Assembly: GCF_021401085.1 (NCBI RefSeq)
Contig: NZ_JACBFP010000005.1
Coordinates: forward strand, 1-64,000
From: Chryseobacterium sp. R2A-55
GTDB lineage: Bacteria; Bacteroidota; Bacteroidia; Flavobacteriales; Weeksellaceae
Length of the DNA stretch: 64,000 nucleotides
Direction: 5' to 3'
Positions 1 through 64,000 of this stretch are shown here, in pieces. The notes beneath the pieces are model-generated. The model did no database searches. It had not been told where the DNA came from and was given only the letters and a program-made list of their open reading frames with translations. The position numbers and the translations under genes were made by a program. Positions within the stretch are counted from its first letter, which is position 1; each line of letters begins with the position of its first letter.

Positions 1-2
1 TG

Positions 3-188
<186 letters not shown>

Positions 189-189
189 G

Positions 190-621
190 GAGCGACTAAA
201 TAATAAAGCTGAAACGAAACAGAAAAACAAATTTAAAGAGGTAAATTCTACTTCACTGAACATTCAGGTAATCGAGGTAAATTCTCCTATTTGGAAAAAG
301 TATGATGGTTGTAGCTTTGCTTTTTCCAAAAGTGAAAAAGACTATAAAAAGAGAAAATTTTTAGCTTTAGGTTCTTTGTTTGGTTCAGACGAAGATGTAA
401 TAGATTTAAAAATTAATGGGAAAAATGAAGAGTTGTTTTTAAAAACAAAATCAGAGAATAGTTACAATTTGGAAAATGGTAAATTTTCTTGCCAAATTAC
501 TATTTTAAATGAAAAAGAAACTGGTTATGAATCGAGTTCTATAACAGGCGAAATAGTGATTAAAGATAAAAATACAGGAGAAGAATATTCATCTAATTTT
601 TATGGAGGATTTGGATGTTAA
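190..621 (+). pseudogene. Hypothetical protein fragment lacking its 5' end beside the IS element
   Basis: An open frame of about 144 codons runs from just after the transposase stop to the TAA at 619-621. It has no ATG or GTG anywhere; the only in-frame near-start is a TTG at 376. The encoded sequence is lysine- and glutamate-rich with a strand-like C-terminal part ending in SNFYGGFGC. No family is recognised. The simplest reading is that the IS5-type element removed the 5' part of the gene. Starting at the TTG (81 residues) is possible but would discard a coherent upstream reading frame (for example NIQVIEVNSPIWKKYDG). Confidence 0.45.
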
Positions 622-652
622 TATAATTTATTTGAATACGGGTATGTAAAAA

Positions 653-2956
653 TTAATGAAATAAACTATCAAACATATTGTCTATCGTTAAGTCGTCATC
701 ATTCCCTATGTGTGGATTTTCTGATGATTCTCTATTCCATTTATAATCATCATCATTGCCCTCGTTTTCTGCTTCATATTTTTTTATTCTATTTTCAATA
801 TCTATTTGTAGATCATAATAATCGACATCGAATTTTTCTCCAAACTTTTTTATATCATACAATACATCTCCTAAATTAGAATCATCAGCATTTGATGATT
901 CTTGGCTCATTATATGTTCAATATTTTCGTAAAAAATATCATTTTGAGTAAATTCTTCATAATCTTTATTACAGAGGTATTCAAATCTTTCAAAATCGTT
1001 TAGTTCTTCAAGAAAATTAATTTTACTAAAAAAGACACTCAGAACTTCTTTAGTATCATAAATTAATTCATTTTGATAATCTTCAAATAAATCCAGATAA
1101 TTACTAAAATCATCATTTTCTAAGTCAGAGGGGATAATGATTTCTTGAAATCTTTTTAGGATAAATTTCCTTAAATCAGTGAGGTCATCTATATAAACAG
1201 AAGAATTAATAGCTTTCAATTTAGAATAGTCAGAAAAGTACTTTTTTACCCATCTTGAACTATATATGCTATAAGAATTGTAAAGTGTTAATGTAGATGA
1301 ATTCAAATAATCGAAGTCAGATTGGAGTTTATTTACAATTAGGCTTTTTTGTGCTTCATCCAGAAAAATTTTATTTTTATTTAATACATCTCCCTTTGAG
1401 TTTTTGATTTCGTAAAAAGCGAAAATTTGAAACAATTGGTTGAAATATATTGCAGAAGAAATTATATCATTAACAAAGTCACTATGTTCTTTTAAATAAT
1501 TGACAAGAAAATCCTGAACCGAAGGATTTTGATATTCAATAGCAATGTTATTAACAGAATCTTTTTTGGATATAATAAATGTATTTTCTAATTCACGTAA
1601 GGATTTTTTAAAATCAAGACTACTATATGTAATGTTATATTTAGAGCTGTAATTTTTCGCGAAATTTTGAATTAATTTTTGTAAATCTTCAATAAGGATT
1701 GGAGTTCCTGCCGACATTAAATTTGCGAGTATACATTGAGACAATGAAGATATTTGATTCTCATATACGTGCTTCCATATGCTTTCAGGATAATCTAAAA
1801 ATTCAATTATTTTAGATGTAAAATCACTTAAGGGGATGTTAGACCAAATATCATATTGAGTAAAAGTTTCTATAATTCGGGGATTATAGTTTTTATGATT
1901 GATTATTTTTAGGTAGGCTTTATTTTTAAGAATGCGATTAATATAATTTTCATTAATATTTGCAAAGAAAAGATGATTATATAAAATTTTTGCCCGTACT
2001 AATTTCGTGTATTGAGAAAGGTCAATTACACATTTAGCAAACTCTAAAGAAGGGTTATTAAAAATATCATATTTCAGCTTTGCTTGAGCCAATACATATT
2101 CTCTGGTTGTAAGAATTAATATTTTATTCTCTGATTTATTGACATTTTCAATAAACCTAATTATCTTCTGCTCCTCATTATTTGAAAGATTTTTATCAAG
2201 AAAATTTCTGCCTAAAAAATCATCAAATAAGAAAATTTGTTTTGTGTTTTCTTTATAAATACTGTATCCTTCGTCTATTGAATCAGATAAGAAAATAAAT
2301 TCTTCAAAGCCATTTGCAAGAAAGTGATAGACGAGAATTCTTGCTAATGTTGTTTTTCCAATTCCCGGAATTCCTGAAATGATTACATATTTTTTATTTT
2401 TCAGAACTTTAATAGCATCATAATAACTATCATTTTCCACATAAAGCTGTACAGTATCTTTTATTTTTTCTTCTTCAAAATTAGTTTGATTATAAATTTT
2501 GCTATTTAATATCCTTTCGAGAATGTTAATGCTTGAAAGCCAGAGTTTAAAATATTGTTTCTCAATGTCAGGATATAGTCCTAAAAGATTATTCATATCA
2601 TCTTTAGAATAAATATCTTCTGAATTTTTGATATAAGGCTCTATTAGATCTAAAATTTTTTGTTTTTGAGACGGAGTAAGCCCTACAGAAGTAGTCAAGA
2701 TATACCTTGATGGATTTAATTTTTCAACTTTTTCCTTTTCTTTAACTAAAGCTTTGAATAGACTCTCAAACGTGCTATATCTTTTACATTGAACTATAAT
2801 ATTTTCGTTTTTATTTGTACTATGTCTGAAATCAATTCCTAAATCTCTTCCATTTGTAAAGGATTCAAAATAAATATTAAGATGTTTTTGTAAAATATCT
2901 CTGCTAATTTCTTCAAACTCAGCGGAAGAAAGATTAAGGAAATTGTAATCGGGCAT
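653..2956 (-). CDS. Mrr-like nuclease fused to a STAND (nSTAND3-type) NTPase, probable antiphage effector
   Basis: 767 residues. The N-terminus is a restriction-endonuclease fold: E14-E16 in AEFEEI, GRDLGIDF around 36-43 and IIVQCKRY around 53-60 give the D...QxK triad of Mrr-like PD-(D/E)xK nucleases. A P-loop NTPase follows: Walker A SGIPGIGKTTLA near 194-205, Walker B IFLFDDF near 241-247 and a sensor ILTTREYVL. The long helical C-terminal third, ending in an acidic tail, is the likely sensor region. This order (nuclease, then STAND ATPase, then sensor) is known from Avs-type and related defence proteins, but the protein is shorter than the classical Avs3/Avs4 and lacks obvious TPR repeats. 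It diverges from the DUF4297-HerA pair. Cleavage and phage sensing are inferred from the architecture. Confidence 0.8.
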   Translation of the reverse strand: MPDYNFLNLSSAEFEEISRDILQKHLNIYFESFTNGRDLGIDFRHSTNKNENIIVQCKRYSTFESLFKALVKEKEKVEKLNPSRYILTTSVGLTPSQKQKILDLIEPYIKNSEDIYSKDDMNNLLGLYPDIEKQYFKLWLSSINILERILNSKIYNQTNFEEEKIKDTVQLYVENDSYYDAIKVLKNKKYVIISGIPGIGKTTLARILVYHFLANGFEEFIFLSDSIDEGYSIYKENTKQIFLFDDFLGRNFLDKNLSNNEEQKIIRFIENVNKSENKILILTTREYVLAQAKLKYDIFNNPSLEFAKCVIDLSQYTKLVRAKILYNHLFFANINENYINRILKNKAYLKIINHKNYNPRIIETFTQYDIWSNIPLSDFTSKIIEFLDYPESIWKHVYENQISSLSQCILANLMSAGTPILIEDLQKLIQNFAKNYSSKYNITYSSLDFKKSLRELENTFIISKKDSVNNIAIEYQNPSVQDFLVNYLKEHSDFVNDIISSAIYFNQLFQIFAFYEIKNSKGDVLNKNKIFLDEAQKSLIVNKLQSDFDYLNSSTLTLYNSYSIYSSRWVKKYFSDYSKLKAINSSVYIDDLTDLRKFILKRFQEIIIPSDLENDDFSNYLDLFEDYQNELIYDTKEVLSVFFSKINFLEELNDFERFEYLCNKDYEEFTQNDIFYENIEHIMSQESSNADDSNLGDVLYDIKKFGEKFDVDYYDLQIDIENRIKKYEAENEGNDDDYKWNRESSENPHIGNDDDLTIDNMFDSLFH

Positions 2957-2985
2957 AAATATAATTTATAAGAAATTCTAATTAA

Positions 2986-2993
2986 CAAATATA
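2986..2993 (-). promoter_or_regulatory. -7 box of the STAND nuclease gene
   Basis: On the minus strand this reads TATATTTG, a perfect match to the Bacteroidota -7 element TAnnTTTG. It lies 30 bases before the ATG, so the predicted leader is about 23 bases. A clear -33 TTTG at standard spacing was not found. Confidence 0.45.
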
Positions 2994-3179
2994 AGGATAC
3001 AAGAAAAACTTTACGCCTGTTCCCTATGTTTTTAAATAAAAGTAGAATGCTTAAATAATTTATTATTAAAACCCCACATCGACAGGTTTATTTAAGTAGG
3101 ATAAGAAATCTAATCTGAAAAATTTATTAATCTTTGGAAAAACATACTATATCTTATATAAATTTAGCTTATTAAGCTG

Positions 3180-4463
3180 ATGAAAATGATTTTACATTTT
3201 TCCAGAAAATATGTAAATTACCAACCTAAATTTTCAATAAAAGTGACAAATAGAAGTGCAGTAGATGCGATAAAAGGATATTTATATCAATTTAATTTGA
3301 CTATTTTAGAAATATTAAAGCTAAAAGCCGGTGATGATTTTATAACTGTTGAAGGGGTTGAAGATATTGATTTGGATTCGGTCGATGAAAGCATTGCTAT
3401 TCAATGTAAATATCATTCACAGACAGAATATAATCATTCTGTAATAGCAAAACCAATAAGGTTGATGTTGAACCATTTTAGAGATGTTTTAGATGGAAAT
3501 CAAAAAAGAATAAACTATTTGTATTTTGCTCATTTTAAAAATGGGCACGAAAAGTTTTTAACACCAATTACTTTAGATTTTTTAAAATCAAACCTGCTTA
3601 CATATACAAAAGAAAAAATTGAATATAAGCACTATGAAGATTTATGTATAGATGATATACAATTAATTGATTTTTTAACATTGTTAGAAATTGACATTAA
3701 TGCAAAGGATTATGAAGAAATGCTGAACGATATATATAAAGCAATAAAAAGTCAAATTTCTAATTGTGATGATTTTGAAGCAAAACATTTTTATTACAAC
3801 AATGCCTTAAAGGTAATTAGCACATTAGCAAGGCAGGAAGATATTTTAAATCGTAAAATATCTAAAAAAGAATTTATTTCACAAATAAACTCTAAACAAT
3901 TTTTCTTTCACAAATGGTTTATTCAAATTAAAGGAAAAAAGATTTTTTTCAAAGATTTGAGAAGCAAGTATTTTACTCAATATAATATATCTCCTTTTGA
4001 AAGATTCTTTTTAATTGAGATTGATCCCAATAATTATGTTAGAAACGAACTTAAAGATATTGTTTTATTCATTTCAAAAAAATGGTCAGATGTTAAATCT
4101 AAAAAAAATCCTGATACCTTTTGTCCTTATTTGTTTATCCGTGGAATAGCAGAAGATGAATTAATCGAAATTAAGAAAGAACTATCTAACGAGAATTTTA
4201 AGTTTGTAGACGGATTTAATTTTTCGGGGTCTTCATTTAATCCGAGAAGTATTATTGAAAAAGCTACATATCATAATCAATATAAAATAAAAATAATAAA
4301 TGATATAAATTACATTGATATGGTTATTAACGAACTAGCTAATAAAACCAAAGAAATTTATCAGTTTTATTTAGATGCTCCATATTTTGATTGTAATAAC
4401 GATTCTGTTAAACATATAAAAATTCAAATAGAAGAAATTAACGATTTAAAAAATATATTGTAA
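3180..4463 (+). CDS. DUF4297 (Cap4-like) nuclease of a DUF4297-HerA defence pair
   Basis: 427 residues. The N-terminal 30-80 region has the DUF4297/Cap4 nuclease pattern: AIKGYLYQFNLTILEIL, then VEGVEDIDL and SIAIQCKYH, giving the E/D...QxK metal site of a PD-(D/E)xK fold that cuts double-stranded DNA in this family. The rest is helical and unassigned. Its stop overlaps the herA start by one base (TAATG), so the two are translationally coupled and probably form one complex. DUF4297-HerA has been reported as an antiphage system in which HerA forms a ring bound by the nuclease; the assignment of this pair rests on the domain pairing. Confidence 0.8.
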   Translation: MKMILHFSRKYVNYQPKFSIKVTNRSAVDAIKGYLYQFNLTILEILKLKAGDDFITVEGVEDIDLDSVDESIAIQCKYHSQTEYNHSVIAKPIRLMLNHFRDVLDGNQKRINYLYFAHFKNGHEKFLTPITLDFLKSNLLTYTKEKIEYKHYEDLCIDDIQLIDFLTLLEIDINAKDYEEMLNDIYKAIKSQISNCDDFEAKHFYYNNALKVISTLARQEDILNRKISKKEFISQINSKQFFFHKWFIQIKGKKIFFKDLRSKYFTQYNISPFERFFLIEIDPNNYVRNELKDIVLFISKKWSDVKSKKNPDTFCPYLFIRGIAEDELIEIKKELSNENFKFVDGFNFSGSSFNPRSIIEKATYHNQYKIKIINDINYIDMVINELANKTKEIYQFYLDAPYFDCNNDSVKHIKIQIEEINDLKNIL

Positions 4464-6136
4464 TGTCAGATAAAATTAATGCGGAAGTCATTGCTGTATT
4501 TCCCAATAAAGTTAAGATTAAAGTAGATAAACTAGAAGATTTTAAAATTGCTGGCGAATCCTTAAAAGTGGGCTCATACCTTAAAGTATATGGCAATGAC
4601 AATGCTGTTTTAATGGCAATTATTGAAAATTTTTCTATAGATGTATCTGAAAAAGATGGAGTTGCTACTAGAACCCATCTGATAGAAGCTAGTCCTTTAG
4701 GTATCATAAAAAATGGAAAATTTACGAGAGGAGGAGATGATTTAACAATACCCCCAAAAGAAGTTCAACCAGCTACGGAAGAGGAAATAAAGAAAATATA
4801 TATTGAATCCGTAGAAGAAAAAGAACAATTTTCATTTTGCACACTATCTTCAAACCCTAATATTCGGATTCCAGTAAATGGAAACAAGTTTTTTAATAAA
4901 CATATTGCAATTGTTGGCTCTACAGGTTCTGGAAAATCACATACGCTTTCAACGATTATTCAAACTGCTGTAAATGGAAAGGATGATAATTTCAATCTTA
5001 ATAATTCTCATATTATAATTTTTGATATTCACTCTGAATATAAATCTGCATTTCCTGATGCTAATTTTATCGATGTAAAAAACCTAATTCTACCTTATTG
5101 GATGTTAAATAGTGAGGAACTTGAAGAGTTTTTTATTGATACAGAAGCCAATGACCATAATCAAAGATATATTTTTAAAGAATCAATTATCGAAAATAGA
5201 ATAAAACATTTTAAAGGCAATGATGAGGAAAAAAGTAAAATACATTACGATTATCCTACTTTTTTCGATATTGAGGAAATTTTGAAATATGCAAAAGAAA
5301 AAAATTCTGAAGTAATTGGAACAGGCGAAGAATATTCTACTGGGGCAAAAAAAGGTCAAGAAAAAACAACACAAGGAAGCTTATATGGTAAATTGACAAA
5401 TTATGTAAATAGACTTGAAAATAAAATTAACGATAAACGCTTAGGTTTTCTATTAGGAGAAGCATCGAAAAAAATAACATTTGGGGAAACTATTAAACAA
5501 TTGATGGGATATGAGGATGAAAATAATTCCAATGTAACAATAATTGATTTAAGTGGAGTTCCATTTGAAGTTTTAAGTATTACAGTGTCTTTAATTTCAA
5601 GAATTATTTTTGAATATGGCTATATCTATAAAAGAATGAGAAATATTATTAAACCTGATGAAAAAATCAATAATGATATTCCAGTTCTTTTAGTTTATGA
5701 AGAAGCCCATAAATATGTCCCAAATAGTGATTTGGTAAAATACAGGTCTTCAAAGAAATCTATTGAGCGTATTGCAAAAGAAGGAAGAAAGTATGGTGTT
5801 ACATTGCTTTTAGCAAGTCAAAGACCTTCGGAAATATCCGAAACCATATTTTCACAATGTAACAATTTTATTGCAATGAGATTGACAAATCCAATAGATC
5901 AAGGATATGTAAAAAAATTATTACCGGACACTCTTGGTTCATTAATAGAAAAAATGCCATCATTGAAACAAGGCGAGGCTCTTCTCATTGGAGAGTCTGT
6001 AATTTTGCCATCAATAGTGCAGATTGATAGATGTAAAAATGAACCGTCTTCGAATGATATACCATATTGGGAGCTATGGAAGCAAGAATGGAAAAATATG
6101 GATATTGGAAAAATCAGAGAAGAGTGGTATAAATAA
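4463..6136 (+). CDS. herA: HerA-like DNA translocase ATPase of the DUF4297-HerA pair
   Basis: 557 residues. An N-terminal HAS-barrel-like region (about 1-60) precedes a FtsK/HerA-type motor: Walker A VGSTGSGKSHT at about 151-161, the FDIHSEY motif after the first core strand, Walker B VLLVYEEAHKYVP, and the late SIERIAKEGRKYG...LASQRPSEIS region that carries sensor and arginine-finger residues. HerA proteins form hexameric rings on DNA. The overlap with the upstream nuclease gene and the absence of NurA place it in a defence role rather than archaeal-type end resection. The following 1.3 kb is non-coding. Confidence 0.85.
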   Translation: MSDKINAEVIAVFPNKVKIKVDKLEDFKIAGESLKVGSYLKVYGNDNAVLMAIIENFSIDVSEKDGVATRTHLIEASPLGIIKNGKFTRGGDDLTIPPKEVQPATEEEIKKIYIESVEEKEQFSFCTLSSNPNIRIPVNGNKFFNKHIAIVGSTGSGKSHTLSTIIQTAVNGKDDNFNLNNSHIIIFDIHSEYKSAFPDANFIDVKNLILPYWMLNSEELEEFFIDTEANDHNQRYIFKESIIENRIKHFKGNDEEKSKIHYDYPTFFDIEEILKYAKEKNSEVIGTGEEYSTGAKKGQEKTTQGSLYGKLTNYVNRLENKINDKRLGFLLGEASKKITFGETIKQLMGYEDENNSNVTIIDLSGVPFEVLSITVSLISRIIFEYGYIYKRMRNIIKPDEKINNDIPVLLVYEEAHKYVPNSDLVKYRSSKKSIERIAKEGRKYGVTLLLASQRPSEISETIFSQCNNFIAMRLTNPIDQGYVKKLLPDTLGSLIEKMPSLKQGEALLIGESVILPSIVQIDRCKNEPSSNDIPYWELWKQEWKNMDIGKIREEWYK

Positions 6137-7460
6137 TTGAAGTCTTACCCTTAAAGAAAATTAATTGAAAACTTATTTTTTTTAACCTCCCATTGAGTAT
6201 TCATTGAGCTTTCCAACAAAACTCTTATAAATAAAAGCTCATAAATTTTAACTACAAAAAACCTCAACCTTTGACCTTTATAATATAGAGTAAAAGTTGA
6301 TTATTTATTTGTCCTTAGTAATATAGATATAAAGTAGTATAATAAGAAGATAAATAATCTATCATATTTACTAATATATAACCAAAATATATTGATAATG
6401 GGATAATAGAAAATCTAATTATATAGAAACAAATAACAAAATCAAAATATTAGTTAAGGGGAATTAAATAATATAGATTCGAAATTTAATGGGAAAAATT
6501 AATTTTGGATAAATGGTATTGGGAATGGAAAAGATAAGGAAATTGACGGGGAAAATAATCAAAAAATTAGAATTACACATTAGATTAAAATAAATTTTTG
6601 AATTTATCATCACAAGACAAAAAAATAAATGATTTTTAATAAATTATTTTTCTAAAAAGTTAGAGTAGTTTTGTTGAAGTCAAACAAAAAATCCGGTACG
6701 AAAAATTAATAACATTTTCATAAAATTTATTGTTTGTAGGTTCGATGTAGGTATTTGAAATTGAGACCATAGATAAACAAAGGGTTCTGGATAAAGTGTA
6801 TCGGGAAGTAATTGCTGATTTCTAAGTACCATAAAACAACTATACAAGCCGTATTAATAATGGAAAATCAGAAAGTGTTAAGTGACATTTTCTGACATTT
6901 GTTGACATATTTTATACCACTAAATGTGATACTCCGTTGTTTTTAATTTCTAAAAAAACGAATTTTAGGATACTCTAAGAGAAATTTAAACGGTAAATAA
7001 TCGTAGATACACGCAAATACCGCTAAATACTGGGAGAGATTATTAAGATACAGAAAATCGAAAAGTATCAGATCAGCAGTAACATTAGGATTGAGAAGAT
7101 TTGTATCTTCACGAACTGAACCTCTGTAAATTTGCTCTGTTTCAATATTCCCAAATTTAAAAACTATATCTATCTATAGATAGACTTGGGAGAAATTTAG
7201 TGGATATTCTAGGACTATTGAGGCTTTAAATCACTATCAAACAAACCTTAAAGTAGAAAATTTAGGGCTTGATAGTTTAGTTGATGGAAGACCAAGTCCT
7301 GCATTCAAGTTAATTGTTTCCGTTATGGCAAATTATCCGTTCTAATCTATGGTACTGCCGCCATTTTATACTGTCATATTTTTTGCAATGTTCATTCGTC
7401 GGCTTTATTGCACATTAAAATATTTTGTTTATTAAAATAATCATTATGGTTAAATTTTGC
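6137..7460. other. Long AT-rich intergenic stretch with short phased repeats
   Basis: No convincing complete gene. It holds three TGACAT hexamers exactly 10 bases apart (6883, 6893, 6903), a 16-base perfect palindrome TCTATCTATAGATAGA at 7169-7184, and a 53-codon gene-like fragment (7184-7345). Low complexity and stops in all frames elsewhere suggest decayed mobile or accessory DNA. Confidence 0.5.
7184..7345 (+). pseudogene. Possible C-terminal gene remnant of unknown family
   Basis: A frame of 53 codons with no start codon at its beginning ends at TAA 7343-7345. Its composition looks protein-like (for example LGLDSLVDGRPSPAFKLIVS), unlike the surrounding low-complexity DNA. It directly follows the palindrome at 7169-7184. 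I cannot name a family, and a chance open frame is possible. Confidence 0.25.
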
Positions 7461-7468
7461 TATATTTG
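7461..7468 (+). promoter_or_regulatory. -7 box of the hipB-hipA operon
   Basis: TATATTTG matches the Bacteroidota -7 consensus exactly and lies 20 bases before the hipB ATG, giving a leader of about 13 bases. The upstream -33 element is not obvious; HipB-type operators usually overlap this region. Confidence 0.45.
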
Positions 7469-7488
7469 TTCATTATAATCTACATTTT

Positions 7489-7755
7489 ATGCTTGATTTT
7501 CTTACCATAAAAGAGGTAAAAACCAATATAGGACAATGGTGCCGACAGATGCGTAAAGCACAAAATCTTACCAAACAGGAACTAGCAGAGGAGCTTGATC
7601 TATCGAGATTTACCGTTGCTAAGTTAGAAAACGGAGAAAATCCCACTTTGGAAACTTTATTAAAGGTTTTACAATATTTTGATGAAATGAAATCATTGAA
7701 TCAATTTGTAGTTACAAAAACCAAAGAATTTACCGATAACCCTTCTATGTATTAA
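7489..7755 (+). CDS. hipB: HipB-like XRE antitoxin
   Basis: 88 residues with one helix-turn-helix covering about 15-70: MRKAQNLTKQELAEELDLSR then FTVAKLENGENPTLETLLKV, the XRE/HipB pattern. It lies two bases before hipA, the standard antitoxin-first order. HipB binds operator DNA and neutralises the HipA kinase, and the pair normally represses its own promoter. The extra N-terminal dozen residues are not required for the fold. Family assignment is firm; the biological effect (growth arrest, persistence or phage defence) is not shown by sequence. Confidence 0.85.
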   Translation: MLDFLTIKEVKTNIGQWCRQMRKAQNLTKQELAEELDLSRFTVAKLENGENPTLETLLKVLQYFDEMKSLNQFVVTKTKEFTDNPSMY

Positions 7756-7757
7756 TA

Positions 7758-9020
7758 ATGGCTAAGAATCAAATTATTTCGGTGAACTTTAATGGATTGG
7801 AAATTGGTAAAATCGGCTATGATGAAGATCAAAGAAAATCTTCATTTCAATACAATCCTGAATTTTTGGAATTAGGTTCGTATAAAAGGTTGTTTCCTTA
7901 TGTGATTCGTAGAAGCCCAAATGTGCAGGTTTTTTCGGAATTTGAAGGAGAAACTTTTAGAGGTTTACCTCCGATGATCGCCGATTCTTTGCCCGATTAC
8001 TTTGGAAACATTGTATTTAAAGAATGGATGGAAGCGTCCCAAAAGGATTTCGTCAATATTTTACCTTTGGAACAGCTTACCTATGTAGGAAAAAGAGGAA
8101 TGGGTGCATTAGAATTTGCTCCAGCTAAAGATATTAGTTCTAATACAACTATTGATGTTGAAGAAATAACTGATGTAGTAAAAAAAGTTTTGGATGTTAA
8201 AACATCGGTGGAAGAAAAAGGATTAAGCGATATTTCTTTACTCAATATTTTTAAGATAGGTACTTCTGCGGGTGGAGCTAGACCTAAAATCTTGGTTTCG
8301 GAACATAAAGAAACTGGAGTTTTAAAAGCAGGTGATTTGGAGTATTCAGATAAATATAATCATTATTTGATAAAACTATCAGTGGATGCAGAAGAAGGAT
8401 ATTCCAAGGAAAAAGTAGAATATGTGTATTTTGAAATTGCCCACTCTCTGGGAATTGTAATGATGCCATCAAAATTAATTGATGATAAACATTTTGCTAC
8501 GGTGCGATTCGATCGCCAAAAAGGGGAGAAGCAGCATATATTAACGACATCAGGAATGACAGGCTGGGATTTCAAAAAGCCTGAACATTCTTCCTATGAA
8601 AATCTATTTAAGTTATCCGTTGACCTGAAGTTGCCTCATAAAGATATCGAGCAGTTGTTTAAAAGAATGGTTTTCAATATTGTGTTTTTTAATGTTGATG
8701 ATCATTTGAAGAATTTTTCTTTTATCTATAATAAAGAAAAAGACCGTTGGAATTTGGCACCCGCTTATGATTTAACGTATCCGTTAGATGCTTTAAAAAA
8801 TTACACCAGAGTCTCCAGGGCTATGTCTATTAATGGAAAAAGAACGGATATTAACCGTGATGATATTTTGAAAATAGCAGATCAATTCACCATAAAGAAT
8901 CCTAATTCTGTTATTGAAAGTGTACTATCGGCTACTGAATTGTTTCTGCCATTGTGTCAAGTGCAAAATATACCAACTAAAGTCGTAGATAAGATTCAAT
9001 CTGCATTTATAAGAGTATAA
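7758..9020 (+). CDS. hipA: HipA-like serine/threonine kinase toxin
   Basis: 420 residues, the usual HipA length (about 430). Visible landmarks are the N-terminal HipA domain (FRGLPPMIADSLPDYFGN), the Gly-rich loop FKIGTSAGGARPKILV near 170-185, the catalytic loop FFNVDDHLKNFSF near 310 with the catalytic Asp, and the metal-binding APAYDLTYP. All key residues are intact, so an active kinase is expected. E. coli HipA phosphorylates glutamyl-tRNA synthetase; the target here is unknown. It forms an operon with hipB and is followed by the IS982-type element. Confidence 0.85.
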   Translation: MAKNQIISVNFNGLEIGKIGYDEDQRKSSFQYNPEFLELGSYKRLFPYVIRRSPNVQVFSEFEGETFRGLPPMIADSLPDYFGNIVFKEWMEASQKDFVNILPLEQLTYVGKRGMGALEFAPAKDISSNTTIDVEEITDVVKKVLDVKTSVEEKGLSDISLLNIFKIGTSAGGARPKILVSEHKETGVLKAGDLEYSDKYNHYLIKLSVDAEEGYSKEKVEYVYFEIAHSLGIVMMPSKLIDDKHFATVRFDRQKGEKQHILTTSGMTGWDFKKPEHSSYENLFKLSVDLKLPHKDIEQLFKRMVFNIVFFNVDDHLKNFSFIYNKEKDRWNLAPAYDLTYPLDALKNYTRVSRAMSINGKRTDINRDDILKIADQFTIKNPNSVIESVLSATELFLPLCQVQNIPTKVVDKIQSAFIRV

Positions 9021-9058
9021 AATTTTCAATTTTCAGTAAAAAAAATACTCAGTTAACA

Positions 9059-9072
9059 TGTTGTGCATTTAG
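9059..9072 (+). repeat. Left terminal inverted repeat of the IS982-type element
   Basis: TGTTGTGCATTTAG, a perfect complement of the right end. The same bases form the arm of a short hairpin (TTGTGC, 5-base loop, GCACAA) that overlaps the transposase stop codon and may act as its terminator. Confidence 0.7.
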
Positions 9073-9947
9073 CACAAATTAACTTTTAACTTGTTCAAAC
9101 TTCTCTTGAATACGAAAAAATTCAAATATTGAATCATCGTAAAGGAAGTTATTTTCGATACTATTCTTGTCGCCAAACCCTGAAAAGTCTTTGCAAAGTT
9201 GATGTTTATTGTGAACTGTCCGCATAGTTGCGAGATATTCGTTTCAATCCTCTTTCTGATTTTTGATTTCGTTCTTGAAAACCCGACAAAGTTATGCTGA
9301 TTTTTACGCATCGGGACTGATAGATTAATCTTGGAATAGTTGAATAAATCCACTTGGAGCTCTTTGCTAATATATCCTCTGTCTCCGATTAGCAAACAGT
9401 TTTGAAAATTTTCTTTTATGTCGTGAAGGTAGTTCACATCGTGAACATTTGCGGGCGAAAAATCAAAGGAGTGAAAGATTCCATTTTTGTCACAAACGGC
9501 GTGAAGCTTGAAGCCGAAATACCGTGCCTTCTTTGCCGCGCAATATCCAAACGCAGGTTTTATTTCATCTGTCGAACAGATTGCGGAACGATTTGCCCGA
9601 CTCATTTTACAGATTTCAATAGGCGTGGAATCCACAATGAAGACATCGGTGAAATCCGAAAACTTGCTGCTCAAAGTTTCTCTGATTTTTTCAATGTACG
9701 GAAAAAGTTTCCTCCTTCTTTTGTTGTAGACACTTCTTTCAATTTTTCCGTCCAAATCAGTTCCTGAAATGCACCTAAATAGCTGGTGTTCAGAATTAAT
9801 CGACATGTATTCTGCTGTAATATTGAGTGCAACAAGTTCCAGGTCGGAAATTTTCGGACGCCTGATTTGTTTATTTGTGCTAATATGTTTACAGGTTTTT
9901 GCCAATTCTTTTAAAATAATTTTGTAGTTTTGAATGAGATTGTTCAT
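9069..9947 (-). CDS. IS982-family transposase
   Basis: 292 residues, typical for IS982. The DDE core is recognisable: VFIVDSTPIEICK (first Asp), then SRANRSAICSTDEIKP, AKKARYFGFKLHAVCD, the second Asp in LIGDRGYISKEL and the region IRKRIETNISQL that carries the final Glu. The reading frame is uninterrupted. The start is the ATG at 9947, about 90 bases inside the right inverted repeat, where promoter elements must lie. Confidence 0.88.
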   Translation of the reverse strand: MNNLIQNYKIILKELAKTCKHISTNKQIRRPKISDLELVALNITAEYMSINSEHQLFRCISGTDLDGKIERSVYNKRRRKLFPYIEKIRETLSSKFSDFTDVFIVDSTPIEICKMSRANRSAICSTDEIKPAFGYCAAKKARYFGFKLHAVCDKNGIFHSFDFSPANVHDVNYLHDIKENFQNCLLIGDRGYISKELQVDLFNYSKINLSVPMRKNQHNFVGFSRTKSKIRKRIETNISQLCGQFTININFAKTFQGLATRIVSKITSFTMIQYLNFFVFKRSLNKLKVNLC

Positions 9948-10022
9948 GTATTTAATGAATTGGTAATCAATTAAATATACGATTTTTTAATCAAATGGAC
10001 AATCTTTTTTCTTTCTTAATTC

Positions 10023-10036
10023 CTAAATGCACAACA
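10023..10036 (-). repeat. Right terminal inverted repeat of the IS982-type element
   Basis: Exact inverse of the left arm. It stands 8 bases before the end of the WYL regulator gene, so the insertion just missed that gene's stop codon. Confidence 0.7.
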
Positions 10037-10044
10037 GGTTCTGA

Positions 10045-10962
10045 CTAATCTTTGTTCATCTCCTGGGCAGCAGAAAGAAATTTTAAATATTGTTCTCTCA
10101 CACTTTTCGGTTCCAAAATACGCAATCTTTCCGCATGAGTAAAAAGTTCCTGATAGAAATCGTAGGTAGGAATCAAAGTAATTTCAATCCGATATTCTTT
10201 TTTGTTGTCAACCAGTGTTTTTTGTGAATGATGTATAGGTAGGGATTTGACGAATTGTCCTTGCCATGCATCAAAAGAAAGAACCATTTTTTTTGGTTTT
10301 TCTCCCGAAGTAATAATTCCAAATGAATTGACAAACATCTTTTCTATATCAACTTCTGTTTTTTTGAAAGATTTCTTATGGATCTCCAGATCGGTCAAAC
10401 GGTCTAAACCATAGGTTTTGATGAAGAAACCTTCTTGATTACTTTCATTTGCTAACAAATACCAACGATTTCGGAATTCCTTTAATGCATAAGGCTCCAC
10501 AATTCTTTTTTGTGAAATTCCCTCATCATATTTGGTGTACTTAAAACTGATGAGCTTGGAATGTTTTATGGCATGAATAATTCCTTCCAAATTATGCAAA
10601 CCCGATGCCTGACGTTTTTCAAAAAACATGATTTTGGATTGATCCGCGGTTTTTTTATAGGCATTAACCAGCAATAAATTGTCGAAAATGCCTTTGGATT
10701 GCTCCAGATTTTCATCATCTGCAATTTGGTAAGTCATGGTTGAACGTTTAAATTTGGTTTCAATTCCGAAAAGATCAAAAAGCAAATTCCGATCCCGCTT
10801 GAAGGTTTTTTCGCTGAAAGCCAAGTCAGTGTCATAACCATCAATATGATGTTTTTCTTCTAAATATCTAAGGATTTCATGATAAGTTGCACCTTCATTT
10901 CCTCTTGTTTGAAGCAGATTTGAAATATGAATCAAACGCAGCATCTGGTCTCTTTTTGCCAT
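10045..10962 (-). CDS. WYL-domain transcriptional regulator
   Basis: 305 residues. An N-terminal winged helix (about 1-80; EILRYLEEKHHI ... FSEKTFKRDRNLLFDLFG) is followed by a WYL domain (about 130-210: ISFKYTKYDEG, RIVEPYALKEFRNRWYLLANE) and a C-terminal WCX-like extension. WYL regulators bind nucleic-acid or nucleotide ligands and often control defence operons (for example CapW and BrxR), though they also serve general roles. It lies downstream of the AAA+ gene cluster on the same strand but has its own promoter, which suits a repressor of that cluster. The regulatory target is inferred from position only. Confidence 0.85.
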   Translation of the reverse strand: MAKRDQMLRLIHISNLLQTRGNEGATYHEILRYLEEKHHIDGYDTDLAFSEKTFKRDRNLLFDLFGIETKFKRSTMTYQIADDENLEQSKGIFDNLLLVNAYKKTADQSKIMFFEKRQASGLHNLEGIIHAIKHSKLISFKYTKYDEGISQKRIVEPYALKEFRNRWYLLANESNQEGFFIKTYGLDRLTDLEIHKKSFKKTEVDIEKMFVNSFGIITSGEKPKKMVLSFDAWQGQFVKSLPIHHSQKTLVDNKKEYRIEITLIPTYDFYQELFTHAERLRILEPKSVREQYLKFLSAAQEMNKD

Positions 10963-10981
10963 TTCCCGGAATCTTATTGTA

Positions 10982-10989
10982 CAAATATA
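10982..10989 (-). promoter_or_regulatory. -7 box of the WYL regulator gene
   Basis: TATATTTG on the minus strand, a perfect Bacteroidota -7 element, 20 bases before the ATG. It shows that the regulator can be transcribed independently of the upstream AAA+ cluster. Confidence 0.5.
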
Positions 10990-11169
10990 TGGAAGTAAAC
11001 AGACAATTAAAGTCTATTAAATGTAAGAAATATAAAAATCTACAGAATATTTTTATTCTTTGTTTTGATGATGGATGGATTCCCACAATTCAATTGATCA
11101 AGCCTATTTTGATCACGTTCTTTTCTGGATATCATCTATAAATTTGCTTCGGATGTTTTTGTACAAAAT

Positions 11170-11349
11170 TCATTTTTTAAATATTTCTAAAAAATTCATT
11201 TTAAAAATAGTCAAATACTGGTCATTAAGAAAAGAGTTTACTAAATTTTCACAGACGCCTTTTTTCCCTGACCATTGGTATTTTTGGAAAGAATTGACGA
11301 CGGAGAAATTAACCCCAACGGACAATAGAAGTCGTTTTACCTTACTCAT
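11170..11349 (-). CDS. Small hypothetical ORF at the end of the AAA+ gene cluster
   Basis: 59 codons from the ATG at 11347-11349 to TGA at 11170-11172, beginning 8 bases after the stop of the 176-residue gene and on the same strand. The product is basic, begins MSKVKRLLLSVGVNFS and ends LEIFKK. No domain or signal peptide is recognised. Tight spacing to the upstream gene is the main support; no comparative evidence is available. Between its end and the WYL gene lie about 200 bases without features. Confidence 0.4.
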   Translation of the reverse strand: MSKVKRLLLSVGVNFSVVNSFQKYQWSGKKGVCENLVNSFLNDQYLTIFKMNFLEIFKK

Positions 11350-11357
11350 TTTAATTT

Positions 11358-11888
11358 TTACAAGTTTCTGATTTTTTCTATGAATTCTTCAGTCAATTCA
11401 AATCGAAAATTATTTAAGAAAATTTGTGCGCAATGTTCTTCTAAATCAAAATATTGCATTGCACGAAGATCCAATTTCTTAATCGATTCTATGAAGCCAA
11501 AATGCCGTGGAAAGATTTTCAGAATATTTCTTTGTTCGAGTGACCTAATTTCTTCAGTCATTTGCAATAAATCAAAATCATCCAAATATAGATTTGCCAA
11601 AACTCTTTCAGGAGATATAAAATAGGTGTTAATATCACTGTACTCATAGTATTCCATTAAGACTCCGTATGAGACAAGCGCGGAATCCTCGGAAATTCCC
11701 AATAATTTCGAAAGGTATCTTATCTCAGTTGAAAGATGCTTTTTCAATTCTGTCTTACCGTTTTTCTCTATTTTCATTGTAATTTCCTCCGTTCCAGGCT
11801 GAAGTTTGAATCTTCCAAATTCCTTCAGTTTTTGATCTGCTTTCAGCAGCATTTCATAAAATTGTCGGTAGTTTTCGGTCATCATCAA
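11358..11888 (-). CDS. Unknown helical protein, paralogue of its upstream neighbour
   Basis: 176 residues, all-helical in appearance, no known family. A central stretch (EIRYLSKLLGISEDSALVSY ... EEIRSLEQRNILKIF) aligns with the upstream 177-residue protein (ELQWLSKYFSISKRAGFVLY ... LEEKNIIVI) and with residues 35-100 of the AAA+ protein (DLENLSNYLGLTELQSLIFA ... LFERKLLKKE). Both small proteins end alike (FELTEEFIEKIRNL against FEFTESFIHKLNHF). The start offers three consecutive ATGs; the first overlaps the upstream stop by 4 bases (ATGA), implying translational coupling. It probably pairs with its paralogue or docks on the ATPase; function unknown. Confidence 0.75.
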   Translation of the reverse strand: MMMTENYRQFYEMLLKADQKLKEFGRFKLQPGTEEITMKIEKNGKTELKKHLSTEIRYLSKLLGISEDSALVSYGVLMEYYEYSDINTYFISPERVLANLYLDDFDLLQMTEEIRSLEQRNILKIFPRHFGFIESIKKLDLRAMQYFDLEEHCAQIFLNNFRFELTEEFIEKIRNL

Positions 11889-12418
11889 AAGTGATTTAGT
11901 TTATGAATAAATGACTCAGTGAATTCAAACTTCTTATTTGCAAAAGGAACGAAAGAGGGTTTCACTTTTACCAAATAATATTTGTGCTCAAAAGTATCTG
12001 ATGCATTAATCACCGGAACTAAATAATGCTCAACTTCAGTAATTACGATGATGTTCTTTTCTTCCAGCTCGAAAATTGCTTCCCGCAAATCCAGAACCGT
12101 GGCATCATAAATATCGACAAAAATATTTTTTTTAATATCTGAAATACTGATGTAATTTGATTTGATTACACCACTTTGCAAATAGATTCTCAGAAGCGAA
12201 TAAAGAACGAATCCCGCCCTCTTTGAAATTGAAAAATATTTCGATAACCATTGAAGCTCTTCATCCAAGATGTTTTCAAGTTTATTTAATGAATCAATTC
12301 GGCTATCCCAATATTCCTCATAATCTTCAATCGCAAAGAAAAATTCCCTGTCTTTTCTCAAAATTTTGAGTTCAATTCTTGTAATTAGGTCAAACAGCTG
12401 TTCAAGATTAGTTGTCAT
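11885..12418 (-). CDS. Unknown helical protein, paralogue of its downstream neighbour
   Basis: 177 residues when started at the ATG at 12416-12418 (MTTNLEQLF...). A longer frame reaches 12490, but that would overlap the AAA+ gene by about 60 bases and read its C-terminal codons out of frame, so I prefer the shorter form, which leaves a 10-base gap. Similar in length and in its central LSKYF.IS module to the 176-residue downstream protein. No catalytic motif, membrane segment or signal peptide is visible. It belongs to a compact minus-strand cluster with the AAA+ gene. Confidence 0.75.
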   Translation of the reverse strand: MTTNLEQLFDLITRIELKILRKDREFFFAIEDYEEYWDSRIDSLNKLENILDEELQWLSKYFSISKRAGFVLYSLLRIYLQSGVIKSNYISISDIKKNIFVDIYDATVLDLREAIFELEEKNIIVITEVEHYLVPVINASDTFEHKYYLVKVKPSFVPFANKKFEFTESFIHKLNHF

Positions 12419-12428
12419 ATCAATTATT

Positions 12429-14081
12429 TTAAAACCCAATTTTCTTTGCTTCAGTTTTTTCCGTCCATTTCTCACTTCGGCACATTCCATCTACTGAATC
12501 AAAAGTCGGTTTCTCACCATTTATGATCTCATTCATCAAAGATTTTCTCGCAATATTTTCCATTTCTCCGCCTGTAAACTCAAAACTTTCGGCAAGCTTC
12601 AAACATTCATTTTTAGATAAAAACGGCAGCTTACTTTTCCAAATTTTTGCGGAATTGTCCATGTTTGGTTTTTCCAGTCTCACTTTAAACAGGAATCTTC
12701 TTTCGAAAGCAGAATCCATGTTTTCAACCAAATTTGTTGTGGCGAAAAGGATTCCGTCAAACATCTCCAATTCTTCAAGTAAAATATTCTGAATTGCATT
12801 TTCAGTGTCAGCAACTCTTGAGCTTCCTGCAGATTTTCTTTTTCCAATCACCGCATCCGCTTCGTTGAATAAGAGAATCGGACACTTCTTTTCGGTTTTT
12901 TTAAATTCCTCGTAATTGGTGAAAATTCTTTTTACCAACTTCTGACTTTCGCCAAACCACATGCTTTTCGTCTCTGAAATATCGACTTTGAAAATATTTC
13001 TTCCACTTTCTTTTGCAATTTGATAAACGCTTTCGGTTTTTCCAGTTCCCGGATCTCCGTGGAGAAGTACTGTAATTCCCAATGGCATTGCTTTTTCTTT
13101 TAGTACGGACTGAAGTTCTTTGAATTTATTTTCTTCCACAGCATTCTTAATAATTTGAATTTGCGGAATTTCGCTGTCATTATAAAAAAGGTCTTTTTTC
13201 TGAATATTCTTTTGCAGGAGAAGTCTGTTGTTTTCATCATCAAAATATTCAAGTTCCACTTTTTCATGCTCTTTCAGAAATTCTATCACGTGTTTGGACA
13301 GCTTTGCTTCGGTTTGATTTCTGAATTTTTCTTTGGAGAACTCAACCAGATTTAAAGTTGTTAATTTCGTGTGTCCATCCAGTAGAAATTTAAACAGTCG
13401 AATTGATTCTGACCTGCGTTTGTCAAAATCTTCCACGGTTCTGTGAACAGATGTGTTGAAGTTATTATCTCCTCTGCGAATGGCATCCCACAAGGTGTCA
13501 AGAAAAAAATAAGTCTCAAAATCATTCAGTTTCCAATTCTTGATTTGCTTAACCATGGGCAAATTTTCGTTATCATTCAGCAACTCGCCGGTGCGATGTA
13601 TAAATTCGTGTTTGGCAATCTTGTCGTCATCGAAGCGATCACTGAGCGCGTCAAATTCCTCCAGGATATCGGTTAATAAAACTGAATCTTTTTTTTCTTC
13701 AGCAATTTTGATATTCCCGGAAATCGCACTGATCACGGAATTTTCAATCTTAAAATCCATCCGATTTTCATCGAAACGTCGCTCCTTTTTCAAGAGTTTT
13801 CTTTCGAACAACACATTGACATCTTTCCTGTAGCGAATAATCGAATATTCCGCCATTCCAAAATGTCTGAACACCCGAATAACTTGAGCATCGTCGTAAC
13901 CCAAAATAAAACAATTGGCAAATATCAAACTTTGCAATTCGGTCAGTCCCAAATAATTTGAAAGATTTTCCAGATCTGTTTTCAGTAACTCGAAAAGTGG
14001 GTCACGCAAATGCGAATCTTCAGAGTGTTTGTAGATTCTTTCGATACAATCCAAAACATTGAAATTTACTTTTGTTTCCAT
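12429..14081 (-). CDS. AAA+ ATPase of an unrecognised gene cluster
   Basis: 550 residues. A helical N-terminal region of about 330 residues precedes a classical AAA+ module (Cdc48/FtsH-like): Walker A HGDPGTGKTE at about 341-350, Walker B PILLFNEADA at about 401-410, sensor 1 ATTN near 447-450, arginine fingers FERRF near 459-463, then a lid with ENIARKSL. The Walker B reads NEAD where many relatives have DEAD/DEID, but the Glu is kept. N-terminal residues 35-100 resemble the two small proteins encoded next, so these may be adaptors built from the same module. No protease or nuclease domain is attached. Substrate remodelling or unfolding is the likely activity; the biological role is unknown. 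Confidence 0.8.
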   Translation of the reverse strand: METKVNFNVLDCIERIYKHSEDSHLRDPLFELLKTDLENLSNYLGLTELQSLIFANCFILGYDDAQVIRVFRHFGMAEYSIIRYRKDVNVLFERKLLKKERRFDENRMDFKIENSVISAISGNIKIAEEKKDSVLLTDILEEFDALSDRFDDDKIAKHEFIHRTGELLNDNENLPMVKQIKNWKLNDFETYFFLDTLWDAIRRGDNNFNTSVHRTVEDFDKRRSESIRLFKFLLDGHTKLTTLNLVEFSKEKFRNQTEAKLSKHVIEFLKEHEKVELEYFDDENNRLLLQKNIQKKDLFYNDSEIPQIQIIKNAVEENKFKELQSVLKEKAMPLGITVLLHGDPGTGKTESVYQIAKESGRNIFKVDISETKSMWFGESQKLVKRIFTNYEEFKKTEKKCPILLFNEADAVIGKRKSAGSSRVADTENAIQNILLEELEMFDGILFATTNLVENMDSAFERRFLFKVRLEKPNMDNSAKIWKSKLPFLSKNECLKLAESFEFTGGEMENIARKSLMNEIINGEKPTFDSVDGMCRSEKWTEKTEAKKIGF

Positions 14082-14101
14082 AATGTTGAAATTTTATGGT
14101 A

Positions 14102-14109
14102 CAAAGATG
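14102..14109 (-). promoter_or_regulatory. Possible -7 box of the AAA+ gene cluster
   Basis: CATCTTTG on the minus strand matches TAnnTTTG at 7 of 8 positions and lies 20 bases before the ATG, the same spacing seen at several promoters here. Weak by itself. Confidence 0.3.
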
Positions 14110-14831
14110 AGTTTTCAAATAGCCGAAATAGGTCCGTTTGCCTGGGAGTTTTTTATTTAAGATTTCTTTCGCAAGCCGAGAAATTCTTCCAGTCTTAGTT
14201 AGTTGGCTGAAAGTTGTATTTTTTCAACTAAACTTCCTGTCCGGTTTTTGGGGGGAGCTATAGTGGTGGCAAAGGTTTTAAGAAAGCAATACCCACCATT
14301 CACTACTTCATCAGGGAAGAAATAATTACCTCGCGCCAAAGAGCATTTTGGATTTGGTATTCCCATATTTGTGCGAAATTTCTTGGGTTTTTCACCCATT
14401 TTTTTAGTTGCATTTCAAAAAAATAGGCGTAACTTTACCACAGTTAATCATCTGGAATTGTTGTTAAGTGATGGATTCTGATGATTTTGAACAACGATGA
14501 TCCCTCTATGTAGGGGGGAGTTTTATTCCGGTTCCGGAGATCAGATTTCCCGGGATTTTTCCAGAGGTCTTTCGATTATGACTTTCGGATGAAACTTCGT
14601 GTTTTGTTGATTTTTTCACAATGCTTCTTGCCATGAATTATATATGGGTTTGATATGAGGTATCCATGAATGGGCTATGAAGCATCTACGGGTGAGGAAT
14701 TGGTAAAAATATCTTTGGTTGTTTAAGAATTTGGCAATTGTTTAAGTGGAGCGCTAAGAAGTCCATTCCCCAAAACCTCCGGCTTCGGCGCGCCATTCCT
14801 CCACCATGGCATTGCTTGACCATGTTTTCGG
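14110..14831. other. Intergenic stretch without a supported gene
   Basis: About 720 bases between the AAA+ cluster and the S24 regulator. A 66-codon minus-strand frame (14199-14399) has no recognisable similarity. The section near 14755-14815, with CCGGCTTCGGCGCGCC, is GC-richer and looks like an intergenic palindromic repeat. No RNA gene was recognised. Confidence 0.4.
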
Positions 14832-15593
14832 CTATTTTTTCTTCAAACCCGCAATCTCGCTCTTCAATTCCAAAAACAGTTCCCGAAGGTTTTTCTGTTC
14901 AAACTCGTCGGGCTCATATTCTTTGGTGCTGATGCTGCAGGCAAACTCCCATATTTCCCTGATTTCGGTTAAAGGAATTTTCAGGGGTTCATAGAAGCTG
15001 TTGTCGGATTTGACGCAGATGAAATTTCCCTCGTGAAACTGAAACCTCTTGTAAACAATTCCATCATTGATGGTGATGAAGATATAGGTTTTATCGGTTT
15101 TCAGATCGGCAATATTTTCCACATATTCGCCCACGATGAAGGTTCCGTCTTTGTAAGGCGGCATGGAATCGCCACCTGCCGGAAATGCGCGAAACTTTCC
15201 GTTGCGCAAAAATGGCAGCGAAACCGTCTGCAGGCTTTCTATATATTCGGGGTCATTGTAGCCGTTCAAATAGCCCATTGATGCTTTTTCGGGGATGATT
15301 TCAATTTTGTTTTCGCCTTTGGAATCCACCACCACCGGAAGCAGGATTCTGTTTTCAGCAATTTGGAGCATATCGTCAACGGGGTATTTTCTGATATCCA
15401 CGCTCACCAACAGATCGATGCTGAGGTTAAAATATTTTGAAATCCGCATGAGCAACTCAATGGGTGGTTCCGAGGTTCCGTCTTCGTATTTCACGTACCG
15501 GCTTCTGGTAATAATTAAGTCGTCCGCAAGCTTTTGTTGGGATAAATTTCTTCTGGTTCTTAAAACCCTGATGTTATCTGAAAAAACTGACAT
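14832..15593 (-). CDS. XRE/S24 (CI/LexA-like) regulator of the mutagenesis cassette
   Basis: 253 residues from the ATG at 15593 (MSVFSDNIRVL); an upstream in-frame ATG would add 21 residues with no HTH homology, so it was rejected. An N-terminal XRE helix-turn-helix (about 7-60: RNLSQQKLADDLIITRSRYV) is joined to a C-terminal S24 peptidase domain with catalytic Ser143 (GGDSMPPY) and Lys182 (GIVYKRF). The expected self-cleavage site lies at KASMGYLNGY (about 103-112), where the usual Ala-Gly pair reads Met-Gly. Such proteins repress error-prone polymerase genes until RecA triggers self-cleavage. It diverges from dinB, its probable target. Confidence 0.82.
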   Translation of the reverse strand: MSVFSDNIRVLRTRRNLSQQKLADDLIITRSRYVKYEDGTSEPPIELLMRISKYFNLSIDLLVSVDIRKYPVDDMLQIAENRILLPVVVDSKGENKIEIIPEKASMGYLNGYNDPEYIESLQTVSLPFLRNGKFRAFPAGGDSMPPYKDGTFIVGEYVENIADLKTDKTYIFITINDGIVYKRFQFHEGNFICVKSDNSFYEPLKIPLTEIREIWEFACSISTKEYEPDEFEQKNLRELFLELKSEIAGLKKK

Positions 15594-15830
15594 TGTTATA
15601 AATTGGGACAACAAATTTAGGTAAATTGTTACAAATCTGCAATAGCTTTGCAGCAAGAAAATAGAGCGACTTCGTCGGGATTCCCCGTTTCTCGGAATGA
15701 CAACGAAATTTCAATGCTGATTGATGAAGAATCACAGAATTGGTCATTCACCATTCACTTTTAAAAGAAAATGGACAGCGAAGCGATGCACCCGAAGAAA
15801 TTAACCCTGCAGCGATTAAATCATTCTGTT

Positions 15831-15853
15831 GGACCAGTTGCGACCGGTCCCTA
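15831..15853 (-). repeat. REP-like palindromic repeat upstream of dinB
   Basis: On the minus strand it reads TAGGGACCGGTCGCAACTGG followed by TCC, nearly the same as the element at 17063-17085 downstream of dinB (first 14 bases identical). The core GGACCGGTCGC...GGTCC can fold on itself. It lies inside the spurious 5' extension of the dinB frame, one reason for choosing the later start. Confidence 0.55.
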
Positions 15854-15863
15854 TAAACCCCTC

Positions 15864-17000
15864 ATGAAACGCGCCATCGCACATATGGATCTGGACACCT
15901 TTTTCGTTTCCTGCGAAAGGGTGAAACATTCTGAGCTCATCGGGAAACCCATCATTATTGGTGGTGGGGACCGCGGTGTGGTGGCATCGTGTTCTTATGA
16001 GGCGCGGTTTTTCGGGGTGCGTTCCGCAATGCCGATGAAGATGGCATTAAGGCTTTGTCCCGATGCTAAAGTGATCCGCGGCGATATGGAGCTGTATTCC
16101 AAAATGTCTCAGGAAGTTACCGAAATCATCAGTGAAAAAGTTCCGGTTGTGGAGAAAGCGAGTGTGGATGAATTCTACCTGGACCTTTCCGGAATGGACC
16201 GGTTTTTCGGGTGTTATCAGTGGGCGACGGAAATTGCCGAATCGGTGACGAAGAATACGGGACTGCCGATTTCCTTCGCATTGTCCACCAACAAGACTGT
16301 TTCCAAAATCGGAACCGGCGAGTCCAAACCTGTGGGAAGACTTGAAATCCGCGAAAATTTGGTGAAACCGTTTCTCAATCCGCTTTCGATAAGGAAAATT
16401 CCGATGGTGGGAAATGTGACCTTTCAGCTGCTTTCCAGAATTGGAATCCGCAAAATCCAGACTTTATCTGAAATGCCGGTGGATCTTCTGCAGCAGCTCA
16501 TCGGGAAAAGCGGAACCGAACTCTGGAAAAAAGCCAATGGGATTGATGAAACTCCCGTGGTGCAATATTCTGAAAGAAAATCGATCTCCACCGAGACCAC
16601 GTTTTCGCAGGACAGCATCGATGTGGGCCACATGAAAAGTATTTTATCTAAAATGGTGGAGGAACTCTGCTTTCAGCTTCGGAAGGAGCAGTGGCTGACT
16701 TCTGTGGTGACGGTGAAAATCCGCTATGCGAATTTCGATACCGAAACCAAACAGGTGAAAATTCCCTACACTGCGGTAGATCACACGATTTCACGATACG
16801 TTCTGGAACTTTTCAAAAAGCTCTATACCCGAAGAATGCGGCTTCGGCTCATCGGGATCCGTTTTTCGGGCCTCGTCCACGGAAACCACCAGATGAACCT
16901 TTTCGAGGACACCGAGGAACTCATCAATCTTTACCAGGCGATGGACAGGATGAAGGTGCGGTTTGGGAAAAATGCGGTGGGAAGAGCGAGTGGGTTTTGA
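15864..17000 (+). CDS. dinB: Y-family DNA polymerase IV (DinB-like)
   Basis: 378 residues from ATG 15864 (MKRAIAHMDLDTFFVSCERV). The frame is open back to 15771, but those 31 codons cover a palindromic repeat and lack homology. Catalytic residues are intact: D9 in HMDLDTFF and D102-E103 in ASVDEFYLDLSG; the steric region ASCSYEARFFGVRSAMP is typical. The C-terminus carries a beta-clamp motif QMNLF followed by a helical tail. It performs translesion synthesis. In many Bacteroidota an S24 regulator, a DinB/UmuC-like polymerase and a DnaE2-like polymerase occur together as here, forming an SOS mutagenesis cassette. Confidence 0.9.
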   Translation: MKRAIAHMDLDTFFVSCERVKHSELIGKPIIIGGGDRGVVASCSYEARFFGVRSAMPMKMALRLCPDAKVIRGDMELYSKMSQEVTEIISEKVPVVEKASVDEFYLDLSGMDRFFGCYQWATEIAESVTKNTGLPISFALSTNKTVSKIGTGESKPVGRLEIRENLVKPFLNPLSIRKIPMVGNVTFQLLSRIGIRKIQTLSEMPVDLLQQLIGKSGTELWKKANGIDETPVVQYSERKSISTETTFSQDSIDVGHMKSILSKMVEELCFQLRKEQWLTSVVTVKIRYANFDTETKQVKIPYTAVDHTISRYVLELFKKLYTRRMRLRLIGIRFSGLVHGNHQMNLFEDTEELINLYQAMDRMKVRFGKNAVGRASGF

Positions 17001-17350
17001 TTCCGGCAGCTATCGGAGGAGTGGTGGAGCGGAGGGGGGAGTGGGAGTGTTGGAGTGGTTTGTAGGGACCGGTCGCGACCTGTTCAATAGATTGATTTTA
17101 AATGGTTTAACCGCTGAAATGTCAGTTTCTCTCAGTAAATCGCTTCGCTGTGCATTTTCAACAGAAGGGACTTTCCTCTGCTGTCTGTCGGCAGGCGGGA
17201 TTGGAGGGCCGGTTTCGATGCCGGTAGAAGACGGGGTGGTGAAAACCTAAACTTTAAACCGTTAAACAGCCTTAAACCATAAAAAACAACTTTAAACAAT
17301 TAAAACTTTTGCAGCCACCTGTATCCATTGCACCCTTTAAAATACACAAA
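17001..17350. other. Intergenic region between dinB and dnaE2
   Basis: Contains the second REP-like palindrome (17063-17085) and otherwise non-conserved sequence; open frames in it have no protein-like character. Promoter elements for dnaE2 may lie near 17270-17340, where the DNA becomes AT-rich, but no clear TAnnTTTG box is seen. Confidence 0.4.
17063..17085 (+). repeat. REP-like palindromic repeat downstream of dinB
   Basis: Starts TAGGGACCGGTCGCGACC; inverted copy of the element at 15831-15853. The core GGTCGCGACC is a perfect 10-base palindrome. Elements of this look recur between genes in many bacterial genomes; only two copies are visible in this window. Confidence 0.6.
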
Positions 17351-20300
17351 ATGAACTTCTCACACTCTTTTCACAGTCTCCGCTACGGAACCATCTCCAT
17401 TGATGATTTGGTGCTGCAAGCTGCGGATTTAGGGCTGAATGTTTTGGCTTTGACCGACATCAACACGGTTACCGGAATTTACGATTTCTACAAGCTCTGC
17501 AAAATCCATCAAATAAAACCGGTGGTCGGCGTGGACATCCGGGTGGAAAATGAGCCGTACTATATTGCTTTGGCCAAAAATCCTGAGGGAATTGCGGAAA
17601 TCAACCGTTTGCTTACGAGGTTTAACTGCGAGGATATTCCGCTTCCGAAACAGCATCCGGATTTTGAAAATGTTTTCGTGATTTATCCTTTGGGTAATGC
17701 TCCGGAAGTTTTGGCAGAAAACGAATTCCTCGGAATCCGGCCGGAAGAAACGACGGTCTTAATCCAAAAAAAATGGAAACTGCTTCTGCATAAAATGGTG
17801 GTTTTTCAGCCCGTCACTTTTAGGACCAAAAAAGAATACAATCTGCACCGGATTTTGCGGGCGATCGATAACAACACGCTGATTTCAAAACTGGAAGAAA
17901 AAGACGTCTGCCAAAAATCTGAGGTGATGAAGCCGGTTTTTGAACTTTTAAAGCCGTTTAAAAATTATCCGCAAATCATTGAAAATACCGAGAGAATCAT
18001 TGCCGGTTGCCATTTCGAGTTCGATTTTTCTACCCCGAAAAACAAAAAGCATTTCACCGGAACGAAGGAAGAGGACGAAGAACTGCTGCGCCAACTTGCG
18101 TATGAAGGCTTAAAGAAAAGGTATCCCGACGAAAACGAAGCGGCCAGAAAACGGGTGGAAAAAGAACTGAAGGTTATCTATGAACTGGATTTCTGCGGCT
18201 ATTTTCTCATTACCTGGGATATTGTGCAATACAGCAACAGCCGTGGTTTCATGCATGTGGGAAGGGGAAGCGGCGCTAATTCCATCGTGAGTTACTGTTT
18301 GGGAATCACGGATATTTGTCCGCTGGAGCTCGATCTTTATTTCGAGCGGTTTTTAAACTTAAACCGAAAATCACCACCGGATTTCGACATCGACTGGAGT
18401 TGGCAGAACCGTGACGATATTTTGCGCTATATCTTCGATCAATACGGAAAAGACCACGTGGCGTTTTGCGGAACGAATGTGGAATTCAAGTACCGCTCGA
18501 TTTTCCGGGAAGTGGGGAAAGCGTTTGGTCTTCCGAAAGAGGAACTGGACGATCTGGCGAAGAATCCGATGGCAGTTCACGATGATAATTCGGTGGTGAA
18601 ACTCGTGCAGAAATACGGAATGTTGCTTGAAAAATTCCCTAACCAGCGCAGCATGCACTCCTGCGGAATCCTGATTTCCGAGGAACCCCTTACTAATTAC
18701 ACCGCTCTGGAAATGCCGCCGAAAGGTTTCCCGATCATCCAGTTTGATATGAATGTGGCGGAAGATATCGGCTTTGAGAAATTCGACATCCTCTCTCAGC
18801 GCGGTTTGGGAACGATCAACGACACGGTAAAGCTCGTGGAGAAAAACCGGGGAATCACCGTTGATATCCGGGATACGTCGATTTCTAAGGACGAAGAAAA
18901 CTGCAACCGGTATTTGGCAAAAGGAAAAACACTGGGCTGTTTCTACATTGAAAGTCCGGCGATGCGGGGTTTGCTCCGCCGTTTGAAGTGTGACAATTAC
19001 AGGACTTTGGTGGCGGCTTCGTCGATTATCCGTCCCGGAGTGGCGCAAAGCGGAATGATGCGCGAATATATTTTCCGGCACAACCATCCGGACCAATTCG
19101 AGTATTTCCACCAAGTCTTTGAGGAGCAACTCGGTGAAACTTATGGCATCATGGTCTATCAGGAAGATGTAATAAAGATCGCGCTGCATTACGGCGGTGT
19201 TTCTGCCGATGACGGGGATATTTTGCGAAGGGCGATGAGCGGGAAAAGCCGTTCCATCCGGAAACTTCAGGAGGTGAAGGATCATTTTTTCGAATCCTGT
19301 GCGAAGCAGGGTCACCCGGAAAAGCTCTCAGCGGAAGTGTACCGGCAGATCGAGAGTTTTGCGGGATATTCTTTCTGCAAAGCCCATTCTGCGAGTTATG
19401 CTGTGGAAAGTTACCAGAGTCTGTACCTGAAAGTGTATTATCCGGTTGAGTTTATGGTTTCGGCCATTAACAACGGTGGCGGATTTTACCGCACAGAAGT
19501 TTATGTCCACGAATGCAGGATGGGTGGGGGAACGATCCATAATCCGTGTGTGAACCGAAGTCTGTTTGAAACCACCGTTTATGAGGATGATGTGTTTTTG
19601 GGTTTGATGCACCTCGAAAAACTGGAAAGCCGTCTTGCGCAGTTTATTCCCGAGGAAAGGGAAAAAAACGGCGACTTCACTTCGCTGGAAGATTTTGTCA
19701 GGCGGGTTCCGATTGGGGTTGAAATGTTGCAGACGCTGATTTTCGTGGGTGCATTCCGTTTTACGGGAAAACAGAAAAACGAGTTGCTGATCGAGGCGAG
19801 AATGTTGCTGATCCATTTTAAGCCGGAATACCGGAATCCTTCGTTTTTTGAGGAACCGCCGAAAAAATATGCGCTTCCGCAACTTAAGAGAAGCCCTTTC
19901 GAAGACGCTTTCGACGAGATTGAAATTCTGGGATTTCCGGTGAGCTGCAGTCCGTTTGATTTGCTGCAGACCCCATACCGGGGATCAGTGATGGCGAAAG
20001 ATTTAACGAAATACCATAAAAAGCAGGTAAAAATGTTGGCGTATCTGATTTCGCGAAAGCATGTGCCGACCAAAAAGGGCACCATGTATTTCGGGACCTG
20101 GATTGATGCGGAAGGCGAGTATTTCGACACGGCTCATTTCCCGGACAATCTGAAGCAGTATCCGTTTCAGGGGGGCGGCTGTTATTTGCTTTTGGGAACG
20201 GTGGAGGTTGATTTTCATTTTCCGACCCTCACCATTGTGAAAATGGCTAAAATACCATTCATTCCGGATCCGCGTTATTCTGAAGACCGGGAGAAAAAGT

Positions 20301-20401
20301 TTGAGATCCATCGTAAGATCAACGAGGATGTGAGCATGACGTGGCGGAAACCTTATCCGCAGGAGCATGAGATTGGTTTGCCCAGGAGGAGGATGGAGTG
20401 A
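17351..20401 (+). CDS. dnaE2: DnaE2-like error-prone DNA polymerase III alpha subunit
   Basis: 1016 residues from ATG 17351 (MNFSHSFHSLRYG); a TTG 42 bases upstream is a worse start. The order is an N-terminal PHP domain with changed metal ligands (FSHSFHSLRYG instead of the usual HVHSEYSLLDG), the C-family polymerase core with VGRGSGANSIVSYCLGITD and the catalytic Asp pair in PPDFDIDWSWQ near 355-365, the tail FCKAHSASYAVESYQSLYLK, then an OB-fold region. The length fits DnaE2 (about 1000-1080) rather than replicative DnaE (about 1160). It acts in mutagenic repair together with the DinB protein upstream. Its stop codon touches the tracrRNA terminator on the other strand. Confidence 0.88.
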   Translation: MNFSHSFHSLRYGTISIDDLVLQAADLGLNVLALTDINTVTGIYDFYKLCKIHQIKPVVGVDIRVENEPYYIALAKNPEGIAEINRLLTRFNCEDIPLPKQHPDFENVFVIYPLGNAPEVLAENEFLGIRPEETTVLIQKKWKLLLHKMVVFQPVTFRTKKEYNLHRILRAIDNNTLISKLEEKDVCQKSEVMKPVFELLKPFKNYPQIIENTERIIAGCHFEFDFSTPKNKKHFTGTKEEDEELLRQLAYEGLKKRYPDENEAARKRVEKELKVIYELDFCGYFLITWDIVQYSNSRGFMHVGRGSGANSIVSYCLGITDICPLELDLYFERFLNLNRKSPPDFDIDWSWQNRDDILRYIFDQYGKDHVAFCGTNVEFKYRSIFREVGKAFGLPKEELDDLAKNPMAVHDDNSVVKLVQKYGMLLEKFPNQRSMHSCGILISEEPLTNYTALEMPPKGFPIIQFDMNVAEDIGFEKFDILSQRGLGTINDTVKLVEKNRGITVDIRDTSISKDEENCNRYLAKGKTLGCFYIESPAMRGLLRRLKCDNYRTLVAASSIIRPGVAQSGMMREYIFRHNHPDQFEYFHQVFEEQLGETYGIMVYQEDVIKIALHYGGVSADDGDILRRAMSGKSRSIRKLQEVKDHFFESCAKQGHPEKLSAEVYRQIESFAGYSFCKAHSASYAVESYQSLYLKVYYPVEFMVSAINNGGGFYRTEVYVHECRMGGGTIHNPCVNRSLFETTVYEDDVFLGLMHLEKLESRLAQFIPEEREKNGDFTSLEDFVRRVPIGVEMLQTLIFVGAFRFTGKQKNELLIEARMLLIHFKPEYRNPSFFEEPPKKYALPQLKRSPFEDAFDEIEILGFPVSCSPFDLLQTPYRGSVMAKDLTKYHKKQVKMLAYLISRKHVPTKKGTMYFGTWIDAEGEYFDTAHFPDNLKQYPFQGGGCYLLLGTVEVDFHFPTLTIVKMAKIPFIPDPRYSEDREKKFEIHRKINEDVSMTWRKPYPQEHEIGLPRRRME

Positions 20402-20500
20402 AAAAAAGGCGAGTTGCCCCGCCTTAAATGTTTTCACAACGGAATAATCCTTATTGTGAATTGCTTTCAAAAAGTAAATATAGGATTAATTCTTTATATA
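20401..20500 (-). ncRNA. tracrRNA of the type II-C CRISPR system
   Basis: Read on the minus strand, bases 20472-20454 are complementary to the CRISPR repeat over 19 bases (+ strand TTGTGAATTGCTTTCAAAA). The RNA continues with the short nexus stem GGA-UUAU-UCC, a linker GUUGUGAAAACAUUU, and the hairpin AAGGCG-GGGCAACU-CGCCUU followed by seven Us ending at the dnaE2 stop codon. The size is about 100 bases if it starts near 20500. This is the layout of known Bacteroidota tracrRNAs. The opposite strand has no comparable terminator, so the direction is secure; the 5' end is predicted from the promoter. Confidence 0.88.
20406..20428 (-). terminator. Rho-independent terminator of tracrRNA
   Basis: A 6-base stem (AAGGCG/CGCCTT, extendable by one pair) is followed on the minus strand by seven Ts. 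On the plus strand it sits 4 bases after the dnaE2 stop and could also help end that transcript, though without a T-run there. Confidence 0.8.
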
Positions 20501-20505
20501 AATCT

Positions 20506-20537
20506 CAGATATAGTGTTAAATTTAGTTAAAACCAAA
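20506..20537 (-). promoter_or_regulatory. Promoter of tracrRNA
   Basis: On the minus strand TTTG (20537-20534), 20 bases, then TATATCTG (20513-20506): a Bacteroidota -33/-7 pair with one mismatch in the -7 box. It predicts a start near 20500, about 28 bases before the anti-repeat. Confidence 0.6.
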
Positions 20538-20583
20538 ATTTATTTTATAACCTTTAATATTATATCATACATTTGTTAGGTTA

Positions 20584-20609
20584 AATAAAATCGCCTAAGC
20601 GATTTTATT
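20584..20609. other. Perfect 11-base-pair hairpin directly before the tRNA-like sequence
   Basis: AATAAAATCGC, loop CTAA, GCGATTTTATT. The arm ends one base before the tRNA-like acceptor stem begins. The T-rich arm makes it a possible bidirectional terminator separating the tracrRNA promoter region from the rest of the interval; it could also be a processing signal. Confidence 0.5.
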
Positions 20610-20681
20610 GGGGGAGTGGTGTAATAGGTAGCACACGTGACTTATTCCCTCGCGGTGCGGGTTCAATTCCCGTCTCCTCCA
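20610..20681 (+). tRNA. tRNA-like sequence with an aberrant anticodon arm
   Basis: 72 bases folding as a tRNA: acceptor GGGGGAG/CTCCTCC (one G-U) plus discriminator A; D-arm GTGT...GCAC with loop AATAGGTA; T-arm GCGGG-TTCAATT-CCCGT. The anticodon arm is defective. In standard numbering, stem CGTGA/CCTCG has two mismatches and the loop CTTATTC gives TAT with a U at position 37, which true tRNAs avoid. An alternative perfect stem CGTGA/TCGCG gives a 9-base loop and a 2-base variable region. No CCA is encoded. It is either a decayed tRNA or a tRNA-like RNA with another role. A weak hairpin plus T7 at about 20685-20700 would end its transcript. Confidence 0.6.
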
Positions 20682-20704
20682 CTACAAAGATAATCTTTTT
20701 TTAT

Positions 20705-20751
20705 AACTAACCAAAGATATATGACTTAAAGGTTAGTTGTGAATTGCTTTC
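20705..20751 (+). ncRNA. Possible crRNA-like guide: spacer-like segment plus partial CRISPR repeat
   Basis: GTTGTGAATTGCTTTC (20736-20751) equals the first 16 bases of the repeat in crRNA sense, the part that pairs with tracrRNA; similarity stops after it. The preceding 31 bases would be the spacer. Their last 10 (TTAAAGGTTA, seed side) recur on the minus strand at 20557-20548 beside the tracrRNA promoter, followed there by TAAAATAAAT. The segment also forms a hairpin (AACTAACC at 20705-20712 with GGTTAGTT at 20731-20738). It may be only a degenerate anti-repeat or a leftover repeat; transcription is not shown. Confidence 0.35.
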
Positions 20752-20761
20752 TTTTTAATGA

Positions 20762-20789
20762 AACAGAGAGGTAGTAATATCTCTCTGTT
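20762..20789. other. Perfect 9-base-pair hairpin upstream of cas9
   Basis: AACAGAGAG, 10-base loop, CTCTCTGTT. There is no T-run directly behind it on either strand, so it is not an obvious terminator. It could be an operator palindrome or a structured part of the cas9 leader. Confidence 0.45.
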
Positions 20790-20803
20790 AAAATTATTAA
20801 CAA

Positions 20804-20821
20804 ATTACGGCTTTCCGTAAT
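20804..20821. other. Short hairpin in the cas9 leader
   Basis: ATTACGG, loop CTTT, CCGTAAT; 7 perfect pairs, ending 42 bases before the cas9 ATG. It may influence translation or be an operator. Confidence 0.4.
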
Positions 20822-20863
20822 CTTATTTCTTATAATTAATTTAATTTTAATTCAAAATTTATT

Positions 20864-23800
20864 ATGAAAACAATACTCGGTTTAGACCTTGGAACAAATT
20901 CGATTGGCTGGGCATTAATCAAACAAAATTTTGAAACGAAACAAGGCAGAATTCTTGGAATCGGAAGTAGGATAATTCCCATGACACAGGATGTGATGGA
21001 TAATTTTGGCTCAGGAACTCCGTCCAAAACACAAACTTCTGCAAGAACGGATTATCGAAGTGTGCGAAGATTACGAGAAAGAAATCTTCTGAGAAGAGAG
21101 CGTTTGCATAGACTATTAAATATTTTAGATTTTCTTCCCGATCATTACTCAAATAAAATTGATTTCGAAAATAGATTAGGCAAATTCCTACCTGGAACCG
21201 AACCTAAATTAGTTTATGATGATAATCATCAATTTATTTTTAAAAATTCTTTCGAAGAGATGCTCAAAGAATTTCAGAGAGAGCATCCAGAATTGCTTTC
21301 TAGCAGCAAGAAAATTCCTTATGACTGGACCATTTATTATTTAAGAAAAAAAGCACTTTCGCAAAAAATTCAAAAAGAAGAACTCGCATGGATTATTCTT
21401 AATTTTAATCAGAAGCGCGGCTATTACCAACTCCGCGGTGAAGAGGAAGAAGAAAATCCAAATAAACTTGTTGAGTTTTTCTCCTTAGAAATTGTTGATG
21501 TAATTGCTGATGAACAAAGAAAGGGTACTGATAAGATATGGTATAGTATTATTTTAGAAAATGGGTGGATTTACAGAAGAGAAAGTAAATACCCATTATT
21601 CGACTGGAAAAACAAAGTGCGTGACTTTATTGTAACTACTGATTTGAATGAAGATGGTAGTATAAAAACTGACAAAGAAGGCAAAGAGAAAAGAAGTTTC
21701 CGGGCACCAAATGAAGATGATTGGACATTGTTGAAGAAAAAAACAGAAAACGAAATTGATAATTCTCAAAAAACAGTTGGGGAATATATTTATGATGCAT
21801 TATTGGATAATCCTTCACAGAAAATTAAAGGTAAATTGGTAAGAACCATAGAGCGAAAATTCTATAAAGAAGAAATTACAAAGATTTTAAAAAAGCAAAC
21901 CGAGTTTCATGCTGAACTGAAAGAAAGGAATCTTTTAAATTCCTGTGTCGACGAACTGTACCCAAGGAATGAAGAACGGCAAAAGTTGCTGAAAACTAAA
22001 GATTTCGTTTACCTATTCATAGAGGATATTCTTTTTTATCAAAGACCACTCAAAAGTCAAAAACATAATATTGGCGATTGTAAATTAGAATACAGGGAAT
22101 ACGCGAAAAATGGGGTGAAAATAAAAGATCATTTAAAAACAATTTCCCGTTCTCACCCACTATTTCAGGAGTTCAGGATATGGCAGTGGATCCAGAATTT
22201 GAAAATTTATGATAAACTTTCTGATGAGGAGGTTACCTTTAACTTTTTATCATCTATAGATGATTATGACCAACTTTTTGATTTCTTGTGGAACAGAAAA
22301 GAAGTAGATCATAAAGCACTTTTAGAATATTTGATAAAAAGGAAATATGAAGATTTAAAGCCGAAGCAAATTTCTACAAAAGCCAAAGAGTACCGGTGGA
22401 ATTATGTTTACGACAGCGAGAAGGATGAATCTAAATTTTATCCAATGGGTGAAACGAATGCGATGATTAAGAACCGTTTGGAGAAAATTGAGCAATTGCC
22501 CGGTGAATTTTTGACTTCGGAAATTTTGGAAAAACTGTGGCACATCATCTATTCGGTAACTGATAAAATTGAATATGAAAAAGCACTCAACACGTTTGCA
22601 AAAAAAAATGATATTGATGCCGAACAATTTGTAGAGAACTTCAAAAAATTCCCACCCTTCAAAAGTGATTATTCTTCGTATTCTTTAAAAGCAATCAAAA
22701 AACTTCTGCCTCTGATGAGAATGGGAAAATATTGGAAAGAAGAAAATATTGATGCCGAAACCCAAAGAAGGTTGACATCTATAAAAGAGCGTATTGAAAG
22801 TATTAATTACGAAGAAAAGAAACTGCAAGAAATTTCGGACGATGACATTTTGAAGCCAGTTTTAAAAAGTTTTATGAAATTTAAAAATCGTTCATTCAAC
22901 CAGGGATTGAACACTTATCAGGCAAGTTATGCGGTTTATAATAAACACTCCGAAGGTGATGCAACGAAATGGAATTCGGTTGAAGATTTAGAAAAATATT
23001 TGGATGAATTTAAACAACATTCTTTGCGGAATCCAATTGTTGAACAGCTGGTCACCGAAACACTGCGTGTAGTACGTGATATTTGGAAGGATTATGGTAA
23101 TGGTGACAAAGATTTCTTTAATGAAATTCATATTGAACTGGGAAGGGATTTGAGAAATTCTGCAGATGAACGCAAGAGAATTTCGGCAAATCATACCAAG
23201 AATGAAAATACCAATTTAAGAATCAAACTTTTGCTCACGGAATTGTTGAATGAAGGCGTAGAAAATGTTCGCCCGTTTTCACCGATGCAACAGGAAATTC
23301 TGAAGATTTATGAAGAAGGCGCTTTAAGTTCTGAAACTGAAATTCCCGATGAAATTCTGAAAATATCTGTTACCGCACAACCTACGACTTCGCAGCTCCA
23401 ACGATATAAACTGTGGCTGGAACAGAAATATAAATCGCCATATACAGGGCAAATGATTCCTTTAAGTAAACTCTTCACAACAGAATATGAAATTGAACAT
23501 ATCATTCCGCAAAGTAGATTTTTTGACGATGGTTTTTCAAACAAAGTTATCTGTGAAAGTGCTGTAAATAAGCGGAAAGATAATCAGTTGGGTTTAGAGT
23601 TTATCAAGAATTGTGGTGGTGAAATAGTAGAATTAGATTTTGGTAAAAAAGTGCCGATTCTTAATGAAAATGATTATCGGGATTTCATCGACCTCCATTA
23701 TTCAAAAAACAGAGCAAAGAAAGCCAAATTACTTTTGGAAGAAGTTCCTGAAAAAATGATTGAAAGGCAATTAAATGATACCCGCTATATCAGCAAATTG

Positions 23801-25285
23801 GTGATGCAACTGTTATCCAATATTGTAAGAAGTGAAGATGGAAAAGATGATGGTGTAAATTCCAAAAATGTATTACCGGTAACTGGAAAAATAACCTCTG
23901 AACTAAAAAATGACTGGGGTTTAAATGATATTTGGAATGATTTGATTTTACCGCGGTTTATCAGGTTAAACGAAATGACGAACTCAAATGATTTTACAAC
24001 TTATAACGAAAAGTATCAGAAAGTTTTGCCAACAGTACCACTGCATTTGGAAAAAGGTTTTCAGAAAAAAAGAATAGATCACCGCCACCATTCTCTGGAT
24101 GCTTTGGTTATTGCCTGCACCACCAGAAATCATATCAATTATCTCAATAATCAAAGTGCTCTAGACGATAGTTACAAAAAGAAATTTTATACGCAAGAAG
24201 AGTACAGGGAAAAATTTCAGAAAGCAAGGGAAGACTTAAGGAGGGATTTATGTGATAAAAATTTCAATTCTGATAATCCTAAAAATTATAAATGGACATT
24301 CAAGAAACCTTGGCAAAATTTCACCAAAGATGCAAAAGACAGGTTAGAAACAACAATTATCAGTTTCAAGCAAAACCAAAGAATTATCAACAAGACTGTA
24401 AATTATTATCAAAAGTATAATGATGAAGGTAAAAAGGTCTTTGTAAAGCAAACAAAGGGTGATAATTGGGCTATACGAAAATCGTTACACAAAGAAACCG
24501 TATCTGCAAAAGTTGATTTACCAAGAATTAAAGTTCCAAGAGGCAAAATTCTTACAGCAACACGGAAATTGATAGATATATCATTTACTTTAAAAACAAT
24601 TGAGAGTATAACCGATACCGGCATTCAGAAGATTCTCAAAAATTATTTAGAATATAAAGAATACAATTCTGAGTTAGCATTCTCACCGGAAGGTATTGAA
24701 GAAATGAACCAAAATATTGAGAAATATAATGATGGAGTAGCACATAAACCAATTTTCAAAGTAAGAATTTTTGAAACAGGCAGTAAATTTCCCTTGGGTG
24801 AAACGGGGAATAAGACCGAAAAATATGTAGAAGCCGCAAAAGGAACGAACTTATTTTTTGGAATTTATATAGATGAGGAGGGCAAAAGAGTTTTCGATAC
24901 GATTGCTTTTAACATTGTTGTGGAACGCTTAAAACAAGGATTGAGTGCAGTTCCTGAAACAAACGAGAAAGGCAATGATCTTCTATATTCATTATCACCA
25001 CAAGACTTGGTGTATGTTCCAACTGAAGAGGAAAGAGTTAATACTGCATTAGTGAACTTTGAAGATTTGACTAAAGAGCAAATTAGCAGGATTTACAAAA
25101 TGGTGAGTTCTTCGGGAACTCAATGCTTTTTTGTGAAATCAGAAGTGGCAAGCTCTATTGCTAATAAGTTTGAATTTACTTCTTTAAATAAGATGGAAAA
25201 TACTATTGATGGTAAGCAAGTGAAATCCATATGTTGGAAATTAGAAACTACTCGTCTAGGAAGAATCATTAAAGTTATAAGGTAA
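20864..25285 (+). CDS. cas9: Cas9 endonuclease, type II-C
   Basis: 1473 residues, in the size range of Bacteroidota II-C Cas9. RuvC-I is KTILGLDLGTNSIGWAL (D8); the arginine-rich bridge helix is DYRSVRRLRERNLLRRERL; RuvC-II has E758 in NEIHIELGRD; HNH has EIEHIIPQSRFFDDGFSNKV with H879 and a following N-K-R region; RuvC-III is DHRHHSLDAL with H1076 and D1079. All catalytic residues are present, so a cutting enzyme is expected. The final 350 residues form the wedge/PAM-interacting part. Its stop overlaps the cas1 start by one base (TAATG). No csn2 or cas4 is present, hence subtype II-C. Confidence 0.97.
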   Translation: MKTILGLDLGTNSIGWALIKQNFETKQGRILGIGSRIIPMTQDVMDNFGSGTPSKTQTSARTDYRSVRRLRERNLLRRERLHRLLNILDFLPDHYSNKIDFENRLGKFLPGTEPKLVYDDNHQFIFKNSFEEMLKEFQREHPELLSSSKKIPYDWTIYYLRKKALSQKIQKEELAWIILNFNQKRGYYQLRGEEEEENPNKLVEFFSLEIVDVIADEQRKGTDKIWYSIILENGWIYRRESKYPLFDWKNKVRDFIVTTDLNEDGSIKTDKEGKEKRSFRAPNEDDWTLLKKKTENEIDNSQKTVGEYIYDALLDNPSQKIKGKLVRTIERKFYKEEITKILKKQTEFHAELKERNLLNSCVDELYPRNEERQKLLKTKDFVYLFIEDILFYQRPLKSQKHNIGDCKLEYREYAKNGVKIKDHLKTISRSHPLFQEFRIWQWIQNLKIYDKLSDEEVTFNFLSSIDDYDQLFDFLWNRKEVDHKALLEYLIKRKYEDLKPKQISTKAKEYRWNYVYDSEKDESKFYPMGETNAMIKNRLEKIEQLPGEFLTSEILEKLWHIIYSVTDKIEYEKALNTFAKKNDIDAEQFVENFKKFPPFKSDYSSYSLKAIKKLLPLMRMGKYWKEENIDAETQRRLTSIKERIESINYEEKKLQEISDDDILKPVLKSFMKFKNRSFNQGLNTYQASYAVYNKHSEGDATKWNSVEDLEKYLDEFKQHSLRNPIVEQLVTETLRVVRDIWKDYGNGDKDFFNEIHIELGRDLRNSADERKRISANHTKNENTNLRIKLLLTELLNEGVENVRPFSPMQQEILKIYEEGALSSETEIPDEILKISVTAQPTTSQLQRYKLWLEQKYKSPYTGQMIPLSKLFTTEYEIEHIIPQSRFFDDGFSNKVICESAVNKRKDNQLGLEFIKNCGGEIVELDFGKKVPILNENDYRDFIDLHYSKNRAKKAKLLLEEVPEKMIERQLNDTRYISKLVMQLLSNIVRSEDGKDDGVNSKNVLPVTGKITSELKNDWGLNDIWNDLILPRFIRLNEMTNSNDFTTYNEKYQKVLPTVPLHLEKGFQKKRIDHRHHSLDALVIACTTRNHINYLNNQSALDDSYKKKFYTQEEYREKFQKAREDLRRDLCDKNFNSDNPKNYKWTFKKPWQNFTKDAKDRLETTIISFKQNQRIINKTVNYYQKYNDEGKKVFVKQTKGDNWAIRKSLHKETVSAKVDLPRIKVPRGKILTATRKLIDISFTLKTIESITDTGIQKILKNYLEYKEYNSELAFSPEGIEEMNQNIEKYNDGVAHKPIFKVRIFETGSKFPLGETGNKTEKYVEAAKGTNLFFGIYIDEEGKRVFDTIAFNIVVERLKQGLSAVPETNEKGNDLLYSLSPQDLVYVPTEEERVNTALVNFEDLTKEQISRIYKMVSSSGTQCFFVKSEVASSIANKFEFTSLNKMENTIDGKQVKSICWKLETTRLGRIIKVIR

Positions 25286-26178
25286 TGCTCTTCCGTTCCA
25301 TCTACATCGGCAATCCCGCCTATCTGAAACTGAAAGACAACCAAATGTATATTTTGGAGCCGGAGACCAATGAAGTGAAGGGAAAGGTTCCGGTAGAAGA
25401 TTTGGGCTTACTGATGCTCGATCATTTTCAAATAACGATTTCGCATCAGCTGATCCAAAAAATGATGGGGAATAATGTGGTGGTCATCAGTTGCGATGCT
25501 TTCCATCTTCCACACGGAATCATGCTTCCCATGTTTGGACACACTGAGCATTCGCAGCGTTTGAAGGACCAGCTGGAAGCAAGTGAACCTTTGAAGAAGC
25601 AGCTTTGGAAACAGACGGTGGAGTGTAAGATTGAAAATCAGAAAGAAGTACTGATCCGGCTCGGAAATTATTATGAACCGATGAACGAATATCTGCGAAA
25701 TGTGAAAAGCGGCGACAGTACCAATATGGAGGGAATCGCAGCGCAACATTACTGGAAGTACCTGATTTCATTGGATTTCCTGCGTGAACGTTTTGGGGAA
25801 TCGCCCAACCAGTTTTTCAATTTCGGATATTCAGTTTTGCGGAGCATTGTCGCCAGATCTTTGGTGGAGACTGGATTGCTTCCTGTTTTGGGGATTTTCC
25901 ACAAGAATAAATACAATCCCTATTGTTTGGCGGATGACCTCATGGAACCCTACCGTCCATTTGTTGATTTTATGGTGATGGAATGGCTGAAAGTTTATCC
26001 GGAATCTGAAGAATTGACCAGGGAATTTAAGGCCTATGTTTTACAGATTGCCACAAAGGATCTGAAAATAGATGGATTGACAAGACCCTTGATGGTGGCG
26101 GTGAAAGCCACGGCCAGTTCACTTTATAAATGTTATACCGGCGAAAAGAGACTGCTCTCTTATCCCGAATTTATATAA
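25285..26178 (+). CDS. cas1: Cas1 integrase, type II
   Basis: 297 residues. The type II Cas1 start MLFRSIYIGNPAYLKLKDNQ and the block NMEGIAAQHYWKYL with the catalytic Glu are visible, as are the later metal-site His (VLGIFHKNKYNPYCLADDLM) and Asp/Glu region (MEPYRPFVDFMVMEW). It inserts new spacers together with Cas2. Translationally coupled to cas9 by a one-base overlap; cas2 follows after 35 bases. Confidence 0.95.
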   Translation: MLFRSIYIGNPAYLKLKDNQMYILEPETNEVKGKVPVEDLGLLMLDHFQITISHQLIQKMMGNNVVVISCDAFHLPHGIMLPMFGHTEHSQRLKDQLEASEPLKKQLWKQTVECKIENQKEVLIRLGNYYEPMNEYLRNVKSGDSTNMEGIAAQHYWKYLISLDFLRERFGESPNQFFNFGYSVLRSIVARSLVETGLLPVLGIFHKNKYNPYCLADDLMEPYRPFVDFMVMEWLKVYPESEELTREFKAYVLQIATKDLKIDGLTRPLMVAVKATASSLYKCYTGEKRLLSYPEFI

Positions 26179-26210
26179 TATCAGTGTCGTTCAACATCTA
26201 TCAATTATAA

Positions 26211-26552
<342 letters not shown>

Positions 26553-26675
26553 TGAACATTGGTGAAATACATTCCGAATTCATTGCTTAATTTAAGATTA
26601 GAATCCAGAAAAAGCATACATGGCAAATAATGCGCAAAGAAAAAATGGTTAAAATTTATTCCTGAAAAACCTCTT

Positions 26676-26700
26676 AAAACCTCCATTTTCAGGAGGTTTT
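26676..26700. terminator. Bidirectional terminator between cas2 and the CRISPR array
   Basis: AAAACCTCC, 7-base loop, GGAGGTTTT, with Ts continuing to 26702 on the plus strand and a second T-rich stretch on the minus strand. It separates the cas operon from the array, whose crRNAs are read in the opposite direction, and lies only 8 bases from the first repeat. Confidence 0.8.
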
Positions 26701-26710
26701 TTAGATTGAG

Positions 26711-28982
26711 GTTGTGTCGTGTCACGAAGTTAATAAATTTTGAAAGCAATTCACAACTTAAATCACTATACATCCTGCTCTGTTTGTTGTTGTGTCGTGT
26801 CACGAAGTTAATAAATTTTGAAAGCAATTCACAACAGCAAAAGCATCCCCTGAAATGTCACACAGGTTGTGTCGTGTCACGAAGTTAATAAATTTTGAAA
26901 GCAATTCACAACTGGCAGGGGGAGTGCAGGGATCTAGCCTAGCGTTGTGTCGTGTCACGAAGTTAATAAATTTTGAAAGCAATTCACAACAGAGGACAGC
27001 TATGTGATCCTCTATCATTTGTTGTGTCGTGTCACGAAGTTAATAAATTTTGAAAGCAATTCACAACCACTCTCTCTAGCCTGAGTGGGTAGAGATTGTT
27101 GTGTCGTGTCACGAAGTTAATAAATTTTGAAAGCAATTCACAACTATGACAAAAAAGACAAAAAAGTCTATTTTGTTGTGTCGTGTCACGAAGTTAATAA
27201 ATTTTGAAAGCAATTCACAACAGCTATGCACAGCTTTGACATATTGCAGGAGTTGTGTCGTGTCACGAAGTTAATAAATTTTGAAAGCAATTCACAACAG
27301 ATTGATTGTTGTTTCCATTTTAGTTCGAGTTGTGTCGTGTCACGAAGTTAATAAATTTTGAAAGCAATTCACAACTGTCTGCCGTATGTCCACGAAACTT
27401 GTCCGGTTGTGTCGTGTCACGAAGTTAATAAATTTTGAAAGCAATTCACAACTTATCCTTACACACCAAATGGAGCAAATTCGTTGTGTCGTGTCACGAA
27501 GTTAATAAATTTTGAAAGCAATTCACAACAAGTTTTTGTTCTGAAATCGACCCGTCAAAGTTGTGTCGTGTCACGAAGTTAATAAATTTTGAAAGCAATT
27601 CACAACCAAGGGACGGTCGTAACCATTCAAATTTGGGTTGTGTCGTGTCACGAAGTTAATAAATTTTGAAAGCAATTCACAACTTTACTTTAACCCCACA
27701 AATTTGCGTTTGTGTTGTGTCGTGTCACGAAGTTAATAAATTTTGAAAGCAATTCACAACTTATTGCTGAAGGTGCAGAACTGCCTAATTGTTGTGTCGT
27801 GTCACGAAGTTAATAAATTTTGAAAGCAATTCACAACACTGTCAATTGATTCCAAGTCTAAATTTAAGTTGTGTCGTGTCACGAAGTTAATAAATTTTGA
27901 AAGCAATTCACAACTAGATCGAGGAAGGAAACTTGGAATATTCTGTTGTGTCGTGTCACGAAGTTAATAAATTTTGAAAGCAATTCACAACAAGATCGCC
28001 TGTGCTGTCCGATGACATGCAGTTGTGTCGTGTCACGAAGTTAATAAATTTTGAAAGCAATTCACAACTGCGGCACACACAGAAGCTGAAAAAAGAGAGT
28101 TGTGTCGTGTCACGAAGTTAATAAATTTTGAAAGCAATTCACAACAGCAGTTAGAATTTAATATCAAATCAAATTGTTGTGTCGTGTCACGAAGTTAATA
28201 AATTTTGAAAGCAATTCACAACTCCTCCTTTCTGCTTTGTCAATTCATCTTCGTTGTGTCGTGTCACGAAGTTAATAAATTTTGAAAGCAATTCACAACT
28301 ATTGATTCAATAAACAACAGTTAACAGAAGTTGTGTCGTGTCACGAAGTTAATAAATTTTGAAAGCAATTCACAACCCTGCTAAAATCGGGCGGTTACTG
28401 GTTGTGGTTGTGTCGTGTCACGAAGTTAATAAATTTTGAAAGCAATTCACAACTTCAATTTGCTTCAGATGAAAATCCTTCGAGTTGTGTCGTGTCACGA
28501 AGTTAATAAATTTTGAAAGCAATTCACAACGGAAGCTTGGGAGGTAACATCTCCCTGGATGTTGTGTCGTGTCACGAAGTTAATAAATTTTGAAAGCAAT
28601 TCACAACGCCGACGGATTAGAAATAGACAAAACTAAGGTTGTGTCGTGTCACGAAGTTAATAAATTTTGAAAGCAATTCACAACCATAAAATGCAGGTTT
28701 ATGCGCCGAACAAGGTTGTGTCGTGTCACGAAGTTAATAAATTTTGAAAGCAATTCACAACTGAATTGAAAAAATCAAAAAATCAAGTTTCGTTGTGTCG
28801 TGTCACGAAGTTAATAAATTTTGAAAGCAATTCACAACGAAGCAGATTACGAGGAGTTGAAAGCTAAAGTTGTGTCGTGTCACGAAGTTAATAAATTTTG
28901 AAAGCAATTCACAACCTGAAAGCAATTCGTTAATCATGATCATCAGTTGTGTCGTGTCACGAAGTTAATAAATTTTGAAAGC
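26711..28982 (-). CRISPR. CRISPR array, 29 full repeats plus one truncated, 29 spacers
   Basis: The repeat is 47 bases. On the plus strand it begins GTTGTGTCGTGTCACG and ends GAAAGCAATTCACAAC, with inverted ends GTTGTG/CACAAC. The first repeat is at 26711-26757; the 29th full one is at 28869-28915. The 30th (28946-28982) keeps 37 bases and then diverges. All full repeats are identical as far as I can see. Spacers are 30 bases, except the first and third, which are 31. The tracrRNA anti-repeat has the same sense as the plus-strand repeat, so crRNAs come from the minus strand. The truncated repeat marks the old end, so new spacers probably enter next to cas2. Confidence 0.97.
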
Positions 28983-29188
28983 TAGTGCAAAATCAGTCTT
29001 CGGTCTTCCTCCATTTGGGTTATACTCATTTTTGAGTAAAACTTGATAATCAACATTTTCCGAGAATCCATATTCAAACATTCGTTGAATCCAGTCATTA
29101 AATCCATTGTTTGCATTTTGGTGAGAAGCATTTCTCTATAAATCTGACCGTTATCTGCCCTATAGTCCATGGCCGAAATCTCGTCCAT
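28965..29188 (-). pseudogene. Remnant of a phage AntA/AntB-type antirepressor gene fused to the array end
   Basis: On the minus strand one frame reads NNGFNDWIQRMFEYGFSENV and then DYQVLLKNEYNPNGGRPKTD before FALAFKIY and a stop inside the truncated CRISPR repeat. This is the AntA/AntB antirepressor pattern (FNDWI.R...YGF.EN.DY..L.K...NPKGGRP..DYAL). Upstream it is broken: an in-frame TAG precedes it, and the likely earlier part (RADNGQIY) lies in another frame. The domain is cut at DFAL, exactly where the repeat sequence begins, so an array rearrangement or end deletion joined the two. Not expected to make a functional product. Confidence 0.65.
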
Positions 29189-29215
29189 GCCTAATTTCTC
29201 GTAGTTACCTCTCTT

Positions 29216-29389
29216 TGATTTTATAATGTCGGAAATTCCGATATTTAAAATTTTGGAAGCTGTGGCGATAAATCTTTGTACAGGTTCGCTTTGGCTCCTT
29301 TTCCCTGTTTCGATTTTATAATGTGGGATTTTCCCACATTTAGAATTCCTTCCACAGTTTCAATGTAACTAACCAACGGAAATTTCCGT
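29216..29389. repeat. Three related palindromes with a 95-base direct repeat
   Basis: Palindromes of similar design are TCGGAA-A-TTCCGA (29229-29241), AATGTGGGA-TTT-TCCCACATT (29320-29340) and ACGGAAATTTCCGT (29376-29389). The first two sit in copies of the same sequence 95 bases apart (GATTTTATAATGT at 29217 and 29312); on the minus strand both copies encode the motif ILN(V/I)G.S.IIKSK.G. They may be operators of the lost phage control region or a degenerate duplicated coding segment. Confidence 0.4.
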
Positions 29390-29490
29390 CCGTTAACTTT
29401 TTCTCACGCAGCCTCCATGTTTCTCACTGGTCTTTTTCCAAAAGGCTAATCTGCCCTTAAATCCAGAAGGAATTAGGATGGCTACTTGGT

Positions 29491-29599
29491 GATTATATCC
29501 GCAAATCCCCTGATAAAAATGGGTGCCTACTTTCTGACTATATCAACAAATTCCCGCTTTTAAATTCGATACAACTTTCCGAGTATATCCGCAAATCCC
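29491..29599 (+). repeat. Three degenerate copies of a 45-base direct repeat
   Basis: Copies start at 29491, 29536 and 29581, each opening GAnTATATCnnCAAAT(C/T)CC and preceded by a similar CTAC(A)TT stretch. In one plus-strand frame they encode a 15-residue unit, (D/E)YI(R/N)K followed by SP or FP, before a stop. No start codon or known family is apparent; this is probably a remnant of a short-repeat protein gene. Confidence 0.45.
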
Positions 29600-29674
29600 T
29601 GTAATATTTCGACAGTCAAAAATTATTAATTAAATTCACACCGGAAGTGGCTTTAAGCCTTCCGTATCTTGGTT

Positions 29675-29706
29675 AAACCTCCATTGTCCCGAAGCAGTGG
29701 AGGTTT
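29675..29706 (+). terminator. Terminator hairpin near the 187-residue gene
   Basis: AAACCTCCA, 14-base loop, TGGAGGTTT followed by more Ts on the plus strand (six in total). It lies just past the stop of the minus-strand gene 29721-30284 and may end transcription in either direction. Confidence 0.6.
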
Positions 29707-29720
29707 TTTGTAGTGAAATT

Positions 29721-30284
29721 TTACTTGAATTGTTTTTGTAAAATTATAGCATCATTTTCACTTAAATTATCATAATCCGCACGGGATATGCCTAATGCTT
29801 TTAAATTTCGGTTAATGTAGTCCTCCGTTCTTTGCAGTGATTTTTTGTGATAATCCAGAAGTACAGAATATTGCTGCATTACAATTTTACTTAACAGTAG
29901 TGCTTCAACTATTTTGTAATGTGCACTGAAATCCTCTTTATTAACAAAGCCGTATTTCAATGAATTACCTTTTTTACCTTCAGATTCATAGTTAAATGCA
30001 CTGTAATATTTTTCAGCTAAGGGCTTGATGAGAGTTTTTTGTATGGCCGGATTACTAAAATTATCCAAACTCAAAACATCTTTAACGATCGGTGATATTG
30101 CTTCCAGAGCCTCCGTCAGGAAATTCAATTGAGTGTCGATTATTTGAAGTTTATCAACTTCTGTAGCAAGTGAATCTACTTTTAGTCGGCGTTCCTCTAA
30201 TATTTTCTCAACGCTAGTCTCCGTAATTTGGGCGGATAAAACAATACTACTTAGGAAAAGTAATATTGAAAATAGTTTTCTCAT
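29721..30284 (-). CDS. Hypothetical secreted helical protein
   Basis: 187 residues. The signal peptide MRKLFSILLFLSSIVLSAQ is clear, with cleavage expected after LSA. The mature part is helical and charged, with no cysteines and no recognised domain; it may be periplasmic. The neighbours are not functionally related, and it is transcribed alone, with a terminator after its stop. A shadow of a larger conserved family cannot be excluded. Confidence 0.75.
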   Translation of the reverse strand: MRKLFSILLFLSSIVLSAQITETSVEKILEERRLKVDSLATEVDKLQIIDTQLNFLTEALEAISPIVKDVLSLDNFSNPAIQKTLIKPLAEKYYSAFNYESEGKKGNSLKYGFVNKEDFSAHYKIVEALLLSKIVMQQYSVLLDYHKKSLQRTEDYINRNLKALGISRADYDNLSENDAIILQKQFK

Positions 30285-30668
30285 TGTGTAATTTTTTATA
30301 AAGATAAACCCTTTTACTTAAATTTTAAAATGATTATTTTCATTTCAAAGAACGAATGGTGAAAATCGTAAATATCGCCAAATTTGTTGAGAGCCATCGA
30401 TTTCACGATTTTGTGAAAGAGTCCATTCTGATGGCTTACTCATAGAATTATGAAATACCTCAAAGTTAGAGGGTAAAGAAAGTTCACATTTAGGATGTTG
30501 AAGAAACTTAATTCCTTAAAATTTAATATATTTGTATTAGCCGGAACGAGTATTGGTAAATTTTCAATCAACAACAACCGTATTTGCCTAGCAATACAAA
30601 ACCAATACACGAAGGCTAAAAACAAAAACGCAACACCTTATTTATAAGCGTGTTGCATTTTACTTTTG
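30285..30668. other. Intergenic stretch before tRNA-Leu
   Basis: About 380 bases with no supported gene. Short minus-strand frames lack protein-like composition. No regulatory RNA was recognised; it probably contains only the promoter of the 187-residue gene. Confidence 0.4.
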
Positions 30669-30750
30669 TGCCCGAAACAGGACTCGAACCTGCAAGCCGT
30701 GAAGCACCCGCACCTGAAACGAGCGTGTCTACCAATTTCACCATTCGGGC
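30669..30750 (-). tRNA. tRNA-Leu, anticodon CAG
   Basis: On the minus strand it begins GCCCGAATGGTGAAATTGG and ends in the complementary TTCGGGC plus discriminator A. The loop TTCAGGT gives anticodon CAG (codon CUG). A long variable arm (about 13 bases, TGCTTCACGGCTT) and the GGTAGACACGC D-arm are typical of class II leucine tRNAs. No CCA is encoded. Confidence 0.93.
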
Positions 30751-30860
30751 TTGATTGCGGCAAAGTTAACAATTTTGAAAAATAATATGGATATTTTTCA
30801 AAAAAAAAATAGTCGGTATCTGGCCGGAAAATTTGGCTCTTCCCGGGTATCGGCCAAAAA

Positions 30861-30886
30861 AAAACACCCCGCAATGGAGGTGTTTT
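30861..30886 (-). terminator. Terminator of the dual-isomerase gene
   Basis: AAAACACC, 10-base loop, GGTGTTTT. On the minus strand it is followed by a run of nine Ts, 22 bases after the stop of the isomerase gene. Confidence 0.8.
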
Positions 30887-30908
30887 AATTTCAGAAATGA
30901 AATGCCCA

Positions 30909-32033
30909 TTATTTTGTAGCGTTGCTTTTCACGTGAACCAGTTCCACATCGAAAACGAGCCAAGCGTTTGGCGGAATGACTCCACCTGCACCTCTGGAAC
31001 CATAGCCAAGTTCTGAAGGGATCAATAAGGTAGCTGTTTCCCCTTCCTTTAAAAGCATGATGCCTTCGTCCCAGCCTTTGATGACCTGACCAACGCCGAT
31101 TGGGATTTCGATCGGCTGATTTCTTTTGAAGGAAGAATCGAACTCGGTTCCATCAACCAATCTTCCTGCATAATGAACCGAAACTTTTTCTCCCGGATTT
31201 GGTTTCACACCATCAGTGGTTTTGGTGATTTTGTAGTACAATCCGGATGGGGTGCTCTGCATTCCTTCTTTCATCTGATCCACGAATTTTTGCTGGTTGG
31301 CGGCAAATTCGTCTTCCTTTCTTTTTTGTTCCGCTTCTATTTTTTCCAGAATCACCCTGTTGTTTTCCTGAATTTTTGCTTTTCCTTCGTTAAAGGTTTT
31401 TGCCGCATCATAATTTTTATAGGCGTCCCCTTTACTGAACACGGAAACTTTTTCTAAAACCACGTCTGTTTTGGGTTTGTCCTGCGGTCCTTTTTCCACG
31501 TTGGCGATTTCGTCAATCACGTTTTGTCCTTTGACCACTTCTCCGAAAATGGTGTGCTTTCCGTCCAGCCAGGGAGTTGCCACTTCAGTGATGAAGAATT
31601 GCGAACCGTTTGTGTTGGGACCGGAGTTGGCCATGGAAAGGATTCCTTTTCCCGTGTGTTGCAGGTCGTTTCTTTCGTCGTCAAATTTATAACCCGGATC
31701 ACCCATTCCGGTTCCCTGTGGATCACCTCCCTGGATCATGAAATCTTTGATCACGCGGTGGAAAATAGTTCCGTCATAATAGGGAACTCCCTTTGCTTTT
31801 GCGGTGTTGTCTATTTTTCCCTCTGCCAAACCGATGAAATTAGCCACGGTGACCGGAGCTTTCCGGTCTTCAAATTTCACGATCATACTTCCTTTTGAAG
31901 TTTGGAAGTTGGCATAAAGTCCGTCTTTCAGGCCTTCGTAAGTTTCTTTGTCTACGTTCATTTTTTTATAAATTGGTGTACAATTGGTTAAAGTGATTGC
32001 CGCTAAAGCAATTAAAAAACTCTTCTTTATCAT
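30909..32033 (-). CDS. Lipoprotein with cyclophilin and FKBP peptidyl-prolyl isomerase domains
   Basis: 374 residues. A lipoprotein signal ends in LTNC (Cys18). The cyclophilin domain (about 40-205) shows TIFHRVIKDFMIQGGDPQG and NGSQFFIT; a charged coiled linker (about 215-265) joins an FKBP domain (about 270-370) with VSVHYAGRLVDGTEFDSS, VIKGWDEGI and LGYGSRGAGGVIPPNAWLVF. Both active sites look intact. Such fused isomerases help fold exported proteins in the periplasm. It lies 11 bases after the GldI-like gene, so both are probably one operon. Confidence 0.9.
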   Translation of the reverse strand: MIKKSFLIALAAITLTNCTPIYKKMNVDKETYEGLKDGLYANFQTSKGSMIVKFEDRKAPVTVANFIGLAEGKIDNTAKAKGVPYYDGTIFHRVIKDFMIQGGDPQGTGMGDPGYKFDDERNDLQHTGKGILSMANSGPNTNGSQFFITEVATPWLDGKHTIFGEVVKGQNVIDEIANVEKGPQDKPKTDVVLEKVSVFSKGDAYKNYDAAKTFNEGKAKIQENNRVILEKIEAEQKRKEDEFAANQQKFVDQMKEGMQSTPSGLYYKITKTTDGVKPNPGEKVSVHYAGRLVDGTEFDSSFKRNQPIEIPIGVGQVIKGWDEGIMLLKEGETATLLIPSELGYGSRGAGGVIPPNAWLVFDVELVHVKSNATK

Positions 32034-32044
32034 ATATTTCTATC

Positions 32045-32554
32045 TTATAGTACTTTTACTTTAATGATTAAGGGGATGTCGTTTGCGATTTTGTCATTGT
32101 CGCCATAAGTTCCATACGCCAGTACGGACGGGACCAGAATGGTGGCCTGTTGATTTTTTTCCAGATACCTCAAAACATCTTCAACCGCTTTCAATTCTTC
32201 AAATTTCCCGAACTGCACGTTAAGTTTTTTTTTCGGCAGGTCATAAAGTTTCACCTGGTCAAAATCATAGATGTAATATTCGTAGGAAATGCTTTCACCA
32301 TCTGATTTTTTTGTTCTGGAGCCCAGATTTTCAATATTGACCCAGTAATTCATGCCCATTGGATAGAATTTTTCGTTCTGTCCCCTGATCCAGTCCTGGA
32401 TCTGCAGTCTTTCAGTTTGGTTTAAATTCTTCGACCTGTTTTTCGAGGTGTTCAAATCCGTCTCACTCAAGAAACCTCCAACAGGTGGATGCGGAGGATT
32501 TGGCTGTGTACAGCCCAAAAAAGCGAGAACCGAAAATGCAATTAATTTTTTCAT
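32045..32554 (-). CDS. gldI: GldI-like FKBP peptidyl-prolyl isomerase lipoprotein
   Basis: 169 residues, with a lipoprotein signal ending in LGC (Cys15) and a single FKBP-like domain. The C-terminal part ATILVPSVLAYGTYGDNDKI matches the gliding-associated isomerase GldI of flavobacteria, in which several active-site residues are altered. GldI supports gliding motility and type IX secretion in F. johnsoniae. It is the first gene of a probable operon with the dual isomerase. Motility of this organism is not implied, since Weeksellaceae keep gld genes for secretion. Confidence 0.78.
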   Translation of the reverse strand: MKKLIAFSVLAFLGCTQPNPPHPPVGGFLSETDLNTSKNRSKNLNQTERLQIQDWIRGQNEKFYPMGMNYWVNIENLGSRTKKSDGESISYEYYIYDFDQVKLYDLPKKKLNVQFGKFEELKAVEDVLRYLEKNQQATILVPSVLAYGTYGDNDKIANDIPLIIKVKVL

Positions 32555-32601
32555 AAAAAACTTCTGCGAAAATACACAATTCAGATTACATCAGAAAACG
32601 A

Positions 32602-32631
32602 AAAATCCGGCAAAACAGTTTACCGGATTTT
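32602..32631 (-). terminator. Terminator downstream of ilvE
   Basis: AAAATCCGG, 12-base loop, CCGGATTTT; T-rich on the minus strand, 18 bases after the ilvE stop. Confidence 0.75.
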
Positions 32632-32648
32632 GCATTGAATGTAAGTTC

Positions 32649-33722
32649 TTAAACGGTTTCCATCACATTTTTTTCCACCAAAACCCTCCATCCAAAAGGA
32701 TCTTCTGCCTTGTTGGTTTGAATATCGACCAAGTCTTTCTGCAAAGTCAGTGCGAAACTTTCTTCATCTGAAAGTTTCGGCAATTCCAGTTTTTCGCCAT
32801 TGTATCCAATTGCCTGGAAAAGACTGGTTACCACTGCTGTTCCCACTCCCCATACTTCTTTTAGTGTTCCGTTTCTCTGGGCCTCAATCACGGATTTCAC
32901 TGCAATGGGTTCTACCTTTACCTCGATTCCTCTTCTCTTGGCCAATTGAAGGAAGCTGTCTCTGGTAACGCCGTCCAGGATTTTTTCTGAAGTTGGCGGC
33001 GTGTAAATCGTATCATTGATTCTCACGAAAACGTTCATGGTTCCACTTTCTTCGAAATATTCGTGGGTGGAATCGTCTGTCCAGATGATTTGCTCATAAC
33101 CTTCTTCGTTTGCCAATTGGGTAGGATAGAAGGAAGCGGCATAATTTCCGGCAGCTTTTGCAAAACCTACACCGCCATTTGCAGATCTGGAGTAATGATC
33201 AGAGATTTTCACAGAGACCGGTGCAGTATAGTAACTTTTCGCGGGCGTTGCCACGATTGCGAACAGGTATTTGTTGGAGATTCTAGCCTTCAAAGCTTCT
33301 TCGGTGGCGAAAATCAGCGGACGAATGTATAAGGACATTCCTTCCCCTTCAGGAATCCATGCTCTGTCCAGGTCCACCAAAGCTTTCAGCCCGTCCAAGA
33401 ACATTTCTTCGGTCACTTCAGGCATTGCGAGTCTGGTTGCAGATTTATTGATTCTGGAGAAGTTCTTTTCAGGTCTGAATAAAAAAACCTGTCCGTCTTT
33501 ATCTTTATAGGCCTTCATGCCTTCGAAACAAGCCTGCCCATAATTAACCCCCATCATTGCAGGAGTGAACGGCAGCGGTCCGTAGGGAACAATTTTTACT
33601 TCACCCCATTTTCCGTTTTCGTACTCGCAGATCACCATGTGGTCGGTAAAGGTATTTCCGAAAGAGAAGTTATTGGGATCAAAGCTTGAAATTCTCGGAT
33701 TTGTAGATTTTTGAATTATCAT
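32649..33722 (-). CDS. ilvE: Branched-chain amino acid aminotransferase
   Basis: 357 residues, PLP fold type IV. Recognisable are GQACFEGMKAYKDKDGQVFL, the catalytic Lys in NGGVGFAKAAGNYAASF and the cofactor-phosphate regions LDGVTRDS and WGVGTAVV. It interconverts Val, Leu and Ile with their 2-oxo acids. It is of the longer IlvE2 type common in Bacteroidota. It diverges from mnmD and ends at a clear terminator, so it is a single-gene unit. Confidence 0.93.
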   Translation of the reverse strand: MIIQKSTNPRISSFDPNNFSFGNTFTDHMVICEYENGKWGEVKIVPYGPLPFTPAMMGVNYGQACFEGMKAYKDKDGQVFLFRPEKNFSRINKSATRLAMPEVTEEMFLDGLKALVDLDRAWIPEGEGMSLYIRPLIFATEEALKARISNKYLFAIVATPAKSYYTAPVSVKISDHYSRSANGGVGFAKAAGNYAASFYPTQLANEEGYEQIIWTDDSTHEYFEESGTMNVFVRINDTIYTPPTSEKILDGVTRDSFLQLAKRRGIEVKVEPIAVKSVIEAQRNGTLKEVWGVGTAVVTSLFQAIGYNGEKLELPKLSDEESFALTLQKDLVDIQTNKAEDPFGWRVLVEKNVMETV

Positions 33723-33747
33723 TTCTAAAATTTTTGTTGGTATTCTA

Positions 33748-33755
33748 CAAATTTA
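33748..33755 (-). promoter_or_regulatory. -7 box of ilvE
   Basis: TAAATTTG on the minus strand, a perfect TAnnTTTG, 26 bases before the ATG. Confidence 0.55.
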
Positions 33756-33786
33756 ATATAATTTTTTAAATATAAAAATTTTAAGC

Positions 33787-33794
33787 TAAATTTG
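33787..33794 (+). promoter_or_regulatory. -7 box of mnmD
   Basis: TAAATTTG ends 12 bases before the ATG at 33807, so the messenger would start almost at the start codon. The divergent ilvE box lies about 40 bases away. Confidence 0.5.
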
Positions 33795-33806
33795 AAAAAA
33801 TTTGTC

Positions 33807-34484
33807 ATGAAAAGAGAAGTTAAAGTAACCTCGGATGGTAGTAAAACGTTATATATCAATGATTTGAATGAAAATTATCATTCTCATCATGGTGCAATGC
33901 AGGAAGCGCAACATGTATTTATAAAAAATGGATTAAAATTAAAATATGATTCCGAAATTAATATTTTAGAACTTGGTTTTGGAACAGGTCTTAATGTTTT
34001 GGTGACAATTGATGAGTTTTTGAAAAATGACAAAAATCATGTTGTTCAATATTTCACGATCGAAAAATATCCCGTAAATGAATCGGAAGTTAAGGAATTG
34101 GGATATGATTCATTTTTTGATGAACCGAAGATGAACGAATATTATCAGAAACTCCACCAGTGTGCATGGAATGTGAAGCATGAAATCTTGCCGAACTTCT
34201 TTTTCACCAAATACCAATGTGATTTTTTTGAGCTGAAGAACCTGGATCTGCCGCCAATTGACCTTGTTTACTATGATTGTTTCGGTGCACGGGTTCAGCC
34301 GGATCTGTGGGAAAAGCCGCTTTTTGAAATGGTGGCAGACAAAATGGAACAGGGCGGACTTTTGACCACTTATGCGTCGAAAGGAAGCGTTCGCAGGATT
34401 TTGCAGGAACTTGATTTTAAAGTGGAGAAAAAGGACGGACCGCCTGGAAAAAGAGAAATGATCAATGCGGTTCTGATGCGGTGA
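33807..34484 (+). CDS. mnmD: tRNA 5-methylaminomethyl-2-thiouridine methyltransferase MnmD
   Basis: 225 residues from the ATG at 33807; the TTG five codons earlier overlaps the promoter and is rejected. The family opening TSDGSKTLYINDLNENYHS and the SAM-binding LELGFGTGLNVL are clear, and DLVYYDCFGARVQPDLW is the DUF752/MnmD active-site region. It methylates the wobble uridine of certain tRNAs. This is the stand-alone form without the FAD-dependent MnmC oxidase part. The following 90 bases to the Nudix gene show nothing. Confidence 0.88.
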   Translation: MKREVKVTSDGSKTLYINDLNENYHSHHGAMQEAQHVFIKNGLKLKYDSEINILELGFGTGLNVLVTIDEFLKNDKNHVVQYFTIEKYPVNESEVKELGYDSFFDEPKMNEYYQKLHQCAWNVKHEILPNFFFTKYQCDFFELKNLDLPPIDLVYYDCFGARVQPDLWEKPLFEMVADKMEQGGLLTTYASKGSVRRILQELDFKVEKKDGPPGKREMINAVLMR

Positions 34485-34574
34485 TGTGTTGGTGTGATGA
34501 TGATTTTGAGTTGAACACAGATCGTGAATCCGGTATCCCGAAACATTTTATAAATTTGAAGAAAAAAATCTGAA

Positions 34575-34991
34575 ATGATAGATAAAATAAACGTGAGGGT
34601 TTATGCTGCAGCAGTAAAGGACCAAAGAGTTCTGGCACTGCATGAGGAATATGCCGGCGAACATCTGATGAAGCTTCCGGGAGGTGGTCTGGAATTGGGC
34701 GAAGGCGCGCTTGACTGTCTTCACCGCGAGTTTGCCGAAGAATTGAACTGCAAAATCCGGGTCATTGACCATCTCTATACCCAGGAAGATTTTCTGGTTT
34801 CGCGTTTTCGGGATAACGAGCAGCTGCTTACCATTTATTATCTGGTGGAAATCATCGATAAAGATGAATTTCTGCTGATGGATCCCTGTATTGAAAGAAT
34901 TGAATGGGTGCCCATTCAGCAAGACGAAAATCCGTTTCCGCTTCCCATAGATAAGATTGTTTTTGAGAAACTGAAGGAAAGGTTTTTATAA
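34575..34991 (+). CDS. Nudix hydrolase
   Basis: 138 residues. The Nudix box reads GGGLELGEGALDCLHREFAE followed by ELNC, with the catalytic Glu residues in place (GX5EX7REXXEE). It hydrolyses nucleoside diphosphates linked to another moiety; the substrate cannot be read from sequence. Its end overlaps the 3' end of the convergent S1/P1 nuclease gene by 6 bases. Confidence 0.88.
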   Translation: MIDKINVRVYAAAVKDQRVLALHEEYAGEHLMKLPGGGLELGEGALDCLHREFAEELNCKIRVIDHLYTQEDFLVSRFRDNEQLLTIYYLVEIIDKDEFLLMDPCIERIEWVPIQQDENPFPLPIDKIVFEKLKERFL

Positions 34992-35777
34992 AACTTCGTT
35001 CAGGATTTTAGCGAGCCTCAGTCCACCGTAAAGCAGTTGCCGCTCCAATAAGGGCTGAAATTTGTAGTTGTAATCATAAGAATAGGAGGTGCCGGCCGCA
35101 GTTTGCGAATAAATCCTGTTGGCCATCTGGTGGCTGTCAAAGAACCAGTCTTCCAGTGATCCCGATTGGATCTGGCGGTTTTCTTCTTTTGATTTCACAT
35201 CCAAAACCCTGGCATATTCCGAAAAACTATATTTCTGAGAATCGACCAATTTGCTGTCCCAAAGCGAATGAAGGTTGGTGTTGTCCCCAAAAAATTTTAA
35301 TTTGATGGTATTTCCCCCTAAATCTTCTGCTCTCCCCACATGAAGCGGTTGCGCCAAGTCTCCTACCAGATGGATCAAGAACCGCAGAGCAATTTCTTTA
35401 TCTTTTTTGGAGGTGTTTTTGTCTTTGATTTGCGCTGAAAGCGTTTTAATCTGGGTATAGAGATTCGGTCCCGATTGAGCAATCAGAGAGTCGGTGAACG
35501 TTTTCCGGTTGGGTTGCGGATTGATGTTCACATAATGCCATTTCTCGGTGGGTTTCCAAACTCCGGTGGTATCCGCTTTAATGTAATCCGGCCAGTTTGC
35601 CCAATAAGCCAGTTTTTGCCCGCCAATAATTTTTTTGAGCTGCCTTTTCGCATGGCCTGAAAGGTGATTTTCTGCAATCTCTGCAACGATTCTGTGTCCC
35701 GTGGTTCCCCAGGAATAACCAAAATTGAAGGTGAGGAACGCAGTGATCAAAATGAGGTTGGATATCAGTTTATTCAT
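34986..35777 (-). CDS. S1/P1-type zinc nuclease, secreted
   Basis: 263 residues with a signal peptide ending near FGYS; the mature protein starts at WGTTGHRIVAEIAENHL, where Trp1 and the first His bind zinc. Further ligands are in WANWPDYI, KWHYVNI, HLVGDLAQPLHVG and NLHSLWDS. All ligands seem present. Enzymes of this family cut single-stranded DNA and RNA and act outside the cytoplasm for nutrient release. Probably co-transcribed with the upstream DUF4294 gene (4-base gap). Confidence 0.9.
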   Translation of the reverse strand: MNKLISNLILITAFLTFNFGYSWGTTGHRIVAEIAENHLSGHAKRQLKKIIGGQKLAYWANWPDYIKADTTGVWKPTEKWHYVNINPQPNRKTFTDSLIAQSGPNLYTQIKTLSAQIKDKNTSKKDKEIALRFLIHLVGDLAQPLHVGRAEDLGGNTIKLKFFGDNTNLHSLWDSKLVDSQKYSFSEYARVLDVKSKEENRQIQSGSLEDWFFDSHQMANRIYSQTAAGTSYSYDYNYKFQPLLERQLLYGGLRLAKILNEVL

Positions 35778-35781
35778 GAAA

Positions 35782-36483
35782 TTATTTTTTGACTTTAAAA
35801 TCGCGGTATCCAGGATAGGGTGTCAAATATCCTGCGTTCCAGTTACTCTGGAGCAGCGATTCAATAAATTGGTCACTTCGGTCTGCATGCGGGTCATAAG
35901 GATCCTTGATGCTCACATCTGCAATATTTCCTTTCACATTCCACCAGAAAGCGCTCCATCCTCCGCGAAGTTCTTTGATGATTTCATACACGTTTTTTCC
36001 GGTCGCACGGTACATCAGTTTCGCGAAAACCCGGCCTTCAGTGGTGGTCAGATCCCGAAGCTGAAGCTCATACTGGCTGGCCAATTCTTTTTGTTTTTCG
36101 TTGACGAATTTTCTTTTAGAGGGTTTGTCCAGATCCTGCATATCTTTTTGGATATCTCTGTATTGTTCCAAAGCGGTGAGGAAAAGCGGGTAAACCCGGT
36201 AGAGTTTTTTGTTTAGAAAGTAGTAGTAATTTTGATCCAGGCTATTGTTGAACCTCGGTTTATTGAGCAGCACGAGTTCGTCCATGACCACCACATTTTC
36301 ACCATTGATTTCATAGACACGCGCTTTTTGGATTTCATCATAATAGTATTTGTTCCCCAATTCGTCAGTGCGAAGAAGTTCAGGGGGGTACTCACTGATG
36401 GGTTTCAGCTGTTGAATCACTTGAGCATTCAGCGAAAAAGCCGAAAACAAAAGAAAAAAGACAGCATATTTATTAAATTTCAT
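35782..36483 (-). CDS. DUF4294 family secreted protein
   Basis: 233 residues from the ATG at 36483; an upstream TTG in frame is rejected. A signal peptide ending FSLNA is followed by a domain with VVMDELVLLNK, YYYFLNKKLYRVYPLFLTAL and FVNEKQKELASQYELQLRDL, the DUF4294 pattern widespread in Bacteroidota. Its function is unknown. It lies 4 bases from the S1/P1 nuclease gene and diverges from the M42 peptidase with 54 bases between starts. Confidence 0.82.
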   Translation of the reverse strand: MKFNKYAVFFLLFSAFSLNAQVIQQLKPISEYPPELLRTDELGNKYYYDEIQKARVYEINGENVVVMDELVLLNKPRFNNSLDQNYYYFLNKKLYRVYPLFLTALEQYRDIQKDMQDLDKPSKRKFVNEKQKELASQYELQLRDLTTTEGRVFAKLMYRATGKNVYEIIKELRGGWSAFWWNVKGNIADVSIKDPYDPHADRSDQFIESLLQSNWNAGYLTPYPGYRDFKVKK

Positions 36484-36537
36484 TATTTTTACTTCCAATT
36501 AAATCGAAGCTTACCGCTGCAAAATTCATTCCTTTTT

Positions 36538-37614
36538 ATGAAATTCGAAAATAAATCATTAAAATTCTTAGAAGAATATCTGAATACCGCTTCACCAACC
36601 GGTTACGAACATGGTGGTCAAAAGGTTTGGATGGACTTTATCAAGCCCTTTGTCGATAAAGTAGAATTTGACCATTACGGAACCTGCTATGGAATCGTGA
36701 ATCCTGATGCGGAATTCAAAGTTGTCATTGAAGCTCACGCCGATGAAATCTCATGGTATGTGAATTATATCACCGATGATGGGTTGATCTACGTCATCCG
36801 AAACGGAGGCTCCGACCAAATGATCGCACCTTCAAAAGTGGTGCACATCCATGGTGAAAAAGGAGTGGTGAAAGGCGTTTTCGGCTGGCCCGCCATTCAT
36901 ACCAGAATCGGTGCAGAAAAGGAAACCGTCCCTAAAATTGAAAATATCTTCATCGATTGTGGTGCGAAGAATAAAAAAGAGGTAGAAGATTTAGGCGTTT
37001 TTGTGGGAAGTATGATTACTTATCCCGACGAGTTTTTTGAGTTGAATGACCGCTATTTTGTGGGCAGAGCCCTGGACAACAGAATTGGTGGATTTATGAT
37101 CGCAGAAGTGGCAAGACTTTTAAAACAGAATAAAAAACAGCTCCCTTTCGGATTATATATCACCAATTCGGTGCAGGAGGAGGTAGGACTTTATGGTGCA
37201 GATATGATTGCGGACACCATTAAACCTAATATTGCAATTGTTACAGACGTCACGCACGACACTTCAACCCCGATGATCGAAAAGAAAAAAGAAGGAGACC
37301 AGAAATGCGGTGACGGACCGGTGATTTTCTTTGCGCCAAGTGTGCACCACAATATCCGTGAACTCGTTGTGGAAACCGCAAAGTCCAATAAAATTCCTTT
37401 TCAAAGAGCAGCCGCAAGCCGATCCACCGGAACCGATACCGACGCATTTGCCCATTCCAACGGAGGAGTACCAAGCGCGCTGATTTCTTTGCCTTTAAGA
37501 TATATGCATACCACGGTAGAAATGGTTGCGAAAGAAGATGTAGCCAATGTCATTCAGTTGATCTATGAAACTTTGCTGAAAATCAAACCGACAATGAAGT
37601 TGAAATATCATTAA
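36538..37614 (+). CDS. M42-family metal-dependent aminopeptidase
   Basis: 358 residues from ATG 36538; the frame is open to 36232, but that extension is antisense to the DUF4294 gene. The M42 landmarks are IEAHADEISWYV (first metal His and Asp), RALDNRIGGF (bridging Asp), NSVQEEVGLYGA (Glu pair), VTDVTHD and the final His in LPLRYMHTTVEM. It is cytoplasmic and probably hydrolyses short peptides; these proteins assemble into dodecameric shells in other species. Confidence 0.9.
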   Translation: MKFENKSLKFLEEYLNTASPTGYEHGGQKVWMDFIKPFVDKVEFDHYGTCYGIVNPDAEFKVVIEAHADEISWYVNYITDDGLIYVIRNGGSDQMIAPSKVVHIHGEKGVVKGVFGWPAIHTRIGAEKETVPKIENIFIDCGAKNKKEVEDLGVFVGSMITYPDEFFELNDRYFVGRALDNRIGGFMIAEVARLLKQNKKQLPFGLYITNSVQEEVGLYGADMIADTIKPNIAIVTDVTHDTSTPMIEKKKEGDQKCGDGPVIFFAPSVHHNIRELVVETAKSNKIPFQRAAASRSTGTDTDAFAHSNGGVPSALISLPLRYMHTTVEMVAKEDVANVIQLIYETLLKIKPTMKLKYH

Positions 37615-37720
37615 TCCGGAAGAGGCCTGCCTTTTGGCAAAACTGGAAGACAGCGTGATTTGTAAGGACAAGTCGCGGAATTAACCAAAAAATAAATTTA
37701 GTTCACAAACAATAGTAACA

Positions 37721-38371
37721 ATGAAAACAAAACTCATCGCGCCATCACTGCTTTCGGCGGATTTCGGAAATTTGGAAAGAGATATAGAAATGCTGAACCG
37801 TTCACAGGCAGATTGGCTTCATGTGGACGTGATGGATGGAAGATTTGTTCCCAATATTTCATTTGGTTTCCCCGTGATGAAGACGATCCAAAAATTCTCT
37901 AAAAAATTCGTGGATGTGCATCTGATGATCGTGGAACCGGAAAAATATGCGGAACAGTTCATAGAAATGGGTGCGGATCTGGTTTCCGTTCATTACGAGG
38001 CAAGCGTACATTTGCACCGAACCATTGACCTGATTCAGAAAAATGGAGCAAAAGCAGGTGTGGTGCTCAATCCGGCAACACCGGTTCTGATGTTGGAAGA
38101 CATCATTGCGGATGTGGATTTGGTTTTGTTGATGAGCGTGAATCCAGGGTTTGGCGGACAAAAATTCATTGAAAACACCTACAAGAAAATCGCAGAAACC
38201 AAAGATTTGATCCTGACTAATAATTCCACGGCTTTGATACAGGTAGATGGCGGCGTACATATAGAAAATGCAGCGAAACTTTTCGACGCCGGAGCAGATG
38301 TTTTGGTGGCCGGAAATGCGGTCTTTTCTTCAGAAAACCCTGAACGCACCATCGAATTGCTAAAGATTTAG
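37721..38371 (+). CDS. rpe: Ribulose-phosphate 3-epimerase
   Basis: 216 residues. The TIM-barrel signatures are all present: IAPSLLSADFGNLE, WLHVDVMDGRFVPNISFG, VHLMIVEPEKY, MSVNPGFGGQKFI and IQVDGGVHIENA, including both catalytic Asp residues and the metal-binding His. It interconverts ribulose-5-phosphate and xylulose-5-phosphate in the pentose phosphate pathway. Its end overlaps the convergent channel gene by 4 bases. Confidence 0.95.
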   Translation: MKTKLIAPSLLSADFGNLERDIEMLNRSQADWLHVDVMDGRFVPNISFGFPVMKTIQKFSKKFVDVHLMIVEPEKYAEQFIEMGADLVSVHYEASVHLHRTIDLIQKNGAKAGVVLNPATPVLMLEDIIADVDLVLLMSVNPGFGGQKFIENTYKKIAETKDLILTNNSTALIQVDGGVHIENAAKLFDAGADVLVAGNAVFSSENPERTIELLKI

Positions 38372-39228
38372 GGTTTAGATCCGGATGCTGTTTCCGGTAA
38401 ATCATCCATGGGAAGTTTTTCGCCACAAGTTTTGCAAAACCTTGCGTCAGAATCATTGTGACTGTTTCCACATCGGTTGCAGGAAGCCATCCTGATTCCT
38501 GATTTATTCCTCATTTCATTGGTCACAATCCCGGTCGCGATGATTGCGTATCCGGAAATCATCATGATGATTGAAAACAGTTTTCCCAAAGGAGTATGAG
38601 GAGCCACATCTCCATAACCTACCGTGGTGACGGTCACTACTGCCCAATATATACTTTGGGGAATACTTTCAAATCCCGGTCTTCCTCCTTCGATCATAAA
38701 GACAATGGAGCCGGAAATCACCGAAAAAATCATGAGAAACAAAAGAAATATGTAGATCTTCCTGGAGCTTTTGCGCATCGCATTCACAATCAGGTATCCG
38801 TCGTTCATGAAATCCATAAGGTTTAGAATCCGGAAAATCCTCAGCATCTGGAGCATCCGGAGAATGAGGAAATATTTGGTGATCGGGAAAAACAAACTCA
38901 GATAAAATGGAACAATCGCCAATAAATCAATGATGCCAAAAAAACTGAAAATATACTCCCGCTTATTTCTGATGGTGATAATCCTAAGTAAATATTCCAC
39001 CGTGAAGACAATGCTGATGAAGATTTCCAACACGATGAAGATTTTATGGAGTTTGGCATCATATACTTTGACGCTTTCCATCATTACAATAAAGGTGCTG
39101 ATTACAATGAGCAGCAGTAAGATAATGTCAAAAAGCCGGCCCATTTTGGTGTCCGACTTGAAGATAATCCTGTAAACCTTCCTTTTCCAACGCACTTTTT
39201 CGGGCAAATACGTATGTTCTTTTTGCAT
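38368..39228 (-). CDS. Voltage-gated-type potassium channel with a C-terminal zinc ribbon
   Basis: 286 residues. There are six membrane segments; S4 has regularly spaced Arg (LILRMLQMLRIFRILNLMDF), and the selectivity filter is TTVGYGD in WAVVTVTTVGYGDVAPHTPL. The last 35 residues hold two Cys pairs (CNRCG and CKTCG) forming a zinc ribbon, an addition found in some bacterial Kv-like channels. It conducts potassium across the inner membrane. Single-gene unit, convergent with rpe. Confidence 0.9.
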   Translation of the reverse strand: MQKEHTYLPEKVRWKRKVYRIIFKSDTKMGRLFDIILLLLIVISTFIVMMESVKVYDAKLHKIFIVLEIFISIVFTVEYLLRIITIRNKREYIFSFFGIIDLLAIVPFYLSLFFPITKYFLILRMLQMLRIFRILNLMDFMNDGYLIVNAMRKSSRKIYIFLLFLMIFSVISGSIVFMIEGGRPGFESIPQSIYWAVVTVTTVGYGDVAPHTPLGKLFSIIMMISGYAIIATGIVTNEMRNKSGIRMASCNRCGNSHNDSDARFCKTCGEKLPMDDLPETASGSKP

Positions 39229-39302
39229 AGCATTCAGATTGTTCAGTGCAAACTTAGTGAAATGAAGACAAATGATTATCTTCGTTCAAATAATTTGAGG
39301 AC

Positions 39303-40400
39303 ATGAACATTAAGGAATTCATAGATGAATTTGAGCAGAAACTCCCCCTGAAACAGGCAGAAGGATTTGATAACGTGGGACTTCTTTGCGGTAATCCGGA
39401 TCGGCAACTCAGCGGGATTCTGGTCTGCCATGATGCTTTGGAAAATGTGGTGGATGAAGCCATCAGCAAAAATCATAATTTGATTGTGGCTTTTCACCCC
39501 ATCGTTTTTTCCGGCTTAAAATCCTTGACAGGAAGGAATTATGTAGAGCGATCGGTGATGAAGGCCATCGAGAACAAAATTGCAATTTATGCGGTTCACA
39601 CTGCTTTTGACAATGATTTTTACGGGGTAAATTTTGGGATTTGTGAAGCTTTGGGCTTAAAGGACCAAAAAATTCTGATGCCGAAAGCGCAAAATCTGAA
39701 GAAACTGGAAGTGTATGTTCCGAACGGTTTTGTGGAGCAAGTAAAAACCGCTTTATTCAGAGCGGGTGCCGGAAATATCGGATTTTATGATGAGTGCAGT
39801 TTTTCGGTTCCCGGAAAAGGAAGTTTCAGACCCATTGAAGGTTCAAACCCTTTTTCTGGTTCAGTTGGAATTCGCGAAAATGCCGATGAAGAAATGGTTT
39901 CCGTGATTTTTGAAAATTTTAAGCAGCACCAAATTACTACTGCGATGAAAGCGGCACATCCTTACGAGGAGGTTGCCTATCAAATCATCAGTTTGGAAAA
40001 TGAGAACCATTTTTCGGGATTGGGAAGATTCGGCGATTTGGAATACGAAATGGAGGAGCCGGATTTTCTGCAGTGGGTAAAAGAAACTTTTGAGCTAAAA
40101 GTAATCCGCCATTCTGGATTTAATTCAAAGAAAATCAAGAGGGTAGGAGTTTTGGGCGGAAGTGGAGCGAGCGGAATTCCGGCAGCCTTGGCTAATCAAT
40201 GCGATGCCTATTTGACGGGCGACCTGAAATACCATGATTTCTTCCAGTCGGCAGGTAAAATGCTGCTCTGCGACATCGGGCATTTTGAGTCGGAACAATT
40301 TGTAACCCAACAATTAGTTGAGATTTTGTCGGAAATTTTTCCTAAATTTGCAGTCTCAAAATCTACCGAGAAAACCAACCCCGTAAATTATTTTCTATAA
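39303..40400 (+). CDS. Nif3-like dinuclear metal protein
   Basis: 365 residues, the longer Nif3 form with a PII-like insert in the middle (about 130-230). Metal ligands are visible in VAFHPIVF, HTAFDNDFYG and, near the end, GDLKYHDFFQ and DIGHFESEQF. The family is widely conserved, often named GTP cyclohydrolase 1 type 2, but its reaction is uncertain. It lies 2 bases before the DUF164 gene, a pairing common in Bacteroidota, so the two form an operon. Confidence 0.9.
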   Translation: MNIKEFIDEFEQKLPLKQAEGFDNVGLLCGNPDRQLSGILVCHDALENVVDEAISKNHNLIVAFHPIVFSGLKSLTGRNYVERSVMKAIENKIAIYAVHTAFDNDFYGVNFGICEALGLKDQKILMPKAQNLKKLEVYVPNGFVEQVKTALFRAGAGNIGFYDECSFSVPGKGSFRPIEGSNPFSGSVGIRENADEEMVSVIFENFKQHQITTAMKAAHPYEEVAYQIISLENENHFSGLGRFGDLEYEMEEPDFLQWVKETFELKVIRHSGFNSKKIKRVGVLGGSGASGIPAALANQCDAYLTGDLKYHDFFQSAGKMLLCDIGHFESEQFVTQQLVEILSEIFPKFAVSKSTEKTNPVNYFL

Positions 40401-40402
40401 AT

Positions 40403-41182
40403 ATGGCTAAGAAAACTGTAGAAATCTCTGTTGAAGACAAGCTAAGAGCTCTATATGACCTGCAAATCATTGATTCCAGATTAGATGAAATCCGAAACAC
40501 CAGAGGCGAACTGCCGATTGAGGTGGAAGATCTGGAAATTGAAATTGAAGGGCTTGAAAAAAGAGCTGAGAAATTTCAGTCGGAAATCAAAGAACAGGAA
40601 GATGAAATCAAGAATAAAAACGAAGTCATCAACCATGCCAAATCTTTGATCGAAAAGTACAAGAGTCAGCAGGACAATGTGCGGAATAACAAAGAATTCG
40701 AGGCACTTGGAAAAGAAATTGAATTCCAGGAACTGGAAATTCAGCTGGCTGAAAAAAGAATCAAAGAATTCAGTGCAAAAATTTCACATAAGAAAGAAAC
40801 CCTGGATGAACTCCACACTAAAATTGGCGAGCTGAAAACGCACTTGAAATTCAAGAAAGAAGAACTTGACAATTTGGTTGCCGAAACCCAGAAAGAAGAA
40901 GAATATCTATTGGAAAAATCCAAAGAATTCGCTAAAAATATTAACGAAAGGTTATTGGCATCATACCAGAGAATCCGAAACAGTTCCAGAAACGGACTTG
41001 CGGTGGTAGGTTTGGAAAGGGGTGCGCCAAAAGGATCCTTCTTCACAATTCCTCCACAAAAACAAATGGAAATTGCGCAGAGAAAGAAGATCATCATTGA
41101 TGAACATTCAGGAAAAATCCTGGTTGACGATGATTTGGTGAACGAAGAAAACGAAAAAATGAAAGAGGTGATCAAGTTTTAG
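40403..41182 (+). CDS. DUF164-family coiled-coil protein with degenerate zinc ribbon
   Basis: 259 residues. A long coiled coil (about 10-180) is followed by the family's C-terminal ribbon region (RNGLAVVGLERGAPKGSFFT and IPPQKQMEIAQRKK). Relatives carry CxxC pairs here that bind zinc; at the first pair this protein has P-K-G-S, and no Cys follows near the second site. The fold may persist without metal. Proposed roles of the family involve RNA or translation factors; none is proven for this one. Operon partner of the Nif3 gene; a strong terminator follows. Confidence 0.85.
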   Translation: MAKKTVEISVEDKLRALYDLQIIDSRLDEIRNTRGELPIEVEDLEIEIEGLEKRAEKFQSEIKEQEDEIKNKNEVINHAKSLIEKYKSQQDNVRNNKEFEALGKEIEFQELEIQLAEKRIKEFSAKISHKKETLDELHTKIGELKTHLKFKKEELDNLVAETQKEEEYLLEKSKEFAKNINERLLASYQRIRNSSRNGLAVVGLERGAPKGSFFTIPPQKQMEIAQRKKIIIDEHSGKILVDDDLVNEENEKMKEVIKF

Positions 41183-41199
41183 ACTTGAACATATCAGAT

Positions 41200-41237
41200 A
41201 AAAGAACCGCTCCAATTGATTTTGGAGCGGTTCTTTT
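41200..41237 (+). terminator. Terminator of the Nif3-DUF164 operon
   Basis: A perfect 16-base-pair stem (AAAAGAACCGCTCCAA with its complement) and a 6-base loop, ending in four Ts. Confidence 0.85.
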
Positions 41238-41356
41238 AATGCTGAACCATCGAAAATGATATTAAAACGATTTCAATGACCGGTTGGAAAACGAACAGAC
41301 AAAATCGTGAACAGCAGGTAAATGCTAATTTGAATGAGCCTTTTTAAGGGTGTCGC

Positions 41357-42100
41357 TTACTGTTTTTTGATGGCTTTTCTGATGGTTGTTTTTCCATCCA
41401 CAGTGATTTTCACAGCATAAACTCCTTTTGGCAGAAAACTCACATCCACAGCAAAATTATTGCTACCGGTGGCAGTTTTCATCAACTGGCCATTTAAGTT
41501 GTAGATTTCTACCTGGGCATTTCCTTTTGTGTTAAAGTTGGCGAGGTGTGTCCAATTTGTGCTCACTGAGACTGAGTCTTTTTCAAAATCATTTACACCC
41601 AATTGTCCACCGGTGTCAATGAGTAATACCGCATTGTCGATTAAAAGTCCGTCAGCTCCGGTATTCCTAACAGAAAAGATGATTTCGGATCCAGTTGCAG
41701 CGGTTCCGGTTGTAAACTTGTAGGTGATTTTTTGCCAATCCGGACCAGCCGCAGAATAGGCAGAATACGCCGAGTAATCGGTCCCAAACCATGCATTTCT
41801 TACCTCCCCACTTCCTTTTACATAAAAGGTTAAAATATAGTTGGTATCTGCGGTTAAATGGACTGACTGGGAAGTAAATCTTTTGTGAGTCGTTGATGAG
41901 TTTTCCAGTCTGATCGATTTTAAGCCGTCTTGTGCATCTGTGGATTCGCTGATGCCTGCAATTCCCAAATTGGTTGCTGAGCCAATCCAGCCGTCGGAAT
42001 TTCCGGAAGTCCAATTTTCAAAACTACCATTGATTAATAAATTCTGAGCGTTTAATGAGAGTAAAAAAACCAGTGCAAATGCTGTAAATATCTTTTTCAT
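41357..42100 (-). CDS. Secreted protein with a carbohydrate-binding-like domain and a type A T9SS signal
   Basis: 247 residues. A signal peptide ending SLNA is followed by a jelly-roll domain (about 20-160: LLINGSFENWTSGNSDGW, LTFYVKGSG, WQKITYKFTT) like those of carbohydrate-binding modules, and a C-terminal T9SS type A sorting domain (about 175-247: VEIYNLNGQLMK, VDVSFLPKGVYAVKI, ending IRKAIKKQ). The signal directs export through the type IX machine and attachment or release at the cell surface. No catalytic domain is present. Single gene. Confidence 0.85.
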   Translation of the reverse strand: MKKIFTAFALVFLLSLNAQNLLINGSFENWTSGNSDGWIGSATNLGIAGISESTDAQDGLKSIRLENSSTTHKRFTSQSVHLTADTNYILTFYVKGSGEVRNAWFGTDYSAYSAYSAAGPDWQKITYKFTTGTAATGSEIIFSVRNTGADGLLIDNAVLLIDTGGQLGVNDFEKDSVSVSTNWTHLANFNTKGNAQVEIYNLNGQLMKTATGSNNFAVDVSFLPKGVYAVKITVDGKTTIRKAIKKQ

Positions 42101-42347
42101 TTTTTAATTTTAGGCGCAAAGATAAACGATACTTTTTAACTTTTAAGGGGGTCAATTCTTTTTCATCCATTATATTCCGGTTTAGACGGCTATGCAGGTT
42201 GAAAAACCGGATCTTCACTTTCGATATCAATCCGGAAGGAAAATGCAGTGGAATTCAACGGCGAAAAAAATCATCCAAATATCCGTTGAAATGATTGGGA
42301 AAATAGTGGAATAATGTTAAGGCTTTATTAACCTTTAAACGGAATTC

Positions 42348-43004
42348 TTATTCGTTTTTTTTTCCGGCAAAACTGAAAATGCATCCGAGTTTAATTTTGG
42401 AGTATCCATAGGTTTTGATTTTCGCAGCGTTCACCATCGCTTGTGCCAATACTGCAGTAGGTAGCGGTTTCTGGCTTTTGAAGATGCCAAGTCTGTTCGC
42501 AAACTTGATGATTTTTTCTCCCAGGACTTCGCCAGTGCGATCCGTGTTTTTTCTTTCGAGCATTCCCGGTTGGAAGATGGTGATTTTGCTGAAGTGAAGG
42601 TTTTTTACAGCCTGCTCCAGTTCGCCCTTAATGCGGGAGTAGAAAATTTTGGATTTTGGATTTGCTCCGTATGAAGAAACCAAAATATAATCTTCCACTT
42701 CATTTTCTTTGGCAGTTTTGGCAAAATCATACTGATACCCGAAATCCACTTTTCTTTGTGCTTCCTTGCTTCCCGCCTTTTTCAGGGTGGTTCCCAAACA
42801 GGAGAACGCCACATCACCTTTCACCCAATCTTTCCATTCTTCAGGTTTTTCAAAATTCACCACATGGATCTTCAGCTTTGGATGCTCCATTGCCAGAGGT
42901 TTCCTCACGAAGATATCCACCTCCTGGAAATCTTGGTCCTGCAGGAGATTGTTCACCAAATCTTTTCCGGTAGCGCCAGTTGCGCCGATGACGAGTGCTT
43001 TCAT
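42348..43004 (-). CDS. NAD(P)-binding oxidoreductase-like protein (TIP30/HTATIP2-like)
   Basis: 218 residues, Rossmann fold with MKALVIGATGATGKDLVNNL at the N-terminus and DYILVSSYGANPKSKIFYSR holding the conserved Ser and Tyr region. It resembles atypical SDR proteins of the HTATIP2/TIP30 group. The substrate is unknown. It stands alone, divergent from the DUF3857 gene. The 247 bases after it, up to the T9SS cargo gene, show nothing further. Confidence 0.82.
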   Translation of the reverse strand: MKALVIGATGATGKDLVNNLLQDQDFQEVDIFVRKPLAMEHPKLKIHVVNFEKPEEWKDWVKGDVAFSCLGTTLKKAGSKEAQRKVDFGYQYDFAKTAKENEVEDYILVSSYGANPKSKIFYSRIKGELEQAVKNLHFSKITIFQPGMLERKNTDRTGEVLGEKIIKFANRLGIFKSQKPLPTAVLAQAMVNAAKIKTYGYSKIKLGCIFSFAGKKNE

Positions 43005-43177
43005 TTTGCTGACACTTTAAGTTGCAATGACATTAATGATTTAAAATTACAAAATCTTTGCAAAAAAATGAATGTCCAAAAACAAAGATGCTCTTTTTTC
43101 GCAACTATTGCCACAAATAAATAATTAACTTAAATTTAACAAAATTTATTCAGGAATAAAACTTATTTAAAATTGAT

Positions 43178-46100
43178 ATGAAAAATCTACTATTGGCAAT
43201 TTTCGTGTTTGTTTATGGTGCTGGGTTTTCGCAGAAGATGGAGGACAAAATTTGGGACCTGTTGCTGAACAATAAACGAACTGAAGCGAGATCACTTTTT
43301 GACAAAAATCTGGCTTCCAAGAAAACTACCAATTTTGAGTTTTTATTGCTGGATGCCATGATTGACGAAGAAATGGGAGAATTCAATTTTGATGAAACCT
43401 TTATTAAGAATTACCTGGCTCTAAACGAAGATGCTAATTATCTTTTTTCCATGTCCAAACACCGCTTCATCTTTGGTGATGCGAGTGACTATGGTTTTGA
43501 TGATCTCTCTTACCGAAAGATTGACCTTTTGGCAGACAGCCCAAAATTTCAGAATGAGAATTTTGTCTTATCCTATAAATCCGCTTTGGACCGAAACCGG
43601 AAAAATTATTCTGCCGTAGAAAGGGAAGTCGCCAAGATGGGACATGTCAATAAATGGCAAAGAGCAGGCGTTTTTGAGAATCTGAATGGCAGCGGTTTGG
43701 ATATAGAATATGAACCTGAACAATATGCAAAGAACGATAAAGCTTTTAATGCCAATAGTTTGGGAATAGTAAATTGGTACAACCCGAAATGGAAATTGGT
43801 AGATGGTTTCGAATATCTGATGAACGAAAAAGAATACGGAGAAGGGATTGTTTATGCTCAAAGTTTTATTCAGAATCCTGCTGAACGAAGAGTTTTGCTA
43901 GAAACCAATATCAACACTGAATATAAAGTCTTTTTGAATGATGCGGAGATACTATCTACCACCAAGGAAGGCTACACCAATCCCGGATCTCATCTGATAG
44001 AAGTCCTGTTGCCGAAGGGAATGAACAGACTTTTGCTGAAGCTGGAATTGAAGAATGATTTCACGTCTTATATGGCGGTCTTTTATGATAAAGATTATCA
44101 TAAGATTGCTGACCTCACTTATTTTGACACTTTTCAAGAGTATAAGAGAAGCTCACTTGCTCAACTTAATCCCATTGAGCAACCACTACGATTTGAAAAT
44201 ATGCTGAAAGGTAAAATTGCAGATAGTCCGAATAAAACCTATTTCAAATTGCTGCTCGCAAACGGGTACCTTGTCAATGAGCAGTACGAACAATCCAGGG
44301 AAGTAGTGGAGGATCTACTGAAAAAATATCCCAATTCCACCCTGCTAAAAATGATGCTGAGTAAATATTATGTAAGTACTGGAGACGGTGCGAAAAGCGA
44401 CGAGGTTTTGAAAAGTGTACAGGTTCACGATCCCACACATTACCTGGTACCGCTGATGAGTATGCAGGAGGATCATTGGGTCAATGAAGCATCGATTGCG
44501 GAAATTGAAGAAAAAGCACAAATTTTAAAGAAAACAAAAGCGCACCATTTCGCTGACCTGTTTCTAGCTGTCGCAGCTGCCAAAAAAAGAGACATTCCTA
44601 CCATGATCAGTCTGGTTAAGAATTTTAGGGCGAACATGCATAATAATGAGACTTTCTTTACCATTGTGGCACCCATGGAAAACCTGGACCAAGTTGATAA
44701 CACCAAATTGATTACCAGTTTCGAGGATTTCTTAAGTAAAAGGATCAACATCTCGGCGATGTTTTATTTATCGGATCTTTATAAAGGAGCAAACCGAACT
44801 GAAGACAATCGAAAACTTTTCCAAGAATATATCGGAGTTTACCCTTCTGTGAACAGCTTTAGGAAAGGTAAAGCAGCATTGATGCTCGATCAGCTCCAAA
44901 ATCCGGAAGTGATGCAGGAACTGGATGAAGCGCTTGCTAATTTCCCATATTCTTTCACGGTAATGGCAGCAAAAGCGGATGTTTTTGCAAAACAAAACAA
45001 AAAAGATGATGCCCTTAAATTTGCCGCAAATTCACTTTCTCATTATTCGGGAAATACTGAACTGCTTGAGCTCCAAAAGCATTTGGGCGCAAAAGAGGAC
45101 GAAATCAGTATTGCAGCAATTACAGACTTCACTAAAATGATCAAAGAAAGACGGAACAGCAAATTGAGAGGAGAGAAAGGGATCACAACACTTTTGGACG
45201 AATATATTGTAAATGTTTTCCCAGAAGGTGGCTACAAATCAAGAAGTTCCTATCTGTATGAAGTGACCTCGAAAACTGGAATCGATGAACTAAAGGAATA
45301 TTACGTGGGTGACGGTAGAAGTATTTTGAAGGCAGAAATGTATAAAGCCAACGGAACCATCGTACCTGCTGAGAAGTCAAATGGTCAAATCGTCTTTACC
45401 AATATTGACGTGGGAGATGTAGCGTTGATTCAGACGGAATGGATGGATCGTGGTGCAGGACGTTTTTATAAGGATTTCCATCTTTCGTCCTATTTTAATT
45501 CCCATTATCCTGTCGTAGAATCGGTTTTCACGGTAATCACCCCGCAAGATACTAAGATGCAGATGGCCAGTTACAACGGCGATATTCCTTCGACCACGAA
45601 AAGAATAAACGGCAAAGTTTTTCAAACCTGGAAAAAGGAAATGATGAACGAGCTGACTTTAAATGAAAACTACAGCCCGAGTTACAATGACCTGGCAACT
45701 TCGATGACTGTGAATTCAATCGGTTCTTGGACAGTGATTGCAGACTGGTATGCCGATCTCATCAAAAAGAACATGGTGACCGACAACACGACCAACAAAT
45801 CGTTTAATGAAATTTTTCCGACTGTTTTCTCAGGTATGACCGATTATGAAAAGGCAGAAAAGATTTATGAATACATTCAGAAAAATATCAATTACAGCTC
45901 TGTGGATTTCCGGCAGAGTGGCTATATTCCACAAAAACCATCAAAAACTTTAGTTACAAAACTTGGTGACTGCAAAGATCTTTCCGCATTATTCGTGGTT
46001 CTCGGTAAGCAGGCTGGAATCAAATCAAATATGGTCCTTGTGCAAACTAAAAATTATGCAGACAGCAATATGTTGCTTCCCAATATGAGTTTTAACCACT

Positions 46101-46933
46101 GCGTCGTGCAAACTTTTCTAGACGGTAAGACTTACTATATTGAGATGACGGACAAACACTTGCCTTTTAATTCTAAAGTAAAAACACTTTATAATGCGAA
46201 AGCCTTAGTTGTAAACGGGGATAAGTCCTTGAATACTGAGTCAAAAATTTTCGAAATTCCTTCATCCAACAATATTCCAAATATCTATAAAACTGAAACT
46301 GAAGTCGATTTCCGGAAAGATGAACCTAGCTATAAGACCAGACAATTTTTAAATGGAGAAGGCAAGGCTTTTTTCAACGAGTTCTTTGCTGGCGACAAAA
46401 CCGAACAGGAAAAGAAAAAATATTTTGAGGAAACTTATGGTGGAGTTCTAAACAGCGTAGCAAAAGTAAACTCCGTGTATTTGCTTTCAGGAAAAGACTT
46501 GGGCCCAAAACCAATATCTTATGAAGTAAATTATACCCTAAATGAGATTCCGCAATCGGTAGGAAATATGAAAATTGTAAAAGTTCCTTTGGTGACCAGT
46601 CCCTTGACCAAAGAAATTGTAGCCACTGAAAACCGGACTAACAATTTGAAGTATGTAATGTATGAAACTCAGGATCAATATGATGAGCAGATCACAATGT
46701 TATTGCCGGAAAATGCCTATTTTATAGAAGTTCCAAAACCCGAACAATTTAGTTTTAATGGATTTGAATACAGAATAGACTATAAATTGGAAGCACCAAA
46801 CAAATTAGTGATTCGCAGAACTGCAACCACACCTTGGGACGATATTTCACATAAAGACTATCCACACTTTAAATCATTTGTGGAAAAAATCCTGAAAGTC
46901 GAAAATCAGGTTTTAGCCTATAAACAGCAGTAA
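43178..46933 (+). CDS. Exported DUF3857 and transglutaminase-like protein
   Basis: 1251 residues. A signal peptide ending GAGFSQ is followed by an N-terminal half with TPR-like helices, a DUF3857 domain (about 620-800) and a transglutaminase-like core (about 910-1010) with catalytic Cys in TKLGDCKDLSALFVVL, His in SFNHCVVQTF and Asp in YYIEMTDKHLPF. A C-terminal beta-rich part follows. The triad appears intact, but enzymatic activity in this family is unproven. Probably periplasmic. It is 2 bases before the MmcQ-like gene. Confidence 0.88.
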   Translation: MKNLLLAIFVFVYGAGFSQKMEDKIWDLLLNNKRTEARSLFDKNLASKKTTNFEFLLLDAMIDEEMGEFNFDETFIKNYLALNEDANYLFSMSKHRFIFGDASDYGFDDLSYRKIDLLADSPKFQNENFVLSYKSALDRNRKNYSAVEREVAKMGHVNKWQRAGVFENLNGSGLDIEYEPEQYAKNDKAFNANSLGIVNWYNPKWKLVDGFEYLMNEKEYGEGIVYAQSFIQNPAERRVLLETNINTEYKVFLNDAEILSTTKEGYTNPGSHLIEVLLPKGMNRLLLKLELKNDFTSYMAVFYDKDYHKIADLTYFDTFQEYKRSSLAQLNPIEQPLRFENMLKGKIADSPNKTYFKLLLANGYLVNEQYEQSREVVEDLLKKYPNSTLLKMMLSKYYVSTGDGAKSDEVLKSVQVHDPTHYLVPLMSMQEDHWVNEASIAEIEEKAQILKKTKAHHFADLFLAVAAAKKRDIPTMISLVKNFRANMHNNETFFTIVAPMENLDQVDNTKLITSFEDFLSKRINISAMFYLSDLYKGANRTEDNRKLFQEYIGVYPSVNSFRKGKAALMLDQLQNPEVMQELDEALANFPYSFTVMAAKADVFAKQNKKDDALKFAANSLSHYSGNTELLELQKHLGAKEDEISIAAITDFTKMIKERRNSKLRGEKGITTLLDEYIVNVFPEGGYKSRSSYLYEVTSKTGIDELKEYYVGDGRSILKAEMYKANGTIVPAEKSNGQIVFTNIDVGDVALIQTEWMDRGAGRFYKDFHLSSYFNSHYPVVESVFTVITPQDTKMQMASYNGDIPSTTKRINGKVFQTWKKEMMNELTLNENYSPSYNDLATSMTVNSIGSWTVIADWYADLIKKNMVTDNTTNKSFNEIFPTVFSGMTDYEKAEKIYEYIQKNINYSSVDFRQSGYIPQKPSKTLVTKLGDCKDLSALFVVLGKQAGIKSNMVLVQTKNYADSNMLLPNMSFNHCVVQTFLDGKTYYIEMTDKHLPFNSKVKTLYNAKALVVNGDKSLNTESKIFEIPSSNNIPNIYKTETEVDFRKDEPSYKTRQFLNGEGKAFFNEFFAGDKTEQEKKKYFEETYGGVLNSVAKVNSVYLLSGKDLGPKPISYEVNYTLNEIPQSVGNMKIVKVPLVTSPLTKEIVATENRTNNLKYVMYETQDQYDEQITMLLPENAYFIEVPKPEQFSFNGFEYRIDYKLEAPNKLVIRRTATTPWDDISHKDYPHFKSFVEKILKVENQVLAYKQQ

Positions 46934-46935
46934 TA

Positions 46936-47289
46936 ATGGAAATTCATGAATTACTAGAATATTGCAACGCCAAAAAAGGAGTGGAGGAAACCTTTCCGTT
47001 CAATGAAGAAACCCTGGTTCTGAAAGTGGGCGGAAAAATGTTTATGCTGATTCCTCTGGAAAAACAGCCACTGACCATCTCCGTGAAAACCGATCCCGAA
47101 TGGAGCGAGGAACTTCGCGAGCGACATCCGCAGATTACCGGTGCGTATCACATGAGTAAAACGCATTGGAATACAGTGGTTTGCGAAGGTCTGAAAAGGA
47201 ATCTGATTTTGAAACTGGTGGATTCTTCCTATGATCTTGTTTTTTCCTCATTGACAAAGGCGAAAAGGGAAGAAGTGATGAACTCCTAA
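46936..47289 (+). CDS. MmcQ/YjbR-family protein
   Basis: 117 residues with the family pattern CNAKKGVEETFPF, VLKVGGKMFMLIPL and GAYHMSKTHWNTV. The family has a CyaY-like fold and is described as DNA-binding, but its role is unclear. Co-transcribed with the DUF3857 gene; its stop overlaps the convergent ribF end by 4 bases. Confidence 0.88.
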   Translation: MEIHELLEYCNAKKGVEETFPFNEETLVLKVGGKMFMLIPLEKQPLTISVKTDPEWSEELRERHPQITGAYHMSKTHWNTVVCEGLKRNLILKLVDSSYDLVFSSLTKAKREEVMNS

Positions 47290-48206
47290 CAGAAAAACGC
47301 TTCAGTCAGTTTTTTATCCTCGTCCAACCTTTCGATGAGTTTTTCCAAGCTTTCAAACTTGATTTCATCATGAAGGAATTCCCTGAAATTGACTGAGATT
47401 TCTTCACCATAAATATCGTCATCAAAATCCAGAATATAAACCTCTGTGGAAAGTGAATTCCCGTCAACAGTGGGATTGGTCCCTATGCTCAACATTCCCT
47501 GAAGTTGCTTCTTCTTCGCGAAAACATCCACAATGTAGGCGCCTTTTTTCGGTAAAAGTTTCATGGGATGAACTGAGATGTTTGCCGTGGGATAACCGAT
47601 CGTCCTGCCGATTTTTTTGCCGTCAACAACTTTGCCTGAAACAGAATAAACGTAACCCAACATTTCCGCAGCCTCCTTCACGTTTCCTTCGTTTAAAGCA
47701 TTTCTTATCTGCGTGGAACTGATGTGTTTGTCCTTGAAATCCACAGCGTTCACCTGTTCCACTTCAAAACCAAATTTGGGCGCCATTTTTTCTAACAGTT
47801 GATAGTCGCCGCTCTTATTTTTGCCGAAGGTGTGGTCATAGCCTACGATGAGGTGTTTCACGTGAAGTTTTTCCACCAAAATCTGCTTCACGAATTCTTC
47901 TCCGGTCAAATTCCTGAAAGCTTCGTCGAATTCCTTCAGCACCAAGTTCTGCACTCCATTTTTTTCGAGCAGATAGGTTTTTTCTTCGATGGTGTTCAGA
48001 AGTTTCAGATCATCATTTGGATTGAAAATAGTTCGCGGATGTGGCCAAAAGGTAAACACCGCCGTTTCCAGATTTTTCTCTGCCGCGATTTGGTTGAGTT
48101 TTGTGATGATGCTTTGATGCCCTTTGTGCACACCGTCAAACATTCCGATGGATAAAGCCAAAGGAGTTTCTGATTGGTATTCGTCTAAATTGCTGATGAT
48201 TTTCAA
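47286..48206 (-). CDS. ribF: Bifunctional riboflavin kinase/FAD synthetase
   Basis: 306 residues. The N-terminal nucleotidyltransferase has LSIGMFDGVHKGHQSII and later SSTQIRNAL; the C-terminal flavokinase domain (about 180-300) has GRTIGYPTANI. It makes FMN from riboflavin and then FAD. Both active sites are intact. An ORF6N gene remnant begins just upstream. Confidence 0.94.
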   Translation of the reverse strand: MKIISNLDEYQSETPLALSIGMFDGVHKGHQSIITKLNQIAAEKNLETAVFTFWPHPRTIFNPNDDLKLLNTIEEKTYLLEKNGVQNLVLKEFDEAFRNLTGEEFVKQILVEKLHVKHLIVGYDHTFGKNKSGDYQLLEKMAPKFGFEVEQVNAVDFKDKHISSTQIRNALNEGNVKEAAEMLGYVYSVSGKVVDGKKIGRTIGYPTANISVHPMKLLPKKGAYIVDVFAKKKQLQGMLSIGTNPTVDGNSLSTEVYILDFDDDIYGEEISVNFREFLHDEIKFESLEKLIERLDEDKKLTEAFFC

Positions 48207-48212
48207 AACTTG

Positions 48213-50439
<2,227 letters not shown>

Positions 50440-50515
50440 TCAGAAAATTGAATTAAGAATAAAGTGCCTGTAATTGCCTTTTTTCTTTTCTCTATATTCT
50501 TAAAGTCTAAGAAAA

Positions 50516-50797
50516 ATGAATATTAAGATATTAACTCCGGAATTTGTGGTTTTTGAAGGTGAGGTGGATTCAGTTCTTCTTCCCGGAAAAAATGGCGATT
50601 TCCATATCAAGAGAGATCACGCGGCGATTGTGGCTTCATTGGTTGGTGGAAAAGTGAAAGTGTACACCAATACGATTGATGAAAACTTCGCCAAACATTT
50701 CACTAAGGAAAACGAAAAAGACAGTGTCTATTCTTTCCCTGTTAAAAGTGGAGTGATTGAATTTAATCATAACAAAGGGATTATTCTGGCAGAGTAA
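50516..50797 (+). CDS. atpC: F1 ATP synthase subunit epsilon (short form)
   Basis: 93 residues: only the N-terminal beta-sandwich (LTPEFVVFEGEVDSVLLPGK, NGDFHIKRDHAAIVASLVGG). The C-terminal helical pair that inhibits ATP hydrolysis in E. coli is missing, as is usual in Bacteroidota. Second gene of the atpD operon, with a terminator after it. Confidence 0.93.
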   Translation: MNIKILTPEFVVFEGEVDSVLLPGKNGDFHIKRDHAAIVASLVGGKVKVYTNTIDENFAKHFTKENEKDSVYSFPVKSGVIEFNHNKGIILAE

Positions 50798-50820
50798 TTT
50801 TCCTTGAGCGCAATATTAAG

Positions 50821-50852
50821 ATTCCCGAAATTGGTTTTTCGGGAATTTTTTT
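50821..50852 (+). terminator. Terminator of atpD-atpC
   Basis: ATTCCCGAAA, short loop, TTTCGGGAAT followed by a long T-run. Confidence 0.85.
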
Positions 50853-50932
50853 TATTCTTTTTTTGCGGAAATCAAATAAAAAATCTGTGACTTTAAATAA
50901 TTTTTAACAAAACTTTAATTCTTTATTTCTGG

Positions 50933-50960
50933 TTTGGCTCGATACTTTCTGCTAACTTTG
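50933..50960 (+). promoter_or_regulatory. Promoter of the SDR-glucosidase operon
   Basis: TTTG (50933-50936), 16 bases, TAACTTTG (50953-50960): a full Bacteroidota promoter, slightly short in spacing, 42 bases before the ATG. Confidence 0.5.
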
Positions 50961-51002
50961 AGTTTAATAAAGACTATTTTGAACCGCTAATCCCCAATCA
51001 TA

Positions 51003-51812
51003 ATGGAAGTTTCCCTTAAAAATCAGGTCGCCATCATCACCGGTGCTTCAAGCGGAATCGGTGCAGGAATCGCAAAGTCCATGGCAGAATCGGGTGCAAC
51101 CGTTATCGTCAATTATCCTTTTGAAGGTGCTGCTCAGCAAGCCGATTCGGTTTTAAAGGAAATCACAGATCGTGGCGGAAACGGAATCATCTGCATGTGC
51201 GATGTTTCCAAAGAAGACCAAGTAGTGAAAATGTTTCAGGATGTGGTTTCACAATTCGGAACAGTGGATATTTTGGTCAACAACGCCGGAATCCAGAAGG
51301 ATGCAAAATTCACGGAAATGACGATTGACCAATGGAATGCCGTCATCGGAGTGAACCTGACCGGAAATTTTTTATGCGCGAGAGAAGCCATTAAAGAATT
51401 TTTAAGAAGAGGAATCGATCTTTCACGTTCCATCGCCTGTGGAAAAATCATCCATATTTCATCCGTTCATGAAATCATTCCTTGGTCGGGACATGCGAAT
51501 TACGCTTCAAGCAAAGGTGCAATCAGGATGTTGATGCAGACTTTGGCACAAGAATATGGTGGTAAGAAAATCCGCGTGAACTCCATTTGTCCGGGAGCAA
51601 TTCAGACGCCTATCAATGCGAATGCGTGGAATACTCCTGAAGCATTAGAATCATTATTAAAACTCATTCCCTACGACAGAATCGGACAACCTGAAGACAT
51701 AGGAAATCTCGCTGTTTTCCTGGCAAGCGACCAATCCGACTACATCACCGGAACCTCCATTTTTATTGATGGCGCGATGACGACTTTTGAATCGTTCTCT
51801 ACCGGCGGTTAA
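51003..51812 (+). CDS. SDR-family glucose 1-dehydrogenase-like enzyme
   Basis: 269 residues, classical short-chain dehydrogenase: NAD(P) loop TGASSGIGAGIA, NNAG motif in LVNNAGIQKD, catalytic Ser in IHISSVHEI and the Y-x-x-x-K in NYASSKGAI. The sequence is closest in look to glucose 1-dehydrogenases. It probably forms an operon with the GH63-like glucosidase 53 bases downstream, which suits a sugar-related substrate; this is an inference. Confidence 0.85.
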   Translation: MEVSLKNQVAIITGASSGIGAGIAKSMAESGATVIVNYPFEGAAQQADSVLKEITDRGGNGIICMCDVSKEDQVVKMFQDVVSQFGTVDILVNNAGIQKDAKFTEMTIDQWNAVIGVNLTGNFLCAREAIKEFLRRGIDLSRSIACGKIIHISSVHEIIPWSGHANYASSKGAIRMLMQTLAQEYGGKKIRVNSICPGAIQTPINANAWNTPEALESLLKLIPYDRIGQPEDIGNLAVFLASDQSDYITGTSIFIDGAMTTFESFSTGG

Positions 51813-51865
51813 CGTAGGAACGCACTTTTAGCGCGTTCCTAAGAAAAACATCAACAATTACAATC

Positions 51866-54532
51866 ATGAATTCCGAAAAAATCCGCCTTCCCGATATTTC
51901 CTGGAAAAAATGGGGTCCCTATGTAAGCAACCGCGAATGGGGGCTCGTTCGCGAAGATTACAGTGCAAATGGCGACGCCTGGAACTACACCGATCATGAT
52001 TCTGCAGAAGCCAAAACCTACAGATGGGGCGAAGAAGGGATCTGCGGAATTTGTGATGACAAGCAGTTTCTGGTTTTTTCACTCGGACTATGGAATAAAA
52101 AGGACAAAATGGTGAAGGAACGGCTCTTTGGTCTGACGAACGGCCAGGGAAATCACGGTGAAGATGTGAAGGAATATTATTATTATCTGGATAATGTTCC
52201 CACCCATTCCTACATGAAAATGCTGTACAAATATCCCCAGAGCGCATTTCCCTACGATGAACTGATTCAAAAAAATGCGCAGGCCGGAAAGGAAAATCCG
52301 GAGTTTGAATTGATTGATACCGGAATTTTTGACCATGATGAATATTTCGATATTTTCATTGAATACGCCAAAGAATCGCAGGAGGATATTCTGGTGAAAA
52401 TCAGTGTAGTGAACAAATCTGAAAATGATTCGCCGCTGGTTTTGTTGCCGACCATTTGGTTCAGAAATACCTGGAGTTGGGGATACGACCACTACAAACC
52501 GCAACTTTCAGCGAGAGGTGAAAATACCGTTTCTATAGAACATAAGGAGGTTGGAATAAAAAATTTTTATTCGAAAAGTTCAGGAACCACTGCGTTTTGC
52601 GAAAATGAAACAAACGACAAAGAACTATATCGGCAACCCAACTCCGGGAAGTTTTGTAAAGACGGGATCAATGAATTTGTCATCAATGGAAATCAGGAAA
52701 GCATTAATCCCAAACTGTTCGGAACAAAGGCGAGTATTATTATTGATCAAATAATTGCTGCCCATTCCACTCAGGTTTTTCAATTCAGATTAAGCGATAA
52801 AGAATTGGATGAACCATTCCGGGATTTCGATGAAATTTTTGGTTTAAGGAAGAAAGAAGCAGACGATTTTTATACAGATATTCAAAAAGGAATTGGTTCT
52901 GAAGATGAAAAACTCGTGCAAAGACAGGCGTTTGCAGGGATGTTGTGGAGCAAACAATTCTATCATTACAATGTAGAAAAATGGCTGAAAGGCGACCCCG
53001 CAGAAATAGCGCCGCCCAAAACCCGTGAAAAAATCCGTAATTTTCAATGGAAAAATTTCAATGCTTTCGATATTATTTCAATGCCCGACAAATGGGAATA
53101 TCCGTGGTTTGCGACCTGGGATCTAGCCTTTCACACGATTAGTTTTTCTTTGATAGACCCGGATTTTGCAAAACAGCAGCTGAAACTTCTGACTTTAGAA
53201 TGGTTCATGCATCCCAATGGTCAGCTTCCTGCCTACGAATGGAATTTCTCTGATGTAAATCCGCCTGTTCACGCATGGGCAGCATTCCGGGTTTTTAAAA
53301 TCGATGAAAAATTAAATGGAAAACCAGATCTGGAATTTCTGGAAGGGGTCTATCAAAAACTGTTGATGAACTTTACATGGTGGGTAAACAAAAAAGACAG
53401 CAATGGAAACAATATTTTCGAGGGTGGATTTTTGGGACTCGACAATATAGGTGTTTTCGACAGAAATCAGTCATTACCTACCGGAGAGCGATTGGAGCAA
53501 GCCGATGGAACGAGTTGGATGGCGATGTTTGCACTCAATATGATGAGGATTGCATTGGAATTAGCACTTTATAACAAAGTATATGAAGACCTCGCTACCA
53601 AATTCTTTGAACATTTTCTGAGTATTGCCGATGCTTTAGACAATATGGGTGAAAGCAAATTTTCGCTCTGGGATGATGAAGATGAATTTTTCTATGATGC
53701 ACTTTCGGCGGATGACGGAACAAGTATGTTTTTGAGAATCAGAACTATTGTGGGGCTAATTCCCATGTTTGCGGTAGAGGTGATTGAGGATGAAATCGTG
53801 GAACAGTTACCAAGATTTAAAGAAAGAATGGATTGGGTTCTGGAAAATAAGCCTGAACTTGCCGCACTTGTTTCTCACTGGCAGGTCAAAGGAAACGAAT
53901 CCAAGCATTTGCTTTCGCTGCTGCGGGGACACCGTTTGAAAAAATTATTACAACGGATGCTTGATGAAAAAGCTTTTTTGAGCGATTTCGGAATTCGGGC
54001 TTTGTCCAAGGAATATGAAGAAAATCCATTTACTTTAAGGCTCAATGACATCAACTATTCAGTGAGGTATCTACCTGCAGAAAGCGATTCTGGAATATTC
54101 GGCGGAAACAGCAACTGGCGCGGACCCATTTGGTTTCCGGTCAATTCGCTGATCATCGAAAGTCTGCAACGGTTTTTCTTTTATTACAGTCCCGACTTTA
54201 AAGTGGAATGTCCCACAGGAAGCGGAAAATACCTGAATCTGGACGAGATTGCCGATTTTCTGAGCAAACGCCTTGCGGGTATATTTTTAAAGGACAAAAA
54301 CGGAAAAAGACCTTTTAATGGTCAATATCCGAAATTTCAAGAGGACGAGAATTTTAAGGATTATATTCTGTTTTACGAATATTTTCACGGAGACAGCGGA
54401 AGAGGAGTGGGAGCTTCTCATCAAACCGGGTGGACCGGAATCATCGCAAAACTGTTGCAGCCACGCCTCTCTAAGCTGGAAATTGCAGAGGCGCAAACTG
54501 AATCACCGGAAACCCAAAAAAAATCCATCTAA
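51866..54532 (+). CDS. MGH1-like (GH63-related) glycoside hydrolase
   Basis: 888 residues, cytoplasmic (no signal peptide). The N-terminal part opens WGPYVSNREWGLVREDYS and contains AWNYTDHDSAEAKTYRWGE; the (alpha/alpha)6 catalytic half has WFATWDLAFHTISFSLIDPD and later NSNWRGPIWFPVNSLIIESL, typical of GH63/MGH1 enzymes that remove alpha-linked glucose. The acidic catalytic residues lie in these blocks. It follows an SDR glucose dehydrogenase gene. The exact substrate is unknown. Confidence 0.85.
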   Translation: MNSEKIRLPDISWKKWGPYVSNREWGLVREDYSANGDAWNYTDHDSAEAKTYRWGEEGICGICDDKQFLVFSLGLWNKKDKMVKERLFGLTNGQGNHGEDVKEYYYYLDNVPTHSYMKMLYKYPQSAFPYDELIQKNAQAGKENPEFELIDTGIFDHDEYFDIFIEYAKESQEDILVKISVVNKSENDSPLVLLPTIWFRNTWSWGYDHYKPQLSARGENTVSIEHKEVGIKNFYSKSSGTTAFCENETNDKELYRQPNSGKFCKDGINEFVINGNQESINPKLFGTKASIIIDQIIAAHSTQVFQFRLSDKELDEPFRDFDEIFGLRKKEADDFYTDIQKGIGSEDEKLVQRQAFAGMLWSKQFYHYNVEKWLKGDPAEIAPPKTREKIRNFQWKNFNAFDIISMPDKWEYPWFATWDLAFHTISFSLIDPDFAKQQLKLLTLEWFMHPNGQLPAYEWNFSDVNPPVHAWAAFRVFKIDEKLNGKPDLEFLEGVYQKLLMNFTWWVNKKDSNGNNIFEGGFLGLDNIGVFDRNQSLPTGERLEQADGTSWMAMFALNMMRIALELALYNKVYEDLATKFFEHFLSIADALDNMGESKFSLWDDEDEFFYDALSADDGTSMFLRIRTIVGLIPMFAVEVIEDEIVEQLPRFKERMDWVLENKPELAALVSHWQVKGNESKHLLSLLRGHRLKKLLQRMLDEKAFLSDFGIRALSKEYEENPFTLRLNDINYSVRYLPAESDSGIFGGNSNWRGPIWFPVNSLIIESLQRFFFYYSPDFKVECPTGSGKYLNLDEIADFLSKRLAGIFLKDKNGKRPFNGQYPKFQEDENFKDYILFYEYFHGDSGRGVGASHQTGWTGIIAKLLQPRLSKLEIAEAQTESPETQKKSI

Positions 54533-54562
54533 AAAGGCTGAAACGGTCTTTTCCACCAATGA

Positions 54563-54973
54563 CTACAGATCCAGATCTCCTGCCGATTCCGGCTGATAAA
54601 TAATTTCGTCGATAATGATTTTTGTTGCCCCAGAAGGAACCAACCAGTCGATTTCGTCATGGACTCTGTAACCGATTAAGGCCGCTGCTACCGGGGAAAA
54701 AATAGAAACTTTACCGTTTTTGAAATCCGCCTGGTTGGGATATACGATTTGAAACTGCATTTCTTTATTGTTGTTTTCAAAATGAAATTTCACGATAGAG
54801 TTCATGGTCACCACATCTCCCGGGATTTCTTCAGATTTCACCACTTTTGCGGAATGGAGTTCGGTGAGCAGTTTCTCCGCTTCCTCTTTCTTGATGGAGT
54901 TGCTCTGTTTCGCATTGGTAATTGCCTGATGAATTCTGGTGTAATCGTTTTTGGTGATTAATATCTGTTTCAT
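54563..54973 (-). CDS. GreA/GreB-family factor, Rnk-like
   Basis: 136 residues. The C-terminal GreA/B FKBP-like fold is present (PGDVVTMNSIVKF, FQIVYPNQADFKNGKVSIFS, PVAAALIGYRVHDEIDW), preceded by a short helical stretch too small for the full GreA coiled coil. Rnk-type proteins bind RNA polymerase without the transcript-cleaving tip. Single gene; its end faces the glucosidase gene. Confidence 0.85.
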   Translation of the reverse strand: MKQILITKNDYTRIHQAITNAKQSNSIKKEEAEKLLTELHSAKVVKSEEIPGDVVTMNSIVKFHFENNNKEMQFQIVYPNQADFKNGKVSIFSPVAAALIGYRVHDEIDWLVPSGATKIIIDEIIYQPESAGDLDL

Positions 54974-55041
54974 GATGTTTGGTTAATGTTTAAGATTAAG
55001 TGTTGAAAATGAAATTTTTCCTTCATTTGATGTGATAAAAA

Positions 55042-55066
55042 AACCGCTTGAATTTTTCAAACGGTT
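55042..55066 (-). terminator. Terminator downstream of the AONS-like gene
   Basis: AACCG and CGGTT arms with an extended imperfect stem; on the minus strand followed by seven Ts. Confidence 0.65.
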
Positions 55067-55089
55067 CTTATTGATGTTTTTGAAAAATT

Positions 55090-56364
55090 CTAAATTTCCT
55101 TAAAGGATAAATTCTGTTCCGCTAAAAGTTTCTCCGCCTGCTCTCTGTAAGCGCCGGAAACCAATTTTTCGTGGATGCTTTCAAAGGCGGCCAGGGTTTC
55201 GTCTATTTCTGAATCGGTGTGGGAAGCCGTAGGGATCAAACGCAATAAAATCATGCCTTTGGGAATCACCGGATAGACCACCACTGAGGTGAATATTCCG
55301 TAATTCTCTCTCAAATCTCTGGAAAGCAGGGTTGCTTCCACCGGTGTTCCTTCCATGAAGACTGGGGTGACACAGGTGTTGGTATTTCCCAGATTGAATC
55401 CTCTTTCCCGCAAACCGTTCTGCAGTTTATGGACGTTGTACCAAAGTTTTTCCTTGATTTCCGGTCTTGAACGGAGGAGTTCCAATCTCTTCAGACCACC
55501 GATTACCATAGGCATCGTCAATGATTTTGCAAAAACCTGCGAACGTAAATTATATTTTAAAATTCTAATGATATTTTTGTCACCTGCGATGAAAGCTCCA
55601 AATCCTGCCATCGATTTCGCAAAAGTGGAAAAGTAAATATCGATTTGGTCTTGACACCCTTGTTCTTCACCTGCTCCTGCTCCTGTTTTTCCTAAGGTTC
55701 CGAATCCATGGGCATCATCAACCAAGAGTCTGAAACGGAATTTATCTTTTAATGCACAGATTTCTTTCAGTTTTCCCTGTTCACCGCGCATCCCGAAAAC
55801 TCCTTCAGTAACCACCAGAATTCCGCCGCCTTGTTCCTCTGCAACCTTGGTCGCTCTTTCCAGGTTTTTTTCCAGACTTTCTACATCATTATGTCTGAAC
55901 ATGAAGCTTTTCCCCATATGGAGCCGAACTCCGTCCACAATACAAGCATGGGCATCTGAATCGTACACAATTACATCATGTCTGGAAACCAGCGCATCTA
56001 TGGTGGAAACCATTCCCTGATAACCAAAGTTCAGCAGATAAGCAGCCTCTTTTCCCACGAATTCCGCAAGTTCTTTTTCTAATTGTTGATGTTGCTCAGT
56101 TTCGCCCGACATGGCTCTTGCTCCCATTGGATAAAACATTCCATATTCTGCGGCAGCGTCTGCGTCGGCCTTTAAAACTTCGGGGTGGTTACAGAGTCCA
56201 AGATAATCATTGGCACTCCAAAAAATCACCTCTTTTCCATGGAACTTCATTCTGGGTCCAATCTTACCTTCCAGTTTTGGAAAAACAAAATAACCTTCAC
56301 CATAATCTGCAAACTGTCCCAATGGACCGGGGTTTTCTTTGAGCCGGTCAAAAATATCTATCAT
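55090..56364 (-). CDS. Alpha-oxoamine synthase, probable cysteate (or serine) fatty acyltransferase
   Basis: 424 residues, PLP fold type I of the 8-amino-7-oxononanoate/serine palmitoyltransferase family: WSANDYLGLCNHPEV, AYLLNFGYQGMVS, LLVDDAHGFGTLGKTG and the PLP lysine in IYFSTFAKSMAGFGAF. In flavobacteria a member of this family joins cysteate to an acyl chain to give capnine, the base of sulfonolipids; another makes sphingolipids from serine. A cysteine-synthase-like gene lies directly upstream on the same strand, which favours the sulfonolipid role. Substrate choice cannot be settled from sequence. Confidence 0.8.
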   Translation of the reverse strand: MIDIFDRLKENPGPLGQFADYGEGYFVFPKLEGKIGPRMKFHGKEVIFWSANDYLGLCNHPEVLKADADAAAEYGMFYPMGARAMSGETEQHQQLEKELAEFVGKEAAYLLNFGYQGMVSTIDALVSRHDVIVYDSDAHACIVDGVRLHMGKSFMFRHNDVESLEKNLERATKVAEEQGGGILVVTEGVFGMRGEQGKLKEICALKDKFRFRLLVDDAHGFGTLGKTGAGAGEEQGCQDQIDIYFSTFAKSMAGFGAFIAGDKNIIRILKYNLRSQVFAKSLTMPMVIGGLKRLELLRSRPEIKEKLWYNVHKLQNGLRERGFNLGNTNTCVTPVFMEGTPVEATLLSRDLRENYGIFTSVVVYPVIPKGMILLRLIPTASHTDSEIDETLAAFESIHEKLVSGAYREQAEKLLAEQNLSFKEI

Positions 56365-56398
56365 TATAATAAGTAATTTTAGTTTTAAAAGTAATCAA

Positions 56399-56406
56399 CA
56401 AAGTTA
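56399..56406 (-). promoter_or_regulatory. -7 box of the alpha-oxoamine synthase gene
   Basis: TAACTTTG on the minus strand, a perfect match, 35 bases before the ATG. Together with the terminator just upstream it shows separate transcription from the neighbouring PLP gene. Confidence 0.5.
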
Positions 56407-56427
56407 ACGAAATCTGAAATCAAATAA

Positions 56428-56455
56428 AAACCTTTTGCGTTTAAACAAAAGGTTT
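56428..56455 (-). terminator. Terminator of the cysteine-synthase-like gene
   Basis: AAACCTTTTG, 8-base loop, CAAAAGGTTT, followed on the minus strand by more Ts; about 20 bases after the stop. Confidence 0.75.
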
Positions 56456-56475
56456 CAAGTTAGGATCTTATTTTG

Positions 56476-57513
56476 TTATTTCACGAATTCTGTTTTGAAA
56501 ACTTCTTCGTAATTGTGTACACAATTGTTTAGGAAACCTTGTTCTGCCATCCATTTATCACTATAAACTTTGGTGATGTACCTGGAACCGTGGTCCGGGA
56601 AAATGGCAACCACCACGTCTTCATTGGAAAGTTCGTGTGCATTGGCATATTGAACCAATCCCTGAACTACAGCTCCGGTGGTATAACCTCCCATTATTGC
56701 CTCTTTCAGAGCGATTTCCCTAGTTCGGTATGCGGACATTTCGTCATTAACTCTTACGAATTCATCCACGAGGTCAAAATGGAGTGCTGAAGGAATCAGG
56801 TTTTTTCCCATTCCCTCGATTTGATACGGGTGGATTTCATCTTTGTTGATTTCTCCGGTATCGTGAAACCCTTTGAGAATAGATCCAGAGGCATCCACTC
56901 CGATAATCTTGATATTGGGATTTTTTTCCTTTAAATATTTTGCAGAGCCAGAAAGCGTCCCTCCAGTTCCCGTGCAGGCAATCAGGTGGGTGATTTTTCC
57001 CTCGGTCTGTTCCCAGATTTCCGGACCTGTAGTTCTGTAATGTGCATCCACATTCAGTTCGTTGAAATATTGATTGATATAGATCGATCCCGGAGTTTCC
57101 TCGTGAATTCTCTTTGCAACCTCGTAGTAAGATCGGGGATCATCTGCAGGGACATTTGCGGGACAAATGTAAACGGTAGCTCCAAGTGCTTTTAAATAGG
57201 CAATTTTTTCCGCTTTTGTTTTGTCGCTTACCGCCAAAATACATTGGTATCCTTTGATGATACAGACCATCGCAAGTGAGAAACCGGTGTTTCCTGAAGT
57301 GGTTTCAACCACCGTGGATCCGGGTTTTAATAAGCCCTTTTCTTCGGCAGCTTCGATGATGTGTATTGCGATTCTGTCTTTGGTGGAATGTCCTGGATTA
57401 TAGGATTCTAATTTGGCATAAACAGTTGCCGGAATATCCTTGGTCACCGTATTCAGTTTGACCATTGGAGTATTGCCGATTAAGCCTAGAATGTTTTCGT
57501 AAACATTAGTCAT
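56476..57513 (-). CDS. Cysteine-synthase-like PLP enzyme, possible cysteate synthase
   Basis: 345 residues, PLP fold type II. It has GLIGNTPMVKLN, the PLP lysine in NPGHSTKDRIA (ordinary cysteine synthases read GGSVKDR), the substrate loop ETTSGNTGFSLAM and the phosphate loop CTGTGGTLSG. No C-terminal CBS domain is present. The altered motif around the lysine and the position next to an acyltransferase of the capnine type suggest a specialised role such as making L-cysteate. A plain cysteine or cystathionine synthase remains possible. Confidence 0.75.
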   Translation of the reverse strand: MTNVYENILGLIGNTPMVKLNTVTKDIPATVYAKLESYNPGHSTKDRIAIHIIEAAEEKGLLKPGSTVVETTSGNTGFSLAMVCIIKGYQCILAVSDKTKAEKIAYLKALGATVYICPANVPADDPRSYYEVAKRIHEETPGSIYINQYFNELNVDAHYRTTGPEIWEQTEGKITHLIACTGTGGTLSGSAKYLKEKNPNIKIIGVDASGSILKGFHDTGEINKDEIHPYQIEGMGKNLIPSALHFDLVDEFVRVNDEMSAYRTREIALKEAIMGGYTTGAVVQGLVQYANAHELSNEDVVVAIFPDHGSRYITKVYSDKWMAEQGFLNNCVHNYEEVFKTEFVK

Positions 57514-57544
57514 TTTTCGTCATTTTTCTCAATAAATCCATTTG

Positions 57545-57575
57545 CAAAAATACTAAAAAAATAGTAACTCAACAA
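57545..57575 (-). promoter_or_regulatory. Promoter of the cysteine-synthase-like gene
   Basis: On the minus strand TTGTTG (57575-57570), then TATTTTTG (57552-57545), a perfect -7 box with 17-20 bases spacing, 31 bases before the ATG. Confidence 0.55.
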
Positions 57576-57733
57576 TAGAATATAGCATTTGCTATCCTAA
57601 ACATAGTAATGAGACCATATTGGGCAGCAACATTCGGATTGGTAAGGCAAAAATCACGCCACAACTTAATTTTTTGTTAAAATCTGAATAGAATAAACGA
57701 AAAACCTTATTTTCGCAAGATTGAAAACTATTT

Positions 57734-60700
57734 ATGAAGAACTGGACCTTTAAAAAGTGGAACACCGTCTTGGGATGGGTAATGTTTGTGATTGCCTTTT
57801 TCACCTATCTTTCAACCATTGAACCCAATTTCAGTTTTTGGGATTGCGGCGAATATATTTCCTCTGCGGTAAAACTTGAGGTGACCCATGCTCCCGGAGC
57901 AGCACTTTTTCAATTGGTAGGCGCTGTTGCTGCAATGTTTGCATTCGGAAACGGAGCACATTATTCGGTAGTGATTAACGCAATGTCTGCTCTTTTCAGT
58001 GCATTTACCATATTGTTTTTATTTTGGACCATCACCCATTTGGTGAGAAGGCTTTTCAATAAGGATTTTGAAGAGATTTCCAGGAGTCAGGAGATTGCAG
58101 TTTTATTTGCAGGAACTGTTGGTGCACTTTGTTTCACATTTTCTGATACCTTTTGGTTTTCTGCGGTGGAAGGTGAAGTTTATGCGATGGCTTCCATGTT
58201 TATCGCACTTTTGGTTTGGCTCATTACCAAATGGGAAAATGAATATCATGATTCTGACAATGAAAGATGGCTGATCTTGATTTTTTTCATCACCGGTTTA
58301 TCAGTAGGAGTCCACATGATGTGTATGCTTGCGATTCCGGCGGTTTGTTTAATGTATTATGCCCGAAATTATACGTTCACCTGGAAGAGTTTTCTGTGGG
58401 CCAACCTGATTACCTTGGTGATCCTGAGTATTGTATTTAAAGGGATTTTCCCTTTGATCATGACTCTTTTCGGAAAAGTGGAAATTTTTGCGGTAAACGG
58501 AATAGGACTTCCGTTCCACTCCGGAACAGTAATCGCGTTTATCATTCTGATTGCAGTTTGCTATTTCGCCATTAATTTCGCCAGAAAGTCAGGTAAAGGA
58601 ATCTATCAAACTGCAGTTTTATCGGCAGTTTATATGATTATCGGCTTTTCATGCTGGATGGTGATTCCCATCAGAGCTACTGCAAATCCGCCGATGAACC
58701 TTAATAATCCGGATAATGCCATCGGAATGTTGGATTATTACAACCGCGAACAGTACGGTGACTGGCCAACTTCTTACGGACAAAATTATACCGCTTATCT
58801 TGATGCCAACGGAATTCAGAAAAATGAAGACGGAAGTTTCAAAACTCAAAAAACAGGTGACGTTTACGAAAAAGATGAAAGCACGGGAACTTACCGGAAA
58901 GTAGGGGAGCGTTTCAATTATGTGTTCAGCAAAGATCATGTGAGTTTATTCCCCAGAATGTTCAGCGAAGACAAAGATGTGATGCAAAACTATATTTCCA
59001 TGTACGGCGCTCCGGATTTTTCTTTTAATTATTCCAATGAGGACATCGCCGACAATCCCGAAGCAAAACAGTTGTTTGAGGAACTGCGGGGGAAATATGA
59101 AGACGGCACCATCAAAGCATCGGATTATTTAAAGGTGCGGCCATACAATTTGATCAACGTGCAAAAACCATCGCTCTCACAGAACTTAGACTATTTCTTT
59201 ACCTTTCAGAATGGCTATTATTTCGTCCGCTACCTGCTGTGGAATTTTGCCGGAAGGCAAAACGATCTTGAAGGGAATATGGAAAACACCAAAGGAAACT
59301 GGATTTCAGGATTTCCTTTCATCGACAATGCAATGTATGGTGACCAAAGCAAAATGCCGGCGAAATATAAGAACGAATCCACGGTAGCCTTTTTCCTTTT
59401 ACCGTTAATTTTGGGATTGATTGGGTTTTTCTTCCAGCTCAACAGAGATTTTGGGCGATTCTACGCTATTCTATCACTTTTTGTCATTACCAGTGTTGGA
59501 ATCATTTTTTACACCGGGGTGAAACCATTTGAAGTGAGGGAAAGAGATTACGCCATGGTTGGTTCTTTCTATGCTTTTGCAATCTGGATCGGACTTGGAG
59601 CAGCTGCGATTCTTTGGTTTATCCAGGAAAAGGTGAAATCCAAACCGGTGAATTTGCTTGCAGGAATCGCACTTTGCGGAATTCCTCTGATGATGGGTTT
59701 CCAAAATTATAATGTTCACGATCGAAGCAACCGGTATGCAGCTTATGATTATGCCTATTCCACTTTGAAATCACTACCGAAAAACGACATTCTATTTGTT
59801 TATGGTGATAATGACACCTATCCAATCTGGGGAATACAGGAAACTTCCGGATTGAGAGACGATGTGAAAGTAGTTAATTTTACCTTGCTTTCCACGCCCT
59901 GGAATATCGATCAGGTGAAAAGAAGAACTTATAATTCCATGCCGGTTCCTTCCGTTTTTGAACACGCGGATTATCGTGATGGTACTAATGACCAGTTGTA
60001 CATTATGGATCAGAAGGACTGGGAAAATGTTTTTGCCAACCTGAAAGATGCCGCTCAACCCGACGCGGAATTTGCGGAATTCAAGAAATATTTAACCCAA
60101 GATTCAATGACTTTGAAAGAAGCCGTGCACTTTATCAAGCATAAATCCCCGGGAAAAGATGCGATTCTAAAAATGCTTTATGGCGAAGACAAATTTGAGA
60201 AATTCAACTTTTTGCCGGTTTCGAAATTCATATTGCCGGTTAATAAACAAAATGCTCTGAAATCGGGAACCATTGAAGCGAAAGACCTTTCAAAAACAGT
60301 TGATCACATTACCATTTCCTATAAAGCCCGAAGTATGTTCAAGAATAATTTGCTGCTGATGGATATTTTGGCCAATTTCGATTGGAAGAGACCGATCAAC
60401 TTTTCAAGTGGAGGAATTTATGACCCGGAAAATATTTTCTTTTTGGGCGAGTATCTGCAATTTGACGGATTCAGTTATCGCCTGGTTCCCATTCATACTC
60501 CGGAAAGGGAAGATGGTGAGATGGGAAGAGTTGACGCTAATTCGCTCTATCAAACCGTGAAGAATTACCGTTGGGGAAATTTCAAAGACTTGAAGGTGCA
60601 TTTCGACGAAACCTGTACCCAGAATATTGTAAGTTACCGAAGCTCAGCAAGCAGAGCCGCAGAAGCGCTCGCACTTTCCGGACAAAAAGCTAAAGCAACT

Positions 60701-61219
60701 GAGCTTTTGGATTTGGTTTCCAAAGAGATCCCGGTTTCAAAATACAATGATCCTCGATCTTTGAGTTCAATTGTTTATGGCTACATCGTATCCGGACAGG
60801 AGCAAAAAGGTTTGCAACTTGCGGAACAGCTGAAAAAGGACATCTTCGCCGAATATGATTATTACACTGGTCTCACCAATAAGCAGCAGAATTTCGTTGG
60901 TCGTGCGATGCGCACAAAACCTGTTGAATATTCTTTGGTAGTCGCTGCGGTGACCGATGCTTACCAGAAAATCGGTCAAAAGGAAAAAGGATATGATTAT
61001 CTGGTTAAATCACTCGCAGTGATCGACAAACGTTTTGATCATTTCATAAAGGATCTGCAAACCATGGGTAAAGAAAAAGCCTATAAAAATGCAGATAAGG
61101 TTCAGCTGATCAGTCCGTTCTACACCTATCTTTTTGATGTGATGGAGCCTTATGATTCCACTTATGCCAAAGAAAAACAAGCTCAGATGACGGATGCGAT
61201 GATGAAGGCCACGCAGTAG
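57734..61219 (+). CDS. DUF2723 membrane protein, probable GT-C glycosyltransferase
   Basis: 1161 residues. The N-terminal half has about a dozen membrane segments with the DUF2723 opening (STIEPNFSFWDCGEYISSAV, KLEVTHAPGAALFQLV); the acidic residues of FWDCGE fit the metal/donor site of GT-C enzymes such as human TMEM260, an O-mannosyltransferase. The soluble C-terminal half is helical and TPR-like. In Bacteroidota such proteins are thought to glycosylate exported proteins. It is a single gene; the DUF1697 gene follows. Confidence 0.88.
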   Translation: MKNWTFKKWNTVLGWVMFVIAFFTYLSTIEPNFSFWDCGEYISSAVKLEVTHAPGAALFQLVGAVAAMFAFGNGAHYSVVINAMSALFSAFTILFLFWTITHLVRRLFNKDFEEISRSQEIAVLFAGTVGALCFTFSDTFWFSAVEGEVYAMASMFIALLVWLITKWENEYHDSDNERWLILIFFITGLSVGVHMMCMLAIPAVCLMYYARNYTFTWKSFLWANLITLVILSIVFKGIFPLIMTLFGKVEIFAVNGIGLPFHSGTVIAFIILIAVCYFAINFARKSGKGIYQTAVLSAVYMIIGFSCWMVIPIRATANPPMNLNNPDNAIGMLDYYNREQYGDWPTSYGQNYTAYLDANGIQKNEDGSFKTQKTGDVYEKDESTGTYRKVGERFNYVFSKDHVSLFPRMFSEDKDVMQNYISMYGAPDFSFNYSNEDIADNPEAKQLFEELRGKYEDGTIKASDYLKVRPYNLINVQKPSLSQNLDYFFTFQNGYYFVRYLLWNFAGRQNDLEGNMENTKGNWISGFPFIDNAMYGDQSKMPAKYKNESTVAFFLLPLILGLIGFFFQLNRDFGRFYAILSLFVITSVGIIFYTGVKPFEVRERDYAMVGSFYAFAIWIGLGAAAILWFIQEKVKSKPVNLLAGIALCGIPLMMGFQNYNVHDRSNRYAAYDYAYSTLKSLPKNDILFVYGDNDTYPIWGIQETSGLRDDVKVVNFTLLSTPWNIDQVKRRTYNSMPVPSVFEHADYRDGTNDQLYIMDQKDWENVFANLKDAAQPDAEFAEFKKYLTQDSMTLKEAVHFIKHKSPGKDAILKMLYGEDKFEKFNFLPVSKFILPVNKQNALKSGTIEAKDLSKTVDHITISYKARSMFKNNLLLMDILANFDWKRPINFSSGGIYDPENIFFLGEYLQFDGFSYRLVPIHTPEREDGEMGRVDANSLYQTVKNYRWGNFKDLKVHFDETCTQNIVSYRSSASRAAEALALSGQKAKATELLDLVSKEIPVSKYNDPRSLSSIVYGYIVSGQEQKGLQLAEQLKKDIFAEYDYYTGLTNKQQNFVGRAMRTKPVEYSLVVAAVTDAYQKIGQKEKGYDYLVKSLAVIDKRFDHFIKDLQTMGKEKAYKNADKVQLISPFYTYLFDVMEPYDSTYAKEKQAQMTDAMMKATQ

Positions 61220-61265
61220 TTTTTATGTACTATAATTGATTTTTCACCGCCTATTCTAAGCAAAT

Positions 61266-61796
61266 ATGACAAATCGTTTTTGTGCCTTTCTTCGCGGAGT
61301 CAATGTGAACGGCACTTCTATGAAAATGGCGGAAGTCTGCAAAGTTTTTTCAGATGCAGGAATGGAAAAGGTGACTTCTGTATTAGCGAGTGGAAACCTT
61401 CTTTTTTCTTCGCACAGGAATTCAGAGGAGCTGAAAGGAATTCTTGAAAAAGTGATGTCGGAGCAATTTGGATATGACGCTTTTCTTTTCATTAAAACCA
61501 AAAGGGAAATAGAAGAAATCTTTAGCCAAAATCCTTTCGAATCCTCGCCGGAACATCACATTTATGTTTTTCTGGGCCTTGAAAATATTGAAAACGTTTT
61601 ATTGGCAGAATTCCAGAAATCGGATTCCTCCCAAAACGAGCAAGGAAAAATCGTGGGCAACACTTTCTATTGGAAAGTCGCAAAAGGAAATACACTCGAT
61701 TCCAATTTTGGAAAAATTCTGGGCAAGAAATCATTGAAGAGCCAAATGACTTCGCGCAATATCAATACTTTTGAAAAGATCTTGAAAAAGATTTGA
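61266..61796 (+). CDS. DUF1697 family protein
   Basis: 176 residues opening FCAFLRGVNVNGTSMKMAEV, the DUF1697 signature (LRGiNVgG...kM.dL), with the later SRNINTFEKIL at the C-terminus. Its function is unknown. It lies 46 bases after the DUF2723 gene and 50 before kdsA, which has its own promoter inside the end of this gene. Confidence 0.88.
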   Translation: MTNRFCAFLRGVNVNGTSMKMAEVCKVFSDAGMEKVTSVLASGNLLFSSHRNSEELKGILEKVMSEQFGYDAFLFIKTKREIEEIFSQNPFESSPEHHIYVFLGLENIENVLLAEFQKSDSSQNEQGKIVGNTFYWKVAKGNTLDSNFGKILGKKSLKSQMTSRNINTFEKILKKI

Positions 61797-61811
61797 AAAT
61801 CATTATTTTTG
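61781..61811 (+). promoter_or_regulatory. Promoter of kdsA
   Basis: CTTG (61781-61784), 19 bases, TATTTTTG (61804-61811), a perfect -7 box, 35 bases before the ATG; it starts inside the end of the DUF1697 gene. Confidence 0.55.
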
Positions 61812-61846
61812 CATATCAATCCCGAAACCTGTAATTCAGAAATCTT

Positions 61847-62656
61847 ATGATCCAATACCTCGAAAACATCCACCACAAAAATTCTAAAAACTTTTTTCTG
61901 ATTGCCGGTCCATGCATCATCGAAGGCGAAGATATGGCATTGAAAATTGCCGAGAAAGTGGTTGAAATCACCAATAAATATGAAATCCCCTATATCTTCA
62001 AAGGAAGTTTCAAGAAAGCGAACAGAAGCCGGGTGGATTCCTTCACCACGATTGGCGAGGAAAAATCATTGGAGATCCTGAAAAAAGTTGGAGAAACCTT
62101 TAATATTCCAACCACCACAGATATCCACGAAAACGAACATGCCGCACTCGCCGCACAATATGTGGATGTGTTGCAGATTCCGGCATTTCTGGTAAGACAA
62201 ACCGATTTGTTGGTTGCCGCTGCCAAAACCGGAAAATGCGTTACCTTGAAAAAAGGTCAGTTTCTGTCACCTGAATCCATGAAGTTCGCCGTAGAAAAGG
62301 TGAAAGATTCGGGGAATGAAAAGACCGCCATCATCGAGAGGGGGAACTCTTTCGGTTACACGGATTTGGTGGTGGATTTCCGTGGGATTCCCACCATGCA
62401 GCAGTTTGCGCCCGTTATTTTGGATGTGACGCACTCTTTGCAGCAGCCGAACCAAAATTCGGGAGTTACAGGAGGAAGACCGGAACTCATTGAAACCATT
62501 GCCAAAGCAGGAATCGCAGTGGGTGCAGACGGACTTTTCATCGAGACGCATCCCGATCCAAGTGTGGCTTTATCTGATGGTGCGAACATGCTGAAGCTGG
62601 ACAGACTGGAAGATTTGCTGCAAAAATTATGCAGGGTCAGAGAAGCGATTCTGTAA
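61847..62656 (+). CDS. kdsA: 3-deoxy-8-phosphooctulonate synthase
   Basis: 269 residues. Family blocks present: FLIAGPCIIEGEDMALKIAE, IFKGSFKKANRSRVDSF, LKKGQFLSPESM, IERGNSFGYTDLVVDFRG and GLFIETHPDPSVALSDGANM. It condenses phosphoenolpyruvate with arabinose-5-phosphate in Kdo synthesis for lipopolysaccharide. The active-site residues appear complete. Confidence 0.95.
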   Translation: MIQYLENIHHKNSKNFFLIAGPCIIEGEDMALKIAEKVVEITNKYEIPYIFKGSFKKANRSRVDSFTTIGEEKSLEILKKVGETFNIPTTTDIHENEHAALAAQYVDVLQIPAFLVRQTDLLVAAAKTGKCVTLKKGQFLSPESMKFAVEKVKDSGNEKTAIIERGNSFGYTDLVVDFRGIPTMQQFAPVILDVTHSLQQPNQNSGVTGGRPELIETIAKAGIAVGADGLFIETHPDPSVALSDGANMLKLDRLEDLLQKLCRVREAIL

Positions 62657-62690
62657 TTTTTTGTTATCTTTAAATCCTAAATTTTCCGCA

Positions 62691-64000
62691 TTGAAAAACT
62701 ACGCTTTATTATTTGTGTTGCTTCCTTTTTTTGCCGTTGCGCAAATCAACCTGAAAGTTCTGGATGAAAACGGAGTTCCGGTATCCGAAGCACAGGTTTC
62801 CTACAATAACCAAAATTTCACCACCGACAGCAATGGTTTTCTGAAAATACCAATTGCCGCTACTGAACAGCAGTTAACGGTAGAAAAAGAGTCTTTCAGG
62901 GGGTTTTCCAAGACGATCAAACCCAACCCGAAATACCAAACCATCAATGTTTTGTTTGTGAAATCAGAAAGAGAATCTGTCATTGAAGAAGTGGTTTTTC
63001 AAAAGAAGGGAAAACCCAAAGTGACGGATTTGACCTCCATTGAGATTTCGACCAAAGAAGCGCAGCAGGTCGCATCGCTTTCCGGTGGTGTGGAAGGACT
63101 TTTGAAGACTTTGCCTTCGGTGAATTCCAATACGGAGCTTTCATCGCAATACATGGTAAGAGGCGGAAACTACGATGAAAACCTGATTTACATAAACGAC
63201 ATTGAAATTTATCGCCCGTTCCTGATTAGGAATTCTTTGCAGGAAGGAATGAGCATCATCAATCCGGATATGGTGCAAGCCATCAGTTTTTCTGCCGGAG
63301 GTTTTGAAGCGAAATATGGCGACAAAATGTCTTCGTCTTTAAATATTTATTACAGACAGCCCACCAAATTTGAATTGTCGGGTGAGGCGAGTTTGATCGG
63401 CGGAAGACTTTCCACTGGTTTTGCATCCAAAGACAAAAAACTTACTGCACTGTTTTCAGGGCGATACAGAAACACCAATCTTGTGCTAAAGACTCTGAAT
63501 GAAGATAGCGATTTTAATCCGCAATATGTTGATTTTCAGTCTTACCTGAATTATAAAATCAGTGAAAAATGGGATGTTTCTTTCATCGGATACTTTAGCA
63601 AAAACGACTACCAAATGGTCCCAAAAGTGAAGGAAGTGGAATTTGGGTCGATTTTAATGCCGATGAAACTGAACGTGTATTACAGCGGTCAAGAGGACGA
63701 TCAGTACAAAAACATGATGGGAACCGCTTCTGTGAATTTCAAGCCGAATAAAAAGTGGCATTTTACCCTTGATAATTTTGCCTACCAAAATCGCGAAAGA
63801 GAATATTACTCGGTCGCTTCCGGTTATATGTTGCAGTCTTTCGATCCGATTACCCAGGAACCGACGGTTTCCTATGATATTGGCGGACAAATTGACCATG
63901 CGCGAAACGATTTATTGGTGAAGACTTATGGAACCCAGTTCAAGACCCGTTTTTCACCAGACGTCAATACCAATTATGAGATCGGATTCAAATTCGAAAA
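62691..64000 (+). CDS. TonB-dependent receptor with N-terminal regulatory-like domain (partial)
   Basis: At least 436 residues; the gene runs off the window. It begins with a TTG (62691) giving MKNYALLFVLLPFFAVAQ, a good signal peptide; no ATG exists in frame nearby, and a -7-like TATCTTTA (62665-62672) lies 18 bases upstream. A carboxypeptidase-like beta domain (about 20-100) precedes the plug (EEVVFQKKGKPKV, LLKTLPSVNSNTELSSQYMV, RGGNYDENLIYINDIEIYRP) and the first barrel strands. It is an outer-membrane importer; the substrate is unknown. Confidence 0.9.
   Translation, partial: MKNYALLFVLLPFFAVAQINLKVLDENGVPVSEAQVSYNNQNFTTDSNGFLKIPIAATEQQLTVEKESFRGFSKTIKPNPKYQTINVLFVKSERESVIEEVVFQKKGKPKVTDLTSIEISTKEAQQVASLSGGVEGLLKTLPSVNSNTELSSQYMVRGGNYDENLIYINDIEIYRPFLIRNSLQEGMSIINPDMVQAISFSAGGFEAKYGDKMSSSLNIYYRQPTKFELSGEASLIGGRLSTGFASKDKKLTALFSGRYRNTNLVLKTLNEDSDFNPQYVDFQSYLNYKISEKWDVSFIGYFSKNDYQMVPKVKEVEFGSILMPMKLNVYYSGQEDDQYKNMMGTASVNFKPNKKWHFTLDNFAYQNREREYYSVASGYMLQSFDPITQEPTVSYDIGGQIDHARNDLLVKTYGTQFKTRFSPDVNTNYEIGFKFE

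What the first reader, a model, noticed from the sequence alone, without database searches (positions are those of the whole stretch)
10045..14081. Unrecognised AAA+ gene cluster with two module-sharing small proteins and a WYL regulator
Seen: an AAA+ ATPase (550 residues), two consecutive proteins of 177 and 176 residues and a 59-codon ORF lie head to tail with gaps of 10, -4 and 8 bases; a WYL regulator with its own promoter follows. The two small proteins share the central LSK..(S/G)IS module with each other and with residues 35-100 of the ATPase, and both end F.(F/L)TE.FI.K(L/I). Known: WYL proteins often repress defence operons, and the cluster sits in a defence island beside HipBA, HerA-DUF4297 and a STAND nuclease. 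Inference: an ATPase with paralogous adaptors built from its own N-terminal domain, possibly a new defence or stress system. I cannot match it to a named system.
Basis: partly seen in the sequence, partly recalled or inferred. Interest (0 to 1): 0.72.

Follow-up and report, generated by a model that had tools for sequence, protein, structure and literature searches.

The report
AAA ATPase with free-standing docking modules
A bacterial gene cluster joins a likely protein-unfolding machine, two small proteins that look like loose copies of its front end, and a switch gene of a kind often found beside anti-virus genes; the machine is a widespread, little-studied family, but the full combination is rare.

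Summary
The genes are there and the shared module is real. P2 and P3 are paralogues. Both match the ATPase N-terminus at profile level: a MarR-like winged helix with an acidic recognition helix. The ATPase is a classical Vps4/p97-like AAA protein with an intact pore loop. In 82 of 82 full-length relatives the Walker B has NE in place of DE, and 81 of 82 carry [IVLM]G[FY] near the C-terminus. It is widespread in Bacteroidota and Treponema. A WYL gene lies on the same strand within five genes at 38 of 93 loci, a GmrSD-like nuclease at 14. The three-gene unit is not conserved: among 93 ATPase loci only the window has module proteins beside the ATPase. Six of 320 family genomes carry module proteins, and in five of them no intact family ATPase was found. 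There the module leads nuclease operons ending in the same WYL type (one runs off its contig). One distant ATPase carries two module copies in cis. Best reading: a WYL-linked unfoldase of a defence cassette, with P2 and P3 as free copies of its docking module acting as adaptors. Defence function is inferred. Relatives on large viral contigs, one beside replication genes, caution against a purely defensive role.

The parts
12429..14081 (-). classical AAA ATPase, 550 aa; N-terminal helical/winged-helix part (about 1-320), AAA domain (about 336-520), C-terminal IGF
13698..14081 (-). MarR-like winged-helix module, ATPase residues 1-128, the part shared with P2 and P3
11885..12418 (-). P2, 177 aa, single-module protein; net charge -7, recognition-helix segment -5
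11358..11885 (-). P3, 175 aa from ATG (176 from TTG at 11888), single-module protein; AlphaFold2 pLDDT 84.4, pTM 0.79
11170..11349 (-). 59-codon ORF, no recognisable relative; may not be a gene
10045..10962 (-). WYL-domain regulator, 305 aa, same type as those beside ATPase relatives (up to 68% identity) and beside module proteins (59%)

Best explanation
The cluster is a WYL-linked cassette built round a hexameric Vps4/p97-like unfoldase. The AAA ring (shown: Walker A, pore loop S-M-W-F-G-E-S, sensor and arginine-finger residues all conserved; hexamer inferred) probably threads or disassembles a protein target. The N-terminal winged-helix part (MarR-like fold from the model of P3, acidic recognition helix in P2 and P3) probably docks proteins rather than DNA (inferred). 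P2 and P3 are free copies of that docking module (homology shown). They probably pair with each other or with the ATPase N-terminus and bring it a particular client, acting as adaptors (inferred). The WYL protein probably represses the cassette until infection or DNA damage (inferred from CapW and BrxR). The client is unknown; in relatives the neighbours are GmrSD-like, type I or PD-(D/E)XK nucleases, so a nuclease or an invader's complex is the likeliest target.
For: Module homology. Fold of P3: winged helix, pLDDT 84.4; the top structural matches are largely MarR-type and other winged-helix proteins, Z at most 6.7. Active-site conservation in 82 aligned relatives. WYL on the same strand within five genes at 38 of 93 loci; 22 WYL genes lie within 1 kb downstream on the same strand (86 loci hold that stretch in full), against 1 same-strand and 2 opposite-strand in 257 locus-kilobases at 4-9 kb downstream. 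GmrSD-like 14, DEDDh exonuclease 12, HsdR 7, PDDEXK_4 5 of 93. An extra module copy in cis in one 704-aa relative (L062/L175), next to WYL and nuclease genes. The same WYL type ends the module-protein operons that lack an ATPase.
Against: The ATPase with module proteins beside it is seen once in 93 loci, so no conserved partnership shows an adaptor role. Module proteins live without an intact ATPase in five of six genomes. The window operon has no nuclease of its own. About half of the ATPase loci (50 of 93) have neither WYL nor nuclease on the same strand within five genes. Relatives occur on large viral contigs, one beside DnaB- and DnaC-like genes, so the family is not only defensive. P2 against the ATPase N-terminus is not significant pairwise. 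The recognition helix of the window ATPase itself is about neutral (+1); only P2 and P3 are strongly acidic.
Confidence: 0.4

Rival explanations
1. P2 and P3 are unrelated in function to the ATPase. They are leading genes of a different WYL-ended nuclease cassette (as in G087, G101, G123, G156) whose nucleases were lost, left beside an ATPase-WYL pair by recombination at a shared island site.
For: In the five other genomes the module protein leads a nuclease operon, ended by WYL where the contig reaches that far, with no ATPase. G123 and G156 share flanking genes but differ in cargo.
Against: Gaps of 10 and -1/-4 bases put P2 and P3 in one apparent operon with the ATPase. Homology to that very ATPase would be a coincidence. 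Both frames are intact.
Confidence: 0.3
2. The ATPase is a general protein-remodelling or replication-linked AAA protein carried by mobile elements and large phages; its presence in islands is hitch-hiking.
For: Twelve viral-contig loci encode relatives; the 11 with a readable gene carry [IV]GF near the C-terminus and keep the NE form of Walker B, and one sits beside DnaB- and DnaC-like genes.
Against: Strong same-strand link to WYL across Bacteroidota; recurrent order exonuclease - GmrSD-like - GmrSD-like - ATPase in six loci (L039, L051, L055, L056, L060, L061; small extra ORFs in L056 and L060).
Confidence: 0.17
3. P2 and P3 are ordinary MarR-like transcription regulators of the cluster.
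For: MarR-like fold; a profile of the module also hits short proteins that look like MarR regulators (by eye) in G784, G813 and G659.
Against: Recognition-helix segments carry net charge -5 (P2) and -4 (P3), whole proteins -7 and -6, poor for DNA binding; the cluster already has a WYL regulator.
Confidence: 0.08

Closest known systems
Classical AAA unfoldases (Vps4, p97/Cdc48, FtsH, proteasomal ATPases)
   Same: AAA domain, aromatic pore loop, sensor and arginine-finger residues
   Different: Walker B is NE in place of DE in 82 of 82; the N-terminal part matches no Pfam family above its cut-off; conserved C-terminal [IVLM]G[FY]
IetA of the IetAS defence system
   Same: best named bacterial match of the AAA domain (NCBIfam 69.4 bits, PADLOC 71.4 bits)
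   Different: far below the NCBIfam cut-off of 510; AAA domain only; no subtilase among the genes scanned around it
CapW and BrxR WYL regulators
   Same: WYL regulator in defence islands; [quoted passage not shown]
   Different: here it lies at the 3' end of the operon; repression untested; WCX below cut-off
SpoVK-type AAA ATPases in extended type III-A CoCoNuT operons
   Same: p97-like AAA ATPase built into a type IV restriction cassette (PMC11090510, passages read)
   Different: no VWA or McrBC-type genes here; no winged-helix adaptors mentioned in the passages read

Membership tests
Classical AAA unfoldase | Walker A GxxxxGK[T/S] | tested here: met
   GDPGTGKT; the G, G, G, K, T columns invariant in 82 of 82
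Classical AAA unfoldase | Walker B ending DE | tested here: not met
   N-E in 82 of 82; the catalytic E is kept
Classical AAA unfoldase | aromatic pore loop 1 and arginine residues of the second region of homology | tested here: met
   W375 in 81 of 82, R461 and R462 in 82 of 82
Classical AAA unfoldase | hexamer with ATP-driven unfolding | not testable with these tools
   needs biochemistry
IetAS system | IetA at equivalog level | tested here: not met
   69.4 bits against a cut-off of 510
IetAS system | adjacent subtilase IetS | tested here: not met
   no subtilase among the Pfam-scanned genes of the cluster and its neighbours
CapW/BrxR WYL regulators | WYL domain | tested here: met
   48.9 bits, cut-off 21.8
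CapW/BrxR WYL regulators | WCX domain | tested here: inconclusive
   20.6 bits, cut-off 23.9
CapW/BrxR WYL regulators | repression of the operon, released on infection | not testable with these tools
   needs reporter assays
MarR-like winged-helix proteins (P2, P3) | winged-helix fold | tested here: met
   AlphaFold2 model of P3, pLDDT 84.4; largely winged-helix structural matches, Z at most 6.7, below the range where Z alone is convincing
MarR-like winged-helix proteins (P2, P3) | basic recognition helix for DNA | tested here: not met
   net -5 and -4
GmrSD/type IV or type I restriction cassette | nuclease gene in the operon | tested here: not met
   none between 10045 and 14081 in the window; present in relatives

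The most novel reading that the evidence does not exclude
A WYL-controlled unfoldase immunity module in which free-standing winged-helix proteins act as exchangeable adaptors that choose the unfoldase's client; the same module can be fused in cis (extra copy in L062), supplied in trans (P2, P3), or used without the ATPase to lead nuclease operons.
Probability: 0.2. Interest if true: 0.75.

Novelty: new variant of a known kind. Interest (0 to 1): 0.45.

Why it matters
A Vps4/p97-like unfoldase family tied to WYL regulators and nuclease operons across Bacteroidota is not named as a defence component in the family libraries scanned, and the paper searches made listed none that I recognised as describing it. 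If it is one, it would add protein unfolding with swappable adaptors to the tools of bacterial immunity, and the conserved NE Walker B and C-terminal [IVLM]G[FY] give direct mutational tests.

Tried and rejected
A conserved ATPase-P2-P3 trio: rejected. P2 on plasmids: no match. Module proteins in solved structures by sequence: no match up to E 1. ATPase as IetA: rejected on score and on the missing subtilase. A tandem second copy of the module in ATPase residues 136-325: similar order of helices in the model, but profile comparison is weak (P 0.027), so left open. Possible single-module proteins in other families (G784, G813, G659) turned out to look like MarR regulators in unrelated surroundings. 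Promoter scans gave nothing above chance. Foldseek with the ATPase model listed AAA proteins, with poor superposition (rmsd above 13), so nothing was learnt about its N-terminal part. Foldseek with the P3 model had no match below E 0.001; the winged-helix reading rests and on the model itself. Papers: search listings only; passages only of PMC11237479, PMC7159879, PMC9122601, PMC11090510 and PMC9122588. ClpX IGF-loop and HbYX analogies for the C-terminal motif are recalled, not tested.

Rows dropped before counts: four loci that duplicate family genomes (L048, L049, L050, L063) were left out of the 93; 82 of the 93 have an ATPase frame of 500-620 aa and were used for motif counts. The 80 loci are the best of at least 576 relatives, so they lean towards the window's subfamily. 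The profile used was built partly from the module proteins of G087 and G123, which it therefore finds by construction.

Full report
What is there. Five reading frames follow one another on the minus strand: ATPase (550 aa), P2 (177), P3 (175 or 176), a 59-codon ORF and a WYL regulator (305 aa). P3 starts on TTG (overlap 4 bases) or, more likely, on ATG (overlap 1 base). The 59-codon ORF has no relative in the loci held and may not be a gene.

The shared module. P2 and P3 are clearly homologous (score 160 against 36 +/- 6 in shuffles). Both match the ATPase N-terminus by profile: hhalign E 2.9e-7 over 93 columns; a profile of ATPase N-termini finds P2 at 5.3e-5 and P3 at 7.2e-5, and a related short protein of two other genomes at 6e-13 and 3e-12. 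The model of P3 is a winged helix with a long N-terminal helical extension (pLDDT 84.4, pTM 0.79); the structural matches are largely MarR-type and other winged-helix proteins, with Z up to 6.7, which by itself is modest. The recognition-helix segment of P2 and P3 is acidic (-5 and -4), so protein docking is likelier than DNA binding. In the ATPases it is mildly acidic on average (mean -1.4 in 82), and about neutral in the window's own ATPase (+1).

The ATPase. Its AAA domain is of the classical kind (best solved relatives VCP-like ATPases, with Vps4 in the list). In 82 full-length relatives the Walker A lysine, the pore-loop tryptophan (81 of 82), the catalytic glutamate and both arginines are kept; the Walker B aspartate is asparagine in all 82; 81 of 82 carry [IVLM]G[FY] in the last 30 residues, against 17 of 501 other long ORFs of the same loci. 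In the family it is found in 18 of 197 genomes at E 1e-30 or better, counting the own genome, one 84-residue fragment (G085), one match to the AAA domain only (G193) and one split frame (G030).

Neighbourhoods. Over 93 non-redundant ATPase loci, a WYL gene of one cluster lies within five genes at 46, on the same strand at 38. Within 1 kb downstream on the same strand there are 22, against 1 same-strand and 2 opposite-strand in 257 locus-kilobases at 4-9 kb downstream. GmrSD-like genes occur at 14, DEDDh exonuclease at 12, HsdR at 7 and PDDEXK_4 at 5; any of these nucleases at 27; WYL or nuclease at 43; neither at 50 (domains). A recurrent order is zinc-ribbon protein - exonuclease - GmrSD-like - GmrSD-like - ATPase - WYL (L039, L056, L060, L061, with small extra ORFs in some; without the zinc-ribbon protein L055; with WYL in front L051). 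The same series is on a Chryseobacterium balustinum plasmid, where the ATPase frame is split.

Module proteins elsewhere. A profile of the small proteins finds them in 6 of 320 family genomes. In the five other genomes no intact family ATPase was found; G123 has a broken N-terminal fragment, and G087 and G100 have only weak AAA-domain matches. There the module protein leads a nuclease operon, ended by the same WYL type in four of five; the fifth runs off its contig. In G087 the P2-like gene is broken. G123 and G156 share flanking genes but carry different nuclease cargo, as expected of an island hot spot. In a distant relative (L062, refetched as L175) the ATPase has two copies of the module in one chain (1-134 and 147-280) and overlaps its WYL gene by a base.

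Mechanism. Shown: homology, fold type, intact AAA core, WYL and nuclease association. Inferred: unfoldase action, docking role of the module, adaptor role of P2 and P3, control by WYL, and defence. The chief weakness is that the trio is seen once. The chief warning is that relatives with the same NE Walker B and, in the 11 readable genes, the same C-terminal motif lie on viral contigs, one beside DnaB- and DnaC-like genes.

Verdict. A real but rare combination on top of a widespread ATPase family that is linked to WYL and nucleases and that I could not match to a named system (paper searches).

Noticed in passing
window 20864-26178: A type II CRISPR locus: Cas9 (1473 aa) and Cas1, in the same window as the cluster; not mentioned in the finding.
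   Followed up: no
window 653-2956: The 'STAND nuclease' of the finding is an nSTAND3 protein (PADLOC PDC-S73) whose first 160 residues match TIR-type Argonaute-associated models (Aga_TIR), so its effector may be a TIR domain rather than a nuclease.
   Followed up: no
L039, L051, L055, L056, L060, L061; plasmid locus L141: Recurrent operon with DEDDh exonuclease, two GmrSD-like proteins, the AAA ATPase and WYL (often a zinc-ribbon protein too) across Bacteroidota: a candidate defence system in its own right.
   Followed up: partly
L028, L029, L030, L031, L032, L033, L039 and others: A protein of about 77 residues with two repeats resembling single BNR/Asp-box units (by eye) often follows the ATPase (cluster at 9 of 93 loci).
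   Followed up: no
window 9069-9947: A DDE transposase gene lies 97 bases from the 3' end of the WYL gene, a possible agent of rearrangement.
   Followed up: no
L144-L155: Viral contigs (up to 339 kb) encode members of the ATPase family, in L152 beside DnaB- and DnaC-like genes.
   Followed up: partly
L040 6998-8694, L027 7001-8482, L141 8001-9673: The ATPase frame is split or shortened in several relatives, which hints at frequent loss.
   Followed up: no

Follow-up and report, generated by a model that had tools for sequence, protein, structure and literature searches.

The window, by which we mean the entire stretch of 64,000 nucleotides that was analysed, holds a CRISPR locus with an effector set made of cas9, cas1 and cas2 only; csn2 and cas4 are absent, and the layout is therefore that of type II-C, not II-A. 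Its tracrRNA module lies upstream of cas9, as it does in 92 related loci. The features of the locus are the following:

20400..20468, minus strand: tracrRNA (anti-repeat 20468-20453, nexus and terminator; GAAAGCAATTCACAAT and AAGGATTATTCCGTTGTG...GGCGGGGCAACTCGCCTTTTTTT)
20475..20482, minus strand: likely tracrRNA -7 box TATATTTA, identified by homology, a 5/6 form of TAnnTTTG
20506..20537, minus strand: alternative tracrRNA promoter, with TTTG at 20537-20534, N20, then TATATCTG at 20513-20506
20538..20547, minus strand: PAM-like flank of the target, TAAAATAAAT, of the form NNAAAT
20548..20557, minus strand: seed target TTAAAGGTTA, within a 20-nt protospacer, 20548-20567
20568..20575, plus strand: promoter -7 box TACATTTG for the tRNA-like/guide transcript, a perfect TAnnTTTG that abuts the protospacer
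20584..20609, plus strand: 10-bp hairpin AATAAAATCG/CGATTTTATT before the tRNA-like RNA (same stem, different loop in the related locus L007)
20610..20682, plus strand: tRNA-like RNA whose anticodon stem is poorly paired (Rfam RF00005, 52.6 bits; Asn(att) according to ARAGORN)
20716..20735, plus strand: putative guide, its seed TTAAAGGTTA (20726-20735) immediately 5′ of the repeat half
20736..20751, plus strand: repeat half GTTGTGAATTGCTTTC, identical to bases 1-16 of the 47-base array repeat
20762..20789, plus strand: 12-bp hairpin 3′ of the repeat half, terminator-like, with no U-tract
20804..20821, plus strand: palindrome ATTACGGCTTTCCGTAAT in the cas9 promoter region, with similar palindromes in many relatives
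20864..25285, plus strand: cas9 (TIGR01865, 423 bits; type II-C layout)
25285..26178, plus strand: cas1 (TIGR03639)
26214..26552, plus strand: cas2 (TIGR01573)
26711..28915, minus strand: CRISPR array of 47-nt repeats and 30-31-nt spacers, the crRNA strand being the minus strand

Directly before the CRISPR locus (14832-20401) stand genes for an XRE-type repressor, a DNA polymerase IV-like protein and a DnaE-type polymerase, in an arrangement reminiscent of a mutagenesis cassette. The palindrome of the form ACGG-N4-CCGT that precedes cas9 at 20804-20821, as it does in many related loci, is a possible operator of a protein regulator.

An earlier note on this DNA had placed a 16-base copy of the repeat at 20736-20751 of the plus strand, preceded by TTAAAGGTTA at 20726-20735, and had found the same ten bases again at 20557-20548 of the minus strand, with TAAAATAAAT on their 3′ side; the coordinates of the first are exact and the second is confirmed. 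Cofolding predicts a 16-bp duplex between the repeat half and the anti-repeat of the tracrRNA. Taken as a mere word, the seed occurs three times in the whole window, with 0.31 copies expected from shuffles; when an adjoining NNAAA is demanded, pattern searches of the genome retrieve it three times, against three for the reversed control, and its significance must therefore be sought in its position here, not in its rarity. Because the repeat boundary fixes the end of the guide, the match could be compared with those at all other positions of the tracrRNA-cas9 interval, the 3′ end being held at the boundary and an NN[A/G]AA flank being required. In the window, a match as long with such a flank is obtained at 1 of 712 positions, that of the guide itself, while the corresponding counts among relatives are 1/762 for L049, 1/882 for L076, 5/816 for L035 and 7/946 for G207. 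The hairpin downstream of the half being devoid of a U-tract, the 3′ end of the RNA is uncertain and read-through into cas9 is possible. Upstream, the tRNA-like gene (20610-20682), of which the earlier note makes no mention, sits between the seed target and the guide. The half had also to be considered as the start of a second tracrRNA, read on the minus strand (20751-20736); this was ruled out, as no nexus follows.

How the arrangement varies was followed in 104 tracrRNA-cas9 intervals of related type II-C loci, the genus sample for the window's genome comprising 36 genomes, including Chryseobacterium sp. 39-10. Most of these intervals are simple, with the anti-repeat about 60-156 bases before cas9 and nothing between. 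In nine, a repeat half is added between tracrRNA and cas9, a feature absent from the others: the window, G207 (L007/L112), L035, L044, L049, L054, L056, L076 and G062 (L247/L260). We may separate them into two types. Type A comprises seven loci (L035, L044, L049, L054, L056, L076 and G062), where the guide RNA is directed away from cas9, on the tracrRNA strand; type B comprises the window and G207, where it points towards cas9 and is preceded by a hairpin and a tRNA-like RNA. The earlier note had asked whether seed and target co-vary among relatives, and this is what we find: the pairs differ between loci and stay matched within each locus. The best partner of the guide in its own locus extends over 9-12 bases in eight loci and over 11 of 12, with one mismatch, in L056. 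Seed and target are GTGCAGAGTTA/GTGCAGAGTTA in L049; L044, L054 and L076 have the word GTACAGAGTTA in common, and the words are ATCAGGTATCT in L035, GGTAAATCA in G207, TTAAAGGTTA in the window and AGTTGATAACT in G062. When every guide is set against every locus, none finds a better match than in its own, ties being confined to loci with one and the same seed; the other loci mostly yield 4-8 bases, apart from this one-seed group and from the 9 bases that the window guide matches in G207. The half in L044, L049 and L054 has the same base changes as the tracrRNA of its own locus, and the array repeat is without them. Directly 3′ of the half, a strong hairpin is present in seven of the eight loci tested, with sequences that differ, followed by a U-tract in six; in type A this terminator-like hairpin is missing from L056 only. 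Among the facts that count against the guide reading are the state of L056, which combines its seed mismatch with two mismatches in the half and the absence of a terminator, and the splitting of the G207 locus over two contigs. Among the other intervals, L103 (G299) displays, 250-430 bases before cas9, a duplicated tracrRNA with a second copy truncated in the anti-repeat.

Promoters of Bacteroidota have the consensus TAnnTTTG at -7, and their -33 elements are weak at these loci. In all nine loci the target lies a short way upstream of the -7 box that would serve the guide RNA itself, the PAM being on the side remote from that box. The seven type A targets overlap, in addition, the -7 or -33 element of the divergent cas9 promoter; that of the window lies at the promoter of the guide transcript only, and not demonstrably at a cas promoter. 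The earlier note had proposed an autoregulatory guide acting on the tracrRNA promoter. The crRNA-like guide, the seed-length match and the PAM-flanked promoter site have stood; the tracrRNA promoter as the regulated target has not, since the feature that remains constant in nine loci is the guide RNA's own -7 box. That proposal had arguments, as the PAM stands next to TTTG, the -33 element of TTTG-N20-TATATCTG, a plausible promoter of the minus strand that Cas9 bound at 20538-20567 could cover. This -33 box, ten bases from the target, had been ascribed to tracrRNA; it belongs to the alternative promoter, and homology favours TATATTTA. Relatives have their -7 box 0-15 nt before the anti-repeat (a perfect TAnnTTTG is present at most 40 nt upstream of it in 66 of 92 loci), that is, at 20482-20475 here, about 65 bp from the window's target, and 'tracrRNA promoter' is therefore a weak description of the latter. 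Furthermore, the target of G207 is over 200 bp from tracrRNA, and that of type A stands at the opposite end of the interval, beside cas9. We thus see the regulation of the tracrRNA promoter as an unlikely account of these sites. A further good promoter match, TTTG-N19-TATCTTTG, is found on the minus strand at 20684-20692; it is directed antisense into the tRNA-like gene, and its -7 box is kept in L007.

As for the flank of the targets, NNAAAT adjoins the seed at 10 of 10 target sites in the eight loci with related Cas9 proteins, with a background of 172/6916 (2.5%). In G062 the flank is AAAACG, unlike NNAAAT, and the match itself lies within a near-palindrome, 16 of 652 pseudo-guides doing as well; this locus therefore weighs less on the question of the PAM. 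The PAM of the Flavobacterium columnare II-C system is reportedly NNNNNTAAA, and the earlier note had stressed that the flank satisfies it. The agreement holds for the window, and for L076, but not for the other loci; the window's flank fits NNAAAT as well, and this is the form that relatives have in common. NNAAAT is similar to NNAAAG, the PAM of the Fp2Cas9 of F. psychrophilum (PMC10309648, PMC12609912). The GWATTN reported for Riemerella anatipestifer was discarded as a guide to the present one, because it stands on the opposite side of the protospacer and is not transferable (PMC6008519). The spacers themselves gave little: the window's array had no protospacer in phages, its spacers none in 321 family genomes, and the two spacers tried on viral contigs none there; those of the type A relatives yielded no usable PAM in the family genomes, and the sole protospacer seen for a relative (L044) has the flank GAAGAA, in a tolerated self-target. 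The natural targets predict, for this group of Cas9 proteins, a PAM NNAAAT and a minimal non-cutting match of 9-12 bases. An array spacer of L044, TCGAACCGCTGTAGATGGTGTTGCAGACC, matches a tRNA-like sequence that almost every family genome contains; its flank is A[C/T]TGCC and not NNAAAT.

We can now try to understand how such a locus would operate. What may be established from the letters themselves, namely the anatomy, the co-varying pairs, the constant flank, the promoter position, the conserved RNA structure and the pairing of half with tracrRNA, is in keeping with the following scenario. A plus-strand transcript initiated at the TACATTTG promoter would comprise the hairpin, the tRNA-like RNA, the guide ending in TTAAAGGTTA and the half that pairs with tracrRNA. 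Loaded on Cas9, this guide would bind the PAM-flanked site 20557-20548 via its 10-base seed, and the resulting R-loop would lie over the DNA that precedes the -7 box of the transcript's own promoter, blocking transcription; judging from the known behaviour of Cas9, the block would be achieved without cutting, because matching stops after ten bases. The guide RNA would repress its own promoter, and thereby limit its own supply; in type A, where the divergent cas9 promoter is overlapped as well, repression would extend to cas9 itself, and it is possible that the complex bound in the window represses cas9 or tracrRNA as well. That a natural guide RNA bound to Cas9 acts at its own promoter is, in our opinion, likely. 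Since related bacteria possess it too, with guide-target pairs that differ, self-restraint by a guide RNA of their own is probable for some type II-C Cas9 systems.

Devices of this family are not without precedent. In the type II-A system of Streptococcus pyogenes, tracr-L is a natural RNA that guides Cas9, through a short match, to a PAM-flanked promoter of its own locus, which is repressed without cutting (PMC11417352). The present loci would work in a similar way, and eight of them have a seed with a PAM-like flank; yet the guide is not a tracr-L, because it is not part of tracrRNA: tracr-L is a long tracrRNA isoform in II-A, whereas here, in II-C, the putative guide would come from a gene apart, with a promoter and, in most loci, a terminator of its own, and would pair with tracrRNA in trans. 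In the window the half is on the strand opposite to tracrRNA, and in type A a terminator hairpin separates the guide from it. As to the target, tracr-L acts on the cas promoter; here the cas9 promoter is overlapped in type A, and the site of the window lies at the promoter of the guide transcript only. CreR RNAs, in types I-B, I-E and V-A, are crRNA-like; they contain part of a repeat and are complementary to a cas promoter over a limited length (PMC13131331, PMC12737573). The degenerate repeat/spacer unit outside the array that characterizes them is present in the nine loci as repeat half and guide; complementarity to a cas promoter is found, by position, in type A, the window having its own guide promoter as target. 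In contrast to CreR, the effector is here Cas9 with tracrRNA, the repeat is halved, the leader is structured at the 5′ side and the target is always the guide's own promoter. The scaRNA of Francisella (II-B) and Neisseria (II-C) is likewise a CRISPR-associated small RNA beside type II genes, but that of N. meningitidis acts on the efeUOB mRNA, and no seed matching a promoter is described for it (PMC13431127). Natural guide-based autorepression is thus already described for types I, II-A and V-A, while the control of Cas9 in type II-C is largely open; we found no report of natural-guide autoregulation for II-C in the literature, preprints and most subscription journals set apart, and the present case is apparently the first of the tracr-L/CreR kind in that type. 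Should the interpretation hold, a separate guide gene for Cas9 is present in no fewer than nine species, its seed and target changing together, and II-C autoregulation becomes therefore directly testable by swapping ten bases. The window version adds a possible natural tRNA-guide fusion.

The RNA located in front of the guide deserves attention in its own right. The counterpart of the tRNA-like RNA in L007 scores 51.9 bits with Rfam and is called Phe(gaa). Both RNAs keep acceptor and T arms without a constant anticodon, and acceptor pairs 5 and 6 show a compensating swap (GC/AU vs AU/GC). An ordinary tRNA gene at 20610-20682 was considered and rejected, as the anticodon differs (Asn att vs Phe gaa) and each RNA has two non-standard pairs in the anticodon stem. 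The tRNA-like RNA may be a processing signal for the guide, or else the regulated product. In L035, L044, L049, L054, L056, L076 and L247, the leader is a structured RNA with a CCAA loop and with loops of UGACGA and GGUCCAA-like sequence that are invariant; it is duplicated in L044 and L054. This type A leader folds into three hairpins and has no match in Rfam; at 14 of its 18 pairs both partners differ in one sequence or more. A covariance model built from six loci and run over 237 genomes matched at cas9 loci only, four of them known and one new, G062. The Cas9 of G062 is more distant and was missing from the protein-search listing, while its locus has the expected anatomy: tracrRNA, guide, repeat half, terminator, and a match of 11 bases lying 53-63 bases upstream of cas9.

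The distribution of these cassettes is patchy. They are scattered over the Cas9 tree, eight changes being required for the eight loci of the main Cas9 group, and two filled/empty pairs are available, L035 with its near-identical sister L065, and L076 with L079; both locate an insertion at the cas9 start, the former promoter and start codon being preserved to the left, with some 310-375 new bases in front of the present start. Taken together, scatter and pairs suggest that the regulation was gained through insertion of a ready-made module. Across 318 genomes, the type A cassette was restricted to cas9 loci; it was not found in phages or plasmids, nor was type B in plasmids. One may go further and imagine a movable Cas9-dependent cassette, repeatedly inserted at the cas9 start in Weeksellaceae, with its guide behind a structured leader and a self-targeted two-way promoter; the leader, tRNA-like in the window and there perhaps cut by RNase P/Z so as to free the guide, may do harm once released, and the cassette would then be the first CreTA-type addiction module to rely on Cas9. 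We regard this as quite unlikely. Its core, a guide that keeps a harmful leader RNA (the tRNA-like one in the window) off as long as Cas9 is present, draws on the position of the target, at the promoter of the tRNA-like RNA, on the arms conserved in that RNA, and on the scatter of the cassettes. It also draws on CreTA, where a crRNA-like guide with partial complementarity represses the promoter of a small, structured and toxic RNA inside the cas locus (PMC12737573). CreTA is known, however, for Cascade, not Cas9, and the toxicity of the present RNA is hypothetical; the guide lies downstream of the RNA to be repressed and is apparently co-transcribed with it, and the overlap of the type A site with the cas9 promoter is explained by autoregulation. 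An addiction or toxin module therefore appears improbable.

A similarly low credence is what we would grant to the view that the ten-base copies are sites for a protein regulator and the half a leftover of a duplicated anti-repeat. Both copies do lie in imperfect inverted repeats (AACTAACC...GGTTAGTT and TAACCT...AGGTTA), and the type B half occupies the place of the anti-repeat in normal loci (-128 vs about -126), before the ACGG/CCGT palindrome; this place argues for a duplicated anti-repeat as a likely origin of the type B half. Yet in every locus the match stops precisely where the repeat begins, a limit that a protein site has no reason to respect; NNAAAT adjoins the second copy, and the common word differs between loci. 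The RNA could instead be a decoy that occupies tracrRNA or Cas9, the DNA match being secondary: the half pairs fully with the anti-repeat, and phages use solitary repeats as RNA anti-CRISPRs (PMC10651486). These Racr RNAs share with ours a solitary repeat-like sequence, but they are encoded by phages and inhibitory, while the RNA considered here belongs to the cas locus of the host and has a matched target; a decoy would leave the matched seed and the constant flank without purpose, and we hold it to be very improbable. As for a chance match beside a relic repeat, to which the AT-rich DNA and the chance-level frequency of seed plus NNAAA elsewhere in the genome would lend themselves, it is hardly credible in the face of nine loci with matched yet different pairs, a constant flank and a constant promoter position.

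Phage sequences were scrutinized on their own account. A Racr or solitary phage repeat was set aside as an identity for the cassettes, type A being absent from the phages and plasmids searched, and type B from the plasmids. Phage-borne guides aimed at cas9 promoters were likewise rejected, the solitary repeats of viral contigs and Riemerella phages giving matches of at most 10 bases, the chance level, to the 104 upstream regions. Mini-CRISPR arrays do exist in Riemerella phages (L115 590-657 in RAP44, L116 604-804 in CRP19, and nine similar phage records), with one to three full repeats close to this II-C family and 30-nt spacers, placed between two genes and beside a dinD-like gene. In the viral contig IMGVR_UViG_3300028832_000607 (L214), a solitary repeat half at 3088-3103 of the minus strand is followed by a terminator-like hairpin, and may represent a phage guide or an anti-CRISPR RNA.
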